64,000 bases of DNA from Methylopila sp. Yamaguchi (lineage in GTDB: Bacteria > Pseudomonadota > Alphaproteobacteria > Rhizobiales > Methylopilaceae). The notes beneath the pieces are model-generated. The model ran no database searches and had not been told where the DNA came from. It worked only from the letters and a program-made list of their open reading frames with translations. How positions within the stretch are numbered: position 1 is the first letter of the stretch; the number at the start of each line of letters is the position of its first letter. Both the position numbers and the translations under genes were made by a program. The stretch covers positions 186,001 through 250,000 of the forward strand of contig NZ_BAUX01000003.1 of assembly GCF_002897035.1 (NCBI RefSeq), given 5' to 3'. Shown in pieces: positions 1-64,000 of the stretch.

Positions 1-2
1 TT

Positions 3-739
3 GACAGCGCGACCGATGTCGCCCGCGCCGCCGCTGACTTGATCCTGCTGCAGCCTGATCTCCGCGTGCTGTCGGATGGAGTAGAGGAAGGGCGGCGCAC
101 CCACGCAAACATCCTGAAATACGTTCGGATGGCGATGGCGTCTAACTTCGGAAACATGGTCTCGATGGCGATTGCCTCGGCCGTCTTGCCCTTCCTTCCA
201 CTGTCACCGGTCCAAGTTCTGCTGAACAACATGATCTACGACGTCAGTGAAGCGGGCATCCCGTTCGACAGGGTGGATGAGATTGAAACGCGTGAACCTC
301 ATGTCTGGGACATCAGGCAGATCTATCGCTTCATGCTTGTTATGGGGCCCCTATCGTCGGCGTTCGACATTGCGACCTTCGTCATACTAAGGTCTGCGTT
401 TAGTGCGGACGTTCTCACTTTCCAGACAGGGTGGTTTTTTGAGTCGACGATCACTCAGATACTCGTGGTTTTGTAATTCGCAGCACCTCGCCTCTTTGGC
501 TCAGCCGGCCTCATACGATCTTAATCACGACCTCGTCTGGCGCGATCTTGGTGGCTTGCGCGCTCGCGCTGACGCCGATCGGCCACGTTTTCGGCTTCGA
601 TATGCTGCCGCCGATTATCGTCGTTGCGATGTTGGCGGTCAGTCTTGCGTACCTCGCCGCGGCTGAGCTTGCGAAGATCCAGTTCCGACGGCGGGATTTG
701 ACGTTTCAACGCGGTGGACTGAACGGCGAAGCCATCTGA
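3..739 (+). pseudogene. mgtA: Mg2+-importing P-type ATPase (MgtA type), C-terminal part, frameshifted
   Basis: The 5' end lies outside the window. The visible part begins in the P-domain hinge (DSATDVARAAADLILL) and runs through the first C-terminal membrane helices (NFGNMVSMAIASAVLPFLPL, then LLNNMIYDVSE and RFMLVMGPLSSAFDI), which match the MgtA/MgtB family. A stop occurs at 474-476. The expected remaining helices continue in another frame (FVIRSTSPLW, then GHVFGFDMLPP) to the stop at 739. Adding one T to the T4 run at 470-473 would join the two frames, so this looks like a one-base deletion or a homopolymer sequencing error. The family imports Mg2+ across the inner membrane. It begins the low-oxygen stress island and points towards the next, convergent gene. 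Confidence 0.75.
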
Positions 740-740
740 T

Positions 741-1163
741 TCATCTGCATTGCTTTAAGCAGCTCTGAAAGACTGGCGCTAGGCTGCTAACGCATTCGGC
801 GATGCTCTCGTGTGGCCCCGATTTTTGCGCCCCGCACTGAGGGGCGAGCCACGCGCTGCACGACTGCCGGCACCGCTCCTCGATCGCCTTTGCGCGGGCG
901 CGTTGATCAATTGTGCCCGAATTGAAATCAGCTTGGTTTAAAACCATCAGGATGACAACGATCAGTGCAAGGACGACAAACGCGCTCAGGCCCAGCGCAA
1001 GAACGCCTCTCTTCTGTGGTCTAGGGTCAAGCCCGACGAGCTCTTCCGGACTGGAAGGCATGTCCCGAGAATGGTGTGAACCGCTCTCACCGAACGGAAG
1101 TCCGCTTTCGCCGATAGGCGCGAGGTCCGTCGACTGCGCCGAGGGACCTCGCAGCAGCGACAT
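741..1163 (-). CDS. Small membrane-anchored Cys-rich hypothetical protein
   Basis: The protein has 140 residues and I do not recognise its family. The N-terminal 50 residues are hydrophilic and Ser/Pro rich. One strong membrane segment follows (about 53-75, LGLSAFVVLALIVVILMVL). A C-terminal domain of about 60 residues has six cysteines, including CRQSCSAWLAPQC and a final CLKQC, which suggests disulfides outside the cytoplasm. The ATG at 1163 directly abuts the stop codon of the Hsp20 gene (1164-1166), so the two are almost certainly co-transcribed and translationally coupled. Its role may be in envelope stress, but this is inferred only from the neighbours. Confidence 0.6.
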   Translation of the reverse strand: MSLLRGPSAQSTDLAPIGESGLPFGESGSHHSRDMPSSPEELVGLDPRPQKRGVLALGLSAFVVLALIVVILMVLNQADFNSGTIDQRARAKAIEERCRQSCSAWLAPQCGAQKSGPHESIAECVSSLAPVFQSCLKQCR

Positions 1164-1658
1164 CTAAGCTTCCGCCTTGATCTCGATCTTTTTCAGCTGC
1201 TTCGCTTCCTTCGTCTTGGGCAGGCGGATTGTCAGGACGCCATGGCGATGGTTGGCCTCGATCTGACCGGCGTCGACGTCGTCCGGGAGCAGGAAGCTTC
1301 GACGAAACGAGCCAAAGGTGCGCTCCGAGATGTGGGCTCCTCCCTCAGTTCTCTCGTTCTCGCGCGATTTCTCGCCCTTAATGACAAGCATGTTGCTCGC
1401 AACCGACACATCAACCTGCGACGGTTCCAGCCCAGGAACTTCCGCCATAACTTTGTATTCGCCATCCGTCTCCACGATGTCGATCGCCGGCGCAAAACCA
1501 TTCTGCACGCCCGCGCGTTCAACGATGCGCTCGATGGCCGGGAGTTCGATCGCGGAGGACATCCTATCGAACAGGCGATCGAAATCCCGCATCAGATGCC
1601 GGCGCACGGGCGCCGAATTGGAATCTGGACTCTGAGTCTCGATGAGTTCCTTTGACAT
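1164..1658 (-). CDS. Hsp20-family small heat shock protein
   Basis: This is a 164-residue ATP-independent holdase chaperone. The alpha-crystallin domain spans about residues 50-150 (FAPAIDIVETDGEYKVMAEV onward) and contains the family signature HGVLTIRLPK. The C-terminal tail carries an IEI version of the I-x-I anchoring motif. The ATG at 1658 is preferred over the longer frame because AGGAG lies nine bases upstream and the protein then has normal family length. It lies downstream of the BON-domain gene (105-base gap) and abuts the Cys-rich membrane protein. The setting beside Usp, BON and FNR-type boxes suggests induction by low oxygen or stationary phase. Confidence 0.93.
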   Translation of the reverse strand: MSKELIETQSPDSNSAPVRRHLMRDFDRLFDRMSSAIELPAIERIVERAGVQNGFAPAIDIVETDGEYKVMAEVPGLEPSQVDVSVASNMLVIKGEKSRENERTEGGAHISERTFGSFRRSFLLPDDVDAGQIEANHRHGVLTIRLPKTKEAKQLKKIEIKAEA

Positions 1659-1763
1659 GGCGCGCTCCTGCTGTTTGCATTTCGTTGCGCAAATCGCCCG
1701 ATGCCTGCTGCAGTGTGCTCCGGACCACACGGGCGTCATGCGGTCCGGGGCATCCGCGGCGGA

Positions 1764-2411
1764 TTAAGCAGCGACGCTGATGGCGTCGTCGACGGACTTG
1801 ACGCCGGGAGCCGACCAAGCGGCCTGCTCGGCGATGCGGCGCTCCTGCCAGCTGTGGACCCGGCCGGTCAGGCTCACCTTGTCGTTTGCGACGGTGACAT
1901 GGATCGCGGCGGCGTCCAGCGCGGCGTTGCGCTTCAGCGCGTCCTCAATCTTCTTCTGCACGTCAGCGGCCTTTGGTCGGTCCTTGAGCGCGATGGTATT
2001 GGTCACGCCCACGACGCCATCCAGTTTCCGCACGGAGAATTCGGCGGCCTCGCGTTGGTACTGCCAATCGGCCACGCCCGACAGGGTCACCCAGCCGCGC
2101 TCCACCTTCACCTTCACGGACGTCGGCACCTGCGTGTTCCAGTCCAGGACGTTGACGGCCCGCTTGGCGATCTCCTCGTCGCTCCGCTTGCCGTCATAGG
2201 GGTAGCGGACCTCGATTTCTTCGGCGATCGCCTTCACGCCACGGACCCGTTGCGTCGCCTTCTCCGCGGCGATCTTCTCCGCGTAGCTCGCGACGTGGCC
2301 CGTCAGCGTCACGACGCCGTCGCGAACCGCCACGCCGATATGCGCGGCGTTCACGCTGGGCTCGAACTCCAGTTCCTCTTCCACCAGCGACTTCAATCCA
2401 GCATCCGACAT
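1764..2411 (-). CDS. Triple BON-domain protein
   Basis: The 215-residue protein consists of three successive BON domains, roughly 5-70, 78-145 and 150-213. Each ends in the GVVxVxN/D type pattern (VRGVKAIAEE, LDGVVGVTNT, APGVKSVDDA). BON domains bind phospholipid or polysaccharide and are common in OsmY-like stress proteins. No signal peptide is visible, so this version is probably cytoplasmic, as in many rhizobial FixK-regulated BON proteins. The start at 2411 has GGGAG upstream, and the longer open frame to 2762 only runs into the divergent promoter region. It probably heads the BON-Hsp20-Cys-rich operon. Confidence 0.88.
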   Translation of the reverse strand: MSDAGLKSLVEEELEFEPSVNAAHIGVAVRDGVVTLTGHVASYAEKIAAEKATQRVRGVKAIAEEIEVRYPYDGKRSDEEIAKRAVNVLDWNTQVPTSVKVKVERGWVTLSGVADWQYQREAAEFSVRKLDGVVGVTNTIALKDRPKAADVQKKIEDALKRNAALDAAAIHVTVANDKVSLTGRVHSWQERRIAEQAAWSAPGVKSVDDAISVAA

Positions 2412-2529
2412 CTCTGCTCTCCCTTCGGGCTCGTCGGCGAGGCGTCTGCGAACGGCGGCCTTCGACGAGCGGTTCCAGGACGGCGTCCGCCGTCGTTTCG
2501 ATCGATGAACCCGTGGTCTTCGGGGCGCT

Positions 2530-2543
2530 TTGATCTGCGTCAG
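2530..2543. promoter_or_regulatory. Weak FNR/FixK-type box between the BON and adh genes
   Basis: TTGATCTGCGTCAG matches TTGA-N6-TCAA except at the last base. It lies midway between the divergent BON start (2411) and the alcohol dehydrogenase start (2653), about 110-120 bases from each. Better boxes of the same type occur at 4958, 7657, 7891 and 14474. Confidence 0.4.
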
Positions 2544-2652
2544 CAACCGCCTGCGGGGGCGGGATCGAGATTGCGCAAGGTCAAGGACCGCCGCGGCCTC
2601 TGTAGCGACGCTGGCGGAAACCGAAGCGTGGCCAAGCCAACGGAGCCGTCCC

Positions 2653-3726
2653 ATGCCAAAGATGAGAGCTGCGATCTTCGTCGAGCCGGGCCGGATCGTA
2701 CTTGAAGACAAGCCTGTTCCCGACGTCGGGCCGCTCGACGCCCTGATACGGGTGACGACCACGACGATTTGCGGGACGGACGTTCACATCCTGAAGGGCG
2801 AATATCCGGTCTCCGGGGGTCTCACAGTGGGGCATGAACCCGTGGGCGTGATCGAGAAGCTGGGATCCGCGGTCATGGGATACGCTGAAGGCCAGCGCGT
2901 GATCGCCGGCGCGATCACGCCGAGCGGCCATTCCTACGCCTGCCTTTGCGGCTTCGGCTCGCAAGACGGGCCGCGCGAGAAGCACGGCTTCAAGCCGACG
3001 GGCGGCTGGCGCTTCGGCAATACGATCGACGGGGCGCAGGCGGACTATCTTCTTGTGCCGGACGCCATGGCGAACCTCGCCCCTGCTCCTGACGCCCTCT
3101 CGGACGAACAAGTCCTGATGTGTCCCGACATCATGTCCACCGGCTTTTCCGGCGCGGAGCGGGGAGGGGTCCGCATCGGCGACGCCGTTGCGGTGTTCGC
3201 GCTTGGCCCGATCGGCCTGAGCGCCGTGGCTGGCGCCAGACTGATGGGCGCGACCCGCATCATCGGCGTCGACACCGTGCCCGCCCGGCTGGCCGCCGCC
3301 CGACGGATGGGATGCGACGAGGCGATCGACTTTCGGGCCGGCGACCCGGTCGAGCAGATCCTGGCTTTGACCGACGGACGAGGCGTGGACGTCGCCATTG
3401 AAGCTCTTGGAACGCCGGCGACGTTCGAGGCGGCTCTGCGCGCCCTGCGTCCGGGTGGGGTGCTGTCGAGCCTCGGCGTCTATTCCAAAGATCTCACCAT
3501 TCCGGTCGGCGCGTTCGCGGCGGGCCTTGGCGACCACACGATCGTCACCACGCTCTGCCCCGGCGGCAAGGAACGGATGCGCCGCCTGATGGCCGTCATA
3601 GCGTCGGGAAGGGTCGACATGCGCCCCCTTGTCACCCACCGTTTCAAGCTTGACGACATCGAGAAGGCTTACGAGCTGTTCGCGCATCAGCGCGACGGCG
3701 TCTTGAAGGTGGCCATTACGCCGTGA
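2653..3726 (+). CDS. Zinc-dependent secondary alcohol dehydrogenase, CbADH-like
   Basis: The 357-residue medium-chain dehydrogenase has the catalytic zinc site Cys40, His61, Glu62 and Asp159 (CPDIMSTGFSGAE). It resembles the tetrameric Clostridium beijerinckii/Thermoanaerobacter NADP alcohol dehydrogenases, including the late LCPGGKERM stretch. The four-cysteine structural zinc loop is absent and replaced by YACLCGFGSQ, as in that subfamily. The coenzyme loop reads FALGPIGL (about 182-189). The start at 2653 has GGAG seven bases upstream. In the island it would reoxidise NAD(P)H by making alcohols, or oxidise them, when oxygen is low. The substrate is not predictable. Confidence 0.88.
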   Translation: MPKMRAAIFVEPGRIVLEDKPVPDVGPLDALIRVTTTTICGTDVHILKGEYPVSGGLTVGHEPVGVIEKLGSAVMGYAEGQRVIAGAITPSGHSYACLCGFGSQDGPREKHGFKPTGGWRFGNTIDGAQADYLLVPDAMANLAPAPDALSDEQVLMCPDIMSTGFSGAERGGVRIGDAVAVFALGPIGLSAVAGARLMGATRIIGVDTVPARLAAARRMGCDEAIDFRAGDPVEQILALTDGRGVDVAIEALGTPATFEAALRALRPGGVLSSLGVYSKDLTIPVGAFAAGLGDHTIVTTLCPGGKERMRRLMAVIASGRVDMRPLVTHRFKLDDIEKAYELFAHQRDGVLKVAITP

Positions 3727-3732
3727 GCGCTC

Positions 3733-3918
3733 TTGGAGCGCCGGGTCGCCGACAGGGTCGGCGACGTCCCGGACGCCGACGTCAATGTGCTAAAGCGTCA
3801 GCTGCGGATGGGCGCCGGGCACATCACTTGGCCGAAGCTCACCGCGACGGGGACCGTCGCCGGTGTCGTCGATCGTTCGCAGGCCCACATCTCAAGGCGC
3901 AAATCTGTCGATCCTTAG
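3733..3918 (+). pseudogene. Remnant of an AAA kinase/aminoglycoside-phosphotransferase-like protein C-terminus
   Basis: Right after the adh stop, this frame gives LERRVADRVGDVPDADVNVL followed by a Trp-containing stretch (ITWPKL). That pattern, an RVAxRxGDxSDA-like segment, a QL pair and then a xWxxLD strand, resembles the C-terminal end of the ATP-binding kinase domain in bifunctional phosphotransferase/AAA proteins. Nothing upstream encodes the rest. It is best read as the 3' scar of a deleted gene. The spacer to 4086 shows no other gene. Confidence 0.4.
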
Positions 3919-4086
3919 TCAGCGCCTAGGATCAGGACGCTGCGATCCAAGTAGAGCCGTGAGATACTGCTACCCTCAATCGCGCGCCGGAAAACGCCGT
4001 ACCGCGTCAATGTTTAAAGCGGTCTCCAAGGCGCCGCCGCAACCCGGGGAGGGGCGGCGCCGCGAGGCGGGGGAGCCTGATTGCCG

Positions 4087-4587
4087 TCAAGCCGCCGACG
4101 GCGTCCGACGCGATGAGGTGGGGTAGGGCGCTGTCAGGGCCGCAAGTCGGTCCTCCGGCGCAAAATCGTCGACGCTCGCCACGCGGAACACATGCGGTTC
4201 GCCCTCATGCTCAAGGGTCACGTACTCGTTGGTACGGAAACGGTGAGCATCCAGACGGTGGCCGGTGTCATCGTCGTCGGATCGATCAGGATCAAAATCG
4301 AACACCCAGGTCGATCCGCCCGCGCCTCCGGCTCGATGCTTCAGCAACCCGAACAGCGCCTGTTCGCCGGCCCAAAACCGGACGACCCGGCAACGTGCCC
4401 TTTCCTTCCGCCAGAGCGAAGGGTCGAGCATCCCATGTCGGTCGAGCGGAGAGACGAAGGCGTAACCATGGACCTCGCTCCCCGTGGGATGCCGAGGTTC
4501 GCGAGCCAGATGCAGCCGCACGAGCCTTAGTTTTGCGCGCGGCCGCCGGGCGCTCGGGCGCTCGACTAAAAAGCTCTGCGACGTCAT
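4087..4587 (-). CDS. Hypothetical protein of the stress island
   Basis: The 166-residue soluble protein has no recognised domain. The N-terminus is basic (ARRPRAKLRLVRLHLAREP), and the middle contains the acidic stretch DFDPDRSDDDD. The conserved-looking core has many aromatic and charged residues (VVRFWAGEQALFGLLKHRAG; EYVTLEHEGEPHVFRVASVD). The ATG at 4587 has GGAG about nine bases upstream. It follows the phasin-like gene after 17 bases, so the two form an operon transcribed away from the UspA operon. No function can be assigned from sequence. Confidence 0.6.
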   Translation of the reverse strand: MTSQSFLVERPSARRPRAKLRLVRLHLAREPRHPTGSEVHGYAFVSPLDRHGMLDPSLWRKERARCRVVRFWAGEQALFGLLKHRAGGAGGSTWVFDFDPDRSDDDDTGHRLDAHRFRTNEYVTLEHEGEPHVFRVASVDDFAPEDRLAALTAPYPTSSRRTPSAA

Positions 4588-4604
4588 CCGAGCATCTCCG
4601 CTGG

Positions 4605-4901
4605 TCAGGCCGCAAGCTTGGCCGCGACGGCGTAAGGCGACGTGGGCGCGACGTTGACGGTGGGGCCATTGTCCGGTTCCAGCAACGCGCGTGGCTCGGA
4701 CGAACCGTTCAGCGCTGCGATACGGCTAAGGTGATCGAACCAAGCCACAGCGATCCGCGCGTTAAAACGCGTGGCCTCAGCAGCGATGGCGAGCGGGAGA
4801 TCCAGGACAAGCGACTTCATGCTCAGCGCGATCAACGCGGGATCAGGTATCGCCGCCTCTGCGGTCACAGCAGCAGCTGCTGCTTCTTCGAGCGAGATCA
4901 T
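4605..4901 (-). CDS. Small phasin-like protein
   Basis: The 98-residue Ala-rich helical protein contains LPLAIAAEATRFNARIAVAWFDHLSRIAAL, shown here as part of a longer helix, which resembles the amphipathic core of alphaproteobacterial phasins that coat polyhydroxyalkanoate granules. The start at 4901 has a strong GGAGG site six bases upstream. Expression is probably driven from the perfect FNR/FixK box at 4958-4971, which it shares with the divergent UspA operon. Two full-size phasins occur at 56.4-57.4 kb. The assignment rests on pattern similarity only. Confidence 0.5.
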   Translation of the reverse strand: MISLEEAAAAAVTAEAAIPDPALIALSMKSLVLDLPLAIAAEATRFNARIAVAWFDHLSRIAALNGSSEPRALLEPDNGPTVNVAPTSPYAVAAKLAA

Positions 4902-4957
4902 GGGATCCTCCGTGTCTCAAAGCTGAGGCAGGATCGCCGAAGCTTGGCCTCACTGCT

Positions 4958-4971
4958 TTGATCCGGATCAA
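4958..4971. promoter_or_regulatory. FNR/FixK-type box, perfect palindrome
   Basis: TTGATCCGGATCAA matches the FNR/FixK consensus TTGAT-N4-ATCAA exactly. It lies between the divergent phasin-like gene (start 4901) and UspA gene (start 5024) and is suitably spaced to activate either direction. An oxygen-responsive Crp/Fnr-family regulator is inferred. None is encoded in the window. Confidence 0.8.
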
Positions 4972-5023
4972 GGCGGCGCACGGGCCCACGGGCGAAACGG
5001 AGGTTCTCCTAGGGGAGGATCCG

Positions 5024-5593
5024 ATGTCGCAAGCCACCATCTCAATCGTGTCAGTCGGAAAACTCGCGACGCGGGCGTCGCCCTATCAACGCATCCTCGT
5101 GCCGACGGATGGAAGCGAGCTCTCCACCTTTGCCGTCGACCAAGCCATAGCACTCGCCGCGGCGACCGGCGCCGCGATCGTCTTCGTGACGGTCAACGAG
5201 CCATTTCATCTGTTCACAACTTCAACCGAAATGATCGAGGCCTCTCGTGAGGAGTATGAGCGACGACAAGAGACGCATGCGGACCGAATTTTGGAACAAG
5301 CCGGGACCGCGGCATCGGAGGCGGGCGTGGCGTTCATTACGGTCCGGCGATGGAGCGACGATCCGTTTAGAGAGATTATCCGGGTCGCCGAAGAGCGATG
5401 CTGCGAGTTGATCGCTATGGCGAGCCACGGTCGTCGGGGGCTGTCGGCGATGATGCTCGGCTCGGTCACCAATAAAGTGCTCGCTCACTCCACCCTCCCG
5501 GTGCTTGTTCTTCGTAAGCTGGTCAATGTTTCGAAAGCGCCAGTCTACCTCGCTGAGGAATTGTCCGGCGATTCTGGACGGAGGATCGATTGA
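5024..5593 (+). CDS. Universal stress protein, single UspA domain
   Basis: This is a 189-residue cytoplasmic protein. The UspA fold begins at about residue 22 (YQRILVPTDGSELS). It ends with the ATP-binding pattern G-x2-G-x9-G-S/T (SHGRRGLSAMMLGSVT), so it is the nucleotide-binding type. The ATG at 5024 is chosen over the upstream in-frame codon because GGGGAGG lies seven bases before it. It is the first gene of an apparent five-gene operon with DUF1476, cytochrome c and the two YeeE/YedE halves, behind the FNR/FixK box at 4958. Confidence 0.92.
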   Translation: MSQATISIVSVGKLATRASPYQRILVPTDGSELSTFAVDQAIALAAATGAAIVFVTVNEPFHLFTTSTEMIEASREEYERRQETHADRILEQAGTAASEAGVAFITVRRWSDDPFREIIRVAEERCCELIAMASHGRRGLSAMMLGSVTNKVLAHSTLPVLVLRKLVNVSKAPVYLAEELSGDSGRRID

Positions 5594-5594
5594 T

Positions 5595-5918
5595 ATGTTC
5601 GAGACAAGGGAACGCGCTGAAGAAGCGAAATACGTTCATCAGCGTGACGTCGCGTTTCATGTGCGCGCGCTTCGAGACCGGATGTTTGGCCGCTGGGCGG
5701 CTCGTCTTATGGGAATGAGGAACGAGGCTGTCGAACATTACGCTCGCTATCTCGCCGTGTCGGACATCGACGGAGACGACGGGCAGCTTATAATGGTTGT
5801 GAGAGAGAATCTGGCGGATTTCGGGGTGGTAGGCCACAGGGCGTCCGAGGGCCGGCTACGCCGGAAACTCGAGCGGTTCCACGACATCGCGCGAACTCAT
5901 CTTGGCGCGACGCCGTGA
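5595..5918 (+). CDS. DUF1476 / F1-ATPase zeta-subunit-like protein
   Basis: The 107-residue helical protein begins with FETRERAEEAKYVHQRD and continues LRDRMFGRWAARLMG. This matches the DUF1476 family, whose Paracoccus denitrificans member is the zeta inhibitor of F1F0-ATPase. The family blocks ATP hydrolysis when the proton gradient collapses. The start at 5595 follows GGAGGA and lies one base after the UspA stop. It sits in an FNR-boxed operon rather than as the usual housekeeping single gene, so it may be a hypoxia-specific paralogue. Residue similarity to housekeeping members is only moderate. Confidence 0.75.
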   Translation: MFETRERAEEAKYVHQRDVAFHVRALRDRMFGRWAARLMGMRNEAVEHYARYLAVSDIDGDDGQLIMVVRENLADFGVVGHRASEGRLRRKLERFHDIARTHLGATP

Positions 5919-6262
5919 GATGCTGGAAGGTCTTCGGAACCTGCGCGCTGTTGCTGGCGCTCTTGGCCCACCTCGTAACTTCGCCGCTCGCGATGGAGCC
6001 GCGGGAGCAACGAGGCCTCGCCTTCGCGAAAGCCAACTGCGCCGGTTGCCATGCAATCGGCAGTTCGGGGGCCAGCGCGCTGAAGGTTGCGCCGCCGTTC
6101 CGTGACCTTCACACGCGATATCCGGTCGACACGCTGGCCGAAGCGCTCGCTGAAGGCATCGTTACGGGCCATCCCACGATGCCGATGTTTCAGCTTGATA
6201 ACGCTCAGATTGCAGATCTGATCGCGTATCTCAAAACACTTCAACATCGGCGCGACGAATAG
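5915..6262 (+). CDS. Small class I cytochrome c
   Basis: The 115-residue exported protein has a hydrophobic signal peptide (about 7-26, ending SPLA-ME). The haem-binding CAGCH is at residues 42-46. The likely distal Met lies in GHPTMPMFQ, near residue 88. It starts at GTG 5915, which overlaps the stop of the DUF1476 gene (GTGA), giving translational coupling. It is probably a periplasmic electron carrier. A close paralogue with the same layout lies at 8941. Electron-transfer partners are not in the window. Confidence 0.88.
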   Translation: MRCWKVFGTCALLLALLAHLVTSPLAMEPREQRGLAFAKANCAGCHAIGSSGASALKVAPPFRDLHTRYPVDTLAEALAEGIVTGHPTMPMFQLDNAQIADLIAYLKTLQHRRDE

Positions 6263-6346
6263 AAGCCGATTAGATTCGAGGTTGATAGCTGTTGCGGAAG
6301 ACCAGCTCGCATCGATTCCGCCGTTCCGGGCAGCAGGAAATCGCAC

Positions 6347-6772
6347 ATGACGCTCGCTTCATACTTGCCCTTTCTCTCTGGCGGCGTCGCCATCGGCTTC
6401 GCGGCGACGTTAATGATGATGTTAAACGGCCGTGTCGCAGGCGTGAGCGGCATTCTGAGCGGGCTCTGGCGTCGCACCGACGCGGGACCGGCGGCGAGCG
6501 CCGCGTTCACGACCGGTCTCGCGCTGGGTCCGGCGCTGTATGCGCTCGCTTTTGGTCGGGCGCCGGAGGTCCATCTCACCAGTTCGGCTCCTGTGTTGGT
6601 GATCGCCGGCCTTCTCGTCGGCTACGGCGCACGCATGGGATCCGGCTGCACCAGCGGCCACGGTGTCGTCGGGCTGGCGCGGCTGTCGCCGCGCTCAATT
6701 GTGGCCGTCGCGGTGTTTCTGGCGACGGCGATCGCCACCGTCGCCCTCATGCGCATCGGAAGCGCGTTATGA
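6347..6772 (+). CDS. YeeE/YedE-family transporter, first half
   Basis: This 141-residue protein has about four membrane helices. It carries the Sulf_transp (DUF395) signature with conserved cysteine, GARMGSGCTSGHGVVG, at about residues 93-108. Such half-size proteins work in pairs and move sulfur compounds such as thiosulfate or sulfide-derived sulfur. It precedes the second half, whose ATG overlaps its stop codon (ATGA at 6769-6772). The 84-base gap after the cytochrome gene shows no terminator, so it is probably in the same operon. Confidence 0.87.
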   Translation: MTLASYLPFLSGGVAIGFAATLMMMLNGRVAGVSGILSGLWRRTDAGPAASAAFTTGLALGPALYALAFGRAPEVHLTSSAPVLVIAGLLVGYGARMGSGCTSGHGVVGLARLSPRSIVAVAVFLATAIATVALMRIGSAL

Positions 6773-7230
6773 ACAGCGCGCGCGTCATCGCGACCGGTTT
6801 GAGTGGTCTGGTGTTCGGTTTTGGGCTTGCCCTCTCGGGCATGCTAGACCCGGCGCGGGTCCGCGGTTTCCTGGACGTTTATGGCGCGTGGGACCCGAGC
6901 CTCGCTTTCGTGCTTGGCGGGGCGGTCTCAGTCGCTTCGATCGGCGTTTGGCTCTCGCGTCAGTTGCGGCGACCGATCTTCGACGAGAGCTTCCACCTGC
7001 CGCACGGGCGTACGATCGACGGAAAGCTCGTCGGGGGCGCCGCAATTTTTGGCGTGGGCTGGGGCCTGGCTGGACTTTGCCCCGGGCCGGCCGTCGCCTC
7101 AATCACGCTCGGCGCGCCGGCGACGCTGCTGTTCCTGGTCGCAATGGTGGCAGGAATGATGGTTCATGACCGTGAAGCCATTCGTCTGGTCGGCTCGGCG
7201 GGGCGACAGGGCCGCTGTCGGCCAACATGA
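6769..7230 (+). CDS. YeeE/YedE-family transporter, second half (DUF6691)
   Basis: The 153-residue membrane protein has about four helices. It begins SGLVFGFGLALSGMLDPARV, a hallmark of the DUF6691 half, and contains the second cysteine signature GWGLAGLCPGPAV. It completes the split sulfur-compound transporter with the preceding gene. In many proteobacteria this pair sits with a sulfide-sensing ArsR regulator and persulfide dioxygenase. Here it is instead placed in the FNR-boxed stress operon. Confidence 0.87.
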   Translation: MNSARVIATGLSGLVFGFGLALSGMLDPARVRGFLDVYGAWDPSLAFVLGGAVSVASIGVWLSRQLRRPIFDESFHLPHGRTIDGKLVGGAAIFGVGWGLAGLCPGPAVASITLGAPATLLFLVAMVAGMMVHDREAIRLVGSAGRQGRCRPT

Positions 7231-7656
7231 ACGGCGCCCCGACCATAGGGACGCCGCGGATTGATCGCTCTTGCAGGGCCCATCGGTTTACACAGTCCGG
7301 CTCCGCACCAGACTCCGCGGTGATGCGGACTTACGCAGGTGGCCCAGGGCGGGGGAAGGCCTTCTCCACCTGACCGGAATGGGGTTTACGTTTGTGTGCT
7401 TTGCTCAGATGTCACGTCATCGGAGTTGCCTCGACATGTATGCTGCCAACATTTCCCATCATTGCCTGCAGCACGTTCACAATAGTATTCGACAAACGTT
7501 CACCGTCCCTCAGACATGGATCGTTGGTCGATAGACTTGCGACGAATAGGTTCGCTGCACTTGCGATTTATATCAGATCTTTTTTTATTATATGTAATGT
7601 CAGGTCGCGTCGCATCAAATAAGCGCCCATTTTGTCTGTAAATCTGATCTGACGTA

Positions 7657-7670
7657 TTGATTTGGATCAA
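7657..7670. promoter_or_regulatory. FNR/FixK-type box, orphan
   Basis: TTGATTTGGATCAA matches TTGAT-N4-ATCAA perfectly. It is 292 bases before the nearest downstream gene, much further than a normal activator site, so its target is unclear. Confidence 0.7.
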
Positions 7671-7890
7671 GATATGGCTTCTGTGGCTAGGGAACTTCAT
7701 ACCTCTAAATCGTTTCGATAAAATTCAGATTGTTGCGGCTCACGCGACTTGGTGGCGGGTCGTAACTGCGCATGCAAGCGTCCCGGGCGAAAAAATAGCA
7801 AGACACTCAGCTTCATTTGAGAGTTCTTATGCAAATTTTGTCCTGCCTATCACCAAGAAGGCGTGAAGAAAATATTCCGCTCAGGCGTCG

Positions 7891-7904
7891 TTGAGCCAAG
7901 TCAA
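7891..7904. promoter_or_regulatory. FNR/FixK-type box before the tandem Usp gene
   Basis: TTGAGCCAAGTCAA fits the core TTGA-N6-TCAA. It lies 57 bases before the ATG at 7962, an appropriate class II activator distance. Confidence 0.65.
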
Positions 7905-7961
7905 GGCGGCGGATCAGGTTCAGCCCGAAGGTTAGACAAGGATCGACCACGGGAGACTACG

Positions 7962-8804
7962 ATGCCTCTCTCGACACAACCCACAGCCAGTTTTGCGAGC
8001 ATCCTCGTCCATTTCGATTTGACGCCGCAGTCAAAGTCTCGCGGCAGGCTTGCAATGGGGATCGCCGCCGACTTCGGCTCCCATCTCATCGGCGTCGCGG
8101 CCGAACAGATGCTGGTGCCGATCTACACAGACATGACGCCGAACGTGTCCGTGACGTTGATGGATGACGAGAGGGCGCGGGTCGAAAGCGACCTCGCCGC
8201 CGCCAGGGCGAGCTTCGTCTCCACTGTCGGCGCCGGGAACAATGTCGAATGGCGTTCTGACATCAGCGACCCTCGGCGCTTCCTGGCCGAACAGGCGCGC
8301 GCCGCGGATCTCGTGGTGGTGGGTCGAAAAGCTGGCGGCGACCCTCGAGATGGAGGGCTCGGCGTATCGCCCGGCGCGGCGGCGATGGAGTGCGGGCGCC
8401 CCATACTCGTCGCGCCGCCGAAGATCGATCGGCTCTCAGCCAAGCGCGTCGTGGTCGCCTGGAAGGACACGCGCGAAGCGCGACGCGCCATCCGGGACAG
8501 CATGCCGTTCCTACAGAGGGCTGAGGAGGTCCTGGTGGTGAGCGCGACGCTGGAGCTCCGAGATCGCGGCGCGGAGGACGTCGTCAGCTATCTCGGCCGT
8601 CATGGCGTCACGGCGCGTTCCGTCGTGCGCGCCGGCGAGATCTCCTCGATCGCGGGTGAGATGCTCGAGGTCGCCAGGGAGGCGGAAGCCGGACTGATCG
8701 TGTCCGGGGCCTACGGGCACAGCCGGACCCGCGAGTGGATCTTCGGCGGCGTCACCCACGACCTGCTGCAGAATTCGAACGTCTGTCTGCTGATGTCGCA
8801 CTGA
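7962..8804 (+). CDS. Tandem-domain universal stress protein
   Basis: The 280-residue protein has two UspA-like domains, about 10-150 and 160-280. The second keeps the nucleotide-binding pattern (VSGAYGHSRTREWIFGGVTHDLL, shown here partly: GHSRTREWIFGGVT). The first is degenerate at that place (VVGRKAGGDPRDGG). The ATG at 7962 has GGGAG six bases upstream, so the longer frame from 7863 is rejected because it would also contain the FNR box. It is probably expressed singly under low oxygen. Confidence 0.9.
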   Translation: MPLSTQPTASFASILVHFDLTPQSKSRGRLAMGIAADFGSHLIGVAAEQMLVPIYTDMTPNVSVTLMDDERARVESDLAAARASFVSTVGAGNNVEWRSDISDPRRFLAEQARAADLVVVGRKAGGDPRDGGLGVSPGAAAMECGRPILVAPPKIDRLSAKRVVVAWKDTREARRAIRDSMPFLQRAEEVLVVSATLELRDRGAEDVVSYLGRHGVTARSVVRAGEISSIAGEMLEVAREAEAGLIVSGAYGHSRTREWIFGGVTHDLLQNSNVCLLMSH

Positions 8805-8940
8805 CTCTTCAAGATAGAGTATTGTAATGGTGGATCCAATCACATCGTCAGAGGCGGTACGCTCGCCGCATCACCTGCGGCACCTTTAGTTGTTGGCGAC
8901 TGAGCGACCATAGGCGCGCCGCGCGTGATGGGAGGGGCAT

Positions 8941-9288
8941 GTGTACAAGCCAAATTTTGATCGCATGGTCAGGCGCTTGCTGCTCGTAGTCGGCGGCCTC
9001 TTACTTTTGGCAGAACCTGCCACGAGCGACGAGACGACCGCATCCGTCGAGCGCGGCAGACAAATCGCGCAGGACAATTGCTCAACCTGTCATGCCATTG
9101 GAACCTCGGGAAACAGCCCGCTCGACGGGGCGCCTCCGTTCCGCAAGCTCCACAACAGCTATCCGGTGGAGCAGCTTAGCGAGCTGTTCATCGAAGGCGT
9201 CGCCAGCCCGCATTCGGCCATGCCTGATTTCCACCTGGATCAGGATGAAAGCAATGATATGGTCGCCTACCTCAAATCCCTTGAGTGA
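8941..9288 (+). CDS. Small class I cytochrome c, paralogue
   Basis: This 115-residue exported protein has a signal sequence at about 10-29 (LLLVVGGLLLLAEPATSD). The haem site CSTCH is at residues 47-51, and the candidate distal Met is in HSAMPDFHL. It starts at GTG 8941 with GGAGG five bases upstream. It equals the cytochrome at 5915 in length and in order of motifs (CHAIG, then APPFR, then LH, then YPV), so the two are duplicates. It is probably a periplasmic electron carrier used in microaerobic growth. Confidence 0.87.
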   Translation: MYKPNFDRMVRRLLLVVGGLLLLAEPATSDETTASVERGRQIAQDNCSTCHAIGTSGNSPLDGAPPFRKLHNSYPVEQLSELFIEGVASPHSAMPDFHLDQDESNDMVAYLKSLE

Positions 9289-9338
9289 CAACAATCGCCA
9301 TAGGCTCGGACTCCGGCTGGACGCCGTGTTTGACGTGA

Positions 9339-9467
9339 CGAAGCGCGATCTGGGACAAAGATCTCGCGAAAGCCGCGCCTGAGATCGGCCGGCAGCCTGG
9401 GATGTCGGCCGCCGAAAGCCACAAGCGCATCATCGAAGAGGTGCGGAAACAGTACGTCTTACCGTAG
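9339..9467 (+). pseudogene. Orphan 3' coding fragment
   Basis: After a stop codon this frame reads 42 codons without a plausible start for a full gene. The part IIEEVRKQYVLP at its end looks like the C-terminal tail of a real protein. It overlaps the 3' end of the opposite-strand permease by nine bases. I do not recognise the parent family. It is probably the tail of a gene lost by deletion. Confidence 0.25.
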
Positions 9468-10570
9468 CGACCTTCGGAACAGCGCAAGCGACAAGGCGAA
9501 AAAGGTTGAGCCGATGGCCACTAGCGCGAGGAGTTGCGGCCAGACCACGTCGACGCCGGCGCCGCGGTAGAGCACGCCCTGGGCTAGCATGACGAACTGG
9601 GTGTTGGGCGCTGCCAGCATCAACGTCTGGACGGTGTCGGGCATGCTCTCGCGTGGCGTAGTGGCGCCCGACAGGATTTGCAGGGGAAGCAGCACCAGCA
9701 TGAGCAGCATGCCGAACTGAGGCATGGATCCAGCGAGCGTTGCAAGGAATACGCCGAGCGAGGTCGTGGCGAACAGTTGAAGAGCAGCGCCGAACAGGAA
9801 AAGCCAGACCTTACCCTGGACCGGGATCCCGAGGGCGCCCTCCACCACTACGTAGACCGAGAACGCAGTCGCGGCGAGCACCACGCGCCCATGGACCAGA
9901 TCTTCGAGATCATGATCTCGGCGGCGGTGATGGGCATGACCAGAAGGTGCTCGATCGTGCCATGCTCGCGCTCCCGGATGAGGGCTGCGCCCGCAAGCAC
10001 GATCGACAGCATGGTGACATTGTTCATCACGTTCATCACGGCGCCGAACCAGGCCTTCTCGAGTCCGGGATTGAAGCGGACCCGGCTCGCCAGATCGACC
10101 GGCGGCGCGGCGGATGTCCGGTAGCGGTCGGCGAAGCCCTTCACCTCGTCGGCCACGATCGTCTCGACGTAGCCCGCTCCGCTGAACGCCTGCGTCATGC
10201 GGGTGGCGTCGACGTTCAGCTGGATCGTGGGCGTCCGTCCCGCCAGCAGGTCGCGCTGGAAGTTGGGCGGTATGTCGAGGGCGAATGCGATCTCCCCCTG
10301 GTCCATCAGGTGGTCCATCGCGCCCGTGTTGATCAACTGGGGCGCGGTGAAGTGAGGCGCGTAGAACGCGGCTGCGATGCGGGCCGACACTGGCGAGCGA
10401 TCTTCGTCCACGATCGCGATCGGCGCTCTGTTCAGCGTCTCCGGCGCCGCCCTCGACTGCGCGTAAACCGAGAGCGTGAAGGAATAGGCGATCAAGATCA
10501 GTAGCATCGGATCGCGCGCCAGACCGCGCAGCTCCTTCACGCCAAGCTGAAGAATGTTGGCGGCGCGCAT
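9459..10570 (-). pseudogene. ABC-2 type permease (YhhJ-like), split by a frameshift
   Basis: Two frames together make one complete ABC-2 permease of about 370 residues. The first (start 10570) has the N-terminal helix, the large extracytoplasmic domain and the conserved IREREHGTIEHLLVMP, ending at KIWSMG. The continuation (VVLAATAFSVYVVVEG onward) is in another frame starting at about 9884 and carries the last four helices. A single missing base near 9885-9892 explains the break. It starts two bases after the RbbA-like gene, as in the E. coli yhiI-rbbA-yhhJ operon. Unless this is a sequencing error, the exporter lacks one permease. Confidence 0.8.
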
Positions 10571-10572
10571 GT

Positions 10573-13326
10573 TCAGGCTGCCTGCTTCTTCAGGAGCGCG
10601 ACGCTCAGCCCGAGCAGCGCCGGCGCTGCGATCGCGAGTGCAGCGAACGAGGGATAGAGATCCGCGAGGCCCAGCGCCTTCGAGAAGGTCGCCCGGGTGA
10701 TCGTCATGAAATGGGCGGTCGGATAGATCCGGCCGATCAAAGCGCCGACGCCCTCGAGCGAGGACACCGGATCAATCATCCCGGAGAACTGCGCGGCGGG
10801 GACGATCGTGAGCACGGTCGCGCCGAAGATCGCCGCGATCTGGCTCGACATGAAGGTTGAGATCAAGAGGCCAAACGCAGTCGAGGCCATTACGTAGAGC
10901 AGCGCGCCCGTCGCGTAGGCGACGAAGCTCCCCGTGAAGGGGACGCGGAAGGCGAACGCCGCGGCCAGCCAGAGCAGCCCTGCGTTGATCATGGCGAGAG
11001 CGACGTAAGGCGCCTGCTTGCCGAGCAGGAACTCCAGCCGCGAGACCGGCGTGACGTAGAGATTGACGATGGAGCCGAGCTCCTTCTCGCGCACGACGCT
11101 CAACGCCGCCAGCATGGCGGGGATCAGCATCAGCAGAAGCGGGATGGTCGCGGGCGCCATGGACACCAGGCTCGCGAGGTCGGGATTGTAGCGATAGCGG
11201 ATGGCGATGGTGAAGGGCTCCGCCGCGGCGCGCGCGCCGACCACCTCGCGCGCCTTCTGCGCGAGCCAGTAGGCATGGATACCTTGGACGTATCCCCGCG
11301 CGGTCTCGGCGCGGGCCGGCATGGCGCCGTCGATCCAGGCGCCGATCGTGGCCTGGCGGCCCCGCGCCACGTCTTCCGCGAAGCCCGGCGGAATTTCGAT
11401 CGCCAGGCTGAGCTCTCCGGCGCGCATCCGGCGATCGAGATCGGCGTAATCAATGATTGGAGGTTTCTCGTCGAAGTATCGAGACCCGGCGATATCTAGC
11501 GCGTACAACCGGCTCGTAGTGGTCCCGTCCCGGTCGAGGACCGCGAAGGACAGGTGTTCAACGTCGAGATTCATGCCATAACCGATGACGAACATGAGCA
11601 GCGCGCTTCCCAGCAGCGCAAGCGTGGCGCGAACCGGATCGCGACGAAGCTCAAGAGCCTCCCGGCGCGTGTAGCTTCCCAACCGTCGTAGATCGAAGGC
11701 GCGCCGAGCGACGCCGGCGGAGCCGAAGTCCGTAGTGGACTGCGCCGATGCAGTCATCTCCGGGGGCGCCTCTTCGGCGCTGGCTTCGCTGAGGCGTCTG
11801 ACGAAGGCCTCCTCAAGCGACGATAGGCCGGACTGCGCGACGATCGCCGCAGGCGCGTCGGTGACGAGCACGCGGCCTGCATGCATCAGCGAGATGCGGT
11901 CGCAGCGCTCGGCTTCGTTCATAAAGTGGGTCGAGATGAAGATCGTCACGTGATCGCGCCGCGCGAGCTCGATGAGGATGCGCCAGAGCCCGTCGCGCGC
12001 GACCGGATCGACGCCCGAGGTCGGCACGTCGAGGATCAGGAGACGCGGCTGGTGGATCAGCGCCACCGCGAGCGACAGGCGCTGCCGTACGCCAAGCGGC
12101 AGCGCGTCTGGCAACGTGTCCATCTCGTCAGCGAGCGAGAAACGTTCAGCCGTCTGGGCGACGCGGCCCGGGATCATCGCGGCTGGTAGGCTGAACAGCC
12201 GCGCGTGCAGCTCAAGATTCTGGCGAACGGTCAATTCAGAATAGAGCGAAAAGCCCTGTGTCAGGTAGCCGACGTTGCGGCGCGTTTCGAGATTGCGAGG
12301 GTCCACCTCGCGGCCGAACAGCCTCGCCTTGCCCTCGCTCGCGGACAGGAGGCCCGTCAGCATTTTCATGGTCGTGGTCTTGCCGCAGCCGTTGGAGCCC
12401 AGAAACCCGAAGATCTCTCCCTCTGCGACGGAGAGATCGACGTGATCGACGGCCGTGAAGTGACCGAACCGCATGGTTAGGTTTTCAGCTTCGATCGCCG
12501 GGATCGCTCCAGCGACCGTCTCGCGCTGCGTGATCTCGACCGCGCGGTGGTAGCGCCGCTTCCGTTCCGGAAGAAGTGCGATGAAGGCGGAGTCGAGATC
12601 GCGCGCGCCGGTCCGCTCGAGCAGCTTCGCGGGAGAACCGACGGCGAGGGGCCGACCGTCGTCAAAGGCGGCGAGCCAGTCGAAACGAGCCGCCTCCTCC
12701 ATGTAGGCCGTCGCGACGATCACGCTCATCCCCTCCCGCTGCCGCCGGACCCTGTCGATCAGGCCCCAGAACTGGCGTCGAGACAGCGGATCGACCCCCG
12801 TGGTGGGCTCGTCGAGGATCAGCAGATCCGGATCGTGGATGAGGGCGCAACACAGGCCGAGCTTCTGCTTCATGCCGCCGGACAGCTTGCCGGCGGGCCG
12901 GTCCCTGAACGGAGCGAGGCCCGTGCTGAGAAGTAGCTGACCGATGCGGCGGTCTCGCTCAGCGGCGTCCTGTCCGAACAGGCGTCCGAAGAAATCGACG
13001 TTCTCGAACACCGAGAGCGTCGGATAGAGGTTCTTTCCCAGGCCCTGGGGCATGTACGCGATGCGCGGGCACACGCTCCGCCGGTGCGCGGGGTTGGCTA
13101 TGTCGCCGTCGAGCGCGTGGATCGCGCCGGTCTGGATCTTCCGCGCTGCGGCGATCAGCGACAGAAAGCTCGACTTGCCGACGCCGTCCGGGCCGATCAG
13201 CCCCGCCATGCACCCGGCGGGAATGTCGAGCGTGACGTCGTCGAGCGCGCGCTTGGCGCCGCAGGAGAGACCAACGCCCGCGGCGCGGACGACCGGCGGC
13301 GGGACCTTCGGCTCCGACCCGGTCAT
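10573..13326 (-). CDS. RbbA-like ABC transporter: two ATPase domains fused to an ABC-2 permease
   Basis: The 917-residue protein has two ATP-binding domains (about 10-235 and 275-500) and an ABC-2 membrane domain with six helices (about 555-917). Domain 1 is intact: Walker [10 protein letters not shown], signature LSGGMKQ, Walker B LLILDEP. Domain 2 has Walker [11 protein letters not shown], but the signature is LPLGVRQ, as in RbbA relatives. Its Walker B reads LLILDVP, with Val in place of the catalytic Glu, so it probably does not hydrolyse ATP. The ATG at 13326 overlaps the HlyD stop (ATGA), which supports this start over 13359. It is probably an exporter of drugs or polymers. Confidence 0.88.
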
Positions 13327-14387
13327 TGCGGCAGCTTCGTCTTGAGGCGCTCTGGCCACGGTGTATCGCCGCGCGTCAGGACGTAGGTCATGCCCGGAAG
13401 CCCGGTCTTTACCTGCCGGATGTGCTCGCGTAGCAGATCGGGATCGATTCTCGCCTTTATGCGGAACATCAGCTTCTGACGCTCGAGGGCGGTCTCCACG
13501 GTTTTCGGTGTGAACTGGGCCACGTCCGAGACGAAGGAAACACGTGCGGGAATGACATACTGCGGGGCGGCGTCCAGGATGATCCGGGCGTCGGCTCCGT
13601 AGGCGACGCGTCCGGCCTGCTCGGTCGGCAGGAAGAAGGTCATGTAGACGTCGGCAAGGTCGACGAGGTTCAGCACGCGCCCGCCCGCCGCGAGGACCTC
13701 TCCGGGTTGGGCGATCCGGTACTGGACCCGACCGTCCCGTGGCGAGGTCAGCACGCTGTCGTCAAGGTCGGCCTGGATGCGCTCGATGGTGAAGCGCGCG
13801 GCGTCAACCGCCGACCGGGCGCCAACGACCGTTGATCTGGCGGAGGCGATCGCCGCGTCGGACGCGGCGAGGCCCGCTTGCGCAGCACTGACTGCGGCCT
13901 TCGCGCCAGCCATGCGCGCGCGATCGTCGTCGAGCACCTGCCGCGAGACGTTGTCGGTCCGGGCGAGCTGTTCCGAGCGATTAAGCTTGGCGACCGCGGC
14001 GTCCAGTTCGGCTTGGCGCTGCTCGATCACCGCGGCAGAGGCGGCGCGCTCCGCTAGTCGCTGGGCGACGAGGCTTTGCGCGGTTTCAATTGAGATGATT
14101 GCGCGCTGCAGCTGCGCCTCGGCTTCGCGCTTCTGGGCCGATAGCTGTGCGGTATCCATGCGCGCGAGCGACTGCCCGACCGTGACGAAATCCCCCTCGT
14201 CAACAAGAATTTCCTTGATCCGCCCCGAGGTGCGCGTCGAGACGTCGATCTCGACCGCCTCGACGCGCCCGTTGCCGCTGGCCACGCCTTCGGTAAGATC
14301 CGACCAGCCCCGCATACGCCAGGCGAACGCAGCTGCCGCGACCGCCGCCACGACGGTGAGCACAAACAGCGGCTTCCGGATAGTCAT
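13323..14387 (-). CDS. HlyD-family membrane fusion protein (YhiI-like)
   Basis: The 354-residue periplasmic adaptor has an N-terminal signal anchor (about 5-23), a lipoyl half-motif ([20 protein letters not shown] region), a long alpha-helical hairpin (about 85-215) and the second half motif ([18 protein letters not shown]), followed by a beta-barrel. It links the ABC exporter to the outer membrane. It is first in the three-gene operon, and an FNR/FixK-type box lies 87 bases upstream at 14474-14487. Confidence 0.9.
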
Positions 14388-14473
14388 GGGCTCTTCGGGC
14401 TCGAACGCCGGTTTGCTGATCCCCGGAGGCGATAGGGGGTGGTAGTCGGTATCCTAGCCCGGAACCGTGCGCG

Positions 14474-14487
14474 TTGATCTTCGTCAA
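14474..14487. promoter_or_regulatory. FNR/FixK-type box before the HlyD-RbbA exporter operon
   Basis: TTGATCTTCGTCAA matches TTGA-N6-TCAA, with one deviation from TTGAT-N4-ATCAA. It is 87 bases upstream of the HlyD start on the minus strand. The rest of 14388-14550 shows no gene. Confidence 0.65.
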
Positions 14488-14550
14488 CGTGCAGTTCTGC
14501 ATCGACATAGCGACGGCTACCTATTGTTCGCGTAATCGGGCGGCCAGTTC

Positions 14551-14652
14551 CTGATCTAACTGACCAACCGCCTCAACGAGCGGACCGCAATCATCGTCAC
14601 CATCAACTCGCTTTCGGTGGATGGTTCAGCGTATAAGGCGGCGACAAGATAG
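14551..14652 (+). pseudogene. IstB-like transposase helper remnant (IS21 family)
   Basis: In this frame the bases encode LTNRLNERTAIIVTINSL after an in-frame stop. This matches the conserved IstB segment LxNRLYERTSxIVTTN. Both sides are degenerate and no full element remains. It marks old insertion-sequence activity at the edge of the low-oxygen island. Confidence 0.45.
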
Positions 14653-14787
14653 GCACCTGCCGTTACGCCGTCTTGAAGGTGCTTCAGGCCGGTCGGTTAG
14701 GATCTCGCCGACACCGAACCTCGGACAAAATTAGTCGGGGGCCCTCGTCAGGCCGATCATCAATTATCTGAAGATAGTTTTAGACAC

Positions 14788-15015
14788 TTATATTTTATAC
14801 GGAGACTCTCTTGTCAGAGCATGGATTTGGTCCCGAATGCGGGTTAGGGCAGCATTTTTTCGGTCAAAAATTTCGCGATCTATTTTCAAGCCGAAATATG
14901 CGAGCTCTTCATTTAGCAATTGGAGGATGAGCTCCTTATCTTCGCTGTCTCCATTTGTTCGCGAGAGGAGGTCGAGGTATCGATTAATATTTGCTCGCCT
15001 CAAAAATCTGTCCAT
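14788..15015 (-). CDS. Small conserved hypothetical protein
   Basis: The 75-residue protein begins MDRFLRRANINRYLDLLSRT. It resembles a short family common in Hyphomicrobiales, MDRFxxRENIxxxRELLxRT, of unknown function. The ATG at 15015 is chosen because GGGGAG lies about eight bases upstream; an alternative start is 15033. The gene is richer in A/T than its neighbours and lies between two insertion-sequence remnants. It is entirely helical and hydrophilic. Confidence 0.6.
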   Translation of the reverse strand: MDRFLRRANINRYLDLLSRTNGDSEDKELILQLLNEELAYFGLKIDREIFDRKNAALTRIRDQIHALTRESPYKI

Positions 15016-15239
15016 GGATCGGCTCCCCAACATGAGGTCGACGCGACAATCTTCGCTTCGGCTGCGAACGCCGCATTAACGTCAGTTGACGGCGAAACCG
15101 AAATCCGAAGCGCTGCTGGGCGATGCTGCTTGGAAATGGTTCAGCTAGAGATGACCTCCGACGCAGTAAGTCGAGGGCGCGTACACTGCAGTGAAGACAG
15201 CTGGTCGCCACGACGGTTTGGATAACGGGATCGGTGACG

Positions 15240-15549
15240 TGACCCCCTGAAGCTCCTCCACGCGTAGCTAGAGTCCGCCCCAACACGAGGGACGGACGGA
15301 TGAAGAAGTCGGTTCACGGAAGAACAGATCATCGCGATCCTGCGCGAGCAGGAGGCGGGCGTGGCGACCGCGGAGGTCTGCTGAAAGCACGGCGTCAGCT
15401 CGGCGACGTTTTACAAGTGGAAGGCCACGTTCGGCGGCCTCGACGTCTCGGAGGCGCGGCGTCTGAAGGGGCTTGAGGACGAGAACGGCCGGCTGAAGCG
15501 GATGCTGGCGGACACCATGCTCGACAACGGCGTGTACTCGCCGGTCTAG
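15240..15549 (+). mobile_element. IS3-family element remnant with broken orfA
   Basis: A TGACCCCCTGAAGCTCCTCC end resembles the left inverted repeat of IS3-group elements. From 15300 it encodes an orfA transposase start (MKKS, then FTEEQIIAILREQEAG, then KHGVSSATFYKWKATFGG, then LDENGRLKRML-like residues). About two bases are missing after codon 4. A TGA replaces an expected Arg codon at about 15382. The element stops at about 15549, before orfB. It is inactive. Confidence 0.75.
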
Positions 15550-15632
15550 TCGAACATCGCAAATGGCGATCTCCCCCGCGCCCAACCTGGCCGGCGGAGG
15601 GGCGCGCGGATCGCTCCGCGCGCCGTTATTCC

Positions 15633-15851
15633 TCAGCTCTTGCGCTGCGGCGGCGCGAACGCGCCGCCGACGAGGATGGGGGTGCCGGCCTCCCGTTGGA
15701 GCTTCGGCTCCACGGACCAGCCAACCGCCTGCAGAAGGCGTATGGCGCTCCAGCGCTCTTGCATCGTAGGACGCGTTTCGGCCAGCAGCCGCCAAACTCC
15801 ATTCTGGGGATCGGCGTCGTAGGCTTCCCGACATTCTGAGATCAGGTTCAT
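15633..15851 (-). CDS. Small hypothetical protein
   Basis: The 72-residue soluble protein begins MNLISECREAYDADPQNGVW and contains ETRPTMQERWSAIRLLQAVGW. A good ribosome site (GGGAGGAAG) lies before the ATG at 15851. The sequence looks like a real globular helical domain rather than a shadow, but I do not recognise a family. Confidence 0.5.
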   Translation of the reverse strand: MNLISECREAYDADPQNGVWRLLAETRPTMQERWSAIRLLQAVGWSVEPKLQREAGTPILVGGAFAPPQRKS

Positions 15852-15961
15852 AGGACTTCCTCCCTGTGAACCGTCATGGGGCCAGCCCGGCGGCCGTCAT
15901 CCTGCGCAGGCGCTCACTAAGGCAAAAAAAGCCCGTCCAGGGGGGCGCGAAGAGGCTCCGC

Positions 15962-15977
15962 GTTATACGGGTATATA
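15962..15977. promoter_or_regulatory. GTTATA-N4-TATA element
   Basis: GTTATACGGGTATATA lies 34 bases before the ATG at 16012 and resembles the perfect GTTATA-N4-TATAAC palindrome at 21303. It may be an operator or a -10 region. Confidence 0.3.
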
Positions 15978-16011
15978 GTCCGCGGCCCGATCCACCCGCT
16001 ACAGACGTGGA

Positions 16012-16248
16012 ATGATCGATCTGAGCTCCGCTCTCGCCTCCTTGGTCGTCGCCGCGGGCTCCCGCGCCGACGGCGCGGCGTCAGCCGCGCGCGCCATAGA
16101 CGACTTCGTCGCTCAGCTGGACGGCGCGGCGCGGAACGACGCCCTGGTACGGCTTCGCGACGCCTTTCAGGACATCCGCTTCGACGGCCGCGTCGCGGGC
16201 GAGATACTCGCGCTGCTCGACGCGCGCATCGCAAACCCGGCGCCCTGA
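16012..16248 (+). CDS. Small hypothetical protein
   Basis: This is a 78-residue Ala-rich helical protein (SALASLVVAAGSRADGAASA, then DALVRLRDAFQDIRFDG). No family is recognised and there is no signal peptide or membrane segment. The start has only a weak upstream GTGGA. The codon pattern and the nearby GTTATA promoter-like element favour a real gene. Confidence 0.45.
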   Translation: MIDLSSALASLVVAAGSRADGAASAARAIDDFVAQLDGAARNDALVRLRDAFQDIRFDGRVAGEILALLDARIANPAP

Positions 16249-16603
16249 GCGAAGTCGGCCCTGGCTGCTGCTTGATCGAAACAATGGCTCGCCCTCGCGG
16301 GCATCGGCTGACCCTGTGGCCGTTTAGCGAACGTCGGGCGAGGACGCCGCCGCCGACGAGAGCCGCTGCGCCTCTGAGGAGCCGCTGTTGCAGGGATGCG
16401 ACGCTGGGAACGTGTCTCTCCTAGTTTAGAACAAGACAAAAATGCTCAAGCTCAAAACATTTGACAGTCGAGCCGCTCTTTCGCTTGTAGAGATACGGAT
16501 GGCGACGGGCTTTTTGAATAATTCCAATGACCTGCAGGTGCGGATTTCATAGCTGGGCGCGGCTGTCGCTGCCGGCCGACCTTCGATGCGGGGAGGCGCG
16601 GCG
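16249..16603. other. Spacer upstream of the fecI gene
   Basis: No gene is seen. The last 170 bases are AT-richer than the surroundings and hold a possible Irr half-site at 16425. They probably include the promoter of the FecI-FecR-receptor set. Confidence 0.5.
16425..16441. promoter_or_regulatory. Possible Irr/ICE half-site
   Basis: TTTAGAACAAGACAAAA has the complete left half TTTAGAA of the iron control element, while the right half is poor (4 of 7). It lies 163 bases before the sigma factor start. Similar, better sites precede bfr and bfd. Confidence 0.3.
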
Positions 16604-17095
16604 ATGAACGCGGGCGGTCTCGCTGAGCTTTACGTCGCTGAGGGCGGCCGGTTGCGTCGGCTCGTCCGGCGCATCGTGGGGTCTGCGGAGGCGGCGGAGG
16701 ATCTCGTCCACGACGCCTTTGTGAAGCTCGGCAACCGTCCTCTCGGCCCTGACGACGTCGGGTTGCTGGTGCGCACCGCGCAGAACGCCGCCCGCGACGC
16801 CCGCCGGGCTGACCGCGTCCGGTCCGCCTATGTCGAGCAAATGACGCCGGAGCAACTCGGCGCCGGCAGCCCTGCGCCGGACGCCGTGGCGGCGGGGCGG
16901 CAGGAGCTCGCTGATCTTCTTGCCGCGCTCCAGAAGCTGCCTGCCCGCACCCGGCAGGTGTTTCTCATGAGCAAGCTCGACGAGATGACCTACCCGCAGA
17001 TCGCGCGGAGGCTCGGCATCTCCCTCTCCACGGTTGAGAAGGAGATGGTCTCCGCGCTTGAGGTCTGCCGGCTCTGGCGGAAGCGCCGCGCCTAA
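16604..17095 (+). CDS. ECF sigma factor, FecI-like
   Basis: The 163-residue protein has sigma region 2 (LVRRIVGSAEAAEDLVHDAF, about 20-40) and region 4 (LPARTRQVFLMSKLDEMTYP, then IARRLGISLSTVEKEM, about 110-150). The pattern fits FecI-type sigma factors that drive TonB-dependent receptor genes. The ATG at 16604 has GGGGAGG eight bases before it. It is followed after 72 bases by the FecR gene and then the receptor, the standard cell-surface signalling set for iron or haem. Confidence 0.9.
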   Translation: MNAGGLAELYVAEGGRLRRLVRRIVGSAEAAEDLVHDAFVKLGNRPLGPDDVGLLVRTAQNAARDARRADRVRSAYVEQMTPEQLGAGSPAPDAVAAGRQELADLLAALQKLPARTRQVFLMSKLDEMTYPQIARRLGISLSTVEKEMVSALEVCRLWRKRRA

Positions 17096-17167
17096 TGTGA
17101 GGGCCCATGCCTCGCCGGCCGTTTCGCTGTATAGGCGGCGGAAAGGCTGAGGGGCGACATTCGCGGC

Positions 17168-18121
17168 ATGGCGGATCAGGGTGGACAGGACGACGCCGTC
17201 GAGCGCGCGGCGCGTGAAGCGACGACGTGGTTCGTGCGCTTGAACAACCCGCTCGCGACGGACGCCGACCGGCGCGCCTTCCGGGCCTGGCTCGACGCGG
17301 ATCCCCTCCATGGCGCCGCTTTCGCGGAGGCGGACGAGCTGTGGCAGGATCTGGCGGCGCCCGCGCAGCGGCTTCGCGCCGACGCGGGACGGCGCGTGGC
17401 GTCGCGCCGTCGTGTGGGCCGGCTTGCGGCCGCGGCGGCGGTCGCGGCCATGCTGACTGCGGGCGCGCTGTGGCGCGACGCCGGGCTGATTGATCGCGCC
17501 TTCGCCGACTACGCCGCGCCGCCCGGCCAACGCCGCGATATTTCCCTGGCGGACGGCACGACCGTGACGCTCGACGGCGACAGCGCGCTCGACGTCGCCT
17601 TCGCGCCCAGCGCGCGCGAGGTCACCGTGGTGCGGGGGCGGGCGTGGTTCGAGGTGGCGCGAGACCCCGACAGGCCGTTCACGGCTCATGCGGACGCGAT
17701 CGCCGCGCGGGCGGTGGGCACGGCCTTCGCCGTCGACGGCATGGCCCAGGCAGTGATCGTGGACCATGGGGTTGTCGAGGTCTCAGGAGCGGGACGGACC
17801 GTGACGCTCGGGCCGGCCCGCGAAGTGGCGCTCGGCGCGGACGGGGCGCTCGGGGCGCCGCAGGACGTTTCGCTCGAAACGGCGCTCGCCTGGAAGCGGG
17901 GCCTGATCGTGCTCGACGCCGCGCCGCTCGGTGCGGTCGCGGACGAACTCGCCCGGCGCGCGCCGGGCCGTGTCGTGATCCCGGATCCGTCGCTTAGGGC
18001 CCTGCGGCTCTCGGGCGTGTTCCGGACCGACGACCCGGACGCCGTGCTGGAGGCGATGCGCACCGCGCTTGGCCTGAAGACCCTGGCGATCCCCGGCCTC
18101 GCCGTCATCGTCTACCGCTGA
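17168..18121 (+). CDS. FecR-family anti-sigma/sigma-regulator
   Basis: This is a 317-residue inner-membrane protein. The N-terminal DUF4880 region (about 10-60) has the typical AxxWFVRLNNPLATDADRRAF and FRAWLDADPLHGAAF signature. One membrane helix follows (about 83-103). The periplasmic FecR domain (about 120-225) starts APPGQRRDISLADGTTVTL. A C-terminal STN-like part (LDAAPLGAVADELARRAP) would contact the receptor. It relays receptor occupancy to the FecI sigma factor. Confidence 0.92.
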   Translation: MADQGGQDDAVERAAREATTWFVRLNNPLATDADRRAFRAWLDADPLHGAAFAEADELWQDLAAPAQRLRADAGRRVASRRRVGRLAAAAAVAAMLTAGALWRDAGLIDRAFADYAAPPGQRRDISLADGTTVTLDGDSALDVAFAPSAREVTVVRGRAWFEVARDPDRPFTAHADAIAARAVGTAFAVDGMAQAVIVDHGVVEVSGAGRTVTLGPAREVALGADGALGAPQDVSLETALAWKRGLIVLDAAPLGAVADELARRAPGRVVIPDPSLRALRLSGVFRTDDPDAVLEAMRTALGLKTLAIPGLAVIVYR

Positions 18122-18166
18122 TCCCGGAAAAGTTTACGGGGTCGGCGGTCGTCGCCCGTTCACGCA

Positions 18167-20662
18167 ATGGGGGCCGCGCAAGAGACGCGGCGTTTGCGTG
18201 CGCGGGGCGTCTTCGTCATGTCAGTCATCACCAACGTCGCCCGCTTCGGCGGCGTGTCCGCTCTGGCGGTCGGTCTGTCCCTGACGAGCACGGCGCGGGC
18301 CGACGACGGCCGGAGGTTCACGCTCGACATTCCTTCGAAACCGCTGCTCGCGGCGCTCGCCGACTATACCGCCGCGACCGGCGTGCAACTGGTGCGGACG
18401 GGCGGCGACAGGATCGCCGGGCGCTCCCGCGCGGTCTCCGGCCGCTTCGGCGCGGAAGAGGGCCTGAGGGCCATGCTGGCGGGGTCCGGCCTGATCTACC
18501 AGTTCACTGGCCCGCGCACCGCAGCCCTCTACCCCATCGGCGGCGCGATGCCGGTTCAGCTCGCCGGCGAGGCGGAAGCGCTCGACGAACTGCAGGTGAC
18601 GGGCGAGAGCGGCGCCGGCGCCCCCGGCGGCGCGCCAGGATCCTTCGTGGTGACCTCGGCCGACATCGAGCGCAAGAACCCGCAGGACGTGCGCGACCTG
18701 TTCGGCGGCGAGCCGGGTGTGCAGGTCGGCAGCTCCATCCCGCTGTCGCAGAAGGTCTATGTCCGCGGCGTCGAGGAGACCAACCTCGCGGTCACGATCG
18801 ACGGCTCGGCGCAGAACAACAAGGTCTTCCATCACAACGCGACGACCTACATCGATCCGGGCCTGCTGAAGCAGGCGCGCGTCGATCCCGGCGTGGCGCC
18901 GGCCGACGCCGGCTTCGGCGCGCTGGCGGGCTCGATCGCCTATGAGACCAAGGACGTCCCCGACCTGCTCGGCCACGACCGCGACGGCTATGGCGGCATC
19001 GTCAAGGGCACGTTCAATTCGAACGGCGCCGTGTTCGGCAATTCCTACACCGTCTACGGCAAACAGAACGGCTTCGAGGCGCTGGGCTACTTCAACTGGG
19101 CCGACGGCGGGCGGTACCGCGCCGGCGAGAACGGTCCGCGACTGCCAACGCAAGCTGGTCGGCCAGAGCGGCCTGATCTGCGCGGGGAGAAGATTCCCGG
19201 CACGGCGACTGATCTGCTCAGCGGCCTCGCGAAGTTGGCCTATGAAAGCAGCGAGGGCCACCGGTTTGAGGTCAGTCACGAGCGGGTGCATGACGACACT
19301 AGCCGGCCATTCCGCGCTAACGCAGGCGATATCATTGCCGGAGCTGGCAATCCTCTAACGCGCAATTATAAGCTCGACCGTCAGAATACCGTGCTCAATT
19401 ACAGCACAACTTCGCCGGAAGGCTGGTTCGATCCGAAGGTCGTGCTCGCCTACAGCGAAACGAAGGTCAAGATTCCGAATTTCTCCGTTCTCGATGAAAT
19501 CGGTCATTCTACCGGCTCAACGAGCAGCTTGAACGGCCGGGCCGAAAACCGCTTCGCGCTCCCGCTCGGCAGCGTCACCGCCGGCGTCGACTTCCGTCAC
19601 GACGTCGCGAAGGTGGACTATGGCCTCAACGAGCGCGGGCTCAGCGATCCGGTTTTGGCCGCTGGTTATCTCGACGCCAGGGAGCGGATGACGAACATCG
19701 GCCTCTACGCTCAGGCGCGCCTGGAGCCAATCGAGAGGGCACGCCTCAACTTCGGCGGGCGCGCCGACCATCAGCGGTTCAAAGGAACGAACGACGACCC
19801 TGGTTCGGACATCAGTCACTCGGGTCTCAGTGGCAACGTCTCGGGGGAGTACGATCTTGTGCCTGACCTCCTGACGGCCAAAGCCGGCTACTCGCACGTC
19901 TGGGCCGGCGTTCCGCTGGCCGAGAATTTCATCATGAACCGAAACTGGGATTATTCCGGCGAAACAGGCAAGGATCTGAATGCGACTACAGCTGATAATT
20001 ATTCGGCTGGTCTTGTCATTCGTCATAGTGGTTTCGCAATCGAGGGATCGATATTTAAGACTCAGATTGAGAATGCCCGGAACGCCAAATTCTCAAACAC
20101 TTATGACTTCGATGGCCGGTTCGTGAATTTTTACCTGCCCGTTCCGGGCGCCTCCTGGGCTCCCGATCTCGATACGAAGGGCTTTGAAATTGGCGCCGGC
20201 TACGAATGGGAGACGGGCTTCGTGCGCGTGAAGTACGCGCACATCGATGTCGACATCAACGGCCGGCCGGGCGACTCGGACACAGGTAACTACATCGCGA
20301 CGCCCGTCGGCGACGTCATCACGATTTCCGCTGCGCACACCTTCGCGGCTTGGAACGTGACCGTTGGAGGCGATATCGAGATCGCTCCGAAGTACAAGCG
20401 CACCGGGTATGATCCGTTTTCTGCGACGCTTGAGAACCCGCGTGGCGACAAGTATCCCGCATATCCGGCCTACGAGATCGTCAACGCCTTTATCGAGTAC
20501 AAGCCGAAGCTCAAGTACGAGACGACGTTCCGGCTCGACGTGAAGAACATCTTCGACGAAGCCTATTCGAGCCGCGCCACCTATGGGGACGAGTTCGGCA
20601 ACGTCACTCCGCTTTACGAGCCCGGCCGCTCGTTTCTGATGACGGCTCAGGTCAAGTTCTGA
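18167..20662 (+). CDS. TonB-dependent iron/haem receptor with N-terminal signalling domain
   Basis: The 831-residue outer-membrane protein has a signal peptide ending near TARA-DD. It then has an STN signalling domain (about 50-120, FTLDIPSKPLLAALADYTAA), a plug domain (about 150-265) and a 22-strand barrel ending in the aromatic QVKF. It is transducer-type, fitting FecI/FecR control. The start at 18167 gives a long n-region; ATG 18218 is an alternative, and neither has a clear ribosome site. Composition changes within the gene: 18901-18960 is 44 of 60 G/C, but 20041-20100 only 27 of 60. This suggests that the barrel was partly exchanged. The ligand is not predictable. Confidence 0.9.
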   Translation: MGAAQETRRLRARGVFVMSVITNVARFGGVSALAVGLSLTSTARADDGRRFTLDIPSKPLLAALADYTAATGVQLVRTGGDRIAGRSRAVSGRFGAEEGLRAMLAGSGLIYQFTGPRTAALYPIGGAMPVQLAGEAEALDELQVTGESGAGAPGGAPGSFVVTSADIERKNPQDVRDLFGGEPGVQVGSSIPLSQKVYVRGVEETNLAVTIDGSAQNNKVFHHNATTYIDPGLLKQARVDPGVAPADAGFGALAGSIAYETKDVPDLLGHDRDGYGGIVKGTFNSNGAVFGNSYTVYGKQNGFEALGYFNWADGGRYRAGENGPRLPTQAGRPERPDLRGEKIPGTATDLLSGLAKLAYESSEGHRFEVSHERVHDDTSRPFRANAGDIIAGAGNPLTRNYKLDRQNTVLNYSTTSPEGWFDPKVVLAYSETKVKIPNFSVLDEIGHSTGSTSSLNGRAENRFALPLGSVTAGVDFRHDVAKVDYGLNERGLSDPVLAAGYLDARERMTNIGLYAQARLEPIERARLNFGGRADHQRFKGTNDDPGSDISHSGLSGNVSGEYDLVPDLLTAKAGYSHVWAGVPLAENFIMNRNWDYSGETGKDLNATTADNYSAGLVIRHSGFAIEGSIFKTQIENARNAKFSNTYDFDGRFVNFYLPVPGASWAPDLDTKGFEIGAGYEWETGFVRVKYAHIDVDINGRPGDSDTGNYIATPVGDVITISAAHTFAAWNVTVGGDIEIAPKYKRTGYDPFSATLENPRGDKYPAYPAYEIVNAFIEYKPKLKYETTFRLDVKNIFDEAYSSRATYGDEFGNVTPLYEPGRSFLMTAQVKF

Positions 20663-20783
20663 GCGTCGCCGAGAGCGATGAAAGACGACCGCGTTCACGC
20701 GCGCGTCGTCGTTCTGGGCCGAACCGGGCGGACGAGAAGACAAGGAGGCGCAGAGCATGATCCGTTCGCATCGGACCTTGGCA

Positions 20784-20866
20784 TCATGCCCGGCCTTGAG
20801 CCGGGCATCCATCCTTCCACGCGAAGGAGATGGATTGCCGGGTCAAGCCCGGCAACGACGGTCCAT
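20784..20866. repeat. REP-like palindromic repeat pair
   Basis: Two hairpin units in tandem: ATGCCCGGCCTTGAGCCGGGCAT, given here as arms ATGCCCGGC and GCCGGGCAT, and TTGCCGGGTCAAGCCCGGCAA with arms TTGCCGGG and CCCGGCAA. A related unit occurs at 34569-34664. These fit the dispersed intergenic palindromes of Hyphomicrobiales. Confidence 0.7.
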
Positions 20867-20889
20867 GCGGTTCGGATCAGGCTTTAGCA

Positions 20890-21204
20890 ATGTCTGCGCT
20901 TGAAGCCGCGCGCGTGCCGACCGTGAACGGCGCGCGCTATCTGGAGCAGCTCTGCAAGCACTGGGGCCACAGGCTCGCGATCGTCCGCGACGGCGGAGAG
21001 GCCCGCGTAACGTTGCTGAACGACGCCGTCGTGACGCTCGCCGCGACGCCGGAGGCGCTGGACGTGGCGATCCGTGCGGCGACGCCCGGCGCCATGGGAG
21101 AGGCGAAGGACACGGTGGTGCGCCATCTCGATCGCTTCGCCTTCCGGGAGGCGCCACTTCTGTTTGAATGGCGCGATCACGGGGCCGAGGCGCGGTCGAT
21201 CTAG
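20890..21204 (+). CDS. DUF2218 family protein
   Basis: The 104-residue soluble protein has the family pattern ARYLEQLCKHWGHR, then TLAATPEALDVAI, then HLDRFAFREAPLLFEW. DUF2218 proteins are often coded beside siderophore or haem uptake genes, as here after the TonB receptor, but their biochemical role is not established. The ATG at 20890 has no strong ribosome site. The longer frame from 20830 starts inside the REP-like repeat and is rejected. Confidence 0.85.
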   Translation: MSALEAARVPTVNGARYLEQLCKHWGHRLAIVRDGGEARVTLLNDAVVTLAATPEALDVAIRAATPGAMGEAKDTVVRHLDRFAFREAPLLFEWRDHGAEARSI

Positions 21205-21302
21205 CCTCCGCCATTCGGAGCCGGGCACGCATCTGCGTTGGACGCCATTGCCGACGCCTGCGGGTCTGCGCGCCTGGATACGAACCTCTGAAAGGACGCG
21301 CG

Positions 21303-21318
21303 GTTATACGCCTATAAC
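21303..21318. promoter_or_regulatory. GTTATA-N4-TATAAC palindrome
   Basis: GTTATACGCCTATAAC is a perfect inverted repeat 108 bases before the dehydrogenase ATG. It resembles the element at 15962. It is possibly an operator. Confidence 0.35.
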
Positions 21319-21425
21319 GTCAGCCCTGGGTTCCTGCGGCGATCGGAGGACGCTCTGGGCCTTGGCTCGAATTGAGAGGAACCAACGGGCGCGACGCGGT
21401 CTTCCCCTTCCAAAGGGAGAGATTG

Positions 21426-22604
21426 ATGAAAGCGCTGACCTGGCACGGCAAGGGCGACATCCGCTGTGACTCCGTACCGGATCCTGAGATCCAGGACGAC
21501 CGCGACGTCATCATCAAGGTGACCGCCTGCGCCATCTGCGGGTCCGACCTCCATCTCATGGGCGGCTACGTCCCCACCATGCAGAGCGGCGACGTCCTTG
21601 GTCACGAGACGATGGGCGAGGTGATGGAGGTGGGCCGGGCGGCGACCCGGCTCAAGGTGGGCGACCGGGTGGTCGTTCCCTTCACGATCTGCTGCGGCGA
21701 GTGCCGGCAGTGCAAATGGGGAAACTGGAGCTGCTGCGAGCGGACCAACCCCAACGGCAAGATGCAGGCCGAGCAGTTCGGCTATCCGCTCGCGGGCCTG
21801 TTCGGCTACTCGCACCTCACCGGCGGCTTCGCCGGCGGACAGGCGGAGTATCTACGGGTGCCCTACGCCGACGTTGGACCGCTGGTCGTTCCGGACGGGC
21901 TGAGCGACGAACAGGTGCTGTTCCTGTCCGACATCTTCCCCACCGCCTATCAGGCGGCGGAGCAGTGCGGGATCAAGGGCGGCGAGACCGTCGCCGTCTG
22001 GGGCTGCGGCCCGATCGGCGTGCTCGCCGTAAAGTGCTGCTTCCTGCTGGGCGCGGAGCGCGTGATCGCGGTGGACGCGGTGCCCGAGCGGCTTGCGCTT
22101 GCGCGGCAGGCCGGCGCCGAGACCATCGATTTCGGCGACCAGAACGTCCAGGAGGAGATCATGGCCCTGACCGCCGGCCAGGGTCCGGACGCCGTGATCG
22201 AGGCGGTCGGCATGGAGGGCCATGGCGCGGACACGCTCGCGCAGAAGGTGTCGTCGTTGGTGATGTCGTCGACGATCAGCATGGACCGGCCGTTCGCGCT
22301 CAATCAGGCGATCCTCGCCTGTCGCCCCGGCGGGGTGGTCTCGATGCCGGGCGTCTACGCCGGCCAGGTCGGTCCGGTCGCGCTCGGCGCCTTCATGAAC
22401 AAGGGGCTGACGCTGAGGACCGGCCAGACCCACATGCTGCGCTACATGCAGCCGCTGCTCGAGCGGATCGAGCGCGGCGAAATCGATCCGTCGTTCATCA
22501 TCAGTCACCGCTCGAGTTCGCTCGAGGACGGCCCTGCGCTGTACGAGAGTTTCAGGGACAAGACCGACGGGTGCACCAAAGTCGTTTTCAAGCCGCACGG
22601 GTGA
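21426..22604 (+). CDS. Zinc-dependent dehydrogenase, glutathione-independent formaldehyde-dehydrogenase-like
   Basis: This is a 392-residue medium-chain dehydrogenase. The catalytic zinc residues include Cys38 (CAICGSDLH), His60 and Glu61 (GHETMGE). The structural-zinc cysteines are present (CCGECRQCKWGNWSCCE). The coenzyme loop is VWGCGPIGVLA. The long insert and the ending match the FdhA/threonine-dehydrogenase-like group often annotated as formaldehyde dehydrogenase, but many members act on other alcohols or aldehydes. The ATG at 21426 follows GGGAGAG. Two small genes follow closely, suggesting an operon. Confidence 0.87.
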   Translation: MKALTWHGKGDIRCDSVPDPEIQDDRDVIIKVTACAICGSDLHLMGGYVPTMQSGDVLGHETMGEVMEVGRAATRLKVGDRVVVPFTICCGECRQCKWGNWSCCERTNPNGKMQAEQFGYPLAGLFGYSHLTGGFAGGQAEYLRVPYADVGPLVVPDGLSDEQVLFLSDIFPTAYQAAEQCGIKGGETVAVWGCGPIGVLAVKCCFLLGAERVIAVDAVPERLALARQAGAETIDFGDQNVQEEIMALTAGQGPDAVIEAVGMEGHGADTLAQKVSSLVMSSTISMDRPFALNQAILACRPGGVVSMPGVYAGQVGPVALGAFMNKGLTLRTGQTHMLRYMQPLLERIERGEIDPSFIISHRSSSLEDGPALYESFRDKTDGCTKVVFKPHG

Positions 22605-22615
22605 AGGAGCAGGCC

Positions 22616-22822
22616 ATGGCCGAAACCCCATCATCGAAATCGACCGTCAAGAACGACGCGAAGGGCGCCATGGCGCCTTCGCAAGGCGACAGCCGGAACA
22701 ACGGCGTGCACAGCGCCAAGCCGGGCGGGGACCGAGACGCGACGCGCAAGCCGGACGATCACTCCGCGCCGCGGCGGCCGGTGACGGATCATCGAGACCA
22801 GCCGAAGGACAGCTCGACCTGA
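22616..22822 (+). CDS. Small disordered hydrophilic protein
   Basis: The 68-residue protein is rich in Ser, Lys, Asp, Pro and Arg (MAETPSSKSTVKNDAKGAMA; then DDHSAPRRPVTDHRDQ). It has no hydrophobic core, so it is probably intrinsically disordered. It starts 11 bases after the dehydrogenase stop, with GGAG six bases upstream. Such proteins often accompany stress genes. No family is assigned. Confidence 0.55.
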   Translation: MAETPSSKSTVKNDAKGAMAPSQGDSRNNGVHSAKPGGDRDATRKPDDHSAPRRPVTDHRDQPKDSST

Positions 22823-22909
22823 CGCGCCATCCGGCCTGAATCGCGCCGCCGCTTGACCCTCGCTGCGACTGATGCCGGCTGCCGCAGCGACATAACGAGG
22901 AGCTCCAGG

Positions 22910-23122
22910 GTGGCTGAAGACATCAAGAAGCCGAGCGAAGCTCAAGCGAAGAAGCGCGCCGAACGCCAGCTCGCGAAGGCTCAGGCCAAGAAGACCCCGG
23001 CGGATCCGGAGGCCGCGGCAGAGGCGCAGAAGCTTGCCGACAAGGAGGCTATCAAGAAAGCGAGGCGCCTCGATCGCAAGGTTGCGAAGATCGCGAACGC
23101 GGCCGCCGACAAGTCTGGCTGA
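22910..23122 (+). CDS. Small Lys/Ala-rich helical protein
   Basis: The 70-residue protein starts at GTG 22910 (VAEDIKKPSEAQAKKRAER) with GAGGAG seven bases upstream. It is almost entirely Ala, Lys, Glu and Arg, and a continuous charged helix is expected. The longer frame from 22853 lacks a ribosome site. It may bind nucleic acid or act as a stress protein, but this is not shown by any motif. Confidence 0.5.
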   Translation: MAEDIKKPSEAQAKKRAERQLAKAQAKKTPADPEAAAEAQKLADKEAIKKARRLDRKVAKIANAAADKSG

Positions 23123-23261
23123 GAGGAAAGAGCTTCTCTCCCGCTGGACGCCGCCGTCCCGACGGCCGCGGGCGAATGGAATGCCCTAGATTTGCGCAGG
23201 GGCGCGTCGCGGATGGCCGCGCGTTCCTATATGATGGCGAACTTGCACAAGGAGTTTGCTT

Positions 23262-23405
23262 TTGGATCAGGTCATTCAGGAGGGCCGCGAGGCCTTCGTC
23301 GCCGGCGTCGAGATGCGGCGTTGCCCCTACAAGGATTCGAGTCGGCGGGACGCCTGGCTGAAGGGTTGGGTCGAGGCTCGTCAAAGCTCACGCGCTCCGG
23401 CCTGA
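23262..23405 (+). CDS. RMF-like ribosome modulation factor (short, TTG start)
   Basis: The 47-residue protein begins with TTG at 23262, and GGAG lies seven bases before. The sequence IQEGREAFVAGVEMRRCPY followed by WLKGWVEAR has the same order as E. coli Rmf (RGYQAGIAGRSKEMCPY, then QWLGGWREA). Rmf dimerises 70S ribosomes in stationary phase, so a hibernation role is inferred. A strong terminator follows 16 bases after the stop, which supports a separate small transcript. The match is short but the aromatic, Gly and Cys-Pro-Tyr positions agree. Confidence 0.7.
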   Translation: MDQVIQEGREAFVAGVEMRRCPYKDSSRRDAWLKGWVEARQSSRAPA

Positions 23406-23421
23406 CGTCCGTCCCCCCGTC

Positions 23422-23458
23422 AAAAGCCGTTCGGCGATCTCCGCCGAGCGGCTTTTTC
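23422..23458 (+). terminator. Rho-independent terminator of the RMF-like gene
   Basis: Arms GCCGTTCGGCG and CGCCGAGCGGC flank a short loop and are followed by TTTTT. Confidence 0.8.
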
Positions 23459-23675
23459 GCGTCTGGAGGACGCTCTCGGACCGCAAGCTGGAGCACCGCG
23501 CAACGAGGCGACGGCGGCGGATTTCGGCCGGTCTGAGGGTCGCGCACACCCCGACCTTCGCCGAACAGCTTGGCCGACTTAACCTTCGGGTAGGTTTCCG
23601 CCCGGCGAGGACGTTCCCTGTCCGATCACGCGGAACGAATCTGGACCGTCGCGGTCTGTTCTTCGGCAGCTTCCG

Positions 23676-23942
23676 TCAGCTTAACGGGCCCGACGGCTTA
23701 TCGGCCCCGGCGTTGACCGCGAGGTTGTCCGCGAGATCCCGCAGCGCCAGGATCAGGTCTTCCAACTGTTTGGGGGTGGCGACGAGCTGGACGGCCTCGC
23801 TTTTGCGCATGGTCGGATCCAGGGCGAACTCGATCCGCAGCATGCCCGCCATCCCGTCGGTCATCGCGGCGGTCTCGTAGCCAACGATGGGATTGATGGC
23901 GAGGCCGCCGCCCGGATGCCGTTTCCAGTCCTTCAGCGCCAC
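23676..23942 (-). CDS. Small hypothetical protein
   Basis: The 88-residue protein has GMAGMLRIEFALDPTMRKSE and VQLVATPKQLEDLILALRDL, which looks like a compact alpha/beta domain. It starts at GTG 23942 with AGAGGAA upstream. A conserved family of unknown function is likely, but no name can be given. It lies before, and on the same strand as, the SCO-family gene, about 110 bases downstream of it. Confidence 0.55.
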   Translation of the reverse strand: MALKDWKRHPGGGLAINPIVGYETAAMTDGMAGMLRIEFALDPTMRKSEAVQLVATPKQLEDLILALRDLADNLAVNAGADKPSGPLS

Positions 23943-24053
23943 TTTGCGGTTCCTCTCGAAATCGAACGCAGCGAGAGGTAACCAGCGATCGCCCGCGCGG
24001 CAAGCGCCAGGCTGCGCGGGAGTCCCTGAAGAGACGGCGCTCGCGCGCTCTGT

Positions 24054-24710
24054 TCAGCCGGGCCTGCGCGCCTCGAAGGCGGCGGCGTCGCGGACCAGCT
24101 TCGCAAGGTAGCGCGGGCTCGGCATATCCTCGGTGACGAAGATCAGCTTGCCGGAGGGGGCGATGAGATAGACGCGGGCGTCGTGCACGTCCGGGCCGGA
24201 CCCCCGGCCATTGAGCGCGTCGATCAAGGGGCCCAGCCCCTCGGGGGAAGGTACCGCGGCGCGCCAGCCCGTCCGGGCCTCGAAGCCGCGCAGCCATCGG
24301 GCCAGTGCGTCCGGCGCGTCGCCCACGACGTCCACGCTGATCGACAGCAGCTGCGCCTCCGCGCCCTCCGCCGTGAGCTCAGCCTGGGTCGCCTTGAAGA
24401 TCGCGCCCTGGATCGGGCAGGTCACCGAGCAGCCGGTGAACATCAGCTGCGCCAGCGTGTAGCGCCCCTGCGTCAGGGCGGCGAGCGTGGTCGCGGCGCC
24501 GTCGTCGACACGCAGAACGACCGAGGGCAGGGCGCGCGGGGGGCGGATCGGACCGAACGGCAGATGCGACTCCGGCGGCGGCGCGGCGACGGGCGGCAGC
24601 GTCGGCGGCGCGGCTCGCCCGGCCGACAGAAGGAAGCCGGCGCCGAGGCCTGCGGCGGCGAGCCCGCAGCCGACCAACGCCCCCGCGATCGCCGCGCGCC
24701 GGACGCTCAT
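24054..24710 (-). CDS. SCO1/SenC-family copper chaperone
   Basis: The 218-residue protein has an N-terminal signal anchor (about 5-30) and a thioredoxin-like domain. The copper-binding CSVTC (CxxxC, TGCSVTCP) is at about residues 93-97, and the partner His is in VHDARVYLI near residue 173. SCO proteins load copper into extracytoplasmic enzymes, classically the CuA site of oxidase. Here the gene is third in the operon of the copper radical oxidase fusion, with a 4-base overlap to the cytochrome gene, so delivery of copper to that oxidase is the natural inference. No cytochrome oxidase genes are nearby. Confidence 0.88.
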   Translation of the reverse strand: MSVRRAAIAGALVGCGLAAAGLGAGFLLSAGRAAPPTLPPVAAPPPESHLPFGPIRPPRALPSVVLRVDDGAATTLAALTQGRYTLAQLMFTGCSVTCPIQGAIFKATQAELTAEGAEAQLLSISVDVVGDAPDALARWLRGFEARTGWRAAVPSPEGLGPLIDALNGRGSGPDVHDARVYLIAPSGKLIFVTEDMPSPRYLAKLVRDAAAFEARRPG

Positions 24711-25135
24711 CGCGCGCTCACGTAGCGCCACAGCGCCCGGCAGTCGTCGTCGGAGATGGCGAAGCGCGGCATCGTCCGGTCGAGGATGACGAACGAAGGG
24801 TCGAGACCCTCGCGCGCCGCCGCGCAGAACGAGGCGGCGTCGTAAGTCGAGGGAGGGCCGCCGCGCCGGGCGACGGGTTGGACGAGGCTCGTCCGGTCGA
24901 GGGGGACGACCCGCCGTGGCGCCCCGGACGGCTGGGCGTCGTGGCAGTTCACGCAGCGCGAGGCGGAGGTTGGCAAGGGCACCTCGGTCGCCGCGACCGA
25001 GGCCTGCAGCTGCAGGTAGCCGTGGTAGAGCGCGTAGCCGCGAACGCTTGGAACACACGCCGCCCCCGAGGCGGCTCCAGCCGCTCCGATCGCCAGCGCC
25101 GCGACCAGTGCGACGCCTCGCCGGCGCAGCCTCAC
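24707..25135 (-). CDS. Exported monohaem cytochrome c
   Basis: This is a 142-residue protein. The signal peptide (about 8-26) ends near GAAC. A haem site CVNCH lies at residues 61-65, and a possible distal Met in RTMPRFAISDDD at about residue 121. The residue after the signal region includes a Cys, but no clear lipobox. The ATG at 25135 overlaps the stop of the giant oxidase gene, and its own stop overlaps the SCO start. It is likely to carry electrons to or from the di-haem module of the fusion. Confidence 0.82.
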   Translation of the reverse strand: MRLRRRGVALVAALAIGAAGAASGAACVPSVRGYALYHGYLQLQASVAATEVPLPTSASRCVNCHDAQPSGAPRRVVPLDRTSLVQPVARRGGPPSTYDAASFCAAAREGLDPSFVILDRTMPRFAISDDDCRALWRYVSAR

Positions 25136-28100
25136 GGCGTCGGGCCGATCTGCTTGAGGTAGTCGGCGAGGGCGTTCAGGTCCGCGGCGGAGGCGCGCAC
25201 GTTCGCGTGGGCCCTCACCGCGTCCGACAGCGTCGCGGCGGAGCCGTCGTGGAGATACGGTGCCGTGGCCCAGACGCCGCGCAGGGTCGGCACGTCGATG
25301 CCGGGCAGCGGGCCGCCAAGGCGGCTTCCAGACGAGGGCTTGATCGTGCCGACGTCCTTCACGCGGCGCTCGTTGCCGCTGATCGTCATGGCGTCGCCGG
25401 CGTGGCAGGACGCGCAGCGCAGGCGGTCGAACGCCGCCTTGCCGGCCGCCCCGGCGGGGGTCAACGTCCCGTCGGCCCGCGCGTAGGGGCTCGCTGGGAA
25501 CGCGGTCAGCGACTGCACGTACGCCGCGAGCGCGTCGAGATCCACGCTCGCCCGCGCTTTGCTGGTGCCCAACGGATCGGACCGAGTGCCGACCGCGAAG
25601 GCGGCGTCCGACATCAGGCCACGTCCGCCGGCGAAGCTGCGAATCTGGCCTTCGAAGTCCTGCACCTCGTTGAAGTTCGCGCTCCAGTGCATGAAGCCCT
25701 GTCCGGTCCCGGCTCGCCCCAGGAGCGAAATGGTGTTGCGCAGGCCTTCGCCGAAGCCGGTGAAGTCCCAGGTGCGGCCGTCGTCCTCGCCCCGGTCGTG
25801 GCAGGCGGCGCAGCTGAGATAGCCGTCCCGCGCCAGCCGAGGATCGGCGGCGTCGTAAAAGAACTGCTTTCCCTTCAGCACCGTGGGCGACAGCTTGTCC
25901 TGCTCGACCGTCGGGATCGTCGCGAGGATGCGTTCCTTCATCTGCCCGTAGCGCAGGATGTACGTGAGGGACACGACGGACACCGTGCGGTCCATGAAGT
26001 TGCCGACGTAGAGCGTGTCGCCGTCCGGGGACAGCGTGAGCGACGACGGCGCTCGGCCCACGCTGAAACGGAACAGCTCGCGCCCGCCGACCGGGTCCAC
26101 CACCGCGACTTGGCGCGTGGTCTGCAGCGCGACGAAGAGATAGGCGCCGGTGGGATGCATCACGGCGGCGCTGGCCACGCCGGAGTTGTCGAGGTCGATC
26201 CGGGCGCTCGGGTCCTCCTGGCCGGTGGCGAGGTCGATCTTGGAGACGACCGCGCGCACCGTGTTCTGGAAAGTCAGATTCTGGCCGTCGCGCAGCGTTC
26301 CCCGCGCGATGTTGTCCTGCTTGGAGGGCGCCCAGGCGGTCTTCCCGTCGGGCGAAAGGGCGAGAGCCCCCACGTAGTTCGGCACGCCGCGCCCGCCGGC
26401 CTCGCTGTCCGGCGCCGTTGAGTGGCGCAGCACGATCCTCTTCTCGACGGTCCCGTCCAGCTTCACGACGCGGACCTCGCCGCCGGTCGGGTCGCCGGCG
26501 GCGTCCACGCTCTTCACCACGGCCGTGCCTTCGCCCGGCTGCGGGGCGGTCACGAAGCGGGAGACGTAGACGCGGTCTTGCGCCTGATTGGTCGTGACGA
26601 AGCGCGGCGACGGGCCGACTGGCGCCGCGCCGCCATAGACCCCGTCGGGGTAGATCATCGCCGCCTGGCCGAGCCCCTCGAGCGTGACGATAGCGCTGCC
26701 GTTCCCATTCGCGAACACGATGCCGAAGGGTCGAGAGGCCGTCGGAAGCGCGATGGTCTTGACGACCCCGAGCGACATTGGGTCGATGATGCTGACCGTC
26801 GCGCTGTCACGGTTGACCACCCACACTTTGCCGTTCGGCGCGATCGCAAGGCTCTGGGGGGAGGCGCCGACCTTGATCTCCGCTACCCGCGTGTTGGTTC
26901 CGAGGTCGAGGACGGCGACGCTGTCGTTGTCGGGGTTTGCGATCCAGAGCCGCGGCGACATTCCAGCGCGCGCTTCGTAGCCGGCGGCGCCGCTCGTCGC
27001 GCCCCGCGCGTCGGCGCCCGACTTCACATAAACCGCCTGGTCGAAGCTGTAGGTCGTCTGCCGGCCGTTCGCCGTCTGCATGGTCAAGGTGACGTCGAAG
27101 CTGCCGGCGGTCTTGAACGCATGCGTCGTCACCGGGCTGGCCGAGAAGCCGGTGCCGGCCCCGCCGTCGCCGAAGCTCCAGCGGTAGCTCACCCCGTCGC
27201 CGTTCAGGATGCTTGGGGAGTAGGTCACCGTCTTGCCGACGACCGCCGGTTTGACGACGAGCGAACGCACGGAGGGCAAGGCGTCCGTGATGATCCAGGA
27301 AAAGCTCGCCGTCGTCGCCGCCAAGGCGTCGGCGGCGGTCACGGAACTGACGTAGGACCCGGGCGTGGTCGGCGTTCCCGAGATCCGCCCGGTGGCGTTG
27401 ATCGTCAGGCCGTCGGGGAGGCCAGTCGCGCTGAAGGCGATGGAGTCCCGGTCCGGATCGGTCGCCCGGACGACGAGCGAGACGGCCGCGCCCGCCGGCG
27501 ACGATTGCGCGGAGAGCGGCGTCAGCACCGGCGGTTTGTTGGCGAACACGCCGAAGGCCTGAACCTCCGCGAGCTGAAGCGTCGCCGCGCCCGCAGCCTG
27601 CACGCGCAGGTACCTGCCGACGCCGCCGAGCGGCACGTCGATGAACCGAGGAATCGTCACGTCCGGGCCGACGTAGCGTTTGATGACGGCGGGGTCCGCC
27701 ATCAGCTCGGCGTAGCTGCGGCCGGAAGGGTCCGAAGCCGACAGGAAGACATAGACATTCTTGGTCCGGTCCTCGCAGCAGTCGCTTCGCTTCCAGAGGC
27801 GGACGTAATCAAGCGCCGCGTGGCCGCCGAGATCGACCTGCCACCACGGATTGTCCTGCGCCGCCGTGTGCGTCACGGAGCCGGCCGCCCAGTCGCCGTT
27901 GACGTCGCCGTCGACGGCGCGCGCCGCCGCGCCTCCGTTCGCGACGCTCGACTGGCTCGCGGTCTTGCCGCGCGCGAGATTCGCCGTCGACAGTTGGGCG
28001 GCGGGCCCGCTGAGCTGCGTGACGGGGATGTTGACGAAGTCGACGTCGCCCGGCCTGAGCCAGCTCAGGCGCAGCGTGCCCCCAAACAGGCTGTTGTAGT

Positions 28101-30177
28101 ACTCCATGAAGACCGGGACCTTCTCGCCGGCCGTGAGTTCGATCTGCCCCTCCTTCACGGTGGGCGCGTGGGCGATCCAGTCGTCGGCGATCTGCGCGCC
28201 GCCGATCCACAACCGAACTCCGTCGTCGGACTCGATCCGGAACCGCGTGACCCCGCTGCGCTGCGCGGTGATCTCGCCGCTCCAGCGCGCCGAGAACGCG
28301 CCGGGCACGTTTCCGCCGGGCCCCGACTCCGGAAACGAGAAATAAGGCGCCTCGCGCCGGAGCATCGCGATCGGACCAGTCAGGTCCGTGGAGGCGTAGT
28401 ACTCGCCGACCAGGCCGTCGCCGGCGGGCAGCGCGTCGTCCACCGAGACCTTGAAGTCGGTCGAGACCGTCTGGCCCCCGGCGGTCGCGACCAGCGTCGC
28501 CTGGAATGCGCCGGCGGCTGACGGCGCGCCGGAAATGGCGCCGGTCTTGCGGTCGACGGTCATCCCGCTAGGGAGGCCGACGGCGCTGAAGATCGTGTCG
28601 GTCGACAGCGGGACGACGTTGGGCTGCACCAGAAGTCCCGCGCCCGCGCTCGCGACGATCGTCCCCGGACTGACCATCGACGCCACCCTGTTGGGGCTGA
28701 CATGGACGATCTTCGCGACCGACGGCGTGCCGGCTGCGTCGAGGCCGAACAACATCCAGTTTCCTGGCAGCAGGTAGCCTGGGTTCGAAGGCGCGCTGAC
28801 CGCGTAGGCGTTGGCGCCCGTCTTGCGGACGGCGAGCGACAACCGCCGCTGGTCGCTGTTGACCGAATGGGTGGTCGCCGACATGCGCACCAGCGAAAAG
28901 GCCACGACCTCGCGGTCGGTGACGACGGCCGCCTCCGCGCCGAAAGCGAGCTCGTCCGGCGCCGACAGGATCCGCGGTCGCGACGCCGGAGCCCCGTTCG
29001 CGTCGAAGAGATAGCCCGGAGAATAAATCTGGACGTCGGGATGGTCGGCGGAGCAGCCGCACAGACCGCCGCCGCCGGACAGCACGCGCCCGTCCGGCAA
29101 CAGCAGCGCGATGCTGTGGTAATTGCGCGGCCGCGCCGCGGCGGCGACCGTGCGGAAGGCGTTGGTCTTCGGGCTCCAGATCTCCGCCGCCAGCACGGCG
29201 TTCGAGTCCGAGAAGCTCTGGCCGTAGGTCTGGCCGCCGATCACCATCACGTCGCCGTCGGGCAGCACGACCGCGTTGTGGTAGGTGCGGGCGTAGGCCA
29301 TCGGCGCGACCTTGGTCACCGCCGCGTCGCCACTCGAGACGTCGATGACATAGGCGCCGGCGCGCGCCGGGTTGCCGTTGTACGAGATCGAGCCGCCGGT
29401 CTTCAGCACCTTGCCCGTGTCGTACATCGAGGCCGTGCCGTTGATCGCGAAGGCGTCGTCGCCGCGCAGCCCGGCGTCGCTCACCGCCCCTCCGCCTGTG
29501 GGGTCGATCCACTTCATGGCCGGGGAGGGGCCTGCGAACAGCACCTTGCCGTTCCCCGCCGGGATCAGCCAGTAATGGCTGTCGTAGGCGTAGCCGGAGG
29601 TAGCGTCGGGCGTGGTCATGCCGTTGGTGGTGACGCCGGGGAGCACGCGCCAGCCCGCGTCCGGAGTCCAGATCTCGCCGTCCTTGCGGTCCGCCCACTC
29701 GCCGGACCACGAGCCGCCGAGCGTCAGCACCGAGCCGTCGGCCAGTATGGTGTTGCCGCTGTAGCCGCGCGGGATGTTCATGTCCTGCGCGCGCGCGTAG
29801 CTCTTTGTTTTTGGATCGTAGATGCTCGTGACCGCGGCGTTCGATCCGCCGTTGGCGAGGACGCGGCCGTCTGCGAGCATGGTGGTGCCGGTGCAGAACA
29901 TATTGTGGCCGACGTTGGCGTCCTGCCGCACGTAGCTCGATGTCGCCGGGTCAAAGAGCAGCGCCTTCACTTGGCCAAGCGTGCCGAAGGTGAACTCGTC
30001 GTCCGCGGACCACAGAAGGGTCTTGCCGTCCGGCAGCACCGCGCCCGAGGACGGGATCAGCGGCAGCGTCACGACGCCGGACCACTTGCCGGACGCGGCC
30101 TCGCCCGTCGCGCCCGCCGGGGAGACGGCGCACGCCATCAACGCCGCGACGGCGGCGGCCGCGATGCTGAGTTTCAT
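25132..30177 (-). CDS. Galactose oxidase / PA14 / discoidin / PKD / beta-propeller / di-haem cytochrome fusion
   Basis: The 1681-residue exported protein has a signal peptide of 1-23. Residues 30-500 are a galactose/glyoxal oxidase: Kelch propeller plus DUF1929-like C-domain, with Cys95 (MFCTGTTM), Tyr139 (PRGYS), Trp157 (GGSWSG), Tyr353-His354 (RNYHS) and His437 (TTHSVNSDQRR). These equal the Tyr-Cys cofactor, stacking Trp and copper ligands of Fusarium galactose oxidase. Next come a putative-Ig domain (505-580), PA14 (585-720), discoidin-like (735-875), putative-Ig (880-965), PKD (968-1052), a YVTN propeller (1070-1405) and a CCP/MauG-like cytochrome (1425-1681) with CAACH (1456-1460) and CASCH (1588-1592). 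It oxidises a primary alcohol or aldehyde to yield H2O2. The haem module may reduce the peroxide or accept electrons. Confidence 0.9.
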   Translation of the reverse strand: MKLSIAAAAVAALMACAVSPAGATGEAASGKWSGVVTLPLIPSSGAVLPDGKTLLWSADDEFTFGTLGQVKALLFDPATSSYVRQDANVGHNMFCTGTTMLADGRVLANGGSNAAVTSIYDPKTKSYARAQDMNIPRGYSGNTILADGSVLTLGGSWSGEWADRKDGEIWTPDAGWRVLPGVTTNGMTTPDATSGYAYDSHYWLIPAGNGKVLFAGPSPAMKWIDPTGGGAVSDAGLRGDDAFAINGTASMYDTGKVLKTGGSISYNGNPARAGAYVIDVSSGDAAVTKVAPMAYARTYHNAVVLPDGDVMVIGGQTYGQSFSDSNAVLAAEIWSPKTNAFRTVAAAARPRNYHSIALLLPDGRVLSGGGGLCGCSADHPDVQIYSPGYLFDANGAPASRPRILSAPDELAFGAEAAVVTDREVVAFSLVRMSATTHSVNSDQRRLSLAVRKTGANAYAVSAPSNPGYLLPGNWMLFGLDAAGTPSVAKIVHVSPNRVASMVSPGTIVASAGAGLLVQPNVVPLSTDTIFSAVGLPSGMTVDRKTGAISGAPSAAGAFQATLVATAGGQTVSTDFKVSVDDALPAGDGLVGEYYASTDLTGPIAMLRREAPYFSFPESGPGGNVPGAFSARWSGEITAQRSGVTRFRIESDDGVRLWIGGAQIADDWIAHAPTVKEGQIELTAGEKVPVFMEYYNSLFGGTLRLSWLRPGDVDFVNIPVTQLSGPAAQLSTANLARGKTASQSSVANGGAAARAVDGDVNGDWAAGSVTHTAAQDNPWWQVDLGGHAALDYVRLWKRSDCCEDRTKNVYVFLSASDPSGRSYAELMADPAVIKRYVGPDVTIPRFIDVPLGGVGRYLRVQAAGAATLQLAEVQAFGVFANKPPVLTPLSAQSSPAGAAVSLVVRATDPDRDSIAFSATGLPDGLTINATGRISGTPTTPGSYVSSVTAADALAATTASFSWIITDALPSVRSLVVKPAVVGKTVTYSPSILNGDGVSYRWSFGDGGAGTGFSASPVTTHAFKTAGSFDVTLTMQTANGRQTTYSFDQAVYVKSGADARGATSGAAGYEARAGMSPRLWIANPDNDSVAVLDLGTNTRVAEIKVGASPQSLAIAPNGKVWVVNRDSATVSIIDPMSLGVVKTIALPTASRPFGIVFANGNGSAIVTLEGLGQAAMIYPDGVYGGAAPVGPSPRFVTTNQAQDRVYVSRFVTAPQPGEGTAVVKSVDAAGDPTGGEVRVVKLDGTVEKRIVLRHSTAPDSEAGGRGVPNYVGALALSPDGKTAWAPSKQDNIARGTLRDGQNLTFQNTVRAVVSKIDLATGQEDPSARIDLDNSGVASAAVMHPTGAYLFVALQTTRQVAVVDPVGGRELFRFSVGRAPSSLTLSPDGDTLYVGNFMDRTVSVVSLTYILRYGQMKERILATIPTVEQDKLSPTVLKGKQFFYDAADPRLARDGYLSCAACHDRGEDDGRTWDFTGFGEGLRNTISLLGRAGTGQGFMHWSANFNEVQDFEGQIRSFAGGRGLMSDAAFAVGTRSDPLGTSKARASVDLDALAAYVQSLTAFPASPYARADGTLTPAGAAGKAAFDRLRCASCHAGDAMTISGNERRVKDVGTIKPSSGSRLGGPLPGIDVPTLRGVWATAPYLHDGSAATLSDAVRAHANVRASAADLNALADYLKQIGPTP

Positions 30178-30526
30178 GCCATCCCCCGAGGTGATGGGCC
30201 GATGACCGGCCCCCGCCGATCACCGTTCCTCACGCTCAACTGATTCAATGTTTAGAAAAAAGAGTCAAAAGCTTCGCTGATCGATCGTTAATTTCTGCGT
30301 CGAGGCAGGCGCTTCGGCTTTGGAAGTATGTTCAGGCTCCGGCTTTGCTCGGACACGTCATTGATCGCATGCCCCGATGACGGGCGCCCTCGCTCCGGAC
30401 ACTATGGCGTTGGACGATGAATCGGCGGTCAAAGGTCGCGGGGGATTGACCGAGAGCGGACGGAGGCTGCCGATGCGGGCGGCTTTCGGCATGTTGCCCA
30501 CGGCGAACAGGGATGAGACGGCAGGG
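30178..30526. other. Divergent promoter region of oxidase fusion and amide operons
   Basis: An AT-rich stretch (about 30240-30300) probably holds the promoters. The upstream extension of the AmiC frame to 30377 lacks a ribosome site and family similarity, so it is treated as non-coding. No other gene is seen. Confidence 0.5.
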
Positions 30527-31684
30527 ATGGCGAGGGAGGACGACGCGGCGACGTGGCGGGTGGGCGTGCTGTTCTCGCGCAGCGGCGTGAGCGGCGTCAC
30601 CGAGACGGAGCACTTCCTCGGGACGGCGCTCGCCATCGAGGAGATCAACACCGCGGGCGGCGTGCTGGGCCGGCAGATCGAGCCGATCTGCTACGATCCC
30701 GCCGCCGACAACGAGGCCTATCGCGCTCTTGCGCGTCGGCTGTTGGCCGACGATGGCGTCGAGGTGATCTTCGGCTGTTCGCTGTCGGCAAGCCGCAAGT
30801 CGGTGCTGTCGACCATCGAGCGCCACAACGGCCTCCTCTGGTACCCGTCGATCTACGAAGGGTTCGAATACTCGGAGAACGTCATCTACACCGGCGCCAC
30901 GCTGAACCAGAACGTGTTCGCCCTGGCGGACTTCCTGCTGCAGGAGTACGGGCCGCGGATCTTCATCGTCGGTTCGGACTACATCTACCCGCGAGAGTCC
31001 AACCGGGTGATGCGCGATCTCATCGAGGCCAAGGGCGGGACGATCGTCGGCGAGCTCTATGCGCCGCTGGACGCCGACGAGGACGCCCACAAGGCGATGC
31101 TGGCGCAGATCCTGCGCGCCGCGCCTGACGCGGTGTTTTCGACCGTGGTGGGACGCGGCGCCGAGCGGCTTTACCGCGCCTACGCCGACGCCGGGGTCGA
31201 CCGCACGCGCCGGCCGATCGCGAGCCTCACCATGTCCGAGGGCCAAATCCAGGCGATCGGCGCGGAGCGCTGCTCCGGCCACGTGCTGGCCGCGCATTAT
31301 TTCGAGCAGCTCGACAGCCACGAGAACCGGCGGTTCGTCCAGGCCTTCAAGGCGCGCTTCGGCGAGGCCCGGCCGACGAGCATGTGGTCGGAGACGGCCT
31401 ACGCGCAGGTGCACCTCTTCGCCAAGGCGCTCGCCGAGGCCGGCACGCTCGACGCGGAGCGCCTCAGCGCCGCCGCCCTGCGCCAGAGCTTCGCGGCGCC
31501 CGAGGGCGAACTCGCCTTCGACGGCGAAACCCGCCACATCTGGCTGACGCCCGGCATCGGCGTCGCCCGCGAGGACGGACAGTTCGACGTCGTCTGGCGC
31601 TCGAGACGTCCCGTGCGTCCGGACCCGTACCTCGCGGCGTCGCGGTTCGAGTCGAACTGGCTCGAGGAAGGACTCGCCTCGTGA
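30527..31684 (+). CDS. amiC: AmiC-like amide sensor/negative regulator
   Basis: The 385-residue type I periplasmic-binding-fold protein aligns well with Pseudomonas AmiC: VGVLFSRSGVSG, YPSIYEGFEYSENVIY, FIVGSDYIYPRESNRVMRDL, VFSTVVGRGAERLYRA and the ending RRPVRPDPYL. AmiC is cytoplasmic. It binds amides and releases AmiR. The start at 30527 matches the AmiC N-terminus, whereas the longer frame adds 50 unrelated residues. It overlaps the amiR start by four bases (GTGA), as expected for the AmiC-AmiR complex. Confidence 0.88.
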   Translation: MAREDDAATWRVGVLFSRSGVSGVTETEHFLGTALAIEEINTAGGVLGRQIEPICYDPAADNEAYRALARRLLADDGVEVIFGCSLSASRKSVLSTIERHNGLLWYPSIYEGFEYSENVIYTGATLNQNVFALADFLLQEYGPRIFIVGSDYIYPRESNRVMRDLIEAKGGTIVGELYAPLDADEDAHKAMLAQILRAAPDAVFSTVVGRGAERLYRAYADAGVDRTRRPIASLTMSEGQIQAIGAERCSGHVLAAHYFEQLDSHENRRFVQAFKARFGEARPTSMWSETAYAQVHLFAKALAEAGTLDAERLSAAALRQSFAAPEGELAFDGETRHIWLTPGIGVAREDGQFDVVWRSRRPVRPDPYLAASRFESNWLEEGLAS

Positions 31685-32307
31685 GCGGTCCGGCCCGCAG
31701 GATCCTCGAGGATCTTCGCCGCGCCCGGGCGCTGGTGGTGCATCCGCGCGACGAGGAGGGCGCCTCGCTGGTCGATCAGCTGCGTCGTCTGGGCTGCGAG
31801 GTCGCGATCGCCTGGCCGCCGCCCGCGGCTCTGCCGCCCGACATCGACACCTTGTTCGTCCAACTCGACGACGCCGAGGTCGGACATCTGTTGCCTTCGA
31901 TCGAGGAGACGGAGCCCGCGGTGATCGCGATCGTCGCCTATGAGAGCCCGACCTCGCTGAAGGCGATCGTCGACTTCAACGCCCACGGGGTGCTGAGCAA
32001 GCCGCTCAGGCCGCGGGGCGTGCTGACCCAGTTCGCGCTGGCCCGCTACCGGCGGGGCTACGAGGGTCGGCTGACGGCCAAGATCGTCAAGCTCGAAGAG
32101 ACGATGAAGGGCCGCCGGATGGTCGAGAAGGCGGTGCGCCTCCTGACCGACCTCAACCGGATCGACGAGGACGCGGCCTACAAGCTGCTGCGCGACCGCG
32201 CCACCGCCGCCCGGGTGCCGCTGGCGAGCGTGGCCGAGAGCGTGGTGGCCGCGCACGAGGCGATGAGCGGCCTAGGGCTGCACATCTCGTTGGCCGAAAG
32301 GTCATGA
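31681..32307 (+). CDS. amiR: AmiR-like ANTAR transcription antiterminator
   Basis: The 208-residue protein has a pseudo-receiver N-terminal domain (about 15-125) without the phosphoacceptor Asp pattern and a C-terminal coiled coil plus ANTAR domain (about 135-205, RRMVEKAVRLLTDLNRIDED). ANTAR proteins bind nascent RNA to stop termination. It starts at GTG 31681 inside the amiC stop. With AmiC it probably controls the downstream amidase and transporter genes. The leader before 32481 is short (173 bases), and I cannot fold a clear ANTAR two-hairpin site there. Confidence 0.88.
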   Translation: MSGPARRILEDLRRARALVVHPRDEEGASLVDQLRRLGCEVAIAWPPPAALPPDIDTLFVQLDDAEVGHLLPSIEETEPAVIAIVAYESPTSLKAIVDFNAHGVLSKPLRPRGVLTQFALARYRRGYEGRLTAKIVKLEETMKGRRMVEKAVRLLTDLNRIDEDAAYKLLRDRATAARVPLASVAESVVAAHEAMSGLGLHISLAERS

Positions 32308-32480
32308 TCACGGCAGGTTCTGCTGCATTTATCGCCTTGATCAGCGCGCCGTCACGTCTATCGTAACGGCCTCGGGCAGGATTGCCCCGCAGCAGGATTG
32401 CTGCATCACATCTCGGCTATGGAGCCTCTGGTCTGCGGATGACTTCCGCGTCCAGGGGATTTTTGCGTTTTGGAGCTTAC

Positions 32481-33326
32481 ATGATCCAGGCGAATGACCC
32501 CGTGCGTCCGCCGTTGCAGGTGTCGTGCGTTCAGTTCGAGCCGAAGATGGGCGCCGTGGCCGACAACGTCGCGCGGGCGTCCGAGCTCATCCGCGCGGCG
32601 GCGGCGTCGGGAAGCCGGCTTATCGTGCTGCCGGAGCTCGCCAACAGCGGCTACGTCTTCGAAAGCATGGAGGAGGCGACGGCGCTCTCCGAGCCCGCCA
32701 AGGACGGACCGACGGCGCTCGCCTGGGGCGCGCTCGCCAAGGAGCTCGGCGTCTATCTCGTCGCCGGCTTCGCCGAACGTGACGGCGACGCGCTCTACAA
32801 CTCGGCGATGATCCTCGGCCCGGAGGGCTTCGTCGGCGTCTACCGAAAGTCGCATCTCTGGTACCGGGAGAACCTGTTCTTCCGGAAGGGCGATCTCGGC
32901 TTTCCCGTTTTCGAGACCGCGATCGGGACCATCGGCGTCGCCATCTGCTACGACGGCTGGTTCCCTGAGACGTTCCGCCAGCTCGCGCTAGCCGGCGCCG
33001 AGATCGTCTGCATCCCCACGAACTGGGTGCCGATGCCGAACCAGCCCGAGGGCGAGGCGGCGATGGCCAACACGCTGCACCGCGCGGCGGCGCATTCCAA
33101 CGGGATCTTCATCGCCTGCGCCGACCGCGTCGGCGTCGAGCGGGGCCAACCCTTCGAAGGCCAGAGCCTGATCATCGGGCCGAAGGGCTGGACGATCGCC
33201 GGACCGGCGAGCCGCGACCAGCCCGAGACGCTCACCGCGATCATCGACCTAAACGAGGCCTCCGCGAAGGACCTCAACGAGTTCAATTCCGTCCTGCGCG
33301 ACAGGCGCAGCGACGTCTACGGCTGA
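32481..33326 (+). CDS. Nitrilase-superfamily amidase (carbon-nitrogen hydrolase)
   Basis: The 281-residue enzyme has the Glu52-Lys123-Cys156 triad (LPELANSG, YRKSHLW, AICYDGW). The hydrolysis of amides, carbamoyl compounds or nitriles through a Cys thioester is known for the family. The AmiCR regulators and the amide-type transporter suggest that it acts on a short amide. It is shorter than the 345-residue AmiE amidases and more like the 280-300-residue branches. The ATG at 32481 follows GGAG by five bases, and the longer frame from 32382 is rejected. Confidence 0.88.
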   Translation: MIQANDPVRPPLQVSCVQFEPKMGAVADNVARASELIRAAAASGSRLIVLPELANSGYVFESMEEATALSEPAKDGPTALAWGALAKELGVYLVAGFAERDGDALYNSAMILGPEGFVGVYRKSHLWYRENLFFRKGDLGFPVFETAIGTIGVAICYDGWFPETFRQLALAGAEIVCIPTNWVPMPNQPEGEAAMANTLHRAAAHSNGIFIACADRVGVERGQPFEGQSLIIGPKGWTIAGPASRDQPETLTAIIDLNEASAKDLNEFNSVLRDRRSDVYG

Positions 33327-33372
33327 AGCCCCGGCCTCGCCGTCTCACCCTGTCTCCGAGGAGCCAAGATCC

Positions 33373-34530
33373 ATGCTCAAGCGTCACCTCGCCGGCGTCG
33401 CCGCCGCCCTCGCGCTCGCGGCGTCGCCCGCCTTCGCGGCCGACAAGCCGATCGTCATCGGCGTGCCGGTCGGCCTCTCCGGCGCGAACAGCGTCGTCGC
33501 CCCGTCCGTCGTGCAGTCCGCGGAGCTCGCCGTCGAGGAGATCAACGCCGCCGGCGGCGTTCTCGGCCGTCAGCTCAAGCTCGAGGTCGCCGACGACGCC
33601 TCCGGCGCGGCTGGCGCGCAAAAGGCCTTCGACTCCCTCATCTACCAGAAGAAGGTCGACGTTCTGATCTCCATGGAGACGAGCGCGGCCCGCAACGCTG
33701 GCCTTCCCGCCGTCACCAAGGGCAAGGTGCCGTACATCTACACCTCGTTCTACGAGGGTCGCTCCTGCAACAAGAACCTGTTCGTGAACGCCTGGGTGCC
33801 CGAGCAGCAGGTGCCGCCGATCGTCGACGCCTTCGCCAAGGGCAAGGGCGCCAAGACCTACTTCCTGATCGGCAGCGACTACGCCTTCGGCCGCGGCATG
33901 CTGGCCTTCACCAAGAGCTACATCGAGAAGATCGGCGGCAAGGTCGTCGGCGAAGAGTACCTCCCGATGGACGGCAGCGACTGGACCGCGATCATCTCGA
34001 AGCTGAAAGACGCAAAGCCTGACGCGCTGATCACCTCGACCGCCGGCGGAGCGCCGAACGTGACGCTGACCAAGCAGCTGCGCGGCGCGGGCGTCACGCT
34101 GCCCTACGCCAACCTCGCGGTCGACGAAGGCACGGCGAAGAGCATGGGCGCGGACGCCGAGGGCATCTACCTCTCCGCCTCCTATGTCACCGGCATCGAC
34201 AGCCCCGAGAACAAGACCTTCCTCGCGGCGATGGAGAAGAAGTTCGGCGCCGGCCTCAAGACCCCGAACGACCTTTCGGTGCCGCAGTACGAGGCGATCT
34301 ACCTCTACAAGGCCGCCGTCGAGAAGGCGGGCGGCACGGAGACCGCGAAGGTGCTCGAGGCGCTGCCGACCGTGAGCTTCACCGGCCCGCGCGGCTCGAT
34401 CAGCATGTCGAAGCAGCACCACGCGCCGCTGACGATGTACCTCGGCCAGGTGCAGGGCGACGGCTCGGTCAAGGTCGTGAGCTCCTTCAAGGACGTCGAT
34501 CCCGGCGAGCAGTGCCCCAAGCTGAACTGA
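33373..34530 (+). CDS. Branched-chain amino acid/amide ABC transporter, substrate-binding protein
   Basis: The 385-residue periplasmic protein has a clear signal peptide (MLKRHLAGVAAALALAASPA, cut after AFA at about 22). A type I periplasmic-binding fold of the LivJ/UrtA group follows (VGLSGANSVVAPSVVQSAEL; GSDYAFGRGM). It delivers an amide, urea-like or amino acid ligand to the LivH/LivM channel. It follows the amidase by 46 bases and precedes the permease genes after a repeat. Confidence 0.9.
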   Translation: MLKRHLAGVAAALALAASPAFAADKPIVIGVPVGLSGANSVVAPSVVQSAELAVEEINAAGGVLGRQLKLEVADDASGAAGAQKAFDSLIYQKKVDVLISMETSAARNAGLPAVTKGKVPYIYTSFYEGRSCNKNLFVNAWVPEQQVPPIVDAFAKGKGAKTYFLIGSDYAFGRGMLAFTKSYIEKIGGKVVGEEYLPMDGSDWTAIISKLKDAKPDALITSTAGGAPNVTLTKQLRGAGVTLPYANLAVDEGTAKSMGADAEGIYLSASYVTGIDSPENKTFLAAMEKKFGAGLKTPNDLSVPQYEAIYLYKAAVEKAGGTETAKVLEALPTVSFTGPRGSISMSKQHHAPLTMYLGQVQGDGSVKVVSSFKDVDPGEQCPKLN

Positions 34531-34568
34531 TCCGAGAAGAGGTCACTGGCCTCCGCGGAATCGTCGCC

Positions 34569-34664
34569 GTCATGCCCGGCGGAGCCGGGCATCCATGACT
34601 TTCTGGGATCGTCGCGCTCGACGCCCAAGTCGTGGATGCCGGCGAAGGCGGGCATGACGATGGA
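34569..34664. repeat. REP-like palindromic repeat pair
   Basis: GTCATGCCCGGCGGAGCCGG starts the first unit (arms ATGCCCGGC and GCCGGGCAT). The second, inverted unit is TGGATGCCGGCGAAGGCGGG then CATGAC. It is related to the repeat at 20784. It lies inside the operon between the binding-protein gene and livH, where a hairpin could set their relative expression. Confidence 0.7.
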
Positions 34665-34740
34665 GGCCACCCCGCCAGGCCGCAAACGACCCTAGCCCCG
34701 TTTGCGGGCAAGAACGCGATCCTTTCTAAAGGGGCCGAAG

Positions 34741-35574
34741 ATGCTGCTCATCCTCGACGTCCTGACCACCGCCGGAATCCTGTTCGTGGTCTCGATCGGC
34801 CTGCTGGCGGTGTTCGGCGTGCTGAAGATCATCAACTTCGCCCACGGCGCCTGGCTGACCATCGGGGCCTATTGCGCCGTGGTCGCCGCCCAGCTCGGCC
34901 TCAACCCCTGGGCCGCGCTGCCGCTCGCCTTCGTCATCGGCGCGGCGCTCGGCGGGCTGGCGGAGCTCTTCATCATCCGACCGCTCTACCGCCGGCCGCT
35001 GGACGCGATCCTCGCGACCTGGGGGCTCGGCATCGTCATCGGCCAGCTGATCACCCTCGGCTTCGGTCGCGACGTCCAGATGACCACCAACTTGTTCTCC
35101 GGCACCGTCGAAATCTTCGGCGCGGACTACTCCGCCTACCGGCTGGTGGCGCTTGGAGCCGCCGTGGTCATCGGCGTCGCCTTCGCGCTCACTATCGAGG
35201 GCACGCGGCTCGGGCTGTCGGCGCGCGCCGTGATCATGAATGAGACCCTGGCGCGCGGCCTCGGCATCGACACCGCTCGCGTGCGGCTCTTCACCTTCAT
35301 GATCGGCGCGGGTCTCGCGGCGCTCGCGGGCGTGCTGCTCACCCCCCTCACCAGCGTCGATCCCAACATGGGCGTCAGCTGGCTGATCGGCGCCTTCATG
35401 CTGGTGATGGTGGCGGATGCGTCCTTCCTCGCGCTTGGCGTCGCCTGCCTCGTGTTCGGCGCGGCGCAGGTGCTGATCAGCACCTTCGTCAGCCCGATCC
35501 TGGGAAGCATCGCGATCGCCGTGCTGGCGGCGCTCGTGCTGCGCATCAGCCCGAAAGGTTTCTCCCGTGCCTGA
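34741..35574 (+). CDS. LivH-type ABC permease
   Basis: The 277-residue inner-membrane protein has about eight helices and the LivH signature LKIINFAHGAWLTIGAYCA near residue 30. The ATG at 34741 is preceded by AAGGGG. It forms the channel with the LivM half of the next gene, whose GTG start overlaps its 3' end by eight bases. Confidence 0.9.
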   Translation: MLLILDVLTTAGILFVVSIGLLAVFGVLKIINFAHGAWLTIGAYCAVVAAQLGLNPWAALPLAFVIGAALGGLAELFIIRPLYRRPLDAILATWGLGIVIGQLITLGFGRDVQMTTNLFSGTVEIFGADYSAYRLVALGAAVVIGVAFALTIEGTRLGLSARAVIMNETLARGLGIDTARVRLFTFMIGAGLAALAGVLLTPLTSVDPNMGVSWLIGAFMLVMVADASFLALGVACLVFGAAQVLISTFVSPILGSIAIAVLAALVLRISPKGFSRA

Positions 35575-37375
35575 CGACGTCTCCGCCCTCGGGCTCGCCG
35601 CGCGGCCCGCGCCGGCCGGCGCGCGGCTGTCGCGAGCCGCGCCCTTCGTGGTCGCGGGTCTCGCGGCGGTCGCGCTGTGGATCGCCCCGCTCGTCCTCGA
35701 CACCTTCGCGGTCAATGTTCTCACCCGGTCGATGATCTACGCCGTGCTCGCGGTGACGGTGGATCTGCTGTGGGGCTTCGCCGGCATCCTCACCTTCGGG
35801 CAGGCGGCGTTCTTCGGGGTGGGCGCCTACGCGACCGCGATGGCGCTGACCTATCTTGGGGCGACGCCGGAGTGGATCGCGGTCGCCCTCGCGCTCGCCG
35901 TCGTCGCGCCGATGGCGCTCGGCCTCGCGGTCGGCTGGCTGTCGTTCTACCACCGCTCCACCGCGCTCTACGCGTCCGTCATCTCGCTGGTGACGCCGAT
36001 CGTGGTCACGCAGCTGATCTATTCGGGAGGAGAGTGGACCGGATCCTCAAGCGGCTTGGTCGGCTTCGATGTGCTGCCGCTCGAGCTCGAAGGCTTCTTC
36101 CGGCTCGCGGCGTTGCTGCTGATCGCGGTGACGCTCGCGGCCTGGGTGTTCGTGCGCTCCGACGCCGGCCGCGCGCTGGTCGCGGTCCGCGACAACGACG
36201 CGCGCTGCGCCTATTTGGGGCTCAGCCCCAAGCGGCTGCAGATCGCGCTCACCACCGTGCTCGCGGGCGTAGCCGGACTTGCCGGCTTCGTCTTCGCCAA
36301 CGCTTCGTCGGTGGTCGCCCCGGAGAACGCCGGGTTCCTGTTCGGCACCGAGCTCGTGATCTGGGTCGCGCTCGGCGGCCGCGGCACGCTGCTCGGGCCG
36401 GTCCTCGGCACGATCGCGATCGACTATCTCGCGGCGAACCTCTCCGGCGACCTGCCGTTCCTCTGGCAATTGCTGCTCGGCACGGCCTTCGTCGCCGTCA
36501 TCATCCTGCTGCCGGGCGGCCTGGCCGAAGTCGCCCGCCGGGCCTGGGGCGCGCTGCCGGTCGGACGCCGGCCGGGCTTCGCCCCGCGACTGGTCGCCAG
36601 CCCGCCGCGTGCGGAGGCGGCCCCCTCCGACGCGCCGCTGCTCAAGATCGACGGGCTCGCCAAGTCCTACGGCAGTCTGACGGTGCTCGAAAACATCGAC
36701 CTCGAGATCCGCGCCGGCGAGCTGGTCAGCCTCGTCGGCCCGAACGGCGCGGGAAAGACCACGCTCATGCGCTGCCTAAGCGACGGGACCGAGCCGTTCA
36801 CGGGCGCGGTGTCGATCGGCGGCGTCTCCACCGCCGGCCTGACGCCCAACCGCATCGTGGCGCTCGGCGTCGGGCGCAAGTTCCAGGTCGCGAGCGTGTT
36901 CGAAAGCCTGACGGTGGCGGACTGCCTGCTGCTCGCCCGCGCCCCCCATGACGGGCTGAGCGCTTTCGGCCGCGCCGAGAGCCTGACCCTGCCGCAGGCC
37001 GCGCTCGACGTGCTCCGGATGACCGGCCTCGACCGCATGCTGGCGGAGCCGACGCGGCTGCTCTCGCATGGTCAGAAGCAGGCGCTTGAGCTCGCGATGG
37101 TGGTCGCGCTGGAGCCGCGGGTGATACTGCTTGACGAGCCGACCGCCGGCCTCACCAAGGCCGAGCGCACCACCATCGGCGCCGTTTTGAAGACCCTCAC
37201 CGCCGACCTTGGCATCGCGGCGGTGCTGGTGGAGCACGACCTCGACTTCGTGCGGCAGATCTCCTCTCGCATCGTTGTCCTGCACCAGGGGCGCCTGGTG
37301 CTCGACGGGACCGTGGACGAGGTCGTCAATTCCGATCTCGTCCGGACCATCTATTCAGGAGGCGCGCATGTCTGA
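35567..37375 (+). CDS. LivM-LivG fusion: ABC permease joined to ATPase
   Basis: The 602-residue protein starts at GTG 35567. Residues 1-335 are a LivM-type permease (about ten helices, GFAGILTFGQAAFFGVGAYA). After a linker of about 25 residues, residues 350-600 are a LivG ATPase with Walker A GPNGAGKTT, signature LSHGQKQAL and Walker B VILLDEPTAGL. The signature reads LSHGQ instead of LSGGQ, as is common in UrtD-like ATPases. Fusion keeps permease and ATPase in one-to-one ratio. It overlaps livF by eight bases. Confidence 0.9.
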   Translation: MPDDVSALGLAARPAPAGARLSRAAPFVVAGLAAVALWIAPLVLDTFAVNVLTRSMIYAVLAVTVDLLWGFAGILTFGQAAFFGVGAYATAMALTYLGATPEWIAVALALAVVAPMALGLAVGWLSFYHRSTALYASVISLVTPIVVTQLIYSGGEWTGSSSGLVGFDVLPLELEGFFRLAALLLIAVTLAAWVFVRSDAGRALVAVRDNDARCAYLGLSPKRLQIALTTVLAGVAGLAGFVFANASSVVAPENAGFLFGTELVIWVALGGRGTLLGPVLGTIAIDYLAANLSGDLPFLWQLLLGTAFVAVIILLPGGLAEVARRAWGALPVGRRPGFAPRLVASPPRAEAAPSDAPLLKIDGLAKSYGSLTVLENIDLEIRAGELVSLVGPNGAGKTTLMRCLSDGTEPFTGAVSIGGVSTAGLTPNRIVALGVGRKFQVASVFESLTVADCLLLARAPHDGLSAFGRAESLTLPQAALDVLRMTGLDRMLAEPTRLLSHGQKQALELAMVVALEPRVILLDEPTAGLTKAERTTIGAVLKTLTADLGIAAVLVEHDLDFVRQISSRIVVLHQGRLVLDGTVDEVVNSDLVRTIYSGGAHV

Positions 37376-38102
37376 CGTGGCGCGGCGGATGGAAGATGCG
37401 ACGGGCGGCGCGCTCGCGCTCGACGGAGTGACAAGCGGCTACGGCGCCGTCTCGATCGTGAAGGGCGTCTCGCTCGCGGTCGCAGCCGGCGAGATCGTGG
37501 CGCTGCTCGGCAAGAACGGCATGGGCAAGACCAGCCTGCTCAAGACCATCCTGGGCATGGTCGGCCTCCGCGGCGGCGCGATCGCGGTTGACGGGGTTTC
37601 CATCGCAGGGCTGTCGCCGGCGAAGCTCGTCGCCCTCGGCGTCGGCTACGCGCCGCAGGAGCAGCCGCTGTTCCAGGACCTGTCGATCCGCGACAACCTG
37701 CGGCTCGCGGTCGCGAGCGACCGTCTGCTGCCCGCGGCGCTGGAGCGCGTGTTCGGCCACTTCCCGTTCCTGAAGGACCGGCTCGCGCAACGCGCGGGCA
37801 CGCTCTCGGGCGGCGAACAGAAGATGCTGATCCTGGCTCGCGCGCTGATGCTGAAGCCGCGGCTGCTGCTGATCGACGAGATTTCGGAGGGCCTGCAGCC
37901 CTCGGTCGTGGACCGCATCGCCGCCGCGCTCTCGGCCGAGCGGGCGGCGAGCGGCGCGACCATGCTGATCGTCGAGCAGAACCTCGACTTCGCCCTGCGC
38001 GTCGCCGACCGTTGGGCGGTGCTGAAGCTCGGCGAGATCGACGACGAGGGCGCCACCGGCCCCGACGCGCGCGAACGCATCCTGCGTCACCTGAGCGTCT
38101 GA
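37368..38102 (+). CDS. LivF-type ABC ATPase
   Basis: The 244-residue ATPase has Walker A GKNGMGKTS, signature LSGGEQKMLILARAL, Walker B LLLIDEISEGL and the LivF switch IVEQNLDFAL. The ATG at 37368 has AGGAGG before it and lies inside the end of the previous gene. The operon ends here, and the stop codon is within the palindrome at 38099-38118. Confidence 0.92.
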   Translation: MSDVARRMEDATGGALALDGVTSGYGAVSIVKGVSLAVAAGEIVALLGKNGMGKTSLLKTILGMVGLRGGAIAVDGVSIAGLSPAKLVALGVGYAPQEQPLFQDLSIRDNLRLAVASDRLLPAALERVFGHFPFLKDRLAQRAGTLSGGEQKMLILARALMLKPRLLLIDEISEGLQPSVVDRIAAALSAERAASGATMLIVEQNLDFALRVADRWAVLKLGEIDDEGATGPDARERILRHLSV

Positions 38103-38118
38103 GGCGGCGCCGCCTCAG
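38099..38118. repeat. Perfect 20-bp palindrome over two convergent stop codons
   Basis: CTGAGGCGGCGCCGCCTCAG reads the same on both strands. It contains the livF stop (TGA 38100-38102) and the UDP-glucose dehydrogenase stop (38115-38117, minus strand). Confidence 0.85.
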
Positions 38119-39425
38119 CCGGCGTTGCGGCCGACGCTCGCGTAGGTGAAACCGTGGCGGACCACCTCCGCCGGCGGGTAGACGTTGCGCAGGTCGACCA
38201 TCACCGCGTCGCGCATCGCGGCTTTCAGCCGTGGCAGGTCCAGGGCGCGGAACTGGTCCCATTCCGTCACCAGCGCGACGGCGCTCGCGCCCTCCGCGGC
38301 CGTGTAGGCGTCGGCGCAGAAAACGACGCTCTCGAGCAGCGGCTTCGCCTGCTCCATGCCCTCGGGATCGTAGGCGCGCACCGTCGCCCCCGCGTCCTGG
38401 AGCGCCGTGATGATCGACAGCGACGGCGCTTCGCGCATGTCGTCGGTGTTCGGCTTGAAGGTGAGCCCCAGCACCGCGATGGTCTTGCCCCGGATGTCGC
38501 CCCCCATGGCGGAGACGATCTTGCGGGCCATGGCGCGCTTGCGCGTGTCGTTGACCGCGACGGCGGTCTCGATCAGCCGGACCGGGCTGTCGTGGTCCTG
38601 CGCGGTCTTGACCAGCGCGAGCGTGTCCTTCGGGAAGCACGAGCCGCCGTAGCCCGGCCCTGCGTTCAGGAACTTCGAACCGATACGGTTGTCCGAGCCG
38701 ATGCCGCGGGCGACCTCCTGCACGTTCGCGCCGACCTTCTCGCACAGGTCCGCGATCTCGTTGATGAAGGTGATCTTCATCGCGAGGAAGGCGTTGGCGG
38801 CGTATTTGATGAGCTCCGCCGTGCGGCGCTCCGTGAACATCAGCGGCGAAGCGTTGAGCGACAGCGGGCGGTAGATCTCGCTCATGACGGCGCGGGCGCG
38901 CTCGTCGAGCGTTCCGATCACCACCCGGTCCGGCCGTTTGAAGTCGGAGATCGCGGCGCCTTCGCGCAGGAACTCGGGGTTCGACGCCACGGCGACGTCG
39001 GCTTCCGGGTTGGTCTCCCGGATGATGCGCTCCACCTCGTCGCCGGAGCCAACCGGCACGGTCGACTTGGTGACGACCACGGTGAAGCCGGTCACGGCCT
39101 TCGCGATGTCGCGGGCGGCGGCGTGAACGTAGGACAGGTCGGCGTGGCCGTCGCCACGGCGCGACGGCGTGCCGACCGCGATGAAGACGGCGTGGGCGCC
39201 CGCGACCGCCGAGGCGACGTCGGTCGAGAAGGTCAGCCGTCCGCCGCGGACATTGCTGGCGACGAGATCCTCAAGTCCCGGCTCGTAGATCGGGATGCGG
39301 CCGGCCTTGAGGGCGGCGATCTTGCTGGCGTCGGTGTCCACGCAGGTCACGTCATGGCCGAAGTCCGCGAAGCAGACCCCGGAGACCAAGCCGACGTAGC
39401 CGGCGCCGATCATCACGATACGCAA
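38115..39425 (-). CDS. UDP-glucose 6-dehydrogenase
   Basis: The 436-residue enzyme oxidises UDP-glucose to UDP-glucuronate with two NAD+, supplying exopolysaccharide precursors. The NAD motif GAGYVG is at about 6-11, and the catalytic Cys is in PGYGGSCFPKDT near 265. The three usual domains are complete. The TTG at 39425 (LRIVMIGAGYVG) is chosen because family members start MRIxxIGxGYVG and the length then fits. The upstream extension to 39560 is Arg-rich and unlike the family. It is convergent with the amide operon. Confidence 0.9.
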   Translation of the reverse strand: MRIVMIGAGYVGLVSGVCFADFGHDVTCVDTDASKIAALKAGRIPIYEPGLEDLVASNVRGGRLTFSTDVASAVAGAHAVFIAVGTPSRRGDGHADLSYVHAAARDIAKAVTGFTVVVTKSTVPVGSGDEVERIIRETNPEADVAVASNPEFLREGAAISDFKRPDRVVIGTLDERARAVMSEIYRPLSLNASPLMFTERRTAELIKYAANAFLAMKITFINEIADLCEKVGANVQEVARGIGSDNRIGSKFLNAGPGYGGSCFPKDTLALVKTAQDHDSPVRLIETAVAVNDTRKRAMARKIVSAMGGDIRGKTIAVLGLTFKPNTDDMREAPSLSIITALQDAGATVRAYDPEGMEQAKPLLESVVFCADAYTAAEGASAVALVTEWDQFRALDLPRLKAAMRDAVMVDLRNVYPPAEVVRHGFTYASVGRNAG

Positions 39426-39714
39426 AGGCTTTGGTGTCCGTTCTCTCGAGGGTGGGCGCCGGCGCCCGGACGCGGCCCGGTTATCACGTCGGCGACGGCG
39501 AGGACAGCCATGGGAGCCGGGCGGCTCGGCGGCCGGAGTGGTCCGCGCCGTGTCGCGCATCGACGCGGCCCGAATCTAGGGCGAGCGCGATAACATCCCG
39601 ATGACGGAAAGCGCCTGACCCGCGACGGACCTTCGCGCGTAGATCTTAAGTCGTCTGGCGGCGACGGGTCGTCCCGCCGACCGTGCCGTTCGTCTCCAAC
39701 GTCAGGATCCTCCC

Positions 39715-41514
39715 ATGACCTTCATTCGCCGCCTGATCGTCGCGACGGCCCTCTGCCTGGCGGGCGCCCCCGCCGTCGCGGCGGCGATCGACGACGCCCG
39801 GCTGCAGGCGGCGGATGAGGACGCCGCGAATTGGATCCTGCCGGGGCGCGACTATGGCGACCGCCGGTTCTCGCCGCTGAGGGACATCAGCCGGGAGACG
39901 GTCAAGCGTCTGGTTCCGAAGTGGATCTACCAGACCGGAACCGCCGCCACCTTCCAGACCACCCCGCTGGTGGCGGACGGAGTGATGTACGTCACCGCTC
40001 CGTTCTCTCACGTGATGGCGGTCGACGCCCGGACGGGGCGCGAGATCTGGCGGTACGAGCACAAGGCGGCGACGAAGAAGCTGTGTTGCGGCCCGGCGAA
40101 CCGCGGAGCCGCTTTGGGCTACGGGCAGGTCTATGTCGCGACCGTGGACGCGCGTCTGGTCGCGCTCGACCAGTCCACCGGCAAGGTCGTCTGGGACGTG
40201 GCGCTCGATCCGGCCGCGACCGAGGGCCCAAGCGAGGACCGCGGCGCGATCAGTCCCGGCGACGCGACGCTCAAGGGCGCCGTCTCCGGAGCGACGGGCG
40301 TCGGCGCCAACGCGGCGCCGCTGGTCTATGACGGCAAGATCATCATCGGCATCACGGGCGTCGGCTACGGCCTCCACCTCGACAGCGATCGTCCGGGCGC
40401 GCCGCTGGGCGCGGTGGTCGGCGTCGCCGGGCGCTACGGCCGGCCCGGGTTCCTCGCGGCTTACGACGCCGCGACCGGTAAGGAGGTCTGGCGGTTCGAC
40501 ACGACGAAGGAGGGCTGGGAAGGCGCGTTCCTGGAGAAGACGGCCTACGGCGAGACGCTGCCGCGCGACGCCGCGGCGGAGAGGGCGGCGGCTCCCGCCC
40601 ACAAGGACGCCTGGCGCTTCGGCGGCGGCTCGATCTGGCACGCGCCGGCGCTCGATCCGAAGACGGGAATGATCTACTTCGGGGTCGGCAATCCGTCGCC
40701 GCAGGCCGCAGGCGAAAGCCGGCCGGGGGACAATCTCTACACCTCGTCGCTCGTCGCGCTCGACGGCAGGACCGGACGCTTCATCTGGAGCTACCAGCAG
40801 ACGCCTCACGACCTCTGGGGCTACGACGTCGCGAGCCCGCCCTCGCTGTTCGACGTCGATGTCGGCGGGCGGACGGTCGCGGCTGTCGGGCAGGCGAGCA
40901 AGCTCGGGTGGTACTTCGTCCACGATCGCGCGACGGGCGAGTTGCTGTTCAAGTCCGAGCCCTATTCGCCGCAATCGAACCTGTTTCATGCGCCGACGCC
41001 GGACGGCGTCGTGGTTGCGCCCGGCGTCGGCGGCGGGGTGAACTGGTCGCCGGCGGCGGTCGACCCCAGCAGCCAGACCGCGTTCGTCGCCGCCATGCAC
41101 TGGCCGGCCAACTACCGTTCGCAGGTGATTCCGGCCGCCGACGGCAAGCCCGAAGTCCGCTACTTTTCGATCGAGCCCGTGTCGGAAGGAACTTATGGGA
41201 TTCTAGCGGCGATCGATCTGAAGGCCGGCGGCAGGATCGCCTGGAGCACGAAGCTGCCGCAGCCGCTGATCGGCGGGGCGCTGGCGACGGCGGGAGGGCT
41301 CGTCTTCACCGGGGAGGGCGGCGGCGATTTTTCGGCCTTTGACGCGACGAATGGCGAAAAGCTCTGGAGCTTCAACTGCGGCGCCGGCGTCAACGCGCCG
41401 CCGATCAGCTTCGCGATCGACGGCAAGCAGTACGTCGCTGTGGCGGCAGGGGGCAGCCAGATCTGGGGCTTCCGGCAGGGCGGAGCGGTGATCGTGTTCG
41501 GCCTACCGGACTGA
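39715..41514 (+). CDS. PQQ-dependent dehydrogenase (quinoprotein, type I beta-propeller)
   Basis: The 599-residue periplasmic protein has a signal peptide of 1-24. It is an eight-bladed propeller with repeated tryptophan docking motifs. The vicinal disulfide pair Cys124-Cys125 (KKLCCGPAN) stacks on PQQ in this family. The active-site region reads PHDLWGYD (364-371), where soluble and glucose dehydrogenases usually have WDxD, so Gly replaces one Asp. No cytochrome c domain or membrane helices are fused, so it is a soluble type I enzyme. Substrate and metal are not predictable. No pqq synthesis genes are in the window. Confidence 0.88.
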   Translation: MTFIRRLIVATALCLAGAPAVAAAIDDARLQAADEDAANWILPGRDYGDRRFSPLRDISRETVKRLVPKWIYQTGTAATFQTTPLVADGVMYVTAPFSHVMAVDARTGREIWRYEHKAATKKLCCGPANRGAALGYGQVYVATVDARLVALDQSTGKVVWDVALDPAATEGPSEDRGAISPGDATLKGAVSGATGVGANAAPLVYDGKIIIGITGVGYGLHLDSDRPGAPLGAVVGVAGRYGRPGFLAAYDAATGKEVWRFDTTKEGWEGAFLEKTAYGETLPRDAAAERAAAPAHKDAWRFGGGSIWHAPALDPKTGMIYFGVGNPSPQAAGESRPGDNLYTSSLVALDGRTGRFIWSYQQTPHDLWGYDVASPPSLFDVDVGGRTVAAVGQASKLGWYFVHDRATGELLFKSEPYSPQSNLFHAPTPDGVVVAPGVGGGVNWSPAAVDPSSQTAFVAAMHWPANYRSQVIPAADGKPEVRYFSIEPVSEGTYGILAAIDLKAGGRIAWSTKLPQPLIGGALATAGGLVFTGEGGGDFSAFDATNGEKLWSFNCGAGVNAPPISFAIDGKQYVAVAAGGSQIWGFRQGGAVIVFGLPD

Positions 41515-41639
41515 GACAGGGGCGCGCATCCTCGGCCGCCTCGTCACTCTAATGAACGCTCGATGAACAGGGCGGCCGGGAAACGTTCAGGGACTTCGGT
41601 CTACAAAAACGTAACTTCGCATTCGGATCCCCCGCCTTG

Positions 41640-41727
41640 AACGGCGTCGTGACGGTCTCCCGCCCCTCTCCGTCACGAACCAGCGAAGTAAGCCCGGCCG
41701 ATGGGGATCGGCCGGGCTTACTTTTAT
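41640..41727 (+). ncRNA. Candidate trans-acting small RNA with C/U-rich loop
   Basis: An 8-bp stem (CGTGACGG at 41648 and CCGTCACG at 41670) presents a 14-base C/T-only loop apart from one G (TCTCCCGCCCCTCT). It is followed directly by a perfect terminator hairpin. C/U-rich hairpin loops that mask ribosome sites are known in alphaproteobacterial trans-acting sRNAs. The exact 5' end is not determined. Confidence 0.45.
41686..41725 (+). terminator. Strong Rho-independent terminator
   Basis: Arms AAGTAAGCCCGGCCGAT and ATCGGCCGGGCTTACTT flank a three-base loop; TTTT follows on the plus strand and AAG precedes, so it may also end the minus-strand mucR transcript. Confidence 0.85.
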
Positions 41728-41779
41728 CAGTGCTTCTGATCCATGGGTTTGGCGCACCGGCGCTCGGGAGAGGCGACGC

Positions 41780-42241
41780 CTACTTGGCCGCGGCGCGCTT
41801 GCGACCGCGCTTCGCCGGGGCCGGCGCGGGAGTTGCGACCGGCTTGGCGCGCTGTTGGCCGAGGCCCATCTTCTTAGCGAGTTCGGACCGGGCCGCGGCG
41901 TAATTCGGGGCGACCATCGGGTAGTCCACCGGCAGCCCCCACTTGGCGCGATAGTCCTCGGGGCTCATGTCGTACTTCGTGCGAAGATGGCGCTTGAGCG
42001 ATTTAAACTTCTTTCCGTCCTCCAGGCAGATGATGTAATCGGGCCCGATCGATTTCTTCACGGAGACCGCGGGCTTGAGTTCGACTGTCGGCTCTTCGAC
42101 CGCGCCTGTCGCGACTTTGACCAACGCGCCGTGCACGCTTGCGATCAGATCCGGAAGATCACCCGCGGGAACGGAATTGTTGCTGACATAGGCTGCGACG
42201 ATGTCGCCGACGAGCGTGAGAGGATCGTGCGCATTGCTCAT
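41780..42241 (-). CDS. MucR/Ros-family zinc-finger transcriptional regulator
   Basis: The 153-residue protein has the Ros/MucR core [20 protein letters not shown], followed by [20 protein letters not shown] at about 72-115. A basic Ala-rich tail follows ([12 protein letters not shown]). These H-NS-like repressors control exopolysaccharide, motility and cell-cycle genes. The start at 42241 lies before an AT-rich promoter region, where family members often bind their own DNA. Together with the UDP-glucose dehydrogenase and OpgG it suggests surface polysaccharide control, but no direct link is visible. Confidence 0.93.
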
Positions 42242-42488
42242 GTCTATCTCCAGTGATCTTTAGAAACGTAATAATGGGCTGATTTGCTAGGGCTGCAAGA
42301 TATATCTTCGAAAAATACCAGTCACTTCCTGCCGTTGTTATAGCCTGATCAGGCCAAGATCAGCTTACGCAGGCTTCGCCTGCGCAGATCGCAAGTTGGA
42401 CAAATGGATGAAAACTACTCACGCGGCGCGGAATTGGGTCCGATAGCCTGTGCACAGCCGCGCGAACGTGGTTGCGCGGCGAGGCGTC

Positions 42489-42800
42489 ATGATTAATGTC
42501 GCGTTCATGGAAACCGAGGGGGCGGCGTCGCAGTCGACGCGGGCGTGCGAGGCAGCCGGGGCGCTGGCCGCGCGCATGCGCTTCGCCGCCATCCAGGCCC
42601 GCATCGCCGAGCAGGCGGAGGCCATGACGGCGCTGCGCGTGGGGCGCAGCCGCCATCATCGGCGCGGATCGGCCAGCTGGTCAGAAGACGACGAAGCCGT
42701 CTTCACGCAATATCTGGCTGATCTGAGGCTTGCGACGGCAGGCCAGATCGCCGCCGTGCTCCGCTCGGTCGTCGCCTTGGCGGAACGTCGCCTGAACTGA
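42489..42800 (+). CDS. Small hypothetical protein
   Basis: The 103-residue helical protein (MINVAFMETEGAASQSTRAC; ASWSEDDEAVFTQYLADLRL; VVALAERRLN) has no recognised family. The ATG at 42489 has GAGG a few bases upstream. The longer frame starts at 42450. There is no membrane segment. Confidence 0.45.
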   Translation: MINVAFMETEGAASQSTRACEAAGALAARMRFAAIQARIAEQAEAMTALRVGRSRHHRRGSASWSEDDEAVFTQYLADLRLATAGQIAAVLRSVVALAERRLN

Positions 42801-43019
42801 TCTCGCGGTCTGTCTCGCTGCGCCGTACGCCCGAGCCGCGACGTAGCGCCTGACGGCCGATCTCTCATCCTATGATGCGCGTCAAGTTCCGTCGCTCCGC
42901 CAGGGGTGATGAAATCCGCGGCGCATAGCGTCCATCGGGAAGGGCGTCGTGGCTAAGCGGCGCTTGCCTCTTGTTCTTTTTTTGTTCTTATGAAACTTCT
43001 CCCTCAAGGGAGATGAATG

Positions 43020-43289
43020 ATGGCCAAGATCGAGCCGCCAGAGGCCGCAGCGCAGCCGACAGGCGCGCCCGCCCGGCATGAGGATCTCGCGCGGTTCATC
43101 GGGTGGCTTTGCGTGGAGTGTCGCCGTTGCGGCCATCGCTGCGTGTTCGAAGCGGGAAGCCCCCCGACCGCCCAGCCGCCGGAGCGCCTTGCGCGGGCGC
43201 TGGTGTGCCGCCGCTGTGGGGCGCGTTCGCCTAAGCTCCATCGCGCACCTAGTCCCCGCGACGCCCAGCGCTGGCGGCTGGATCGTTGA
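43020..43289 (+). CDS. Small zinc-ribbon-like protein
   Basis: The 89-residue protein carries two CxxC-type knuckles, CVECRRCGHRC at about 32-42 and CRRCGAR at about 66-72, which suggests a zinc ribbon. The ATG at 43020 is seven bases after GGGAG; another ATG is at 43017. It is preceded by an AT-rich promoter-like region. It is probably a DNA- or protein-binding factor of unknown role, convergent with the LysR gene. Confidence 0.6.
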   Translation: MAKIEPPEAAAQPTGAPARHEDLARFIGWLCVECRRCGHRCVFEAGSPPTAQPPERLARALVCRRCGARSPKLHRAPSPRDAQRWRLDR

Positions 43290-43299
43290 ATCTGGGCGC

Positions 43300-44235
43300 T
43301 TAACAGGTTGTCCCCCCGATACCGACGCCGTGGCGTTCAATGCCAGGGATCTGACGGAGCGCAGGCACGGCGAAGTCGAGGAAGGCTCGAACCACGGGCC
43401 TCAGCCATCGGGCGGCAGGGTAGCTGAGGTAGAGATTGGACGATCTGATCTCCCAATCGGGGAGCACACGGACCAGCCGTCCGTCTAGGAGATCGCGATC
43501 GACCAGGAGTCGTTGAGCCGTGCCTATGCCGCGGCCGGATCGAAGCGCCTCGAGCAGCACGCCGACGCTGTTGGTGCGAAGCACAGGATTGACCGCCATC
43601 TCGATCTCCTTGCCGTCCTGCTGCAGGGGCAGGGTGTCTCCGGGCGCGAGCGACACGTCCGTGACGATGAGGTCGTGCGCCGCCAGCGCAGCTGGCGTGT
43701 CGATGGGCGCATAGGCCTCCACATAGGAAGGCGCGGCCACCAGGTACCGGCGGACGAGGCCGATGCGCGACTGCACGATCCCTTGAGCTTTCGCCCGCGT
43801 CATGCCGAACGCCAAGTCGATGTCGCCGCGCCGCAGATCCGCCGGCGTGTTCTCGAGCGTCAGATCGACAGCTACATCGGGATGGATGGACCTGAACCTC
43901 TGCGCGACGTCGTGCAGATGGCGCTCGCCGAGACAAGCCGGCGCATGCAGCCGCAGCGTTCCGCCGATCGAGCCAGCTTCGCCCTTCGCCGCCCCTATCG
44001 CCGCGTCGATGGTCGACAACGTGTCGCCGAGACGCTCGCGAAGTCGCCTTCCATGGTCGGTGGGCCGGGCGCCGGTCGGGCCCCGTTCGAGCAGCGGCGC
44101 CCCCACGTGCGCTTCGAGGTTCCGGATCAACTTGGTGACGGCCGGCTGTGAGAGCCCGAGCTTGCGGGCGGCGGCGCTCATCGAGCCGAGCTCCAGAACG
44201 TCGACGAAGGCGCGCAGCGAGGCGGCGAGATCCAT
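43300..44235 (-). CDS. LysR-type transcriptional regulator
   Basis: The 311-residue protein has an N-terminal winged helix (MDLAASLRAFVDVLELGSMS; KLGLSQPAVTKLIRNLEAHV) and a C-terminal effector-binding domain (about 90-295). It is divergent from the alpha/beta hydrolase gene with a 99-base spacer, the usual arrangement for a regulator and its target. Confidence 0.93.
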   Translation of the reverse strand: MDLAASLRAFVDVLELGSMSAAARKLGLSQPAVTKLIRNLEAHVGAPLLERGPTGARPTDHGRRLRERLGDTLSTIDAAIGAAKGEAGSIGGTLRLHAPACLGERHLHDVAQRFRSIHPDVAVDLTLENTPADLRRGDIDLAFGMTRAKAQGIVQSRIGLVRRYLVAAPSYVEAYAPIDTPAALAAHDLIVTDVSLAPGDTLPLQQDGKEIEMAVNPVLRTNSVGVLLEALRSGRGIGTAQRLLVDRDLLDGRLVRVLPDWEIRSSNLYLSYPAARWLRPVVRAFLDFAVPALRQIPGIERHGVGIGGTTC

Positions 44236-44334
44236 CGGTCATAACCTTTCGGCATGAAGCGCTTTCCCGATGAGGGGATAGCGCCTGCGAGGCTCCCCTC
44301 CAAACATGGAAGCGACAGCCGCAGGAGACCGCTG

Positions 44335-45249
44335 ATGGACATCGGACGCCGCATCGCCCTTAAGACCCTCGCGGGCGCGGCGCTCGCCGTCCCCGCGACT
44401 GGAGCGCGCGCAAGCGCTCGCGATATCGAATCCAGGATCGCGCGCCTGAACGGCTGCGACATCCACTATCGAGTCATGGGCTCCGGCCCGTCCGTCGTGC
44501 TGCTTCATGGATGGCCGCAAACGTCGTTCGCTTGGCGCGAGGTAATGCGCAGGCTGGCCGACAGGTATCGCCTGATCGCGCCCGACCTGAGGGGCACGGG
44601 GCTCTCGGAGAAAACGGCCTCGGGATACGACAAGCGCTCAATCGCCGAGGACATCCGCCAACTGATCGATCGCGAGGCGGACGGCAGCGCCCATCTCGTC
44701 GGCCACGACATGGGCGGAAAGGCAGCCTTCGTGCTCGCGCTGCTCTCCCCTCACAGCGTCTCGAAACTCGTTTTAGTAGACTGCCTCGTCCCGGGCACGG
44801 AGAACATGGACGTGTCGCGAGGGGGCGCATGGCACTACGGGTTCCACATGGCGCCCGACATCCCGGAACTGCTGACGAAAGGGCGGGAGCGCGAGTACAT
44901 CGCCGCCCAGATCAAAGCATGGTCCCACAAGAAGGATGCGGTGACCGACAAGGCCATCGCCGAATACGCCTCGCATTACGCCAAACCGGGAGGCATGACC
45001 GCGGGGTTCAACTATTATCGGGCGCTCAAGGCCGACGCCGCGCTGGTGGCGTCTTTGAGCGATCGCAGGCTTGCGATGCCAGTGATGACCATAGGAGGCC
45101 GCCACGGCGCGGGCGACAAGCTCGCCGACGCCGTGGCGCCGCGATGCGACCATCATGTGGGCCTCGTCATCGAGGACAGCGGCCACTTCGTCGCCGAGGA
45201 GGCCGAGAGCGCGTTCTGCGACAGCCTCACACGTTTTCTCGCCGCATAG
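44335..45249 (+). CDS. Exported alpha/beta hydrolase, epoxide hydrolase/haloalkane dehalogenase-like
   Basis: The 304-residue protein has a twin-arginine-type signal (GRRIALKTLAGAALAVPA, cut near ARA at about 26). The oxyanion region is LLHGWPQTSFAW. The nucleophile elbow is GHDMGGKAA, with Asp rather than Ser, as in epoxide hydrolases and fluoroacetate dehalogenases. The catalytic His lies in DSGHFVAEE. The ATG at 44335 follows AGGAG. Substrate is unknown. Periplasmic export is unusual for this branch. It is probably controlled by the divergent LysR. Confidence 0.86.
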   Translation: MDIGRRIALKTLAGAALAVPATGARASARDIESRIARLNGCDIHYRVMGSGPSVVLLHGWPQTSFAWREVMRRLADRYRLIAPDLRGTGLSEKTASGYDKRSIAEDIRQLIDREADGSAHLVGHDMGGKAAFVLALLSPHSVSKLVLVDCLVPGTENMDVSRGGAWHYGFHMAPDIPELLTKGREREYIAAQIKAWSHKKDAVTDKAIAEYASHYAKPGGMTAGFNYYRALKADAALVASLSDRRLAMPVMTIGGRHGAGDKLADAVAPRCDHHVGLVIEDSGHFVAEEAESAFCDSLTRFLAA

Positions 45250-45341
45250 TCTTCGAGACGGCGCATCCGTGATTGGCTCGCTGACGTCGGGACGTCTTTG
45301 ATGTCGGGACGTGATGACGCTTATAGCGCCGGCCGTCCGCG

Positions 45342-46922
45342 TCACCCATTCTCGGGCGCGTAGGGGAAGGTCCAGGTCTCGGTCAGCGCCCTCTCGCCCG
45401 CCTTCAGGAAGGCGCGGAGCTCCATGGTCTGGCCCGTGTCGGCCTGCACGTCGACGCCGACGCGGAAGCCGCCGACCTTCGGGTTCGGCGTCACGAAGGT
45501 GCGGCTGATGCGGCCGGAGGACGACGAGGGGACCACCTCCACCCGCGTGGGGTCGCCCAGATAATAGGGCAGGTCGCCGCCTGCGAAGTCGATGATGAAG
45601 CGCTGGGTTCCGGCGGGCACCGGTTCGGCGGAGCCGAGGGCGGCGGCGCGGGTGGGGAAGGTGTTGAGCGCGCGGCCGCCGGGGTGCATGCGCCCGTCCG
45701 ACGACAGCGATTTCAGCCGATAGCCGAAGACGCGCTCTTGGCCCGCCTCGACCGGACCCGCCGGGACCCAGAAGGCCACGATGTTGTCGTTGGTCTCGTC
45801 GTCGGTCGGGATCTCGATCAGCTCGACGCGGCCCTGGCCCCAGCCCTCGCGCGGCTCGATCCAGTAGCTCGGACGAAGCTGATAGGACAGATCGAGGTCC
45901 TGGTAGTGCTCGAACAGCCGGTCGCGTTGCATCAGGCCGAAGCCGCGCGGGTTCGTGTCCCAAAACGACGACGACTGCAGCGTCTTCGGGTTCCGGAGCG
46001 GTCGCCACACCCATTCGCCGCCGCCGGTCTGGACCAGCAAGCCGTCCGAATCGTGCAGCTCGGGTCGGAAGTCGGTGTAATGGCGACGCTGGTTCTCGCC
46101 GTAGAAGAACATCGAGGTCAGCGGCGCGACGCCGAGCTTGGCGATCGGCTTGCGGATGCAGAGCGTGGCCGTGACGTCCACGACGGTCTCGACGTCGGGA
46201 TAGACCACGAAGCGGTAGGCGCCCGCGAGCGAGGGTCCGTCGAGCAAGGCGTAGATCGTGGCGCGGTCGGAGCCCGGCCCCGGCATTTCGACCCAAAACT
46301 CGCGAAAGTCCGGAAACTCCTCCGGGTTCGGGCCGCCGCAGTCGATGGCGACGCCGCGCGCGGAGAGCCCGTAGACCTGGTTGCGGCCGAGCACCCGGAA
46401 GTAGCTCGCGCCCACGAAGGAGATCAGTTCGTCGAACACCCGCGGATCGTTCAACGGGTAGTGCAGGCGGAACCCGGCGAAGCCGAGGTCGACCGGAAGA
46501 GGGCGTTCGAACTTGTTGGCCCCGTAGTCGAACAGCGCGCCGGAGTAGGGAGCGGGGGTCGCGATGCCGTCGCGCACCACGTTCACCACCACCGGACGGC
46601 GGTAGAGAAAGCCGGGGTGGAACATCTGCATGCGGAACGGGCTGCCGCCGGCGGCGAGCAGGGATCGATCCGGCCGGAAGCGTATGTCACGGTACCGGTC
46701 GAAGCTGAGGTTGCGCAGCTCCTCCGGGAGCTCCCGCGCGGCGGGGTCATAGGGCTGTCTCGCCAGATCGCGCGCGCGGCGGACCACGTCTTCGTAGCCG
46801 AAGGCCGGCTGCGGCGTCGGCTGCTGGGCGAAAGCGGGAACGGAGGCGGCCGCGACTGCGCCGGCCGCGCCGAGCTTGAGCGCGTCGCGGCGCGTGAGTG
46901 GGCTGATCGGAAAATCGCTCAT
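45342..46922 (-). CDS. Periplasmic glucan biosynthesis protein OpgG/OpgD
   Basis: The 526-residue protein has a Tat signal (LTRRDALKLGAAGAVAAA) followed by the MdoG domain (FGYEDVVRRARDLARQPYDP; FRMQMFHPGFLYRRPV; YFRVLGRNQVYGLSARG). It is needed to make branched or cyclic osmoregulated periplasmic glucans. The ATG at 46922 gives the Tat motif at the correct place, so the 54-residue extension to 47084 is rejected. A Tat signal favours the OpgD type. No opgH is adjacent. Confidence 0.88.
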   Translation of the reverse strand: MSDFPISPLTRRDALKLGAAGAVAAASVPAFAQQPTPQPAFGYEDVVRRARDLARQPYDPAARELPEELRNLSFDRYRDIRFRPDRSLLAAGGSPFRMQMFHPGFLYRRPVVVNVVRDGIATPAPYSGALFDYGANKFERPLPVDLGFAGFRLHYPLNDPRVFDELISFVGASYFRVLGRNQVYGLSARGVAIDCGGPNPEEFPDFREFWVEMPGPGSDRATIYALLDGPSLAGAYRFVVYPDVETVVDVTATLCIRKPIAKLGVAPLTSMFFYGENQRRHYTDFRPELHDSDGLLVQTGGGEWVWRPLRNPKTLQSSSFWDTNPRGFGLMQRDRLFEHYQDLDLSYQLRPSYWIEPREGWGQGRVELIEIPTDDETNDNIVAFWVPAGPVEAGQERVFGYRLKSLSSDGRMHPGGRALNTFPTRAAALGSAEPVPAGTQRFIIDFAGGDLPYYLGDPTRVEVVPSSSSGRISRTFVTPNPKVGGFRVGVDVQADTGQTMELRAFLKAGERALTETWTFPYAPENG

Positions 46923-47199
46923 CGAAACTCGAATGGGAGCGCGCCGTCCCCCGCCGGAGGCGCATCGGAAAGCTCGGGCGCGGGCCGCCCGCACGAGGCT
47001 TAAGTCGTAACCGGCGGGCCTTCCGCGGGCAAGCCGCGGGCGGGCGTGAACCATCTGGACTCGCTCGACAAAAAACACCGTCACAATTCAAAGTTTCTGT
47101 TGCATGCGACGGCGAACATCCCTATCTCGTCGCTTGCCCAATGAACGCGTGCCTGTGTCGTGTGTCGGGTTGGCGGGAACTCCCCGCCGGGCAACCCGA

Positions 47200-47560
47200 T
47201 GGCCGGAAATCCCAACCGGCTCTAAGTCGTCTCTCCGACGGCGGACGCGACGTGAAGCAACGACGTAGAGGGCTTTTTTGGTCTCTGCCGGCTGTCCAAA
47301 CGCCGGGGTCACTGAAGAGGCGACTACTTCCTTGCCGGGCGTGCGGGTCGCGGGTGTTCCCCAAGTCCCAAACGTGGCGCCGACCTCGTCCGAGACGGTT
47401 CGTTCCGTCGCGAGAGGTCGTCGTGACTACGGCGTGATCGAACGGTCGGGTCCAGACGGATTCGGCCGCGGGATGCTGACGACGACCGAAGCGCGTCTCC
47501 AACGCGCGCTCCGGGCGATCGGCGTCCCTCAACCGTCACTCTGATTTCCGTTGGGACATA
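47200..47560 (+). ncRNA. Long leader of ornithine decarboxylase, candidate speF RNA element
   Basis: The 640 bases between opgG and the decarboxylase contain no convincing gene. Alphaproteobacterial ornithine decarboxylase genes are known to have a structured 5' element (the speF motif), and this spacer has the right place and size. It contains a TTTTTT run at 47272-47277 and several GC-rich inverted repeats. The assignment is from context; I could not verify the consensus structure. 46923-47199 shows nothing else. Confidence 0.4.
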
Positions 47561-47564
47561 CGCC

Positions 47565-48722
47565 ATGGCCTCGCACCTCTCCGCCCTCGACAACGACCGC
47601 ATCCGACGCTTCCTCGCCGAGAAGCAGTCCGACGAGCCGATCCTGGTCGTCGACAGCGAGATCGTGCGCGACAACTACGCCAAGATCGCCCATGCGCTGC
47701 CCGACACCCGCGTGTTCTACGCGGTGAAGGCGAACCCCGCGCCGGAGATCCTGAACCTGCTCGCCGAGATGGGCTCGTGCTTCGACTGCGCCTCGGTGGT
47801 CGAGATCGACATGGCGCTCGCGACCGGCGTCGGGCCGGACCGCATCTCCTTCGGCAACACCATCAAGAAGGAGCGCGACGTCGCCGCCGCCTACGCTCGC
47901 GGCGTGCGCCTGTTCGCGGTCGATTGCCGCGCCGAGGTGGAGAAGATCGCGCGTTCGGCCCCCGGCGCGCGCGTGTTCTGCCGCATCCTGGCGGACGGCG
48001 CCGGCGCCGAATGGCCGCTGTCGCGCAAGTTCGGCTGCGCGCCCGAGATGGCCGCGGACGTGCTCGACCACGCCCATCGTCTGGGGCTGCAGGCCTACGG
48101 CGTGTCGTTCCACGTCGGCTCGCAGCAGAACAACGTCGGCGCATGGGACGCGGCGCTGGGCTCGGCCGCGCAGATCTTCCGCGACTGCGCCGAGCGCGGC
48201 ATCACGCTCTCCATGGTCAACCTCGGCGGCGGGTTCCCGACCCGCTATCTCAAGGACATCCCGGCGGTCGAAGCCTATGGCGAGGCGATCTTCGAGGGCC
48301 TGCGCGCGCATTTCGGCAACCGCATCCCCGAGACGATCGTGGAGCCCGGCCGCGGCATGGTCGGCAACGCCGGCGTGATCGAGGCCGAGGTGGTGCTGGT
48401 GTCGAAGAAGTCGGACGCGGCGGACGAAATCCGCTGGGTCTATCTGGACATCGGCAAGTTCGGCGGCCTGGCCGAGACCATGGACGAGGCGATCCGCTAC
48501 CCGATCCGCACCGGACGGGATCAGGACGCGATGTCCCCCTGCGTGCTGGCGGGCCCCACCTGCGACTCGGCGGACGTGTTGTACGAGAAGGCGCCCTACG
48601 CGCTGCCCGTGAGCCTCGAGATCGGCGACAAGGTGCTGATCGAGGCGACCGGCGCCTACACCACGACCTACGCCGCGGTGGCGTTCAACGGCTTCGCGCC
48701 GCTCGCCTCCGTCGTCATCTGA
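47565..48722 (+). CDS. Ornithine/lysine decarboxylase, PLP fold type III
   Basis: The 385-residue enzyme of the alanine-racemase-like fold has the PLP lysine at about residue 55 (YAVKANP). The phosphate-binding GGGFP follows, and the catalytic Cys is in GPTCDSAD near 333. It decarboxylates ornithine to putrescine, and related enzymes also take lysine. A GNAT gene follows after 44 bases, a frequent pairing in this class, so they probably form an operon. Confidence 0.92.
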   Translation: MASHLSALDNDRIRRFLAEKQSDEPILVVDSEIVRDNYAKIAHALPDTRVFYAVKANPAPEILNLLAEMGSCFDCASVVEIDMALATGVGPDRISFGNTIKKERDVAAAYARGVRLFAVDCRAEVEKIARSAPGARVFCRILADGAGAEWPLSRKFGCAPEMAADVLDHAHRLGLQAYGVSFHVGSQQNNVGAWDAALGSAAQIFRDCAERGITLSMVNLGGGFPTRYLKDIPAVEAYGEAIFEGLRAHFGNRIPETIVEPGRGMVGNAGVIEAEVVLVSKKSDAADEIRWVYLDIGKFGGLAETMDEAIRYPIRTGRDQDAMSPCVLAGPTCDSADVLYEKAPYALPVSLEIGDKVLIEATGAYTTTYAAVAFNGFAPLASVVI

Positions 48723-48766
48723 TTCCGACCTCACACGTCGTCATCTAACCCCTTCAGGAGGGTTTC

Positions 48767-49309
48767 ATGGCCGTCATTCGTGACGAGGCCCCGGCCGACG
48801 CCGGGGCCCGCGAGGCGCTGCTCGACCGCGCGTTCGGTCCCGCCCGCTTCGCCAAGACCTGCGAGCGCCTGCGCGCCGGCCGTCTGGCCGCCCGCGGGCT
48901 TGCGCTCAAGGCCGAGATCGACGGCCGTCTGGTCGGCACGCTGCGCTTCTGGCACGTGGCCGCCGGCGATCGCGCCGCGCTGATGCTAGGGCCGCTCGCG
49001 GTCGAGGCGGACGCCCGCGAGGGCGGCGTCGGCGCGGCGTTGACGCGCGAGGGCCTGGCCCGCGCGGCGGCGCTCGGCCACCAGGCCGTGATCCTCGTCG
49101 GCGACGCGGCCTATTACGCCCGCTTCGGCTTCGACGCCGCCTCGGTTGAGGGTCTCGCCATGCCCGGCCCGGTCGAGCGCGCGCGCTTCCTCGGCCTCGA
49201 GCTCGTGCCCGGCGCGCTCGCCGGCGCCGCCGGCCTTGTCCGCGCGACCGGCGCCGTCGCCCTCCCGACGCGCGAGATCCCGGCGGCCGCCCCGAAGCGC
49301 GCGGCGTGA
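48767..49309 (+). CDS. GNAT-family N-acetyltransferase
   Basis: The 180-residue protein has the acetyl-CoA fold: LVGTLRFWHV, LGPLAVEADAREGGVGAAL (motif A, with a degraded RxGxG/A), VGDAAYYARFGFDAA. It resembles YhbS-like acetyltransferases. A good AGGAGG site precedes the ATG. Its location after ornithine decarboxylase may mean polyamine acetylation, but this is inference only. Confidence 0.85.
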   Translation: MAVIRDEAPADAGAREALLDRAFGPARFAKTCERLRAGRLAARGLALKAEIDGRLVGTLRFWHVAAGDRAALMLGPLAVEADAREGGVGAALTREGLARAAALGHQAVILVGDAAYYARFGFDAASVEGLAMPGPVERARFLGLELVPGALAGAAGLVRATGAVALPTREIPAAAPKRAA

Positions 49310-49511
49310 TCCGCTTTTGCGACGAGGCGGTCCGCGCCTCGTCGTCCCCGCTTGCTCCCTCGGCGTCCCTCAGGCATTTTCGCACGCGACGCATCCGCCG
49401 CTGACGGCGGTTTCCGCGCGGATCTTGGCGCTCCCGATGGAGAGCGCTGGGGGTCGCGTTCCCACCGATCGTGACGCCGTGGCCCAAAACGCCGCGGCGT
49501 GGAGACCGCAC

Positions 49512-50315
49512 ATGATCCGCCGCACCGTCCTCGGGCGCCTCGCGCTCGCCTTCGCTCTTCTCGCCGCGCCCGCCGGCCTCGCCCTCGCGGACGACGCCAA
49601 GGCGCGCGTCACCGTGTTCGCCGCCGCCTCGCTCAAGAACGCGCTCGACACGATCGGCGCGGACTGGACCAGGGAGACCGGCGTCGACGTCAAGGTGAGC
49701 TACGCCGCCTCCTCCGCGCTCGCCAAGCAGATCGAGCAGGGCGCGCCGGCCGACCTGTTCATCTCGGCCGACCTCGACTGGATGGACTACGTGGCGAAGG
49801 AGGACCTGATCGTCGCCGACACCCGCCAGAACCTGCTGGGCAACCGCCTGGTGCTGGTGGCCGCGAGCGACTGGTCGAAGGGCGACGTGGACCTCAAGCC
49901 GGGCCTCGATCTCGCCGCCGTTCTCGGCGACGGGCGCCTGGCCATGGGCGAGGTCGCCTCCGTCCCCGCCGGCAAGTACGGCAAGGCCGCGCTCGAGAAG
50001 CTCGGCGCCTGGGACGGCGTCTCGGCCAAGATTGCGGGCGCCGAGAGCGTGCGCGCGGCGCTGGCGCTGGTCTCGCGCGGCGAGGCTCCGCTCGGCGTCG
50101 TGTACAAGACCGACGCCGTCGCCGATCCGAAGGTGAAGATCGTCGGCGTCTTCCCAGCCGACAGCCACCCGCCGATCGTGTACCCCGTCGCCAAGCTGAA
50201 GGACTCGAAGAGCGCCAACGCCGACGCGTTGCTGAAGCGCCTCATTGCCGCTCCCGCCCGTTCGGCGTTCGAGGCCGCCGGTTTCGCGGTGTTGCCGCCC
50301 GTCTCGGGGAGCTGA
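49512..50315 (+). CDS. modA: Molybdate-binding protein ModA
   Basis: The 267-residue periplasmic protein has a signal peptide (about 1-26) and the ModA pattern VTVFAAASLKNALDTIG, YAASSALAKQIEQGAPADLF, then GVVYKTDA near 200. It binds molybdate for the ModBC transporter. The ATG at 49512 follows GGAG by seven bases. A 10-bp hairpin without T-run lies upstream at 49320-49344. Confidence 0.93.
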   Translation: MIRRTVLGRLALAFALLAAPAGLALADDAKARVTVFAAASLKNALDTIGADWTRETGVDVKVSYAASSALAKQIEQGAPADLFISADLDWMDYVAKEDLIVADTRQNLLGNRLVLVAASDWSKGDVDLKPGLDLAAVLGDGRLAMGEVASVPAGKYGKAALEKLGAWDGVSAKIAGAESVRAALALVSRGEAPLGVVYKTDAVADPKVKIVGVFPADSHPPIVYPVAKLKDSKSANADALLKRLIAAPARSAFEAAGFAVLPPVSGS

Positions 50316-50319
50316 GGCG

Positions 50320-51030
50320 CTGGAAGGGATCGAGCACGCGCTCGGGCTGGAGGCCGGCGACGCCGACGCGATCCGCCTGAGCCTGCTCGTCGCCTCGGTC
50401 GGCACGCTCGCGAGCCTGCCCTTGGCGGTGCTGGTGGCGGTCGCGCTCGCGCGCGGCCGTTTTCCGGGGAAGATCCTGCTCGACGGGCTCGTTCACCTGC
50501 CGCTGGTGCTGCCGCCGGTCGTCACCGGCTACCTGCTCCTGATCGCCTTTGGCCGCCGGGGGATTTTCGGGCCGACGCTTGAGAGCTGTTGCGGGCTGGT
50601 GTTCTCGTTCCGCTGGACGGGGGCCGCGCTCGCGGCGGGGATCATGGGGTTTCCGCTGATGGTGCGGGCGATCCGGCTCTCGATCGAGGCGGTGGACCGG
50701 CGGCTCGAGGCGGCGGCGGAGACGCTCGGCGCGAGCCGCATCGGGGCCTTCTTCGCCGTCACTCTGCCGCTCAGCCTGCCGGGCGTGCTGGCGGGCGCCG
50801 TGCTCGCCTTCGCCAAGGCGCTCGGGGAGTTCGGCGCCACCATCACCTTCGTCTCCAACATCCCCGGGGAGACCCGCACCCTGCCGGCGGCGATCTACAC
50901 GCTGACCCAGACGCCCGGCGGCGACGCCGCGGCGGGACGGCTCGTGCTGATCGCGATCGCCCTGTCGCTCGGCGCGCTGATCCTGTCCGAACTGCTCGCC
51001 CGCCGGCTTTCCGCACGGATCGCCGGATGA
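50320..51030 (+). CDS. modB: Molybdate ABC permease ModB
   Basis: The permease of about 236 residues has five helices and the transporter loop EAAAETLGASRIGAF. The start is uncertain. The frame is open from TTG 50245, which lies 70 bases inside modA, but family alignment begins at LEGIEHALGLEAGDADAIRL, coded from CTG at 50320. GGGGAG lies nine bases before this CTG, and no ATG, GTG or TTG is available until about 50413. A CTG start is proposed. modC overlaps its stop. Confidence 0.88.
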   Translation: MEGIEHALGLEAGDADAIRLSLLVASVGTLASLPLAVLVAVALARGRFPGKILLDGLVHLPLVLPPVVTGYLLLIAFGRRGIFGPTLESCCGLVFSFRWTGAALAAGIMGFPLMVRAIRLSIEAVDRRLEAAAETLGASRIGAFFAVTLPLSLPGVLAGAVLAFAKALGEFGATITFVSNIPGETRTLPAAIYTLTQTPGGDAAAGRLVLIAIALSLGALILSELLARRLSARIAG

Positions 51031-52100
51031 CGCTCCAGGTCGACATTCGACGGGCGATCGGGAGCTTTACGCTCGACGTCGGATTTTCCGCGCCCGCAGG
51101 CGTGACGGCGGTGCTCGGCCGTTCCGGCGCCGGCAAGTCGACTGTCGTGGCGGCGGTGGCGGGGCTCACCCGTCCCGACTCCGGCCGCATAGCGCTCGAC
51201 GGCGAGGCGCTGTTCGATTCTGGCGCCCGCGTGAACCTCTCTCCGGCCAAGCGGCGCGTCGGCGTGGTGTTCCAGGAAAGCCGCCTGTTCCCGCACCTCT
51301 CCGTGCGCTCAAACCTTCTGTTCGGGCGCAAGCGCCGGCGCGACGCCGCGGGGCCCGCCTTCGATGACGTGGTGGAGACGCTGGGCGTCGGCCATCTGCT
51401 TGACCGTCGGCCGCGTTCGCTTTCGGGCGGCGAGCGCCAGCGGATCGCGATCGGTCGCGCGCTGCTGTCTGGTCCGCGCGCCTTGCTGTTCGACGAGCCG
51501 CTTGCGGCGCTCGACGCCGAACGCAAGGCGGAGGTCCTGCCGTTCCTCGAAGCGCTGACCCAGGCGACGGCGCTGCCCGTTCTCTACGTCACCCACGCGC
51601 TCGAGGAGGCGCGCCGTCTCGCTGATCGCCTGGTGGTGCTGGAGGCGGGCGTCGTCGTCGCCGAGGGCGCTGTTGAGGCCGCGATCGCGCAGGCGGGTCT
51701 CGCGACCGCCGGCGACCGCTTCGCTGAAGGCGTCACGGTCGACGCCCGCATCGCGCGACTCGACGAGGTCTACGAGCTGACGGGCGTGGCTCTCGGCGCG
51801 CACCTCGTCTGGGTCCCGGGCCTGCTCGGGCCGGTCGGCGAGGCGGTGCGCCTGCGCCTGCTCGCCCGCGACGTGGCCCTCGCGCTCGATCCGCCGGGGC
51901 GGGTGTCCACCCGCAACGTCCTCCCGGGGGTGGTGCGCACGCTGAAGCGGACCGGGGGGCCCTACGTCTTGGTCTCCGTCGACGTCGGCGGCGCGGTGCT
52001 GAAGGCAGAGATCACCCGCCGCGCGGCCGACGAGCTGGCGCTCGCGCCGGGCCGGGTGGTGCATGCGCTTGTGAAGAGCGTCGCGACCGCGCGAGCATGA
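51027..52100 (+). CDS. modC: Molybdate ABC ATPase ModC
   Basis: The 357-residue ATPase has Walker A GRSGAGKST, signature LSGGERQRIAIGRAL, Walker B ALLFDEPLAALD and the switch YVTHALEEA. A C-terminal MOP/TOBE domain (about 290-355, STRNVLPGVVRTLKRTGGP) binds molybdate. The ATG overlaps the modB stop (ATGA). Confidence 0.94.
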   Translation: MTLQVDIRRAIGSFTLDVGFSAPAGVTAVLGRSGAGKSTVVAAVAGLTRPDSGRIALDGEALFDSGARVNLSPAKRRVGVVFQESRLFPHLSVRSNLLFGRKRRRDAAGPAFDDVVETLGVGHLLDRRPRSLSGGERQRIAIGRALLSGPRALLFDEPLAALDAERKAEVLPFLEALTQATALPVLYVTHALEEARRLADRLVVLEAGVVVAEGAVEAAIAQAGLATAGDRFAEGVTVDARIARLDEVYELTGVALGAHLVWVPGLLGPVGEAVRLRLLARDVALALDPPGRVSTRNVLPGVVRTLKRTGGPYVLVSVDVGGAVLKAEITRRAADELALAPGRVVHALVKSVATARA

Positions 52101-52214
52101 CGCAAGCGCGTGTACCGCAGCTGCGGGGAGGGAGCCATGGGCGACCCCTCGCGCAGGTCCAGCGGTAGGGTGGCGCTGGAGCAAGGCGATCAATCGGCCG
52201 CCCGCCCAAACGAA

Positions 52215-52245
52215 GAAGGGCCCCGCATATGGCGGAGCCCCTTTA
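52215..52245. terminator. Imperfect bidirectional terminator between modC and bfr
   Basis: GAAGGGCCCCGC and GGCGGAGCCCCTTT form a stem with one mismatch and loop ATAT. TTT follows on plus and CTTCTTC on minus. It separates two convergent genes. Confidence 0.6.
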
Positions 52246-52270
52246 ACCAGGTGCGCGACGACGCCTGGAG

Positions 52271-52750
52271 TCAGTCTTCGAGCTCGCCGATGTGGTGCTG
52301 GGCATAGAGCTGCTCGCCAAGCTTGGCGACGAGGTCGAGCTGCGTCTCGAGGAAGTCGATGTGGCCTTCCTCGTCGCCCATCAGCTCCTCGAACAGGTTC
52401 TTGGACGGCAGGTCGCCAACTTCCTGACAGTAGAGCGCCGCTTCGCGGTACAGCGCGCGGGCCTCGTTTTCGGCCGCGAGATCGCACTCCAGCACTTCCT
52501 TGACGGTCTGGCCGATCCGCAGCGGGTCAAGGACCTGCATGTTGGGGAAGCCCTCAAGGAAGATGATGCGCGTGACGAACTTGTCCGCGTGCTGCATCTC
52601 CTCGATCGACTCGGCGCGCCACTTCTTGGCGAGCGCGGCGTAGCCCCAATCGTCCAGCAGCCGATAGTGCAGCCAGTACTGGTTGATCGCTGTCATCTCG
52701 GACCGCAGCCCGCGATTCAGATAGTCGATGACCTTCGCGTCGCCCTTCAT
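52271..52750 (-). CDS. bfr: Bacterioferritin
   Basis: The 159-residue iron-storage subunit has all diiron ligands in place: Glu18, Glu51, His54, Glu94, Glu127 and His130. The haem ligand is Met52 ([10 protein letters not shown]). It assembles into 24-mers that oxidise Fe2+ and store ferric mineral. Upstream is an Irr-like site (52787-52803), and Bfd, which reduces the core for iron release, is coded just before on the same strand. Confidence 0.95.
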
Positions 52751-52786
52751 GGCGTCCTCCTCCGCGGCAGAGCCGCCCGCCGCAAC

Positions 52787-52803
52787 ATTGGAGGAGTTCT
52801 AAA
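52787..52803. promoter_or_regulatory. Irr/ICE-like site before bfr
   Basis: On the minus strand TTTAGAACTCCTCCAAT has the left half TTTAGAA intact and four of seven right-half matches to TTTAGAA-N3-TTCTAAA. It ends 37 bases from the bfr ATG. Confidence 0.45.
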
Positions 52804-52867
52804 CTACGCTGCGAAGCCGTGCAAGCGCCCTCGCATGCGCGATTTGACGCCTGAAAGAGGGTAACGC

Positions 52868-53173
52868 TCAGCGGCGGGCGCGCTCGAGGGTCGCCACGCC
52901 GACCACGTCGCCCACGAATTCGACGACCTCGCCATGGCCGTGGGTCACCGCCGGACACGCCGCCGGGCAGGTTCCGCAAGCCGCCGGTTCAGGGGCTTTC
53001 AGGCCCTTGATGTCATCCAGCATGGCTTTGATGGTGCGCGCGCAGCGGCCGCACTGCGGGCTGCAGCCGAGACAACGGTAGACCTGCCCCGGCGTCCGCG
53101 GATTCGCGGTCTCGTCGCCGATGGTCGTCCGAATCTGCGTGTCGCTCAGCACGTTGCAGGAGCAGACGATCAT
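52868..53173 (-). CDS. bfd: Bacterioferritin-associated ferredoxin, extended
   Basis: The 101-residue protein has the Bfd [2Fe-2S] domain (Cys4, Cys6, then Cys41-x2-Cys44; extra Cys34 and Cys37). It is longer than the 64-residue E. coli protein by a C-terminal Cys-containing tail (ACGTCPAACP). It reduces bacterioferritin to release Fe2+. The ATG at 53173 has an Irr/ICE-like site 46 bases upstream, fitting iron control. Confidence 0.88.
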   Translation of the reverse strand: MIVCSCNVLSDTQIRTTIGDETANPRTPGQVYRCLGCSPQCGRCARTIKAMLDDIKGLKAPEPAACGTCPAACPAVTHGHGEVVEFVGDVVGVATLERARR

Positions 53174-53218
53174 GAGGCGTCCGTCGAGTCCCGAGGGCGG
53201 ATTGCAGGAAGATTACAG

Positions 53219-53235
53219 TTTGGAATTCATCTAAA
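53219..53235. promoter_or_regulatory. Irr/ICE-like site before bfd
   Basis: On the minus strand TTTAGATGAATTCCAAA matches 12 of 14 defined positions of TTTAGAA-N3-TTCTAAA. It lies in an AT-rich promoter stretch. Confidence 0.55.
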
Positions 53236-53402
53236 CTATTGGTCTTGCTCGCGATTTTAATTAGGGGCTTGGCGCTTCGCCGTCAACGTGGATTTGCGCG
53301 CAAGGCGGCGCCTGCGCGGAATCGTCGGGAATGTCGCTCAATCTCGCTCAGGCGCAGTGGCGTCTTCCAACCAGCGCCCGCCGTGCGCTGAAGCGGCCGG
53401 CC

Positions 53403-56141
53403 TTACCGGCGGGCCTTGGCGAAGGCCTGGAACGTCACTTCGATCAGCGTGCCGGCGCCAACCGTGCTCTGTATGGCGAACTTCGCGTTGTTGGCTTCGA
53501 CCAGCGCTTTGGTGAGAGGCAGGCCGACGCCTGCGCCATCGGGACCGGTGGTCGTCAGCGGGCGGAATGGCTCCAGCGCCAGCGCCAGTTCCTTCTTCGA
53601 CATGCCGGCGCCCGCGTCGCGGACCCGCACCACCGGCTCGCCGAGGTCGTTGATCGCAGTCGCGACGATGACCTGGCCGCCGCCGGGCGTCAGCTTCACC
53701 GCGTTCATGGCGAGGTTGAGCACGATCTGCCGGGCGGAGCGCAGGTCGGCGCGCACCGGCGGCAGGCTGCGGGCGAGCGATGTGCGGATGATGATCCGGC
53801 CCCGGTTCGCCTCCGGCTGAAGCTGCGCCACCGCCTCCGCCGCGATCTCGTTGAGGTCGACCTCCCGAAACTCGAGCTCGAGCTTGCCGGCCTCGATCTT
53901 CGCAAGGTCCAGCAGGTCGTTGACGAGACTAACGAGGTGGCGGCCGGAGAGATGGATGTCCTTGAGGTAGTCTTTGTAGCGGTCGTTGCCGATCGCGCCA
54001 AAGCGCTCCTCCATCATCACCTCGGCGAAGCCCACGATGGCGTTCAGCGGGGTGCGGATCTCGTGGCTGACCTTGGCCAGGAAATCCGACTTCTGCGCGT
54101 TGGCGCGCTCCGCCTGGCGCTTGGCGGCGATCAACTCCTCCTCCGCCCGCTTCCAATGCGTGACGTCGCGCAGAACGGCGCAGAAGCGGGCGTCCTCGTC
54201 CTGGCCGATGCGGCCGAGCGTGAGGTAAAGCGGCACGGCGCCGCCCTGGCGCACGAGTCCCAGCACCTCGCGGCCGTCGTTCAGCAGCGACGCCACGGCG
54301 CTGTCGCGCAGGCTGTCGAGATACTCGAAAGCCGTCCGCCGGCTCTCCGGCGCGAGCGCCAGAGAAAACAGGCTGCCGACGATCTCGCGAGACTCGTAGC
54401 CGAGCAGCGCTTCGGCGCTGCGGTTCATCGACAGGATCCGGCCGGCGGAGTCGAGCGTCAGCACGCCGTCCGTCGCGGTGTCGAGGATCGCCGCGAGCTC
54501 CTGTTCGCGCCGTCGGGCGGCCTCCACGCCAAGGCTTGGCCGTCGAAGTGCCACGAGCGTCGAGGGCGTCTCGTTCCAGGCGATCGCGGCGAGGGTCGCT
54601 TCGACCTCGACCACCGATCCGTCCGCGGTGAGCAGCTTCAAGGTGGCGGGGGCGTTCTCGGAGGGCTCGGCGGGCTCCGCGAACAGCCGCTCGGGCGGGC
54701 GGGCGGCGAGGCTCGCGAGGTCGCCGTGGCCGGTGAGGTCGAGCGCGGCCTTGTTCGCGTAGGCCACGCGTCCGCCCGACAGCACGAGCGCTCCGAGCGG
54801 CAAGCGGTCCAGCATTCGGACGAAGTCGTCGGCTGAGGGCGAGATCGCAGGCGCCGTGGGAAGCGAAGGCGTGTCGGAGCCGAGCGACATCTCCGCGTCT
54901 GCGGCGATGTCCTCCCAGACGGCGCGCGCCGCCGCAGGTCCGTCCGCCCCGCCGAGGCCGCGCAGCCGGCGGGCGATCTCGTCGAAGGCGTTTTCCTCGA
55001 CCGGGGTCAGCGCGACGCGCGCGGCGGCGGTTTCGCGGAGGTGCACCACGTTCGCGGGGAAGGGCGGCGGCGGCGGCGCGGCGAAGATCGCCGGCGGCTC
55101 CAGCCGCGCCTCGGCTTCGGGAGGCTCCGGCTTGGCTTCCGGTTCAGGCTCTGGTTCGAGCGCCGGCCCTGGTTGGGCGAACGAAACCTCCGCCTCCGCC
55201 TCGGGCGCCGCGTCGGCGGTCGCCGCTGCGGGGGCCTCCGCGACCTCCGCCTCCGGCTCCGAGGCGACGATCTCCTCAGCCGGAGCCTCAAGCGCGGGTG
55301 CGACCGCAAGTCCGAGGCCGCGGAAGCCGATGAAGGTGCGGCCGCGGTCGAACATGGGCAGCGCCGAGAGCGTCACGGGAAGGCGACCGCCGCCCTCGAT
55401 CGGCCACGAGACCCGAGCCCCGTTCCAGCCGCTGCGCTGCGAAAGCGCCTGCGTGACCTGACCGTCCGGATCGAGCCCGAGTCTTTCCGACGTCTCGGCC
55501 CAGCTCTGTCCAACAAGGCCGCGCCCCGACGCGCCGACCACGTCCGCGAGGTCGGGCGAGACGAAGGCGATGCGGCCGTCGGCGTCGATCTCGAACACGA
55601 ACCGAAGCGCCGCAGGGTCGGCGAGGGGCGTGGGGGGCGTCGGCTCCGAAGCGGACGCTCTTTCGTCTTTCGCGGCGTCCGCCGCCAATTCCGCGGCGGG
55701 CGCGTCCGCCTCCTCGACGGCGCGGAGCGCGTCGGGCGTCGCGCCGGCGTCGTCCGTCAGCGTCGGCGCCGCTGCCGTCTCAAGCGGGATGGCGGCCGCG
55801 GGGGCAGCCGGCCCCTCGAGCGCCGCGAGCGCGACCTCGGGCGAGGCCAGCACCACGAGCGGCTCGCCTGCGACGACGACGGACTGCGCCTTGAACAGCT
55901 GCGGGGCGAACGCCCCTGCAGCACCCACCCGCAGCCGGACGAGCCCGCCGCGCGCGGCTGCGGCCGCCGCCCGCATGGCGGACGGCTCGAACCGCGCCGC
56001 GGGCTGAAGCGTCCTAGCGGCCATGTTCGCCCAAACCAGCGTGCCGTCGGCGCGGAGCGCCATGACCGGACCGGGGACGCCGTCGAGCGAAGCCAGCCGT
56101 GGGTCGGCTGCGATCGCGTCGAGGGTGGCGTTCTCGGTCAT
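53403..56141 (-). CDS. PAS-domain sensor histidine kinase, PdhS/DivJ-PleC-like
   Basis: The 912-residue protein has no membrane helices. Its PAS-like domains lie at about 20-70, 180-265, 440-500 and 565-660. An Ala/Pro/Glu-rich linker lies at about 275-370. HisKA carries His693 (SHEIRTPLNAIVGFAEVMM), and HATPase has N-box LNLAMNAVKL, G1 DAGAGM and G2 GAGVGLPLTKAL. The ending LTKALVEANNAKFAIQSTVG is characteristic of PdhS/DivJ/PleC kinases that govern the DivK-CtrA cell-cycle pathway. Soluble PdhS members localise to cell poles, and the acidic low-complexity linker may help with that. Confidence 0.88.
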   Translation of the reverse strand: MTENATLDAIAADPRLASLDGVPGPVMALRADGTLVWANMAARTLQPAARFEPSAMRAAAAAARGGLVRLRVGAAGAFAPQLFKAQSVVVAGEPLVVLASPEVALAALEGPAAPAAAIPLETAAAPTLTDDAGATPDALRAVEEADAPAAELAADAAKDERASASEPTPPTPLADPAALRFVFEIDADGRIAFVSPDLADVVGASGRGLVGQSWAETSERLGLDPDGQVTQALSQRSGWNGARVSWPIEGGGRLPVTLSALPMFDRGRTFIGFRGLGLAVAPALEAPAEEIVASEPEAEVAEAPAAATADAAPEAEAEVSFAQPGPALEPEPEPEAKPEPPEAEARLEPPAIFAAPPPPPFPANVVHLRETAAARVALTPVEENAFDEIARRLRGLGGADGPAAARAVWEDIAADAEMSLGSDTPSLPTAPAISPSADDFVRMLDRLPLGALVLSGGRVAYANKAALDLTGHGDLASLAARPPERLFAEPAEPSENAPATLKLLTADGSVVEVEATLAAIAWNETPSTLVALRRPSLGVEAARRREQELAAILDTATDGVLTLDSAGRILSMNRSAEALLGYESREIVGSLFSLALAPESRRTAFEYLDSLRDSAVASLLNDGREVLGLVRQGGAVPLYLTLGRIGQDEDARFCAVLRDVTHWKRAEEELIAAKRQAERANAQKSDFLAKVSHEIRTPLNAIVGFAEVMMEERFGAIGNDRYKDYLKDIHLSGRHLVSLVNDLLDLAKIEAGKLELEFREVDLNEIAAEAVAQLQPEANRGRIIIRTSLARSLPPVRADLRSARQIVLNLAMNAVKLTPGGGQVIVATAINDLGEPVVRVRDAGAGMSKKELALALEPFRPLTTTGPDGAGVGLPLTKALVEANNAKFAIQSTVGAGTLIEVTFQAFAKARR

Positions 56142-56399
56142 TCGGGCCTCTCCGGCGCGCCGGTCCGCTGGATCGCGGCGGCGTGCGTTAACAAAGACTT
56201 AAATATCGGGCGGGCGGAACGCCGTCCATCCGCGCCAAGCGATCGTCCAACGACATCGGGCGGGAGGGTTAACGCGGCCCGCCGAATGGACGTTTGCGCG
56301 GCTCCGGGGCCGCTGCTACCACGGAGGCGAGGGCTCGTCCGCGACGAGGCGTCGCGCGTCGAGGGCTTCGGGATCAAGCGCCAACTCAAGGAGCGACCG

Positions 56400-56768
56400 A
56401 TGGCGAACGACGCGAATCCCAAGTTCGAGATACCGAACGAGATGCGCGATTTCGCGGAGAAGAGCGTCGAGCAGGCGCGCAAGGCGTTCGACAGCTTCAT
56501 GGACGCGGCCCAGAAGGCCTCGACGACGCTTGAGAGCCAGCAGGAAGAGGTCGGGGAGCGCGCGCGCCAGGCCAACGCCGCCGCGGTCGCCTACGCCGAA
56601 GCGAACATCGCCGCCACCTTCGCATATGCGCAAAAACTCGTGCGCGCGAAGGACCTGCACGAGATGGTGGCGATCCAGACAGAGTTCGCAAAATCGCAAG
56701 TCGAAACACTTACGAAGCAGATAAACGAAAAAGGACAGTTTTCAGGGCGCTGGCCGGAAACAAAATGA
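56400..56768 (+). CDS. Phasin (Phasin_2 family)
   Basis: The 122-residue amphipathic helical protein has the family pattern MRDFAEKSVEQARKAFDSFM, then YAQKLVRAKDLHEMVAIQTE and FAKSQVETLTKQ. It coats polyhydroxyalkanoate granules. The ATG at 56400 has AAGGAG seven bases before it; the long upstream frame belongs to the opposite-strand kinase gene shadow. It is followed by a second phasin after 159 bases. Confidence 0.9.
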   Translation: MANDANPKFEIPNEMRDFAEKSVEQARKAFDSFMDAAQKASTTLESQQEEVGERARQANAAAVAYAEANIAATFAYAQKLVRAKDLHEMVAIQTEFAKSQVETLTKQINEKGQFSGRWPETK

Positions 56769-56927
56769 CGATTTCTAAGCGGCGAAGGGTTGATGCTCCG
56801 TCGCCGGGCGATTATGTTGCGCTGCACATAAAGCCCGTCGGTCGACGGGTTGCGGGTCGGCGCGGCACGGCGGATCGCGCGGCTTTCGTGTTGACGGATT
56901 CCGCCGCACGAGCTGAGGACTACGACA

Positions 56928-57404
56928 ATGGTGACCTCTCCCAAGGCCGCCGCCGCCAAGGCGGATGACGTGATCGACGACGTCGCTGCGGCGGCGAACA
57001 AGACCTTCGAGACGCCCGCGCAGGTGCGCGATCTCGCCGAGAAGGGCGTGCAGCAGGCCAAGCAGACCTACAGCCGTCTGAAGAGCGCTTCGGAAGAGGC
57101 GACGGACGCTCTTGAGGACGTCTACGCCACGCTGTCGAAGAACTACAAGGAGTTCGGCAAGAAGTCGGTCGAAGCGACGCGCAGCAATGTGAACGCGCAT
57201 TTCGACTTCCTGTCGTCGCTCATCGCCGCCAAGTCGCTAAGCGAGGCCGTCGAACTCCAGTCGTCCTACGCCCGCAAGCAGTTCGAGGTCGTCGGAGCGC
57301 AGGCCAAGGAGCTTTCGGCGCTCGCGCAGCGCGCGGTGGCCGACAGCGCTAAGCCGTTCCAGGACGTTGCGGCCAAGGGCCTCAAGTTCGCCCCGACCCG
57401 CTGA
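56928..57404 (+). CDS. Phasin (Phasin_2 family), longer paralogue
   Basis: The 158-residue protein has an Ala/Lys-rich head and the phasin core VRDLAEKGVQQAKQTYSRLK, then FDFLSSLIAAKSLSEAVELQ and SYARKQFEVV. It is also a likely PHA granule protein. A strong terminator follows. Tandem phasin genes of unequal length suggest separate roles in granule number and DNA association. Confidence 0.9.
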   Translation: MVTSPKAAAAKADDVIDDVAAAANKTFETPAQVRDLAEKGVQQAKQTYSRLKSASEEATDALEDVYATLSKNYKEFGKKSVEATRSNVNAHFDFLSSLIAAKSLSEAVELQSSYARKQFEVVGAQAKELSALAQRAVADSAKPFQDVAAKGLKFAPTR

Positions 57405-57438
57405 GACGTCGCCGACAGGCGACCGTCGATTGCAGCCG

Positions 57439-57468
57439 CGCCCGGGCCCCCCAAGGCCCGGGCGTTTT
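57439..57468 (+). terminator. Rho-independent terminator after the phasins
   Basis: Arms CGCCCGGGCC and GGCCCGGGCG around a six-base loop, then TTTT. Confidence 0.85.
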
Positions 57469-57618
57469 CGTCTCAAGAGACGATCATCTCTCGCGGAGGC
57501 GCCGCCCGGCCAAGCGGCTCCGTCCTGATGGACGCAGATCGCGTGTTGGAAAAGCGCCGCCGCCGCTTGCCTGCGCGTCCGGTTTCGCCTAGGTTCCGCC
57601 GCGCCGAAACGGCCCGGT

Positions 57619-57695
57619 GCCGCCATAGCTCAGTTGGTTAGAGCGCTTGATTGTGGATCAAGAGGTCCCTGGTTCGAGCCCAGGTGGTGGTACCA
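57619..57695 (+). tRNA. tRNA-His (anticodon GTG)
   Basis: The 77-base cloverleaf has D-arm AGCTCAGTTGGTTAGAGC, anticodon stem CTTGA/TCAAG with loop TTGTGGA, T-arm CCTGG-TTCGAGC-CCAGG and encoded CCA. The discriminator is A73 and no pairing G-1/C73 is present, the known alphaproteobacterial exception. The acceptor stem has G-T wobbles at 1-72 and 4-69. Confidence 0.95.
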
Positions 57696-57845
57696 ACATT
57701 CTTCCCGGATTGACCCTCAGATAAATCCAATGCGTGGGACGCCCCTGCGTCTGTAGGGCGCGCGCGTTTGCGCGCCGGCGCCGTCCTCGCCCTGCGCCCT
57801 TAGGCTCCCACCGCCCGCTTGGTCCGCTGTTTCGACGCGATAGGT

Positions 57846-57882
57846 GAGGCGGCCCGTCCTGGCGTTCGGAGCGGGCCGCCTC
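57846..57882. repeat. Perfect 11-bp inverted repeat
   Basis: GAGGCGGCCCG and CGGGCCGCCTC flank 15 bases. It is not followed by a T-run. First of three hairpins in the gene-free 57696-58120 spacer. Confidence 0.7.
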
Positions 57883-57985
57883 GGCGTTCGCCGCGGTCGA
57901 GGTGGTGCATGATTTCCATGACGTTGACGCGACGACGCAAGATCGCCGTAGGGCGCGGCGGCGTCGTCGTGCGATAGGGGAGGGT

Positions 57986-58032
57986 GAGCTGCGGGCGACG
58001 CGTGGGGGACGCTGAATCGTCGCCCGCAGCTC
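57986..58032. repeat. Perfect 15-bp inverted repeat
   Basis: GAGCTGCGGGCGACG and CGTCGCCCGCAGCTC flank 17 bases. It is second in the hairpin cluster and unusually long for a spacer. Confidence 0.8.
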
Positions 58033-58086
58033 GGGTCCCCATCGGTCTCCGGCGGGTCGAGGACCGGAAATCGATGGAGCGAGGAG

Positions 58087-58114
58087 GCGGCCGCCGGAGC
58101 CATCCGGCGGCCGC
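58087..58114. repeat. Perfect 11-bp inverted repeat after the tetR stop
   Basis: GCGGCCGCCGG and CCGGCGGCCGC flank AGCCAT. It lies seven bases after the TetR stop and may slow its transcription, but no T-run follows on the minus strand. Confidence 0.7.
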
Positions 58115-58120
58115 AATTCG

Positions 58121-58759
58121 TCAGGCGCTCGACGCCTTCTCATGGGAGGCGTCGCCAAGAACCCGGATGAACGCCTGCACCATGGCGCAGCCCTGCGCCG
58201 TCAGGTCCATCTCTTCGGGCGCCTCGAGCCAACGACGAAACACGCCGAACACCAGCGCCCGGAACGCGCCCTGCGCCAGCGCTGGGGTGAACGCCGGGTG
58301 AAGCAGTCCGCGATCGCCGGCCGCGGCGAACAGAGCGCCGAACCGCGCGTCCAGCGAGCAGTCCGCCTCCTTCCGACGCTGGAGAGCGTCCGCCATCTCG
58401 TCGGTGTACTCGCAGCGCAGGAGCAGTATGGCGAGCACCCGCTTCTGGCTTTCGTCCGCCGCGATCCGGCGGAACATGTCGCAGACCACGTCGGCGACGG
58501 TCGCCAGCGGGTCGCGATCCGGCGTGTCGGCGAGCTTTTCGCAGAGATCCTCCTGCGGCAGCCACGCGCGGTCCTGCATCGCAAGGAAGAGCTCGACCTT
58601 GTTGGCGAAGTGCCAATAGACCGCGCCGCGGGTGACGCCGGCCGCGCGCGCGATGTCGTCGAGCGACGAACGCGCGACGCCGCGCTCGAAGAAGGTGATC
58701 TCCGCCGCATCGAGGATCTGATCGCGCGTCCGCTCTGCGTCCGCCTTCGTTTTGCGCAT
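58121..58759 (-). CDS. TetR/AcrR-family repressor
   Basis: The 212-residue protein starts MRKTKADAERTRDQILDAAE like AcrR/TtgR. The helix-turn-helix is SLDDIARAAGVTRGAVYWHF (about 30-50), and the C-terminal ligand domain fits the TtgR subgroup. The ATG at 58759 follows GGGAG; 58783 is an alternative. An AcrR-like operator lies just upstream. No RND or other pump gene is adjacent, so apart from itself its targets are elsewhere. Confidence 0.92.
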   Translation of the reverse strand: MRKTKADAERTRDQILDAAEITFFERGVARSSLDDIARAAGVTRGAVYWHFANKVELFLAMQDRAWLPQEDLCEKLADTPDRDPLATVADVVCDMFRRIAADESQKRVLAILLLRCEYTDEMADALQRRKEADCSLDARFGALFAAAGDRGLLHPAFTPALAQGAFRALVFGVFRRWLEAPEEMDLTAQGCAMVQAFIRVLGDASHEKASSA

Positions 58760-58787
58760 TCCGCTCCCGCCTTTCGCAACCATTATC

Positions 58788-58803
58788 CATACATGAATGT
58801 ATG
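58788..58803. promoter_or_regulatory. AcrR-type operator
   Basis: CATACATGAATGTATG is a perfect palindrome matching the core of the AcrR/TtgR operator (TACATACAT-ATGTATGTA type). It lies 29 bases before the tetR ATG, suggesting autorepression. Confidence 0.75.
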
Positions 58804-59081
58804 TAAAGAGGCTTGGGTCGGGCCGGTGCGAGCCAATGTGGTCTGCAGAAGCGAGGGGCCTGGGAGATGGGTTCGAGCCAGACGCGCTCGGCCGACCGTA
58901 GGGCTGAGGCCCTTGCCACAGCCGAGCCCAAGGCGGAGCGTGAGGCGCCCGCCGCGTTCACATGATGTGAGGGCGCTCAGGCTCTAGGGCGAGGCGACAG
59001 AAAGGCGGCCGCCGTGGAACGCACGCGCTCCGGGGGACGGGCGGCGTCCGCGCAGGCGACGCGGACCGGGGCCGGCAAATG

Positions 59082-59111
59082 AAAAAGGCGCGCTTCGAGA
59101 AGCGCGCCTTT
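59082..59111 (-). terminator. Terminator of the MipA/OmpV gene
   Basis: Read on the minus strand: AAAGGCGCGCTT, loop CTCG, AAGCGCGCCTTT followed by TTC. The spacer 58804-59081 shows no gene. Confidence 0.85.
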
Positions 59112-59143
59112 GGTATTCTCTCTGACCGTTCGGCCGACCGGGC

Positions 59144-59974
59144 TTACCAGTCGACGTTGAAGGAATAGGCCACGCCGAGACCGACGGTGAACTGGTCCTT
59201 GGAGCCGGCGCGCTTCACGATCGGGCTGTCCGCGGCGTCGGACACTAGTCGGTTGTAGCCGCCGAACACGGTCGTGCTCCAGTTCTGCGTCCAGTCGTAG
59301 GTCGCGGCGCCCGCAACGCCGACCGACTTCACGCCGCCCTTGGCCTTGTAGCGCGACAGGCCGGTGCGAACCGAGTCGCGGTTCGTGACGCCGAAGTACT
59401 CATTCATGAAATCCGAGTCGCCGAGGGCGATACGGGGACCGACGGAGAGAGTCCACGGGCCCTGGCGTTCGATCCAGTCCGCCGCGATGTCGCCGACGAA
59501 ACCGTCGTGGCCGGTCACGCCGTAGCGAAGCTCGCCGCGCACGCGGATGTTATGGGTCGGGTAGACCTCGAGGAACACGCCCGGCTCGATCCCCCAATCG
59601 ACGTCGTGGAGACCGCGGAGCTTGTTGACCTCGCTCGAGTTGCGCTCGGAGCGCAGACGGCCGACCGGGCCGAACTGCAAGAATTCGCTGTCGAACAGCG
59701 CGAAACCAAACCCATCGTCCGGCGCGCCGAACTTCCACGGCTGGCCGGGACGACGAATGCTCAAGCCCGGGAAGCCGGACACGCCGTACTCGTCGACGCC
59801 TTCGAACTTGGGCTGAACCACGCCCGTGGCCTTCAGGGTGACGCGCCAGCCGGTCTCCTCCACCACGGTCGGGGCGATCACGACGCCGTCCGCCGCGAGA
59901 TCGGCCGCGAAAGCGGGGACGGTGACGGTCGCGAGCGCTAGTGCGAGCAGGCTCGCGGTCGAACGGATGTGCAT
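59144..59974 (-). CDS. MipA/OmpV-family outer-membrane protein
   Basis: The 276-residue exported beta-barrel has a signal peptide of about 1-23 (ending FAA-D). The MipA/OmpV features include GWRVTLKATGVVQPKFEG, alternating aromatic strands and the C-terminal YSFNVDW. E. coli MipA scaffolds murein enzymes; others are porins or adhesins. It is monocistronic with its own terminator. Confidence 0.85.
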   Translation of the reverse strand: MHIRSTASLLALALATVTVPAFAADLAADGVVIAPTVVEETGWRVTLKATGVVQPKFEGVDEYGVSGFPGLSIRRPGQPWKFGAPDDGFGFALFDSEFLQFGPVGRLRSERNSSEVNKLRGLHDVDWGIEPGVFLEVYPTHNIRVRGELRYGVTGHDGFVGDIAADWIERQGPWTLSVGPRIALGDSDFMNEYFGVTNRDSVRTGLSRYKAKGGVKSVGVAGAATYDWTQNWSTTVFGGYNRLVSDAADSPIVKRAGSKDQFTVGLGVAYSFNVDW

Positions 59975-60086
59975 CTCAAAAGCTCCGGGGGGACGGGGCG
60001 CTGGAAAGCGCGTGCGCGCCTCCAGATCTTCGCGCCAAGTATGGCGTGAAACGGCGGGTCAAACACCCTTTCGCCGCGAAGAGATC

Positions 60087-61157
60087 TCATGCGTGGCGGA
60101 AAGGCCGCACTGCGTCAGCTTCGCTTGCATGGGTGCGGCGATACCCTCCGTAGGGAAGGCCGTCGTCGAGGTCGAACTGGAGGTATGGCGGCAAGGTCGC
60201 CGGCGTCAGCGCGGCGATCTCCGTGACATGCCCGATGTAGGCGACTTTCGCCTCGCTCAGGTGATGCCGCAACGCCTCCGCCGCGCCGTCGACGTCGTCG
60301 TCCGCGAGCCGGTCGGCGATGGCCAGATGCTCGGACAGGATCTGCCGAAAACCATGGGGCATCTTCGCGTAGAGCTGCCGGTTCGCGGCCAGCTGCAGCT
60401 GGCCGACGCGGAGGGCGTGAATGATCTGGGGGTTATCGCACAGCGCGATGACGTCGACGTGCAGCTCGCGTTCGAAGGCGCAGACTTCGAGCGGAGTGAC
60501 ATAGGGAAGCCGATTGTAGGCCTTCGCGAGGCGATCCCGCATGTCCCGGGCGGCGTGGTAGCGCCCGCCCTCCGCCGCGCGGCGCAGCGCCACCGGCTCC
60601 AGCGCGCGACGGAGTTCGTAGAGGTCCGCAGCGCGCTCGGCGGTGAGCGGCGTCACGCGCCAGAAGTTCCGCTCGTCCTTGTAGATCAGTCCCACCCGTT
60701 CGATCCGCGCAAGCACGTCGCGCGCGACCGTTCGCGAGACCCCATAGATCTTCGCGATTTCGAGCTCGATGATCCGCAGGGGACCGAAGATCGAGCCGCA
60801 GCCGACCTCCGCCTCGACCTCCGCGTAAATCCGCGACCAGGCGGCGGGCGCGCGTCCGCCGAAGTCGGACGCCGACGTAAGAGCGGCGAAGGCGTCGCGG
60901 TCGATGCGCCGCAAGCGTTTGGGCGGAACGCCGTCGCCGCCGACCACGCAGTAGCCGCGGCCCAGCAGCTTGGCGAGCCGCCCCTCGTCGCGCAGCAGTT
61001 CGAGCGCGGTCCGGACGGGCGTCCGGCTCGTCAGCAAGGCTTCCGCAACGATCGCCTCGAACAGGACGTCGCCCGGCGCGAGCCGGCCGGCGACGATCGC
61101 CTCCGCGATGAGGCCTCTAATGCGGAAGTGCAAACTTGAAGACACTTTTGGCCCCAA
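60087..61157 (-). CDS. GntR-family regulator with two winged-helix domains and FCD domain
   Basis: The 356-residue protein has a first GntR helix-turn-helix at about 5-75 (IRGLIAEAIVAGRLAPGDVL; SRTPVRTALELLRDEGRL) and a second at about 107-172 (IIELEIAKIYGVSRTVARDV). An FCD ligand-binding domain follows (about 180-325, YELRRALEPVALRRAAEGG; HLAIADRLADDDVDGAAEAL). Ordinary FadR/GntR regulators are 220-250 residues with one winged helix. It is divergent from the glycerol operon with a 219-base spacer, and either unit may be its target. Confidence 0.88.
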   Translation of the reverse strand: MGPKVSSSLHFRIRGLIAEAIVAGRLAPGDVLFEAIVAEALLTSRTPVRTALELLRDEGRLAKLLGRGYCVVGGDGVPPKRLRRIDRDAFAALTSASDFGGRAPAAWSRIYAEVEAEVGCGSIFGPLRIIELEIAKIYGVSRTVARDVLARIERVGLIYKDERNFWRVTPLTAERAADLYELRRALEPVALRRAAEGGRYHAARDMRDRLAKAYNRLPYVTPLEVCAFERELHVDVIALCDNPQIIHALRVGQLQLAANRQLYAKMPHGFRQILSEHLAIADRLADDDVDGAAEALRHHLSEAKVAYIGHVTEIAALTPATLPPYLQFDLDDGLPYGGYRRTHASEADAVRPFRHA

Positions 61158-61376
61158 CGAAGCGCACTACCGCAATACCAACGGTCGTCGATTGCTTAAT
61201 GCAGCGTTAAGCCGGCTGTCGATCCGCAGCTTTGCGTATGATCCAAAATCATGCAATCGCAAGGCGGCAATTGCTGACGTATGCAACTCCGCCGTCTTAA
61301 TCTTAAGGAGGTCGTTCGCCCGGCCGCCGTCCATGCGATGGTCGCTGAAACCGTTGGAACAAGACGGAGGAAGCGC

Positions 61377-62174
61377 ATGGAGCAACTCAATGGGCGGCAA
61401 CACGAAATCGTGGCGCTCGCGCGTTCGGTGGGCCGCGTGGTCGTGGAGGACCTCGCCGCGCGTTTCTCCGTCACGCCGCAGACCATCCGGAAGGATCTGA
61501 ACGAACTCTGCGAGCGCCGGATGCTGTCGCGCGTGCACGGCGGCGCCACGATCGCGTCCGGGGTCGAGAACGTCGGCTACGACGCGCGCCGCTTCATCGC
61601 GCAGGACGAGAAAAGGGCGATAGGCGAGGCCGCGGCGCGGATCATTCCGAACGGCTCGTCGCTGTTCATTAACATCGGGACGACGACCGAAGAGGTGGCC
61701 CGGGCGCTCGGCCGGCACGAAGAGCTTCTCGTCATCACGAACAACCTGAACGTCGCGACCTCGCTCTACCGCCACCCCGGCGTCGACGTGATCGTCGCGG
61801 GCGGACCTGTCCGCCGCTCGGACGCCGGCATCGTCGGCGGCCCGGCCGTCGACTTCATCAAGCAGTTCAAGGTCGACTACGCGGTCATCGGCGTGTCCGC
61901 GATCGACGAGGAGGGCGCGCTTCTCGACTACGACTACCGTGAGGTCATGGTCAGCCAGGCGATCATGGAGAACGCGCGCGAAATCGTGCTCGTGGCGGAC
62001 CGGTCGAAGCTCGCCCGCAGCGCGCCGATCCGGGTCGGGCGCCTGTCGCAGGTGGACGCCTTCGTGACGGATCGCCTCGACAGCGAGGAACTCGCCGAGC
62101 TGTGCCGGCGCCATGAGGTGCGGGTGGTCGAGACCGGCCTGCGCGACGAGGTCCAGAACGAAGCGGCGCAGTGA
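61377..62174 (+). CDS. glpR: DeoR-family repressor, GlpR-like
   Basis: The 265-residue protein has the DeoR helix-turn-helix VVEDLAARFSVTPQTIRKDL (about 22-42) and a sugar-phosphate domain with NIGTTTEEVARAL and DYDYREVMVSQA, typical for GlpR. Glycerol 3-phosphate would relieve repression. The ATG at 61377 has GGAGG six bases upstream, so the longer frame from 61281 is rejected. Its stop overlaps the glpD start (GTGA). Confidence 0.92.
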   Translation: MEQLNGRQHEIVALARSVGRVVVEDLAARFSVTPQTIRKDLNELCERRMLSRVHGGATIASGVENVGYDARRFIAQDEKRAIGEAAARIIPNGSSLFINIGTTTEEVARALGRHEELLVITNNLNVATSLYRHPGVDVIVAGGPVRRSDAGIVGGPAVDFIKQFKVDYAVIGVSAIDEEGALLDYDYREVMVSQAIMENAREIVLVADRSKLARSAPIRVGRLSQVDAFVTDRLDSEELAELCRRHEVRVVETGLRDEVQNEAAQ

Positions 62175-63682
62175 TCTCTGAGGCCGGCGTCTTCGATGTC
62201 GCGATCGTCGGCGGCGGGATCAACGGCTGCGGCATCGCCCGCGACGCGGCCGGCCGCGGCCTTCGCGTGCATCTGAGCGAAGCGCGCGACCTCGGCGGCG
62301 CGACCTCGTCGGCTTCGACCAAGCTCATCCACGGCGGCCTGCGCTACCTCGAGACCTTCCAGTTCCGCCTCGTGCGCGAGGCGCTCGCCGAGCGCGAAGT
62401 TCTGCTCCGCCTTGCGCCCCACCTCGTCCGGCCGATGCGCTTCGTCCTGCCGCATCATCGAAGCCTCCGGTCCTGGCCGCTGCTCCGCTTCGGCCTGTTC
62501 CTGTACGACCGGCTTGGCGGCAAGACGACGCTTCCCGCGTCCCGCGCGCTTGATCTCGCCCGCACGCCCGAGGGCGCCGCGCTCAAGCCGAGCTTCCGCC
62601 GCGCCCTCGAATATGTGGACTGCTGGGTCGACGACAGCCGCCTCGTTGTCCTGAACGCGGTCGACGCTCGGGCGCGCGGCGCGACGATCGCACCCCGAAC
62701 CGAAGTCGTCGCGGCGGAGCAGGGCGATGGCCTCTGGCGGCTGACGCTGCAGGACCGGAGCGGCCGGCGGGACATTGCAGCGCGCGCGCTGGTCAACGCC
62801 GCAGGCCCCTGGGTCGCCGTGATGGCCGGCCGGATCGCGGGGAGCGGCGAACCTCGGGTGCGGCTCGTGCGCGGCTCCCATATCGTCACCCGCCGGTTGT
62901 TCGCGGGCGACCGGGCGTTCATCTTCCAGCATCGCGACCGCCGGGTGGTGTTCGCGATCCCCTACGAGCAGGACTTCACGCTGATCGGCACGACCGACTG
63001 CGATCACGATGGCGATCCCGCCGGGGCGATCGCGAGCCCGGAGGAGGTCCGTTACCTCTGCGACGCCGTCAGCGCTTATTTCGCGACGCCGGTTCAGCCC
63101 GCGGACGTCGTATGGAGCTTCGCAGGCGTCCGGCCCTTGCGCGACGGAGGCGGGGACGCCGCCCAGAGGGCGAGCCGGGACTACGCGCTGGAGCTCGACG
63201 TCGGGGAGGGCAGGCCGCCTTTGCTGACGGTGATCGGCGGCAAGCTGACGACCTACCGTAAGCTGGCCGAAGCGGCGCTTGGCCGGCTCGCCGGGCCGCT
63301 GGGGGTGACCGCGCCGGCCTGGACCGGCAGCGTCGCTCTTCCCGGCGGCGACTTCGGAGGGCGCGCCGAGGCGACGCTCGTCGAGGATCTGACGCGCGCC
63401 TGCCCGTTCTTCGCGTCCGCGACCGCGCAGCGGCTCGTGCGGCTCTACGGGGTCCGGGCCCCCGCGATCTTTGCGGGCGCGGCGTCGATCGAAGACCTGG
63501 GCGAAGACTTCGGCGCGGGCCTCACCGAACGCGAGGCGCGTCATCTCTTCGACGCGGAGTGGGCGCGCACCGCCGAGGACGTGCTCTGGCGGCGAACCAA
63601 GCTCGGCCTGCGGTTCGACGCGCGTCAGACGGCGCGGCTCGCCGCGTTCATGAACACCCTGTCGGAGGACGGCGCGGCATGA
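62171..63682 (+). CDS. glpD: Aerobic glycerol-3-phosphate dehydrogenase
   Basis: The 503-residue FAD enzyme starts at GTG 62171. FAD binding is [20 protein letters not shown]. The family signature [16 protein letters not shown] and the C-terminal DAO_C domain are present. It oxidises glycerol 3-phosphate to dihydroxyacetone phosphate at the membrane and passes electrons to quinone. It is coupled to glpR and to glpK by 4-base overlaps. Confidence 0.95.
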
Positions 63683-64000
63683 GCACGCATCTTCTCGCAA
63701 TCGACCAAGGCACGACCTCGACGCGGGCCATCCTGTTCGACGCCGGCCTCGCACCCGTCGCCTCGGCGCAGCGGGAGTTTCGTCAGATCTATCCGCGGCC
63801 GGGCTGGGTCGAGCATGACCCCGAGGATCTTTGGGCGACGACGGTCGCGACCGTCTCGGAGGCGCTGGCGCGCGCGGGCCTCCACGCAGCGGATGTGGCG
63901 GGCCTCGGGATCGCCAACCAGCGTGAGACCGTGGTGGTCTGGGAGCGCGCCACGGGCCGGGCGATACACAACGCGATTGTCTGGCAGGACCGTCGCACCG
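63679..64000 (+). CDS. glpK: Glycerol kinase, N-terminal part (cut by window end)
   Basis: The first 107 residues are present: [17 protein letters not shown] (ATP phosphate loop), [20 protein letters not shown], then [16 protein letters not shown] and AIVWQDRRT. These are hallmarks of FGGY glycerol kinases. The ATG overlaps the glpD stop (ATGA). It phosphorylates glycerol to feed GlpD. Confidence 0.95.

Follow-up and report, generated by a model that had tools for sequence, protein, structure and literature searches.

A galactose oxidase-type enzyme fused to a dihaem module, with cytochrome and SCO partners, in Methylopila and other proteobacteria

Copper radical oxidases of the galactose oxidase (GalOx) type are established to release H2O2, and few natural cases are known of how such an enzyme is activated and how its H2O2 is handled. 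The question is raised by a locus on the minus strand (-) of a 64,000-nucleotide stretch of the Methylopila sp. Yamaguchi genome, hereafter the window, in which a copper radical oxidase and a C-terminal dihaem module share one open reading frame of 1681 aa (25132..30177). The frame overlaps by 4 bases the gene of a monohaem cytochrome c (24707..25135; 142 aa, GTG start, CVNCH at residue 61), which in turn overlaps by 4 bases a gene for a SCO1/SenC copper chaperone (24054..24710; 218 aa; Pfam PF02630, 37 bits, and aligned rows). What are haem proteins doing beside a copper radical site, and which partner belongs to which part?

The fusion protein is probably exported, to judge by eye. Its galactose oxidase (AA5-like) catalytic region (residues 26-494, 28696..30102) was delimited by phmmer alignment to 1gof and 9g43 and by a 39-row alignment, and is followed by a first He_PIG-type Ig-like stretch (residues ~495-580, 28438..28695, boundary set by hand; Pfam He_PIG finds two stretches and gives coordinates for the second alone), a PA14 domain (587-710, 28048..28419; PF07691, 66.5 bits), a discoidin or F5/8 type C domain (740-863, 27589..27960; PF00754, 45 bits), the second He_PIG Ig-like domain (882-964, 27286..27534; PF05345) and a PKD domain (977-1041, 27055..27249; PF00801). 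Then come a YVTN propeller resembling hydrazine synthase beta (~1061-1425, 25903..26997; NCBIfam TIGR02276 and NF052342, Foldseek; hand-set boundary, with the NCBIfam repeats starting at residue 1076) and the dihaem module, which resembles hydrazine synthase gamma and CCP-MauG proteins (1426-1681, 25132..25902; phmmer, and Foldseek with a low-confidence model) and carries haem sites CAACH (1456-1460, 25798..25812) and CASCH (1588-1592, 25402..25416). A preliminary description of the locus, made from the sequence, had the single protein, the intervening domains, the two CxxCH sites and the overlapping cytochrome and CxxxC chaperone genes right. The same full-length frame occurs in G142 (L024, 86% identity), Methylopila capsulata (L027/L040, 91%) and Methylobrevis albus (L031/L041, 57%). 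A frame error or misassembly was considered and rejected, because these three relatives share the frame and eight loci have the same set of parts. With dN/dS of 0.10-0.43, all parts are under purifying selection.

The oxidase domain matches galactose oxidase structures by phmmer (9g43, E 6e-124; 1gof, E 5.9e-100), and Pfam places GO-like_E_set at residues 400-493 (75 bits). In the 1gof and 39-row alignments, C95, Y139, W157, Y353, H354 and H437 correspond to GalOx C228, Y272, W290, Y495, H496 and H581, so that the AA5 copper ligands and Tyr-Cys pair (C228, Y272, Y495, H496, H581) are all present together with the second-sphere Trp (W290, here W157), and the earlier claim of a whole galactose oxidase active site is borne out. 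In the window protein, by the 39-row alignment, the galactose-binding R330 is replaced by Ala (A197); the position is Ala in L040 and L024 and Thr in L041, and still Arg in L043, L044 and L147. The W290/R330 pair, named as key indicator of galactose 6-oxidase (AA5_2) in PMC11267884, is thus incomplete, the Arg being absent. The window protein has the catalytic domain and all copper and radical residues in common with Fusarium galactose oxidase (AA5_2) and 9g43, but it carries Ala at R330 and Asn at Q406, and its C-terminal two thirds do not align with galactose oxidase. Another bacterial AA5 enzyme, the Burkholderia pseudomallei alcohol oxidase, is likewise a fusion, but with a CE3 esterase-type domain (via PMC11267884).

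To see how the parts travel, loci were collected with either the oxidase or the fusion as query (best 80 of 218 relatives, 79 loci), and neighbours were surveyed in 37 chosen oxidase-bearing loci (the window and 36 others) plus three without an oxidase (L178-L180), duplicates of a locus being dropped (L027, L031, L143, and L162, replaced by L177). A gene was taken to lie beside an oxidase at <=5.5 kb from the oxidase domain with profile E <= 1e-10. We define the oxidase clade as a 28-row tree branch (support 100/100) plus L042, which was placed by architecture, its oxidase being omitted from the tree (pieces under 300 aa). Among its 26 loci 8 are fused, 6 have cytochrome and SCO, 9 have SCO only (L022, L023, L025, L026, L028, L030, L035, L144 and L145, holding 12 oxidase genes) and 3 have neither (L036, L045, L153); the dihaem module is absent nearby in 18. 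Eleven loci fall outside the clade (L029, L032, L033, L034, L037, L038, L039, L046, L139, L142, L155), L046 being cut by its contig end.

Nine loci were found in which oxidase, propeller and dihaem parts form one gene. Eight of them, the window's included, also have both partner genes and are spread over alpha- and betaproteobacteria, while the ninth, in G360 (L139), has neither nearby. One of the oxidase-propeller-dihaem copies is frame-broken. A tree built from 39 oxidase domains places the seven fusion rows with unbroken frames on one side of a branch of modest support (76/93), which falls short of establishing that the fusion arose once; L139 and L046 lie outside, on long branches. A class sample of 385 genomes, in which two first-look candidates were scored per genome so that rarer or weaker copies may escape, gave only the window's own genome at E <= 1e-40. 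A methylotroph-specific function was considered, since the first named matches were methylotrophs by name, and dropped because Undibacterium and a Comamonadaceae plasmid are also carriers.

The SCO gene follows the oxidase. It lies beside 23 of the 26 clade loci, fused or not, and beside 0 of the 11 outside (23 of 27 if L139, which branches next to the clade, is included), and its product has the CxxxC and distal His of the family (C94xxxC98 and H176, counted by eye). The proposed link between SCO and oxidase is thereby supported; SCO as partner of the haem part was rejected, for it accompanies unfused oxidases without haem partners. Nor is the linkage mere synteny, since gene order varies: SCO is downstream in the fusions and upstream in Caballeronia, Paraburkholderia and two Cupriavidus loci (L152, L177), where the cytochrome comes after the oxidase, their profile matches lying 3-27 bases apart, with SCO on the opposite side. 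In L151 and the 8 partnered fusion loci the cytochrome gene is next to that of SCO. The SCO of L035 is encoded on the opposite strand, and L149 has a second, fragmentary oxidase on the other strand, which is the one that its cytochrome and SCO genes adjoin.

The monohaem cytochrome has no Pfam or PHROGs family, and against the PDB it met no cytochrome, only two chance-level chains; its C61, C64, H65, M122, Cys104 and Cys132 are invariant in 9 aligned rows. Of these, C61, C64 and H65 belong to the CxxCH site, and M122 is a candidate for the C-terminal Met ligand expected of a class I cytochrome c. Since the cytochrome and SCO profiles were partly built from the counted loci, a tblastn search with the window cytochrome as sole query served as the independent test: 6 of 72,556 plasmid records matched, all six carrying galactose oxidase, and 7 of the 8 strong cytochrome places on them adjoin one. 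Three more weak places on the six plasmids, with E of 5e-9 to 5e-6, lie outside the eight. Among 297 genomes of the order, with <=13 candidates scored in each, four have strong matches (E < 1e-50), the very four where the fusion was found, and at E <= 1e-15 the cytochrome is seen in 1 of 398 genomes of a phylum sample (<=9 candidates scored per genome), the window's own. It looks like a cytochrome dedicated to oxidases of this clade. It adjoins 6 unfused betaproteobacterial oxidases with no dihaem module nearby, so its role is not only that of feeding a peroxidase, and the sole-feeder proposal was rejected. It is, at the same time, under weaker constraint than the enzyme (dN/dS 0.32 and 0.38 vs 0.10-0.12 for the oxidase and dihaem domains), and it is dispensable for this fold, as the SCO-only and partnerless clade loci demonstrate.

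As for the C-terminal module, the earlier label "CCP/MauG-like" is weak by Pfam CCP_MauG (29.3 bits summed vs a cut-off of 25.6, no single stretch above it); among solved structures hydrazine synthase gamma comes closest (5c2v_C, phmmer 1.1e-15). The same chain is the top Foldseek match of a low-confidence model, in which the two CxxCH sites would sit in a CCP fold, and the others among the 50 fold matches listed are bCCP/MauG-type proteins. For the propeller the first Foldseek matches are 1l0q and 5c2v_B. Hydrazine synthase beta-gamma therefore supplies the best solved relatives of both halves, 1l0q apart, and has the same order of YVTN propeller and dihaem domain. The window version differs in its fusion to galactose oxidase and in its cysteines, residues 1426-1681 holding only the four of the CxxCH sites, whereas haem gamma-1 of hydrazine synthase is bound by a third, Cys165 (PMC12758564, where non-anammox beta-gamma homologues are called widespread). 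The window protein stays below the cut-offs of the curated NCBIfam model of the hydrazine synthase beta-gamma fusion (73.7 bits vs 1250) and of TTQ_mauG (27 vs 443.85). AlphaFold2 models, which cover the propeller-dihaem part and the dihaem domain alone, are poor (most of the dihaem half below pLDDT 50 in the former, mean 63 in the latter), and the assignment of haem ligands thus rests on sequence alignment.

The catalytic Glu of classical bCCP sits in a P..EM motif. In the alignment this motif is absent from the fusion rows and present in a classical CCP beside the G360 fusion (L139:13381-14460). In addition, H1657, invariant in 10 rows of the dihaem alignment, takes the place of a Met in 3o5c and 1iqc that is presumably the second-haem ligand, and the module has no Met there. 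Owing to these two features the module appears less like a classical peroxidase and, by its sequence, resembles hydrazine synthase beta-gamma more closely. A bis-His second haem, if H1657 means that, may have a potential too low for Tyr-Cys oxidation. The second haem of classical bCCP has Met-His ligation (PMC6405878).

The preliminary description had known of no such system, which is too strong, as functional precedents are in print, although we found no published description of the oxidase-dihaem fusion or the dedicated cytochrome in the open literature. In Streptomyces lividans the radical copper oxidase GlxA requires Sco and the haem peroxidase DtpA for maturation, and the three act together; they are separate genes, the peroxidase is DyP-type, unlike the c-type, CCP-like module here, and no c-type cytochrome is named in the accessible text (PMC4736821). 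With a score of 157 the window protein stays below the GlxA cut-off of 800. Methanethiol oxidase, an H2O2-releasing copper oxidase, is encoded in operon-like clusters of mtoX, SCO1/SenC and a dihaem MauG-like protein, with SCO1 and MauG sometimes fused, but the copper enzyme there is SBP56 and no galactose oxidase, and its haem protein is not fused to it (PMC5739008). In the Perox-AlcOx tandem of the fungus Colletotrichum, a copper radical oxidase has a dedicated haem protein that activates it through one-electron oxidation, though this is a class II peroxidase and a separate protein; in the laboratory, horseradish peroxidase is added to copper radical oxidases (PMC9770985).

How, then, should the haem parts be understood? 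A built-in peroxide remover, in which the dihaem module would draw on the cytochrome for electrons and reduce oxidase-made H2O2 to water, is possible, though rather unlikely. It would put to use the peroxide such oxidases make, as DtpA consumes that of GlxA (PMC4736821), and agrees with the bCCP/MauG-type matches listed for the low-confidence model and with Trp1498, which aligns with the classical CCP Trp and is invariant in ten rows. The built-in peroxidase of the preliminary description is nevertheless weakened by the missing P..EM, by His at the Met position and by the cytochrome in six loci without a nearby dihaem module. It is rather unlikely, too, that the enzyme is a copper-radical alcohol dehydrogenase, which would pass Cu(I) electrons to the dedicated cytochrome instead of, or besides, O2, through the dihaem module in the fusion, and so feed respiration without H2O2, as a putative copper counterpart of the quinohaemoprotein alcohol dehydrogenases. 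We consider improbable a MauG/MbnH-type maturation module that would oxidise the oxidase, at the Tyr-Cys link or another side chain, without peroxide turnover: the GalOx link needs copper and O2 alone to form, 18 of 26 clade loci have no module nearby and a maturase need not be covalently attached, even though in mtoX operons genes for SCO1 and MauG accompany that of a copper oxidase (PMC5739008), a non-Met haem 2 recalls MauG (PMC6405878) and the MauG-like copper homeostasis protein 6e1c is among the fold matches listed. Very unlikely is a role in copper delivery only, with cytochrome or dihaem module adjusting the oxidation state of SCO or its copper, a model put forward for DtpA and Sco-bound Cu(I) (PMC4736821), since the adjoining cytochrome and SCO genes are set against their separation in Caballeronia, Paraburkholderia, L152 and L177 and against the 9 loci with SCO and no cytochrome.

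We give about an even chance to the fusion and its partners forming a haem-wired copper-radical alcohol oxidase. This reading is based on the observed gene structure, intact copper site, conservation and gene linkage, including the cytochrome's co-occurrence with the oxidase, and on the GlxA/DtpA/Sco and fungal precedents; the partnerless G360 fusion, the clade loci without the cytochrome, the weaker constraint on the cytochrome and the possibly low potential of a bis-His second haem count against it. We infer that the exported protein would acquire its c-haems and copper in the periplasm, SCO supplying the copper for the Tyr-Cys radical site, and would oxidise primary alcohols, probably on a glycan bound by the PA14 and discoidin domains. 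The cytochrome would swap single electrons with the copper-radical enzyme, hold or restore its oxidised, active radical state and pass electrons on to the respiratory chain, while the propeller-dihaem module, between oxidase and cytochrome, may relay electrons, use oxidase-made H2O2, or both.

Our analysis suggests that bacteria plug this galactose oxidase-type enzyme into electron-transfer proteins. Haem proteins are tied to the oxidase here in two ways, by a travelling cytochrome gene and by a covalent dihaem module, which opens the question of oxidase activation and H2O2 handling to tests with only a few genes. Should the cytochrome prove to be an electron acceptor, copper-radical chemistry would feed respiration as PQQ and flavin chemistry do, and might be useful for bioelectrodes and peroxide-free oxidase biocatalysis.

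In the window, the fusion occupies one open frame of 1681 aa (25132-30177, minus strand), which is overlapped by the gene of a 142-aa monohaem cytochrome (24707-25135, minus strand), and this in turn by a 218-aa SCO gene (24054-24710, minus strand). Pfam and NCBIfam models place along the fusion, in this order, galactose oxidase with E-set, He_PIG, PA14, discoidin, He_PIG, PKD, a YVTN propeller and the dihaem part. Alignment to galactose oxidase and the columns of the 39-row alignment showed that the preliminary description had named the copper and radical residues correctly. Judged by eye from the ORF list, 18167-20662, a few kb downstream of the operon, encodes a TonB-dependent receptor carrying a signalling domain at its N-terminus.

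The fusion is real. Searches with the oxidase or the fusion found it with cytochrome and SCO directly downstream at eight loci, the window included; the others lie in genome G142 (L024), Methylopila capsulata (L027/L040), Methylobrevis albus (L031/L041), Chenggangzhangella methanolivorans (L042/L143, the oxidase part split over two frames), Undibacterium curvum (L043), U. rugosum (L044) and a plasmid of Comamonadaceae bacterium OTU4NAUVB1 (L147). Within the genus it occurs in 4 of 13 genomes and is frame-broken in one of the four. Chenggangzhangella also carries an unfused oxidase (L144) split, like its fusion, over two frames, by decay or sequencing error. A ninth oxidase-propeller-dihaem protein, of 3185 aa, is encoded in genome G360 (L139:3154-12711) with malectin domains, PA14, galactose oxidase, more kelch repeats, propeller and dihaem part; profile search found neither cytochrome nor SCO near it, and the next gene, at 13012-14463, encodes a classical CCP_MauG protein (143 bits). 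The tenth candidate, from Granulosicoccaceae (L046:6812-11314), runs from three discoidin domains through galactose oxidase and PKD into a propeller that the contig end cuts off, and W290 (galactose oxidase numbering) is not conserved in its row of the 39-row alignment. The carbohydrate-binding parts vary among fusions, that of U. curvum showing three F5/8C stretches and no PA14; oxidase, PKD, propeller and dihaem parts are constant. PKD-propeller-dihaem without a galactose oxidase match was also seen in two long proteins of genome G639 (L140:8502-13244 and L141:8309-13144), and in the latter, the one scanned, these parts are flanked by laminin G, Big_5 and ricin-type lectin domains, while its first 470 residues gave nothing but a weak LVIVD match.

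Profile searches around 37 oxidase loci, 26 in the clade of the window oxidase and 11 outside, revealed nested sets of partners. SCO lies within 5.5 kb of the oxidase at 23 of the 26 clade loci, namely all eight fused ones, all six unfused ones with the cytochrome and nine more without it; both partners are missing nearby at the other three, and neither was found near any of the 11 outside. The window genome's second galactose oxidase, in a 654-aa frame with a lectin-like N-terminus by eye (L022, G000:C1:424100-444000, 9867-11279), is of the SCO-only kind, with the SCO gene following it. The cytochrome adjoins all eight clade fusions as well as oxidases at six loci without a nearby dihaem module (Caballeronia, Paraburkholderia, Burkholderia arboris and three Cupriavidus loci); at L149 the adjoining oxidase is fragmentary and an intact one lies 0.3 kb off on the opposite strand. 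Since the order of oxidase, cytochrome and SCO genes varies among loci, function is favoured over inherited synteny.

Independently of the partner profiles, tblastn with the window cytochrome as the only query (E <= 1e-3) matched 6 of 72,556 plasmid records, all six carrying galactose oxidase, and seven of the eight strong places on them lie next to an oxidase, whether whole, fragmentary or part of the fusion. The eighth, on a Paraburkholderia plasmid (L178:7262-7537), is a shortened cytochrome of the same family standing alone; its 15-kb stretch gave no match to either oxidase or SCO. Among 297 genomes of the order, with at most 13 candidates scored in each, strong matches (E < 1e-50) occurred in four, the same four in which the fusion was found, and weak ones (E 1e-6 to 1e-14) in ten more. 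The four best weak matches (L171-L174), distant relatives of the cytochrome, come after SCO-like genes and may represent another type of SCO-cytochrome operon; no galactose oxidase matched in these short loci, and the ORF upstream in L172 has no Pfam family. Among 398 genomes of the phylum (at most nine candidates scored in each), solely the window's own passed E 1e-15.

Because the cytochrome is tied to the oxidase even without the dihaem module, the simplest common reading, with about an even chance of being right, is that the cytochrome would exchange single electrons with the copper-radical site. Such exchange could be electron outflow during turnover, as in a dehydrogenase, or activation alone, between which sequence does not distinguish.

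Comparison with two relatives gave the oxidase the strongest constraint in both pairs (dN/dS 0.10 and 0.11), with the dihaem part (0.11 and 0.12) second in one and third, behind the propeller (0.17 and 0.12), in the other; values were 0.16-0.43 for the Ig, PA14, discoidin and PKD parts, 0.24 and 0.21 for SCO, and 0.32 and 0.38 for the cytochrome. The dihaem part matches CCP_MauG (29 bits), a RoxA-like cytochrome and, best, hydrazine synthase beta-gamma, at 74 bits far under the NCBIfam cut-off of 1250. Removal of peroxide and nothing else seems unlikely; the module departs from classical bCCPs in two hallmarks, lacking their P..EM motif in the alignment and having His rather than Met at the ligand position of the second haem. 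MauG-like maturation is improbable. Hydrazine synthase gamma is the closest solved relative by sequence (1.1e-15) and also first by fold, ahead of bCCPs and MauG, in a low-confidence predicted model. For the propeller, the matches are 1l0q and hydrazine synthase beta. Nor does the module qualify as a hydrazine synthase: it has no extra haem-bound cysteine, and beta-gamma homologues are reported to be common and to lack key residues (PMC12758564). The set HWxxNFxExQDFE around Trp1498 (fusion numbering) is invariant in a ten-row alignment, therefore this site is under constraint; the Comamonadaceae plasmid fusion (L147), outside that alignment, deviates at the first F. Because haem c is attached in the periplasm, assembly would take place there, in the compartment where SCO acts. 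A role in copper delivery alone is slightly less probable than MauG-like maturation.

The window oxidase conserves W290, but at R330 the four alphaproteobacterial fusions that were compared have Ala or Thr, and the three from betaproteobacteria have kept Arg. The W/R pair is a mark of galactose 6-oxidases, according to PMC11267884, and since R330 is replaced in the window enzyme, the preferred substrate is probably an alcohol other than galactose.

Two papers give functional precedents: the maturation of GlxA depends on Sco together with a haem peroxidase (PMC4736821), and in a fungus an AA5 enzyme is activated by a peroxidase through one-electron oxidation (PMC9770985). In searches of mostly open-access literature, we found no description of the fusion or of the dedicated cytochrome. 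The component parts and the functional theme are already known; what appears new to us is the fusion itself, along with the dedicated cytochrome.
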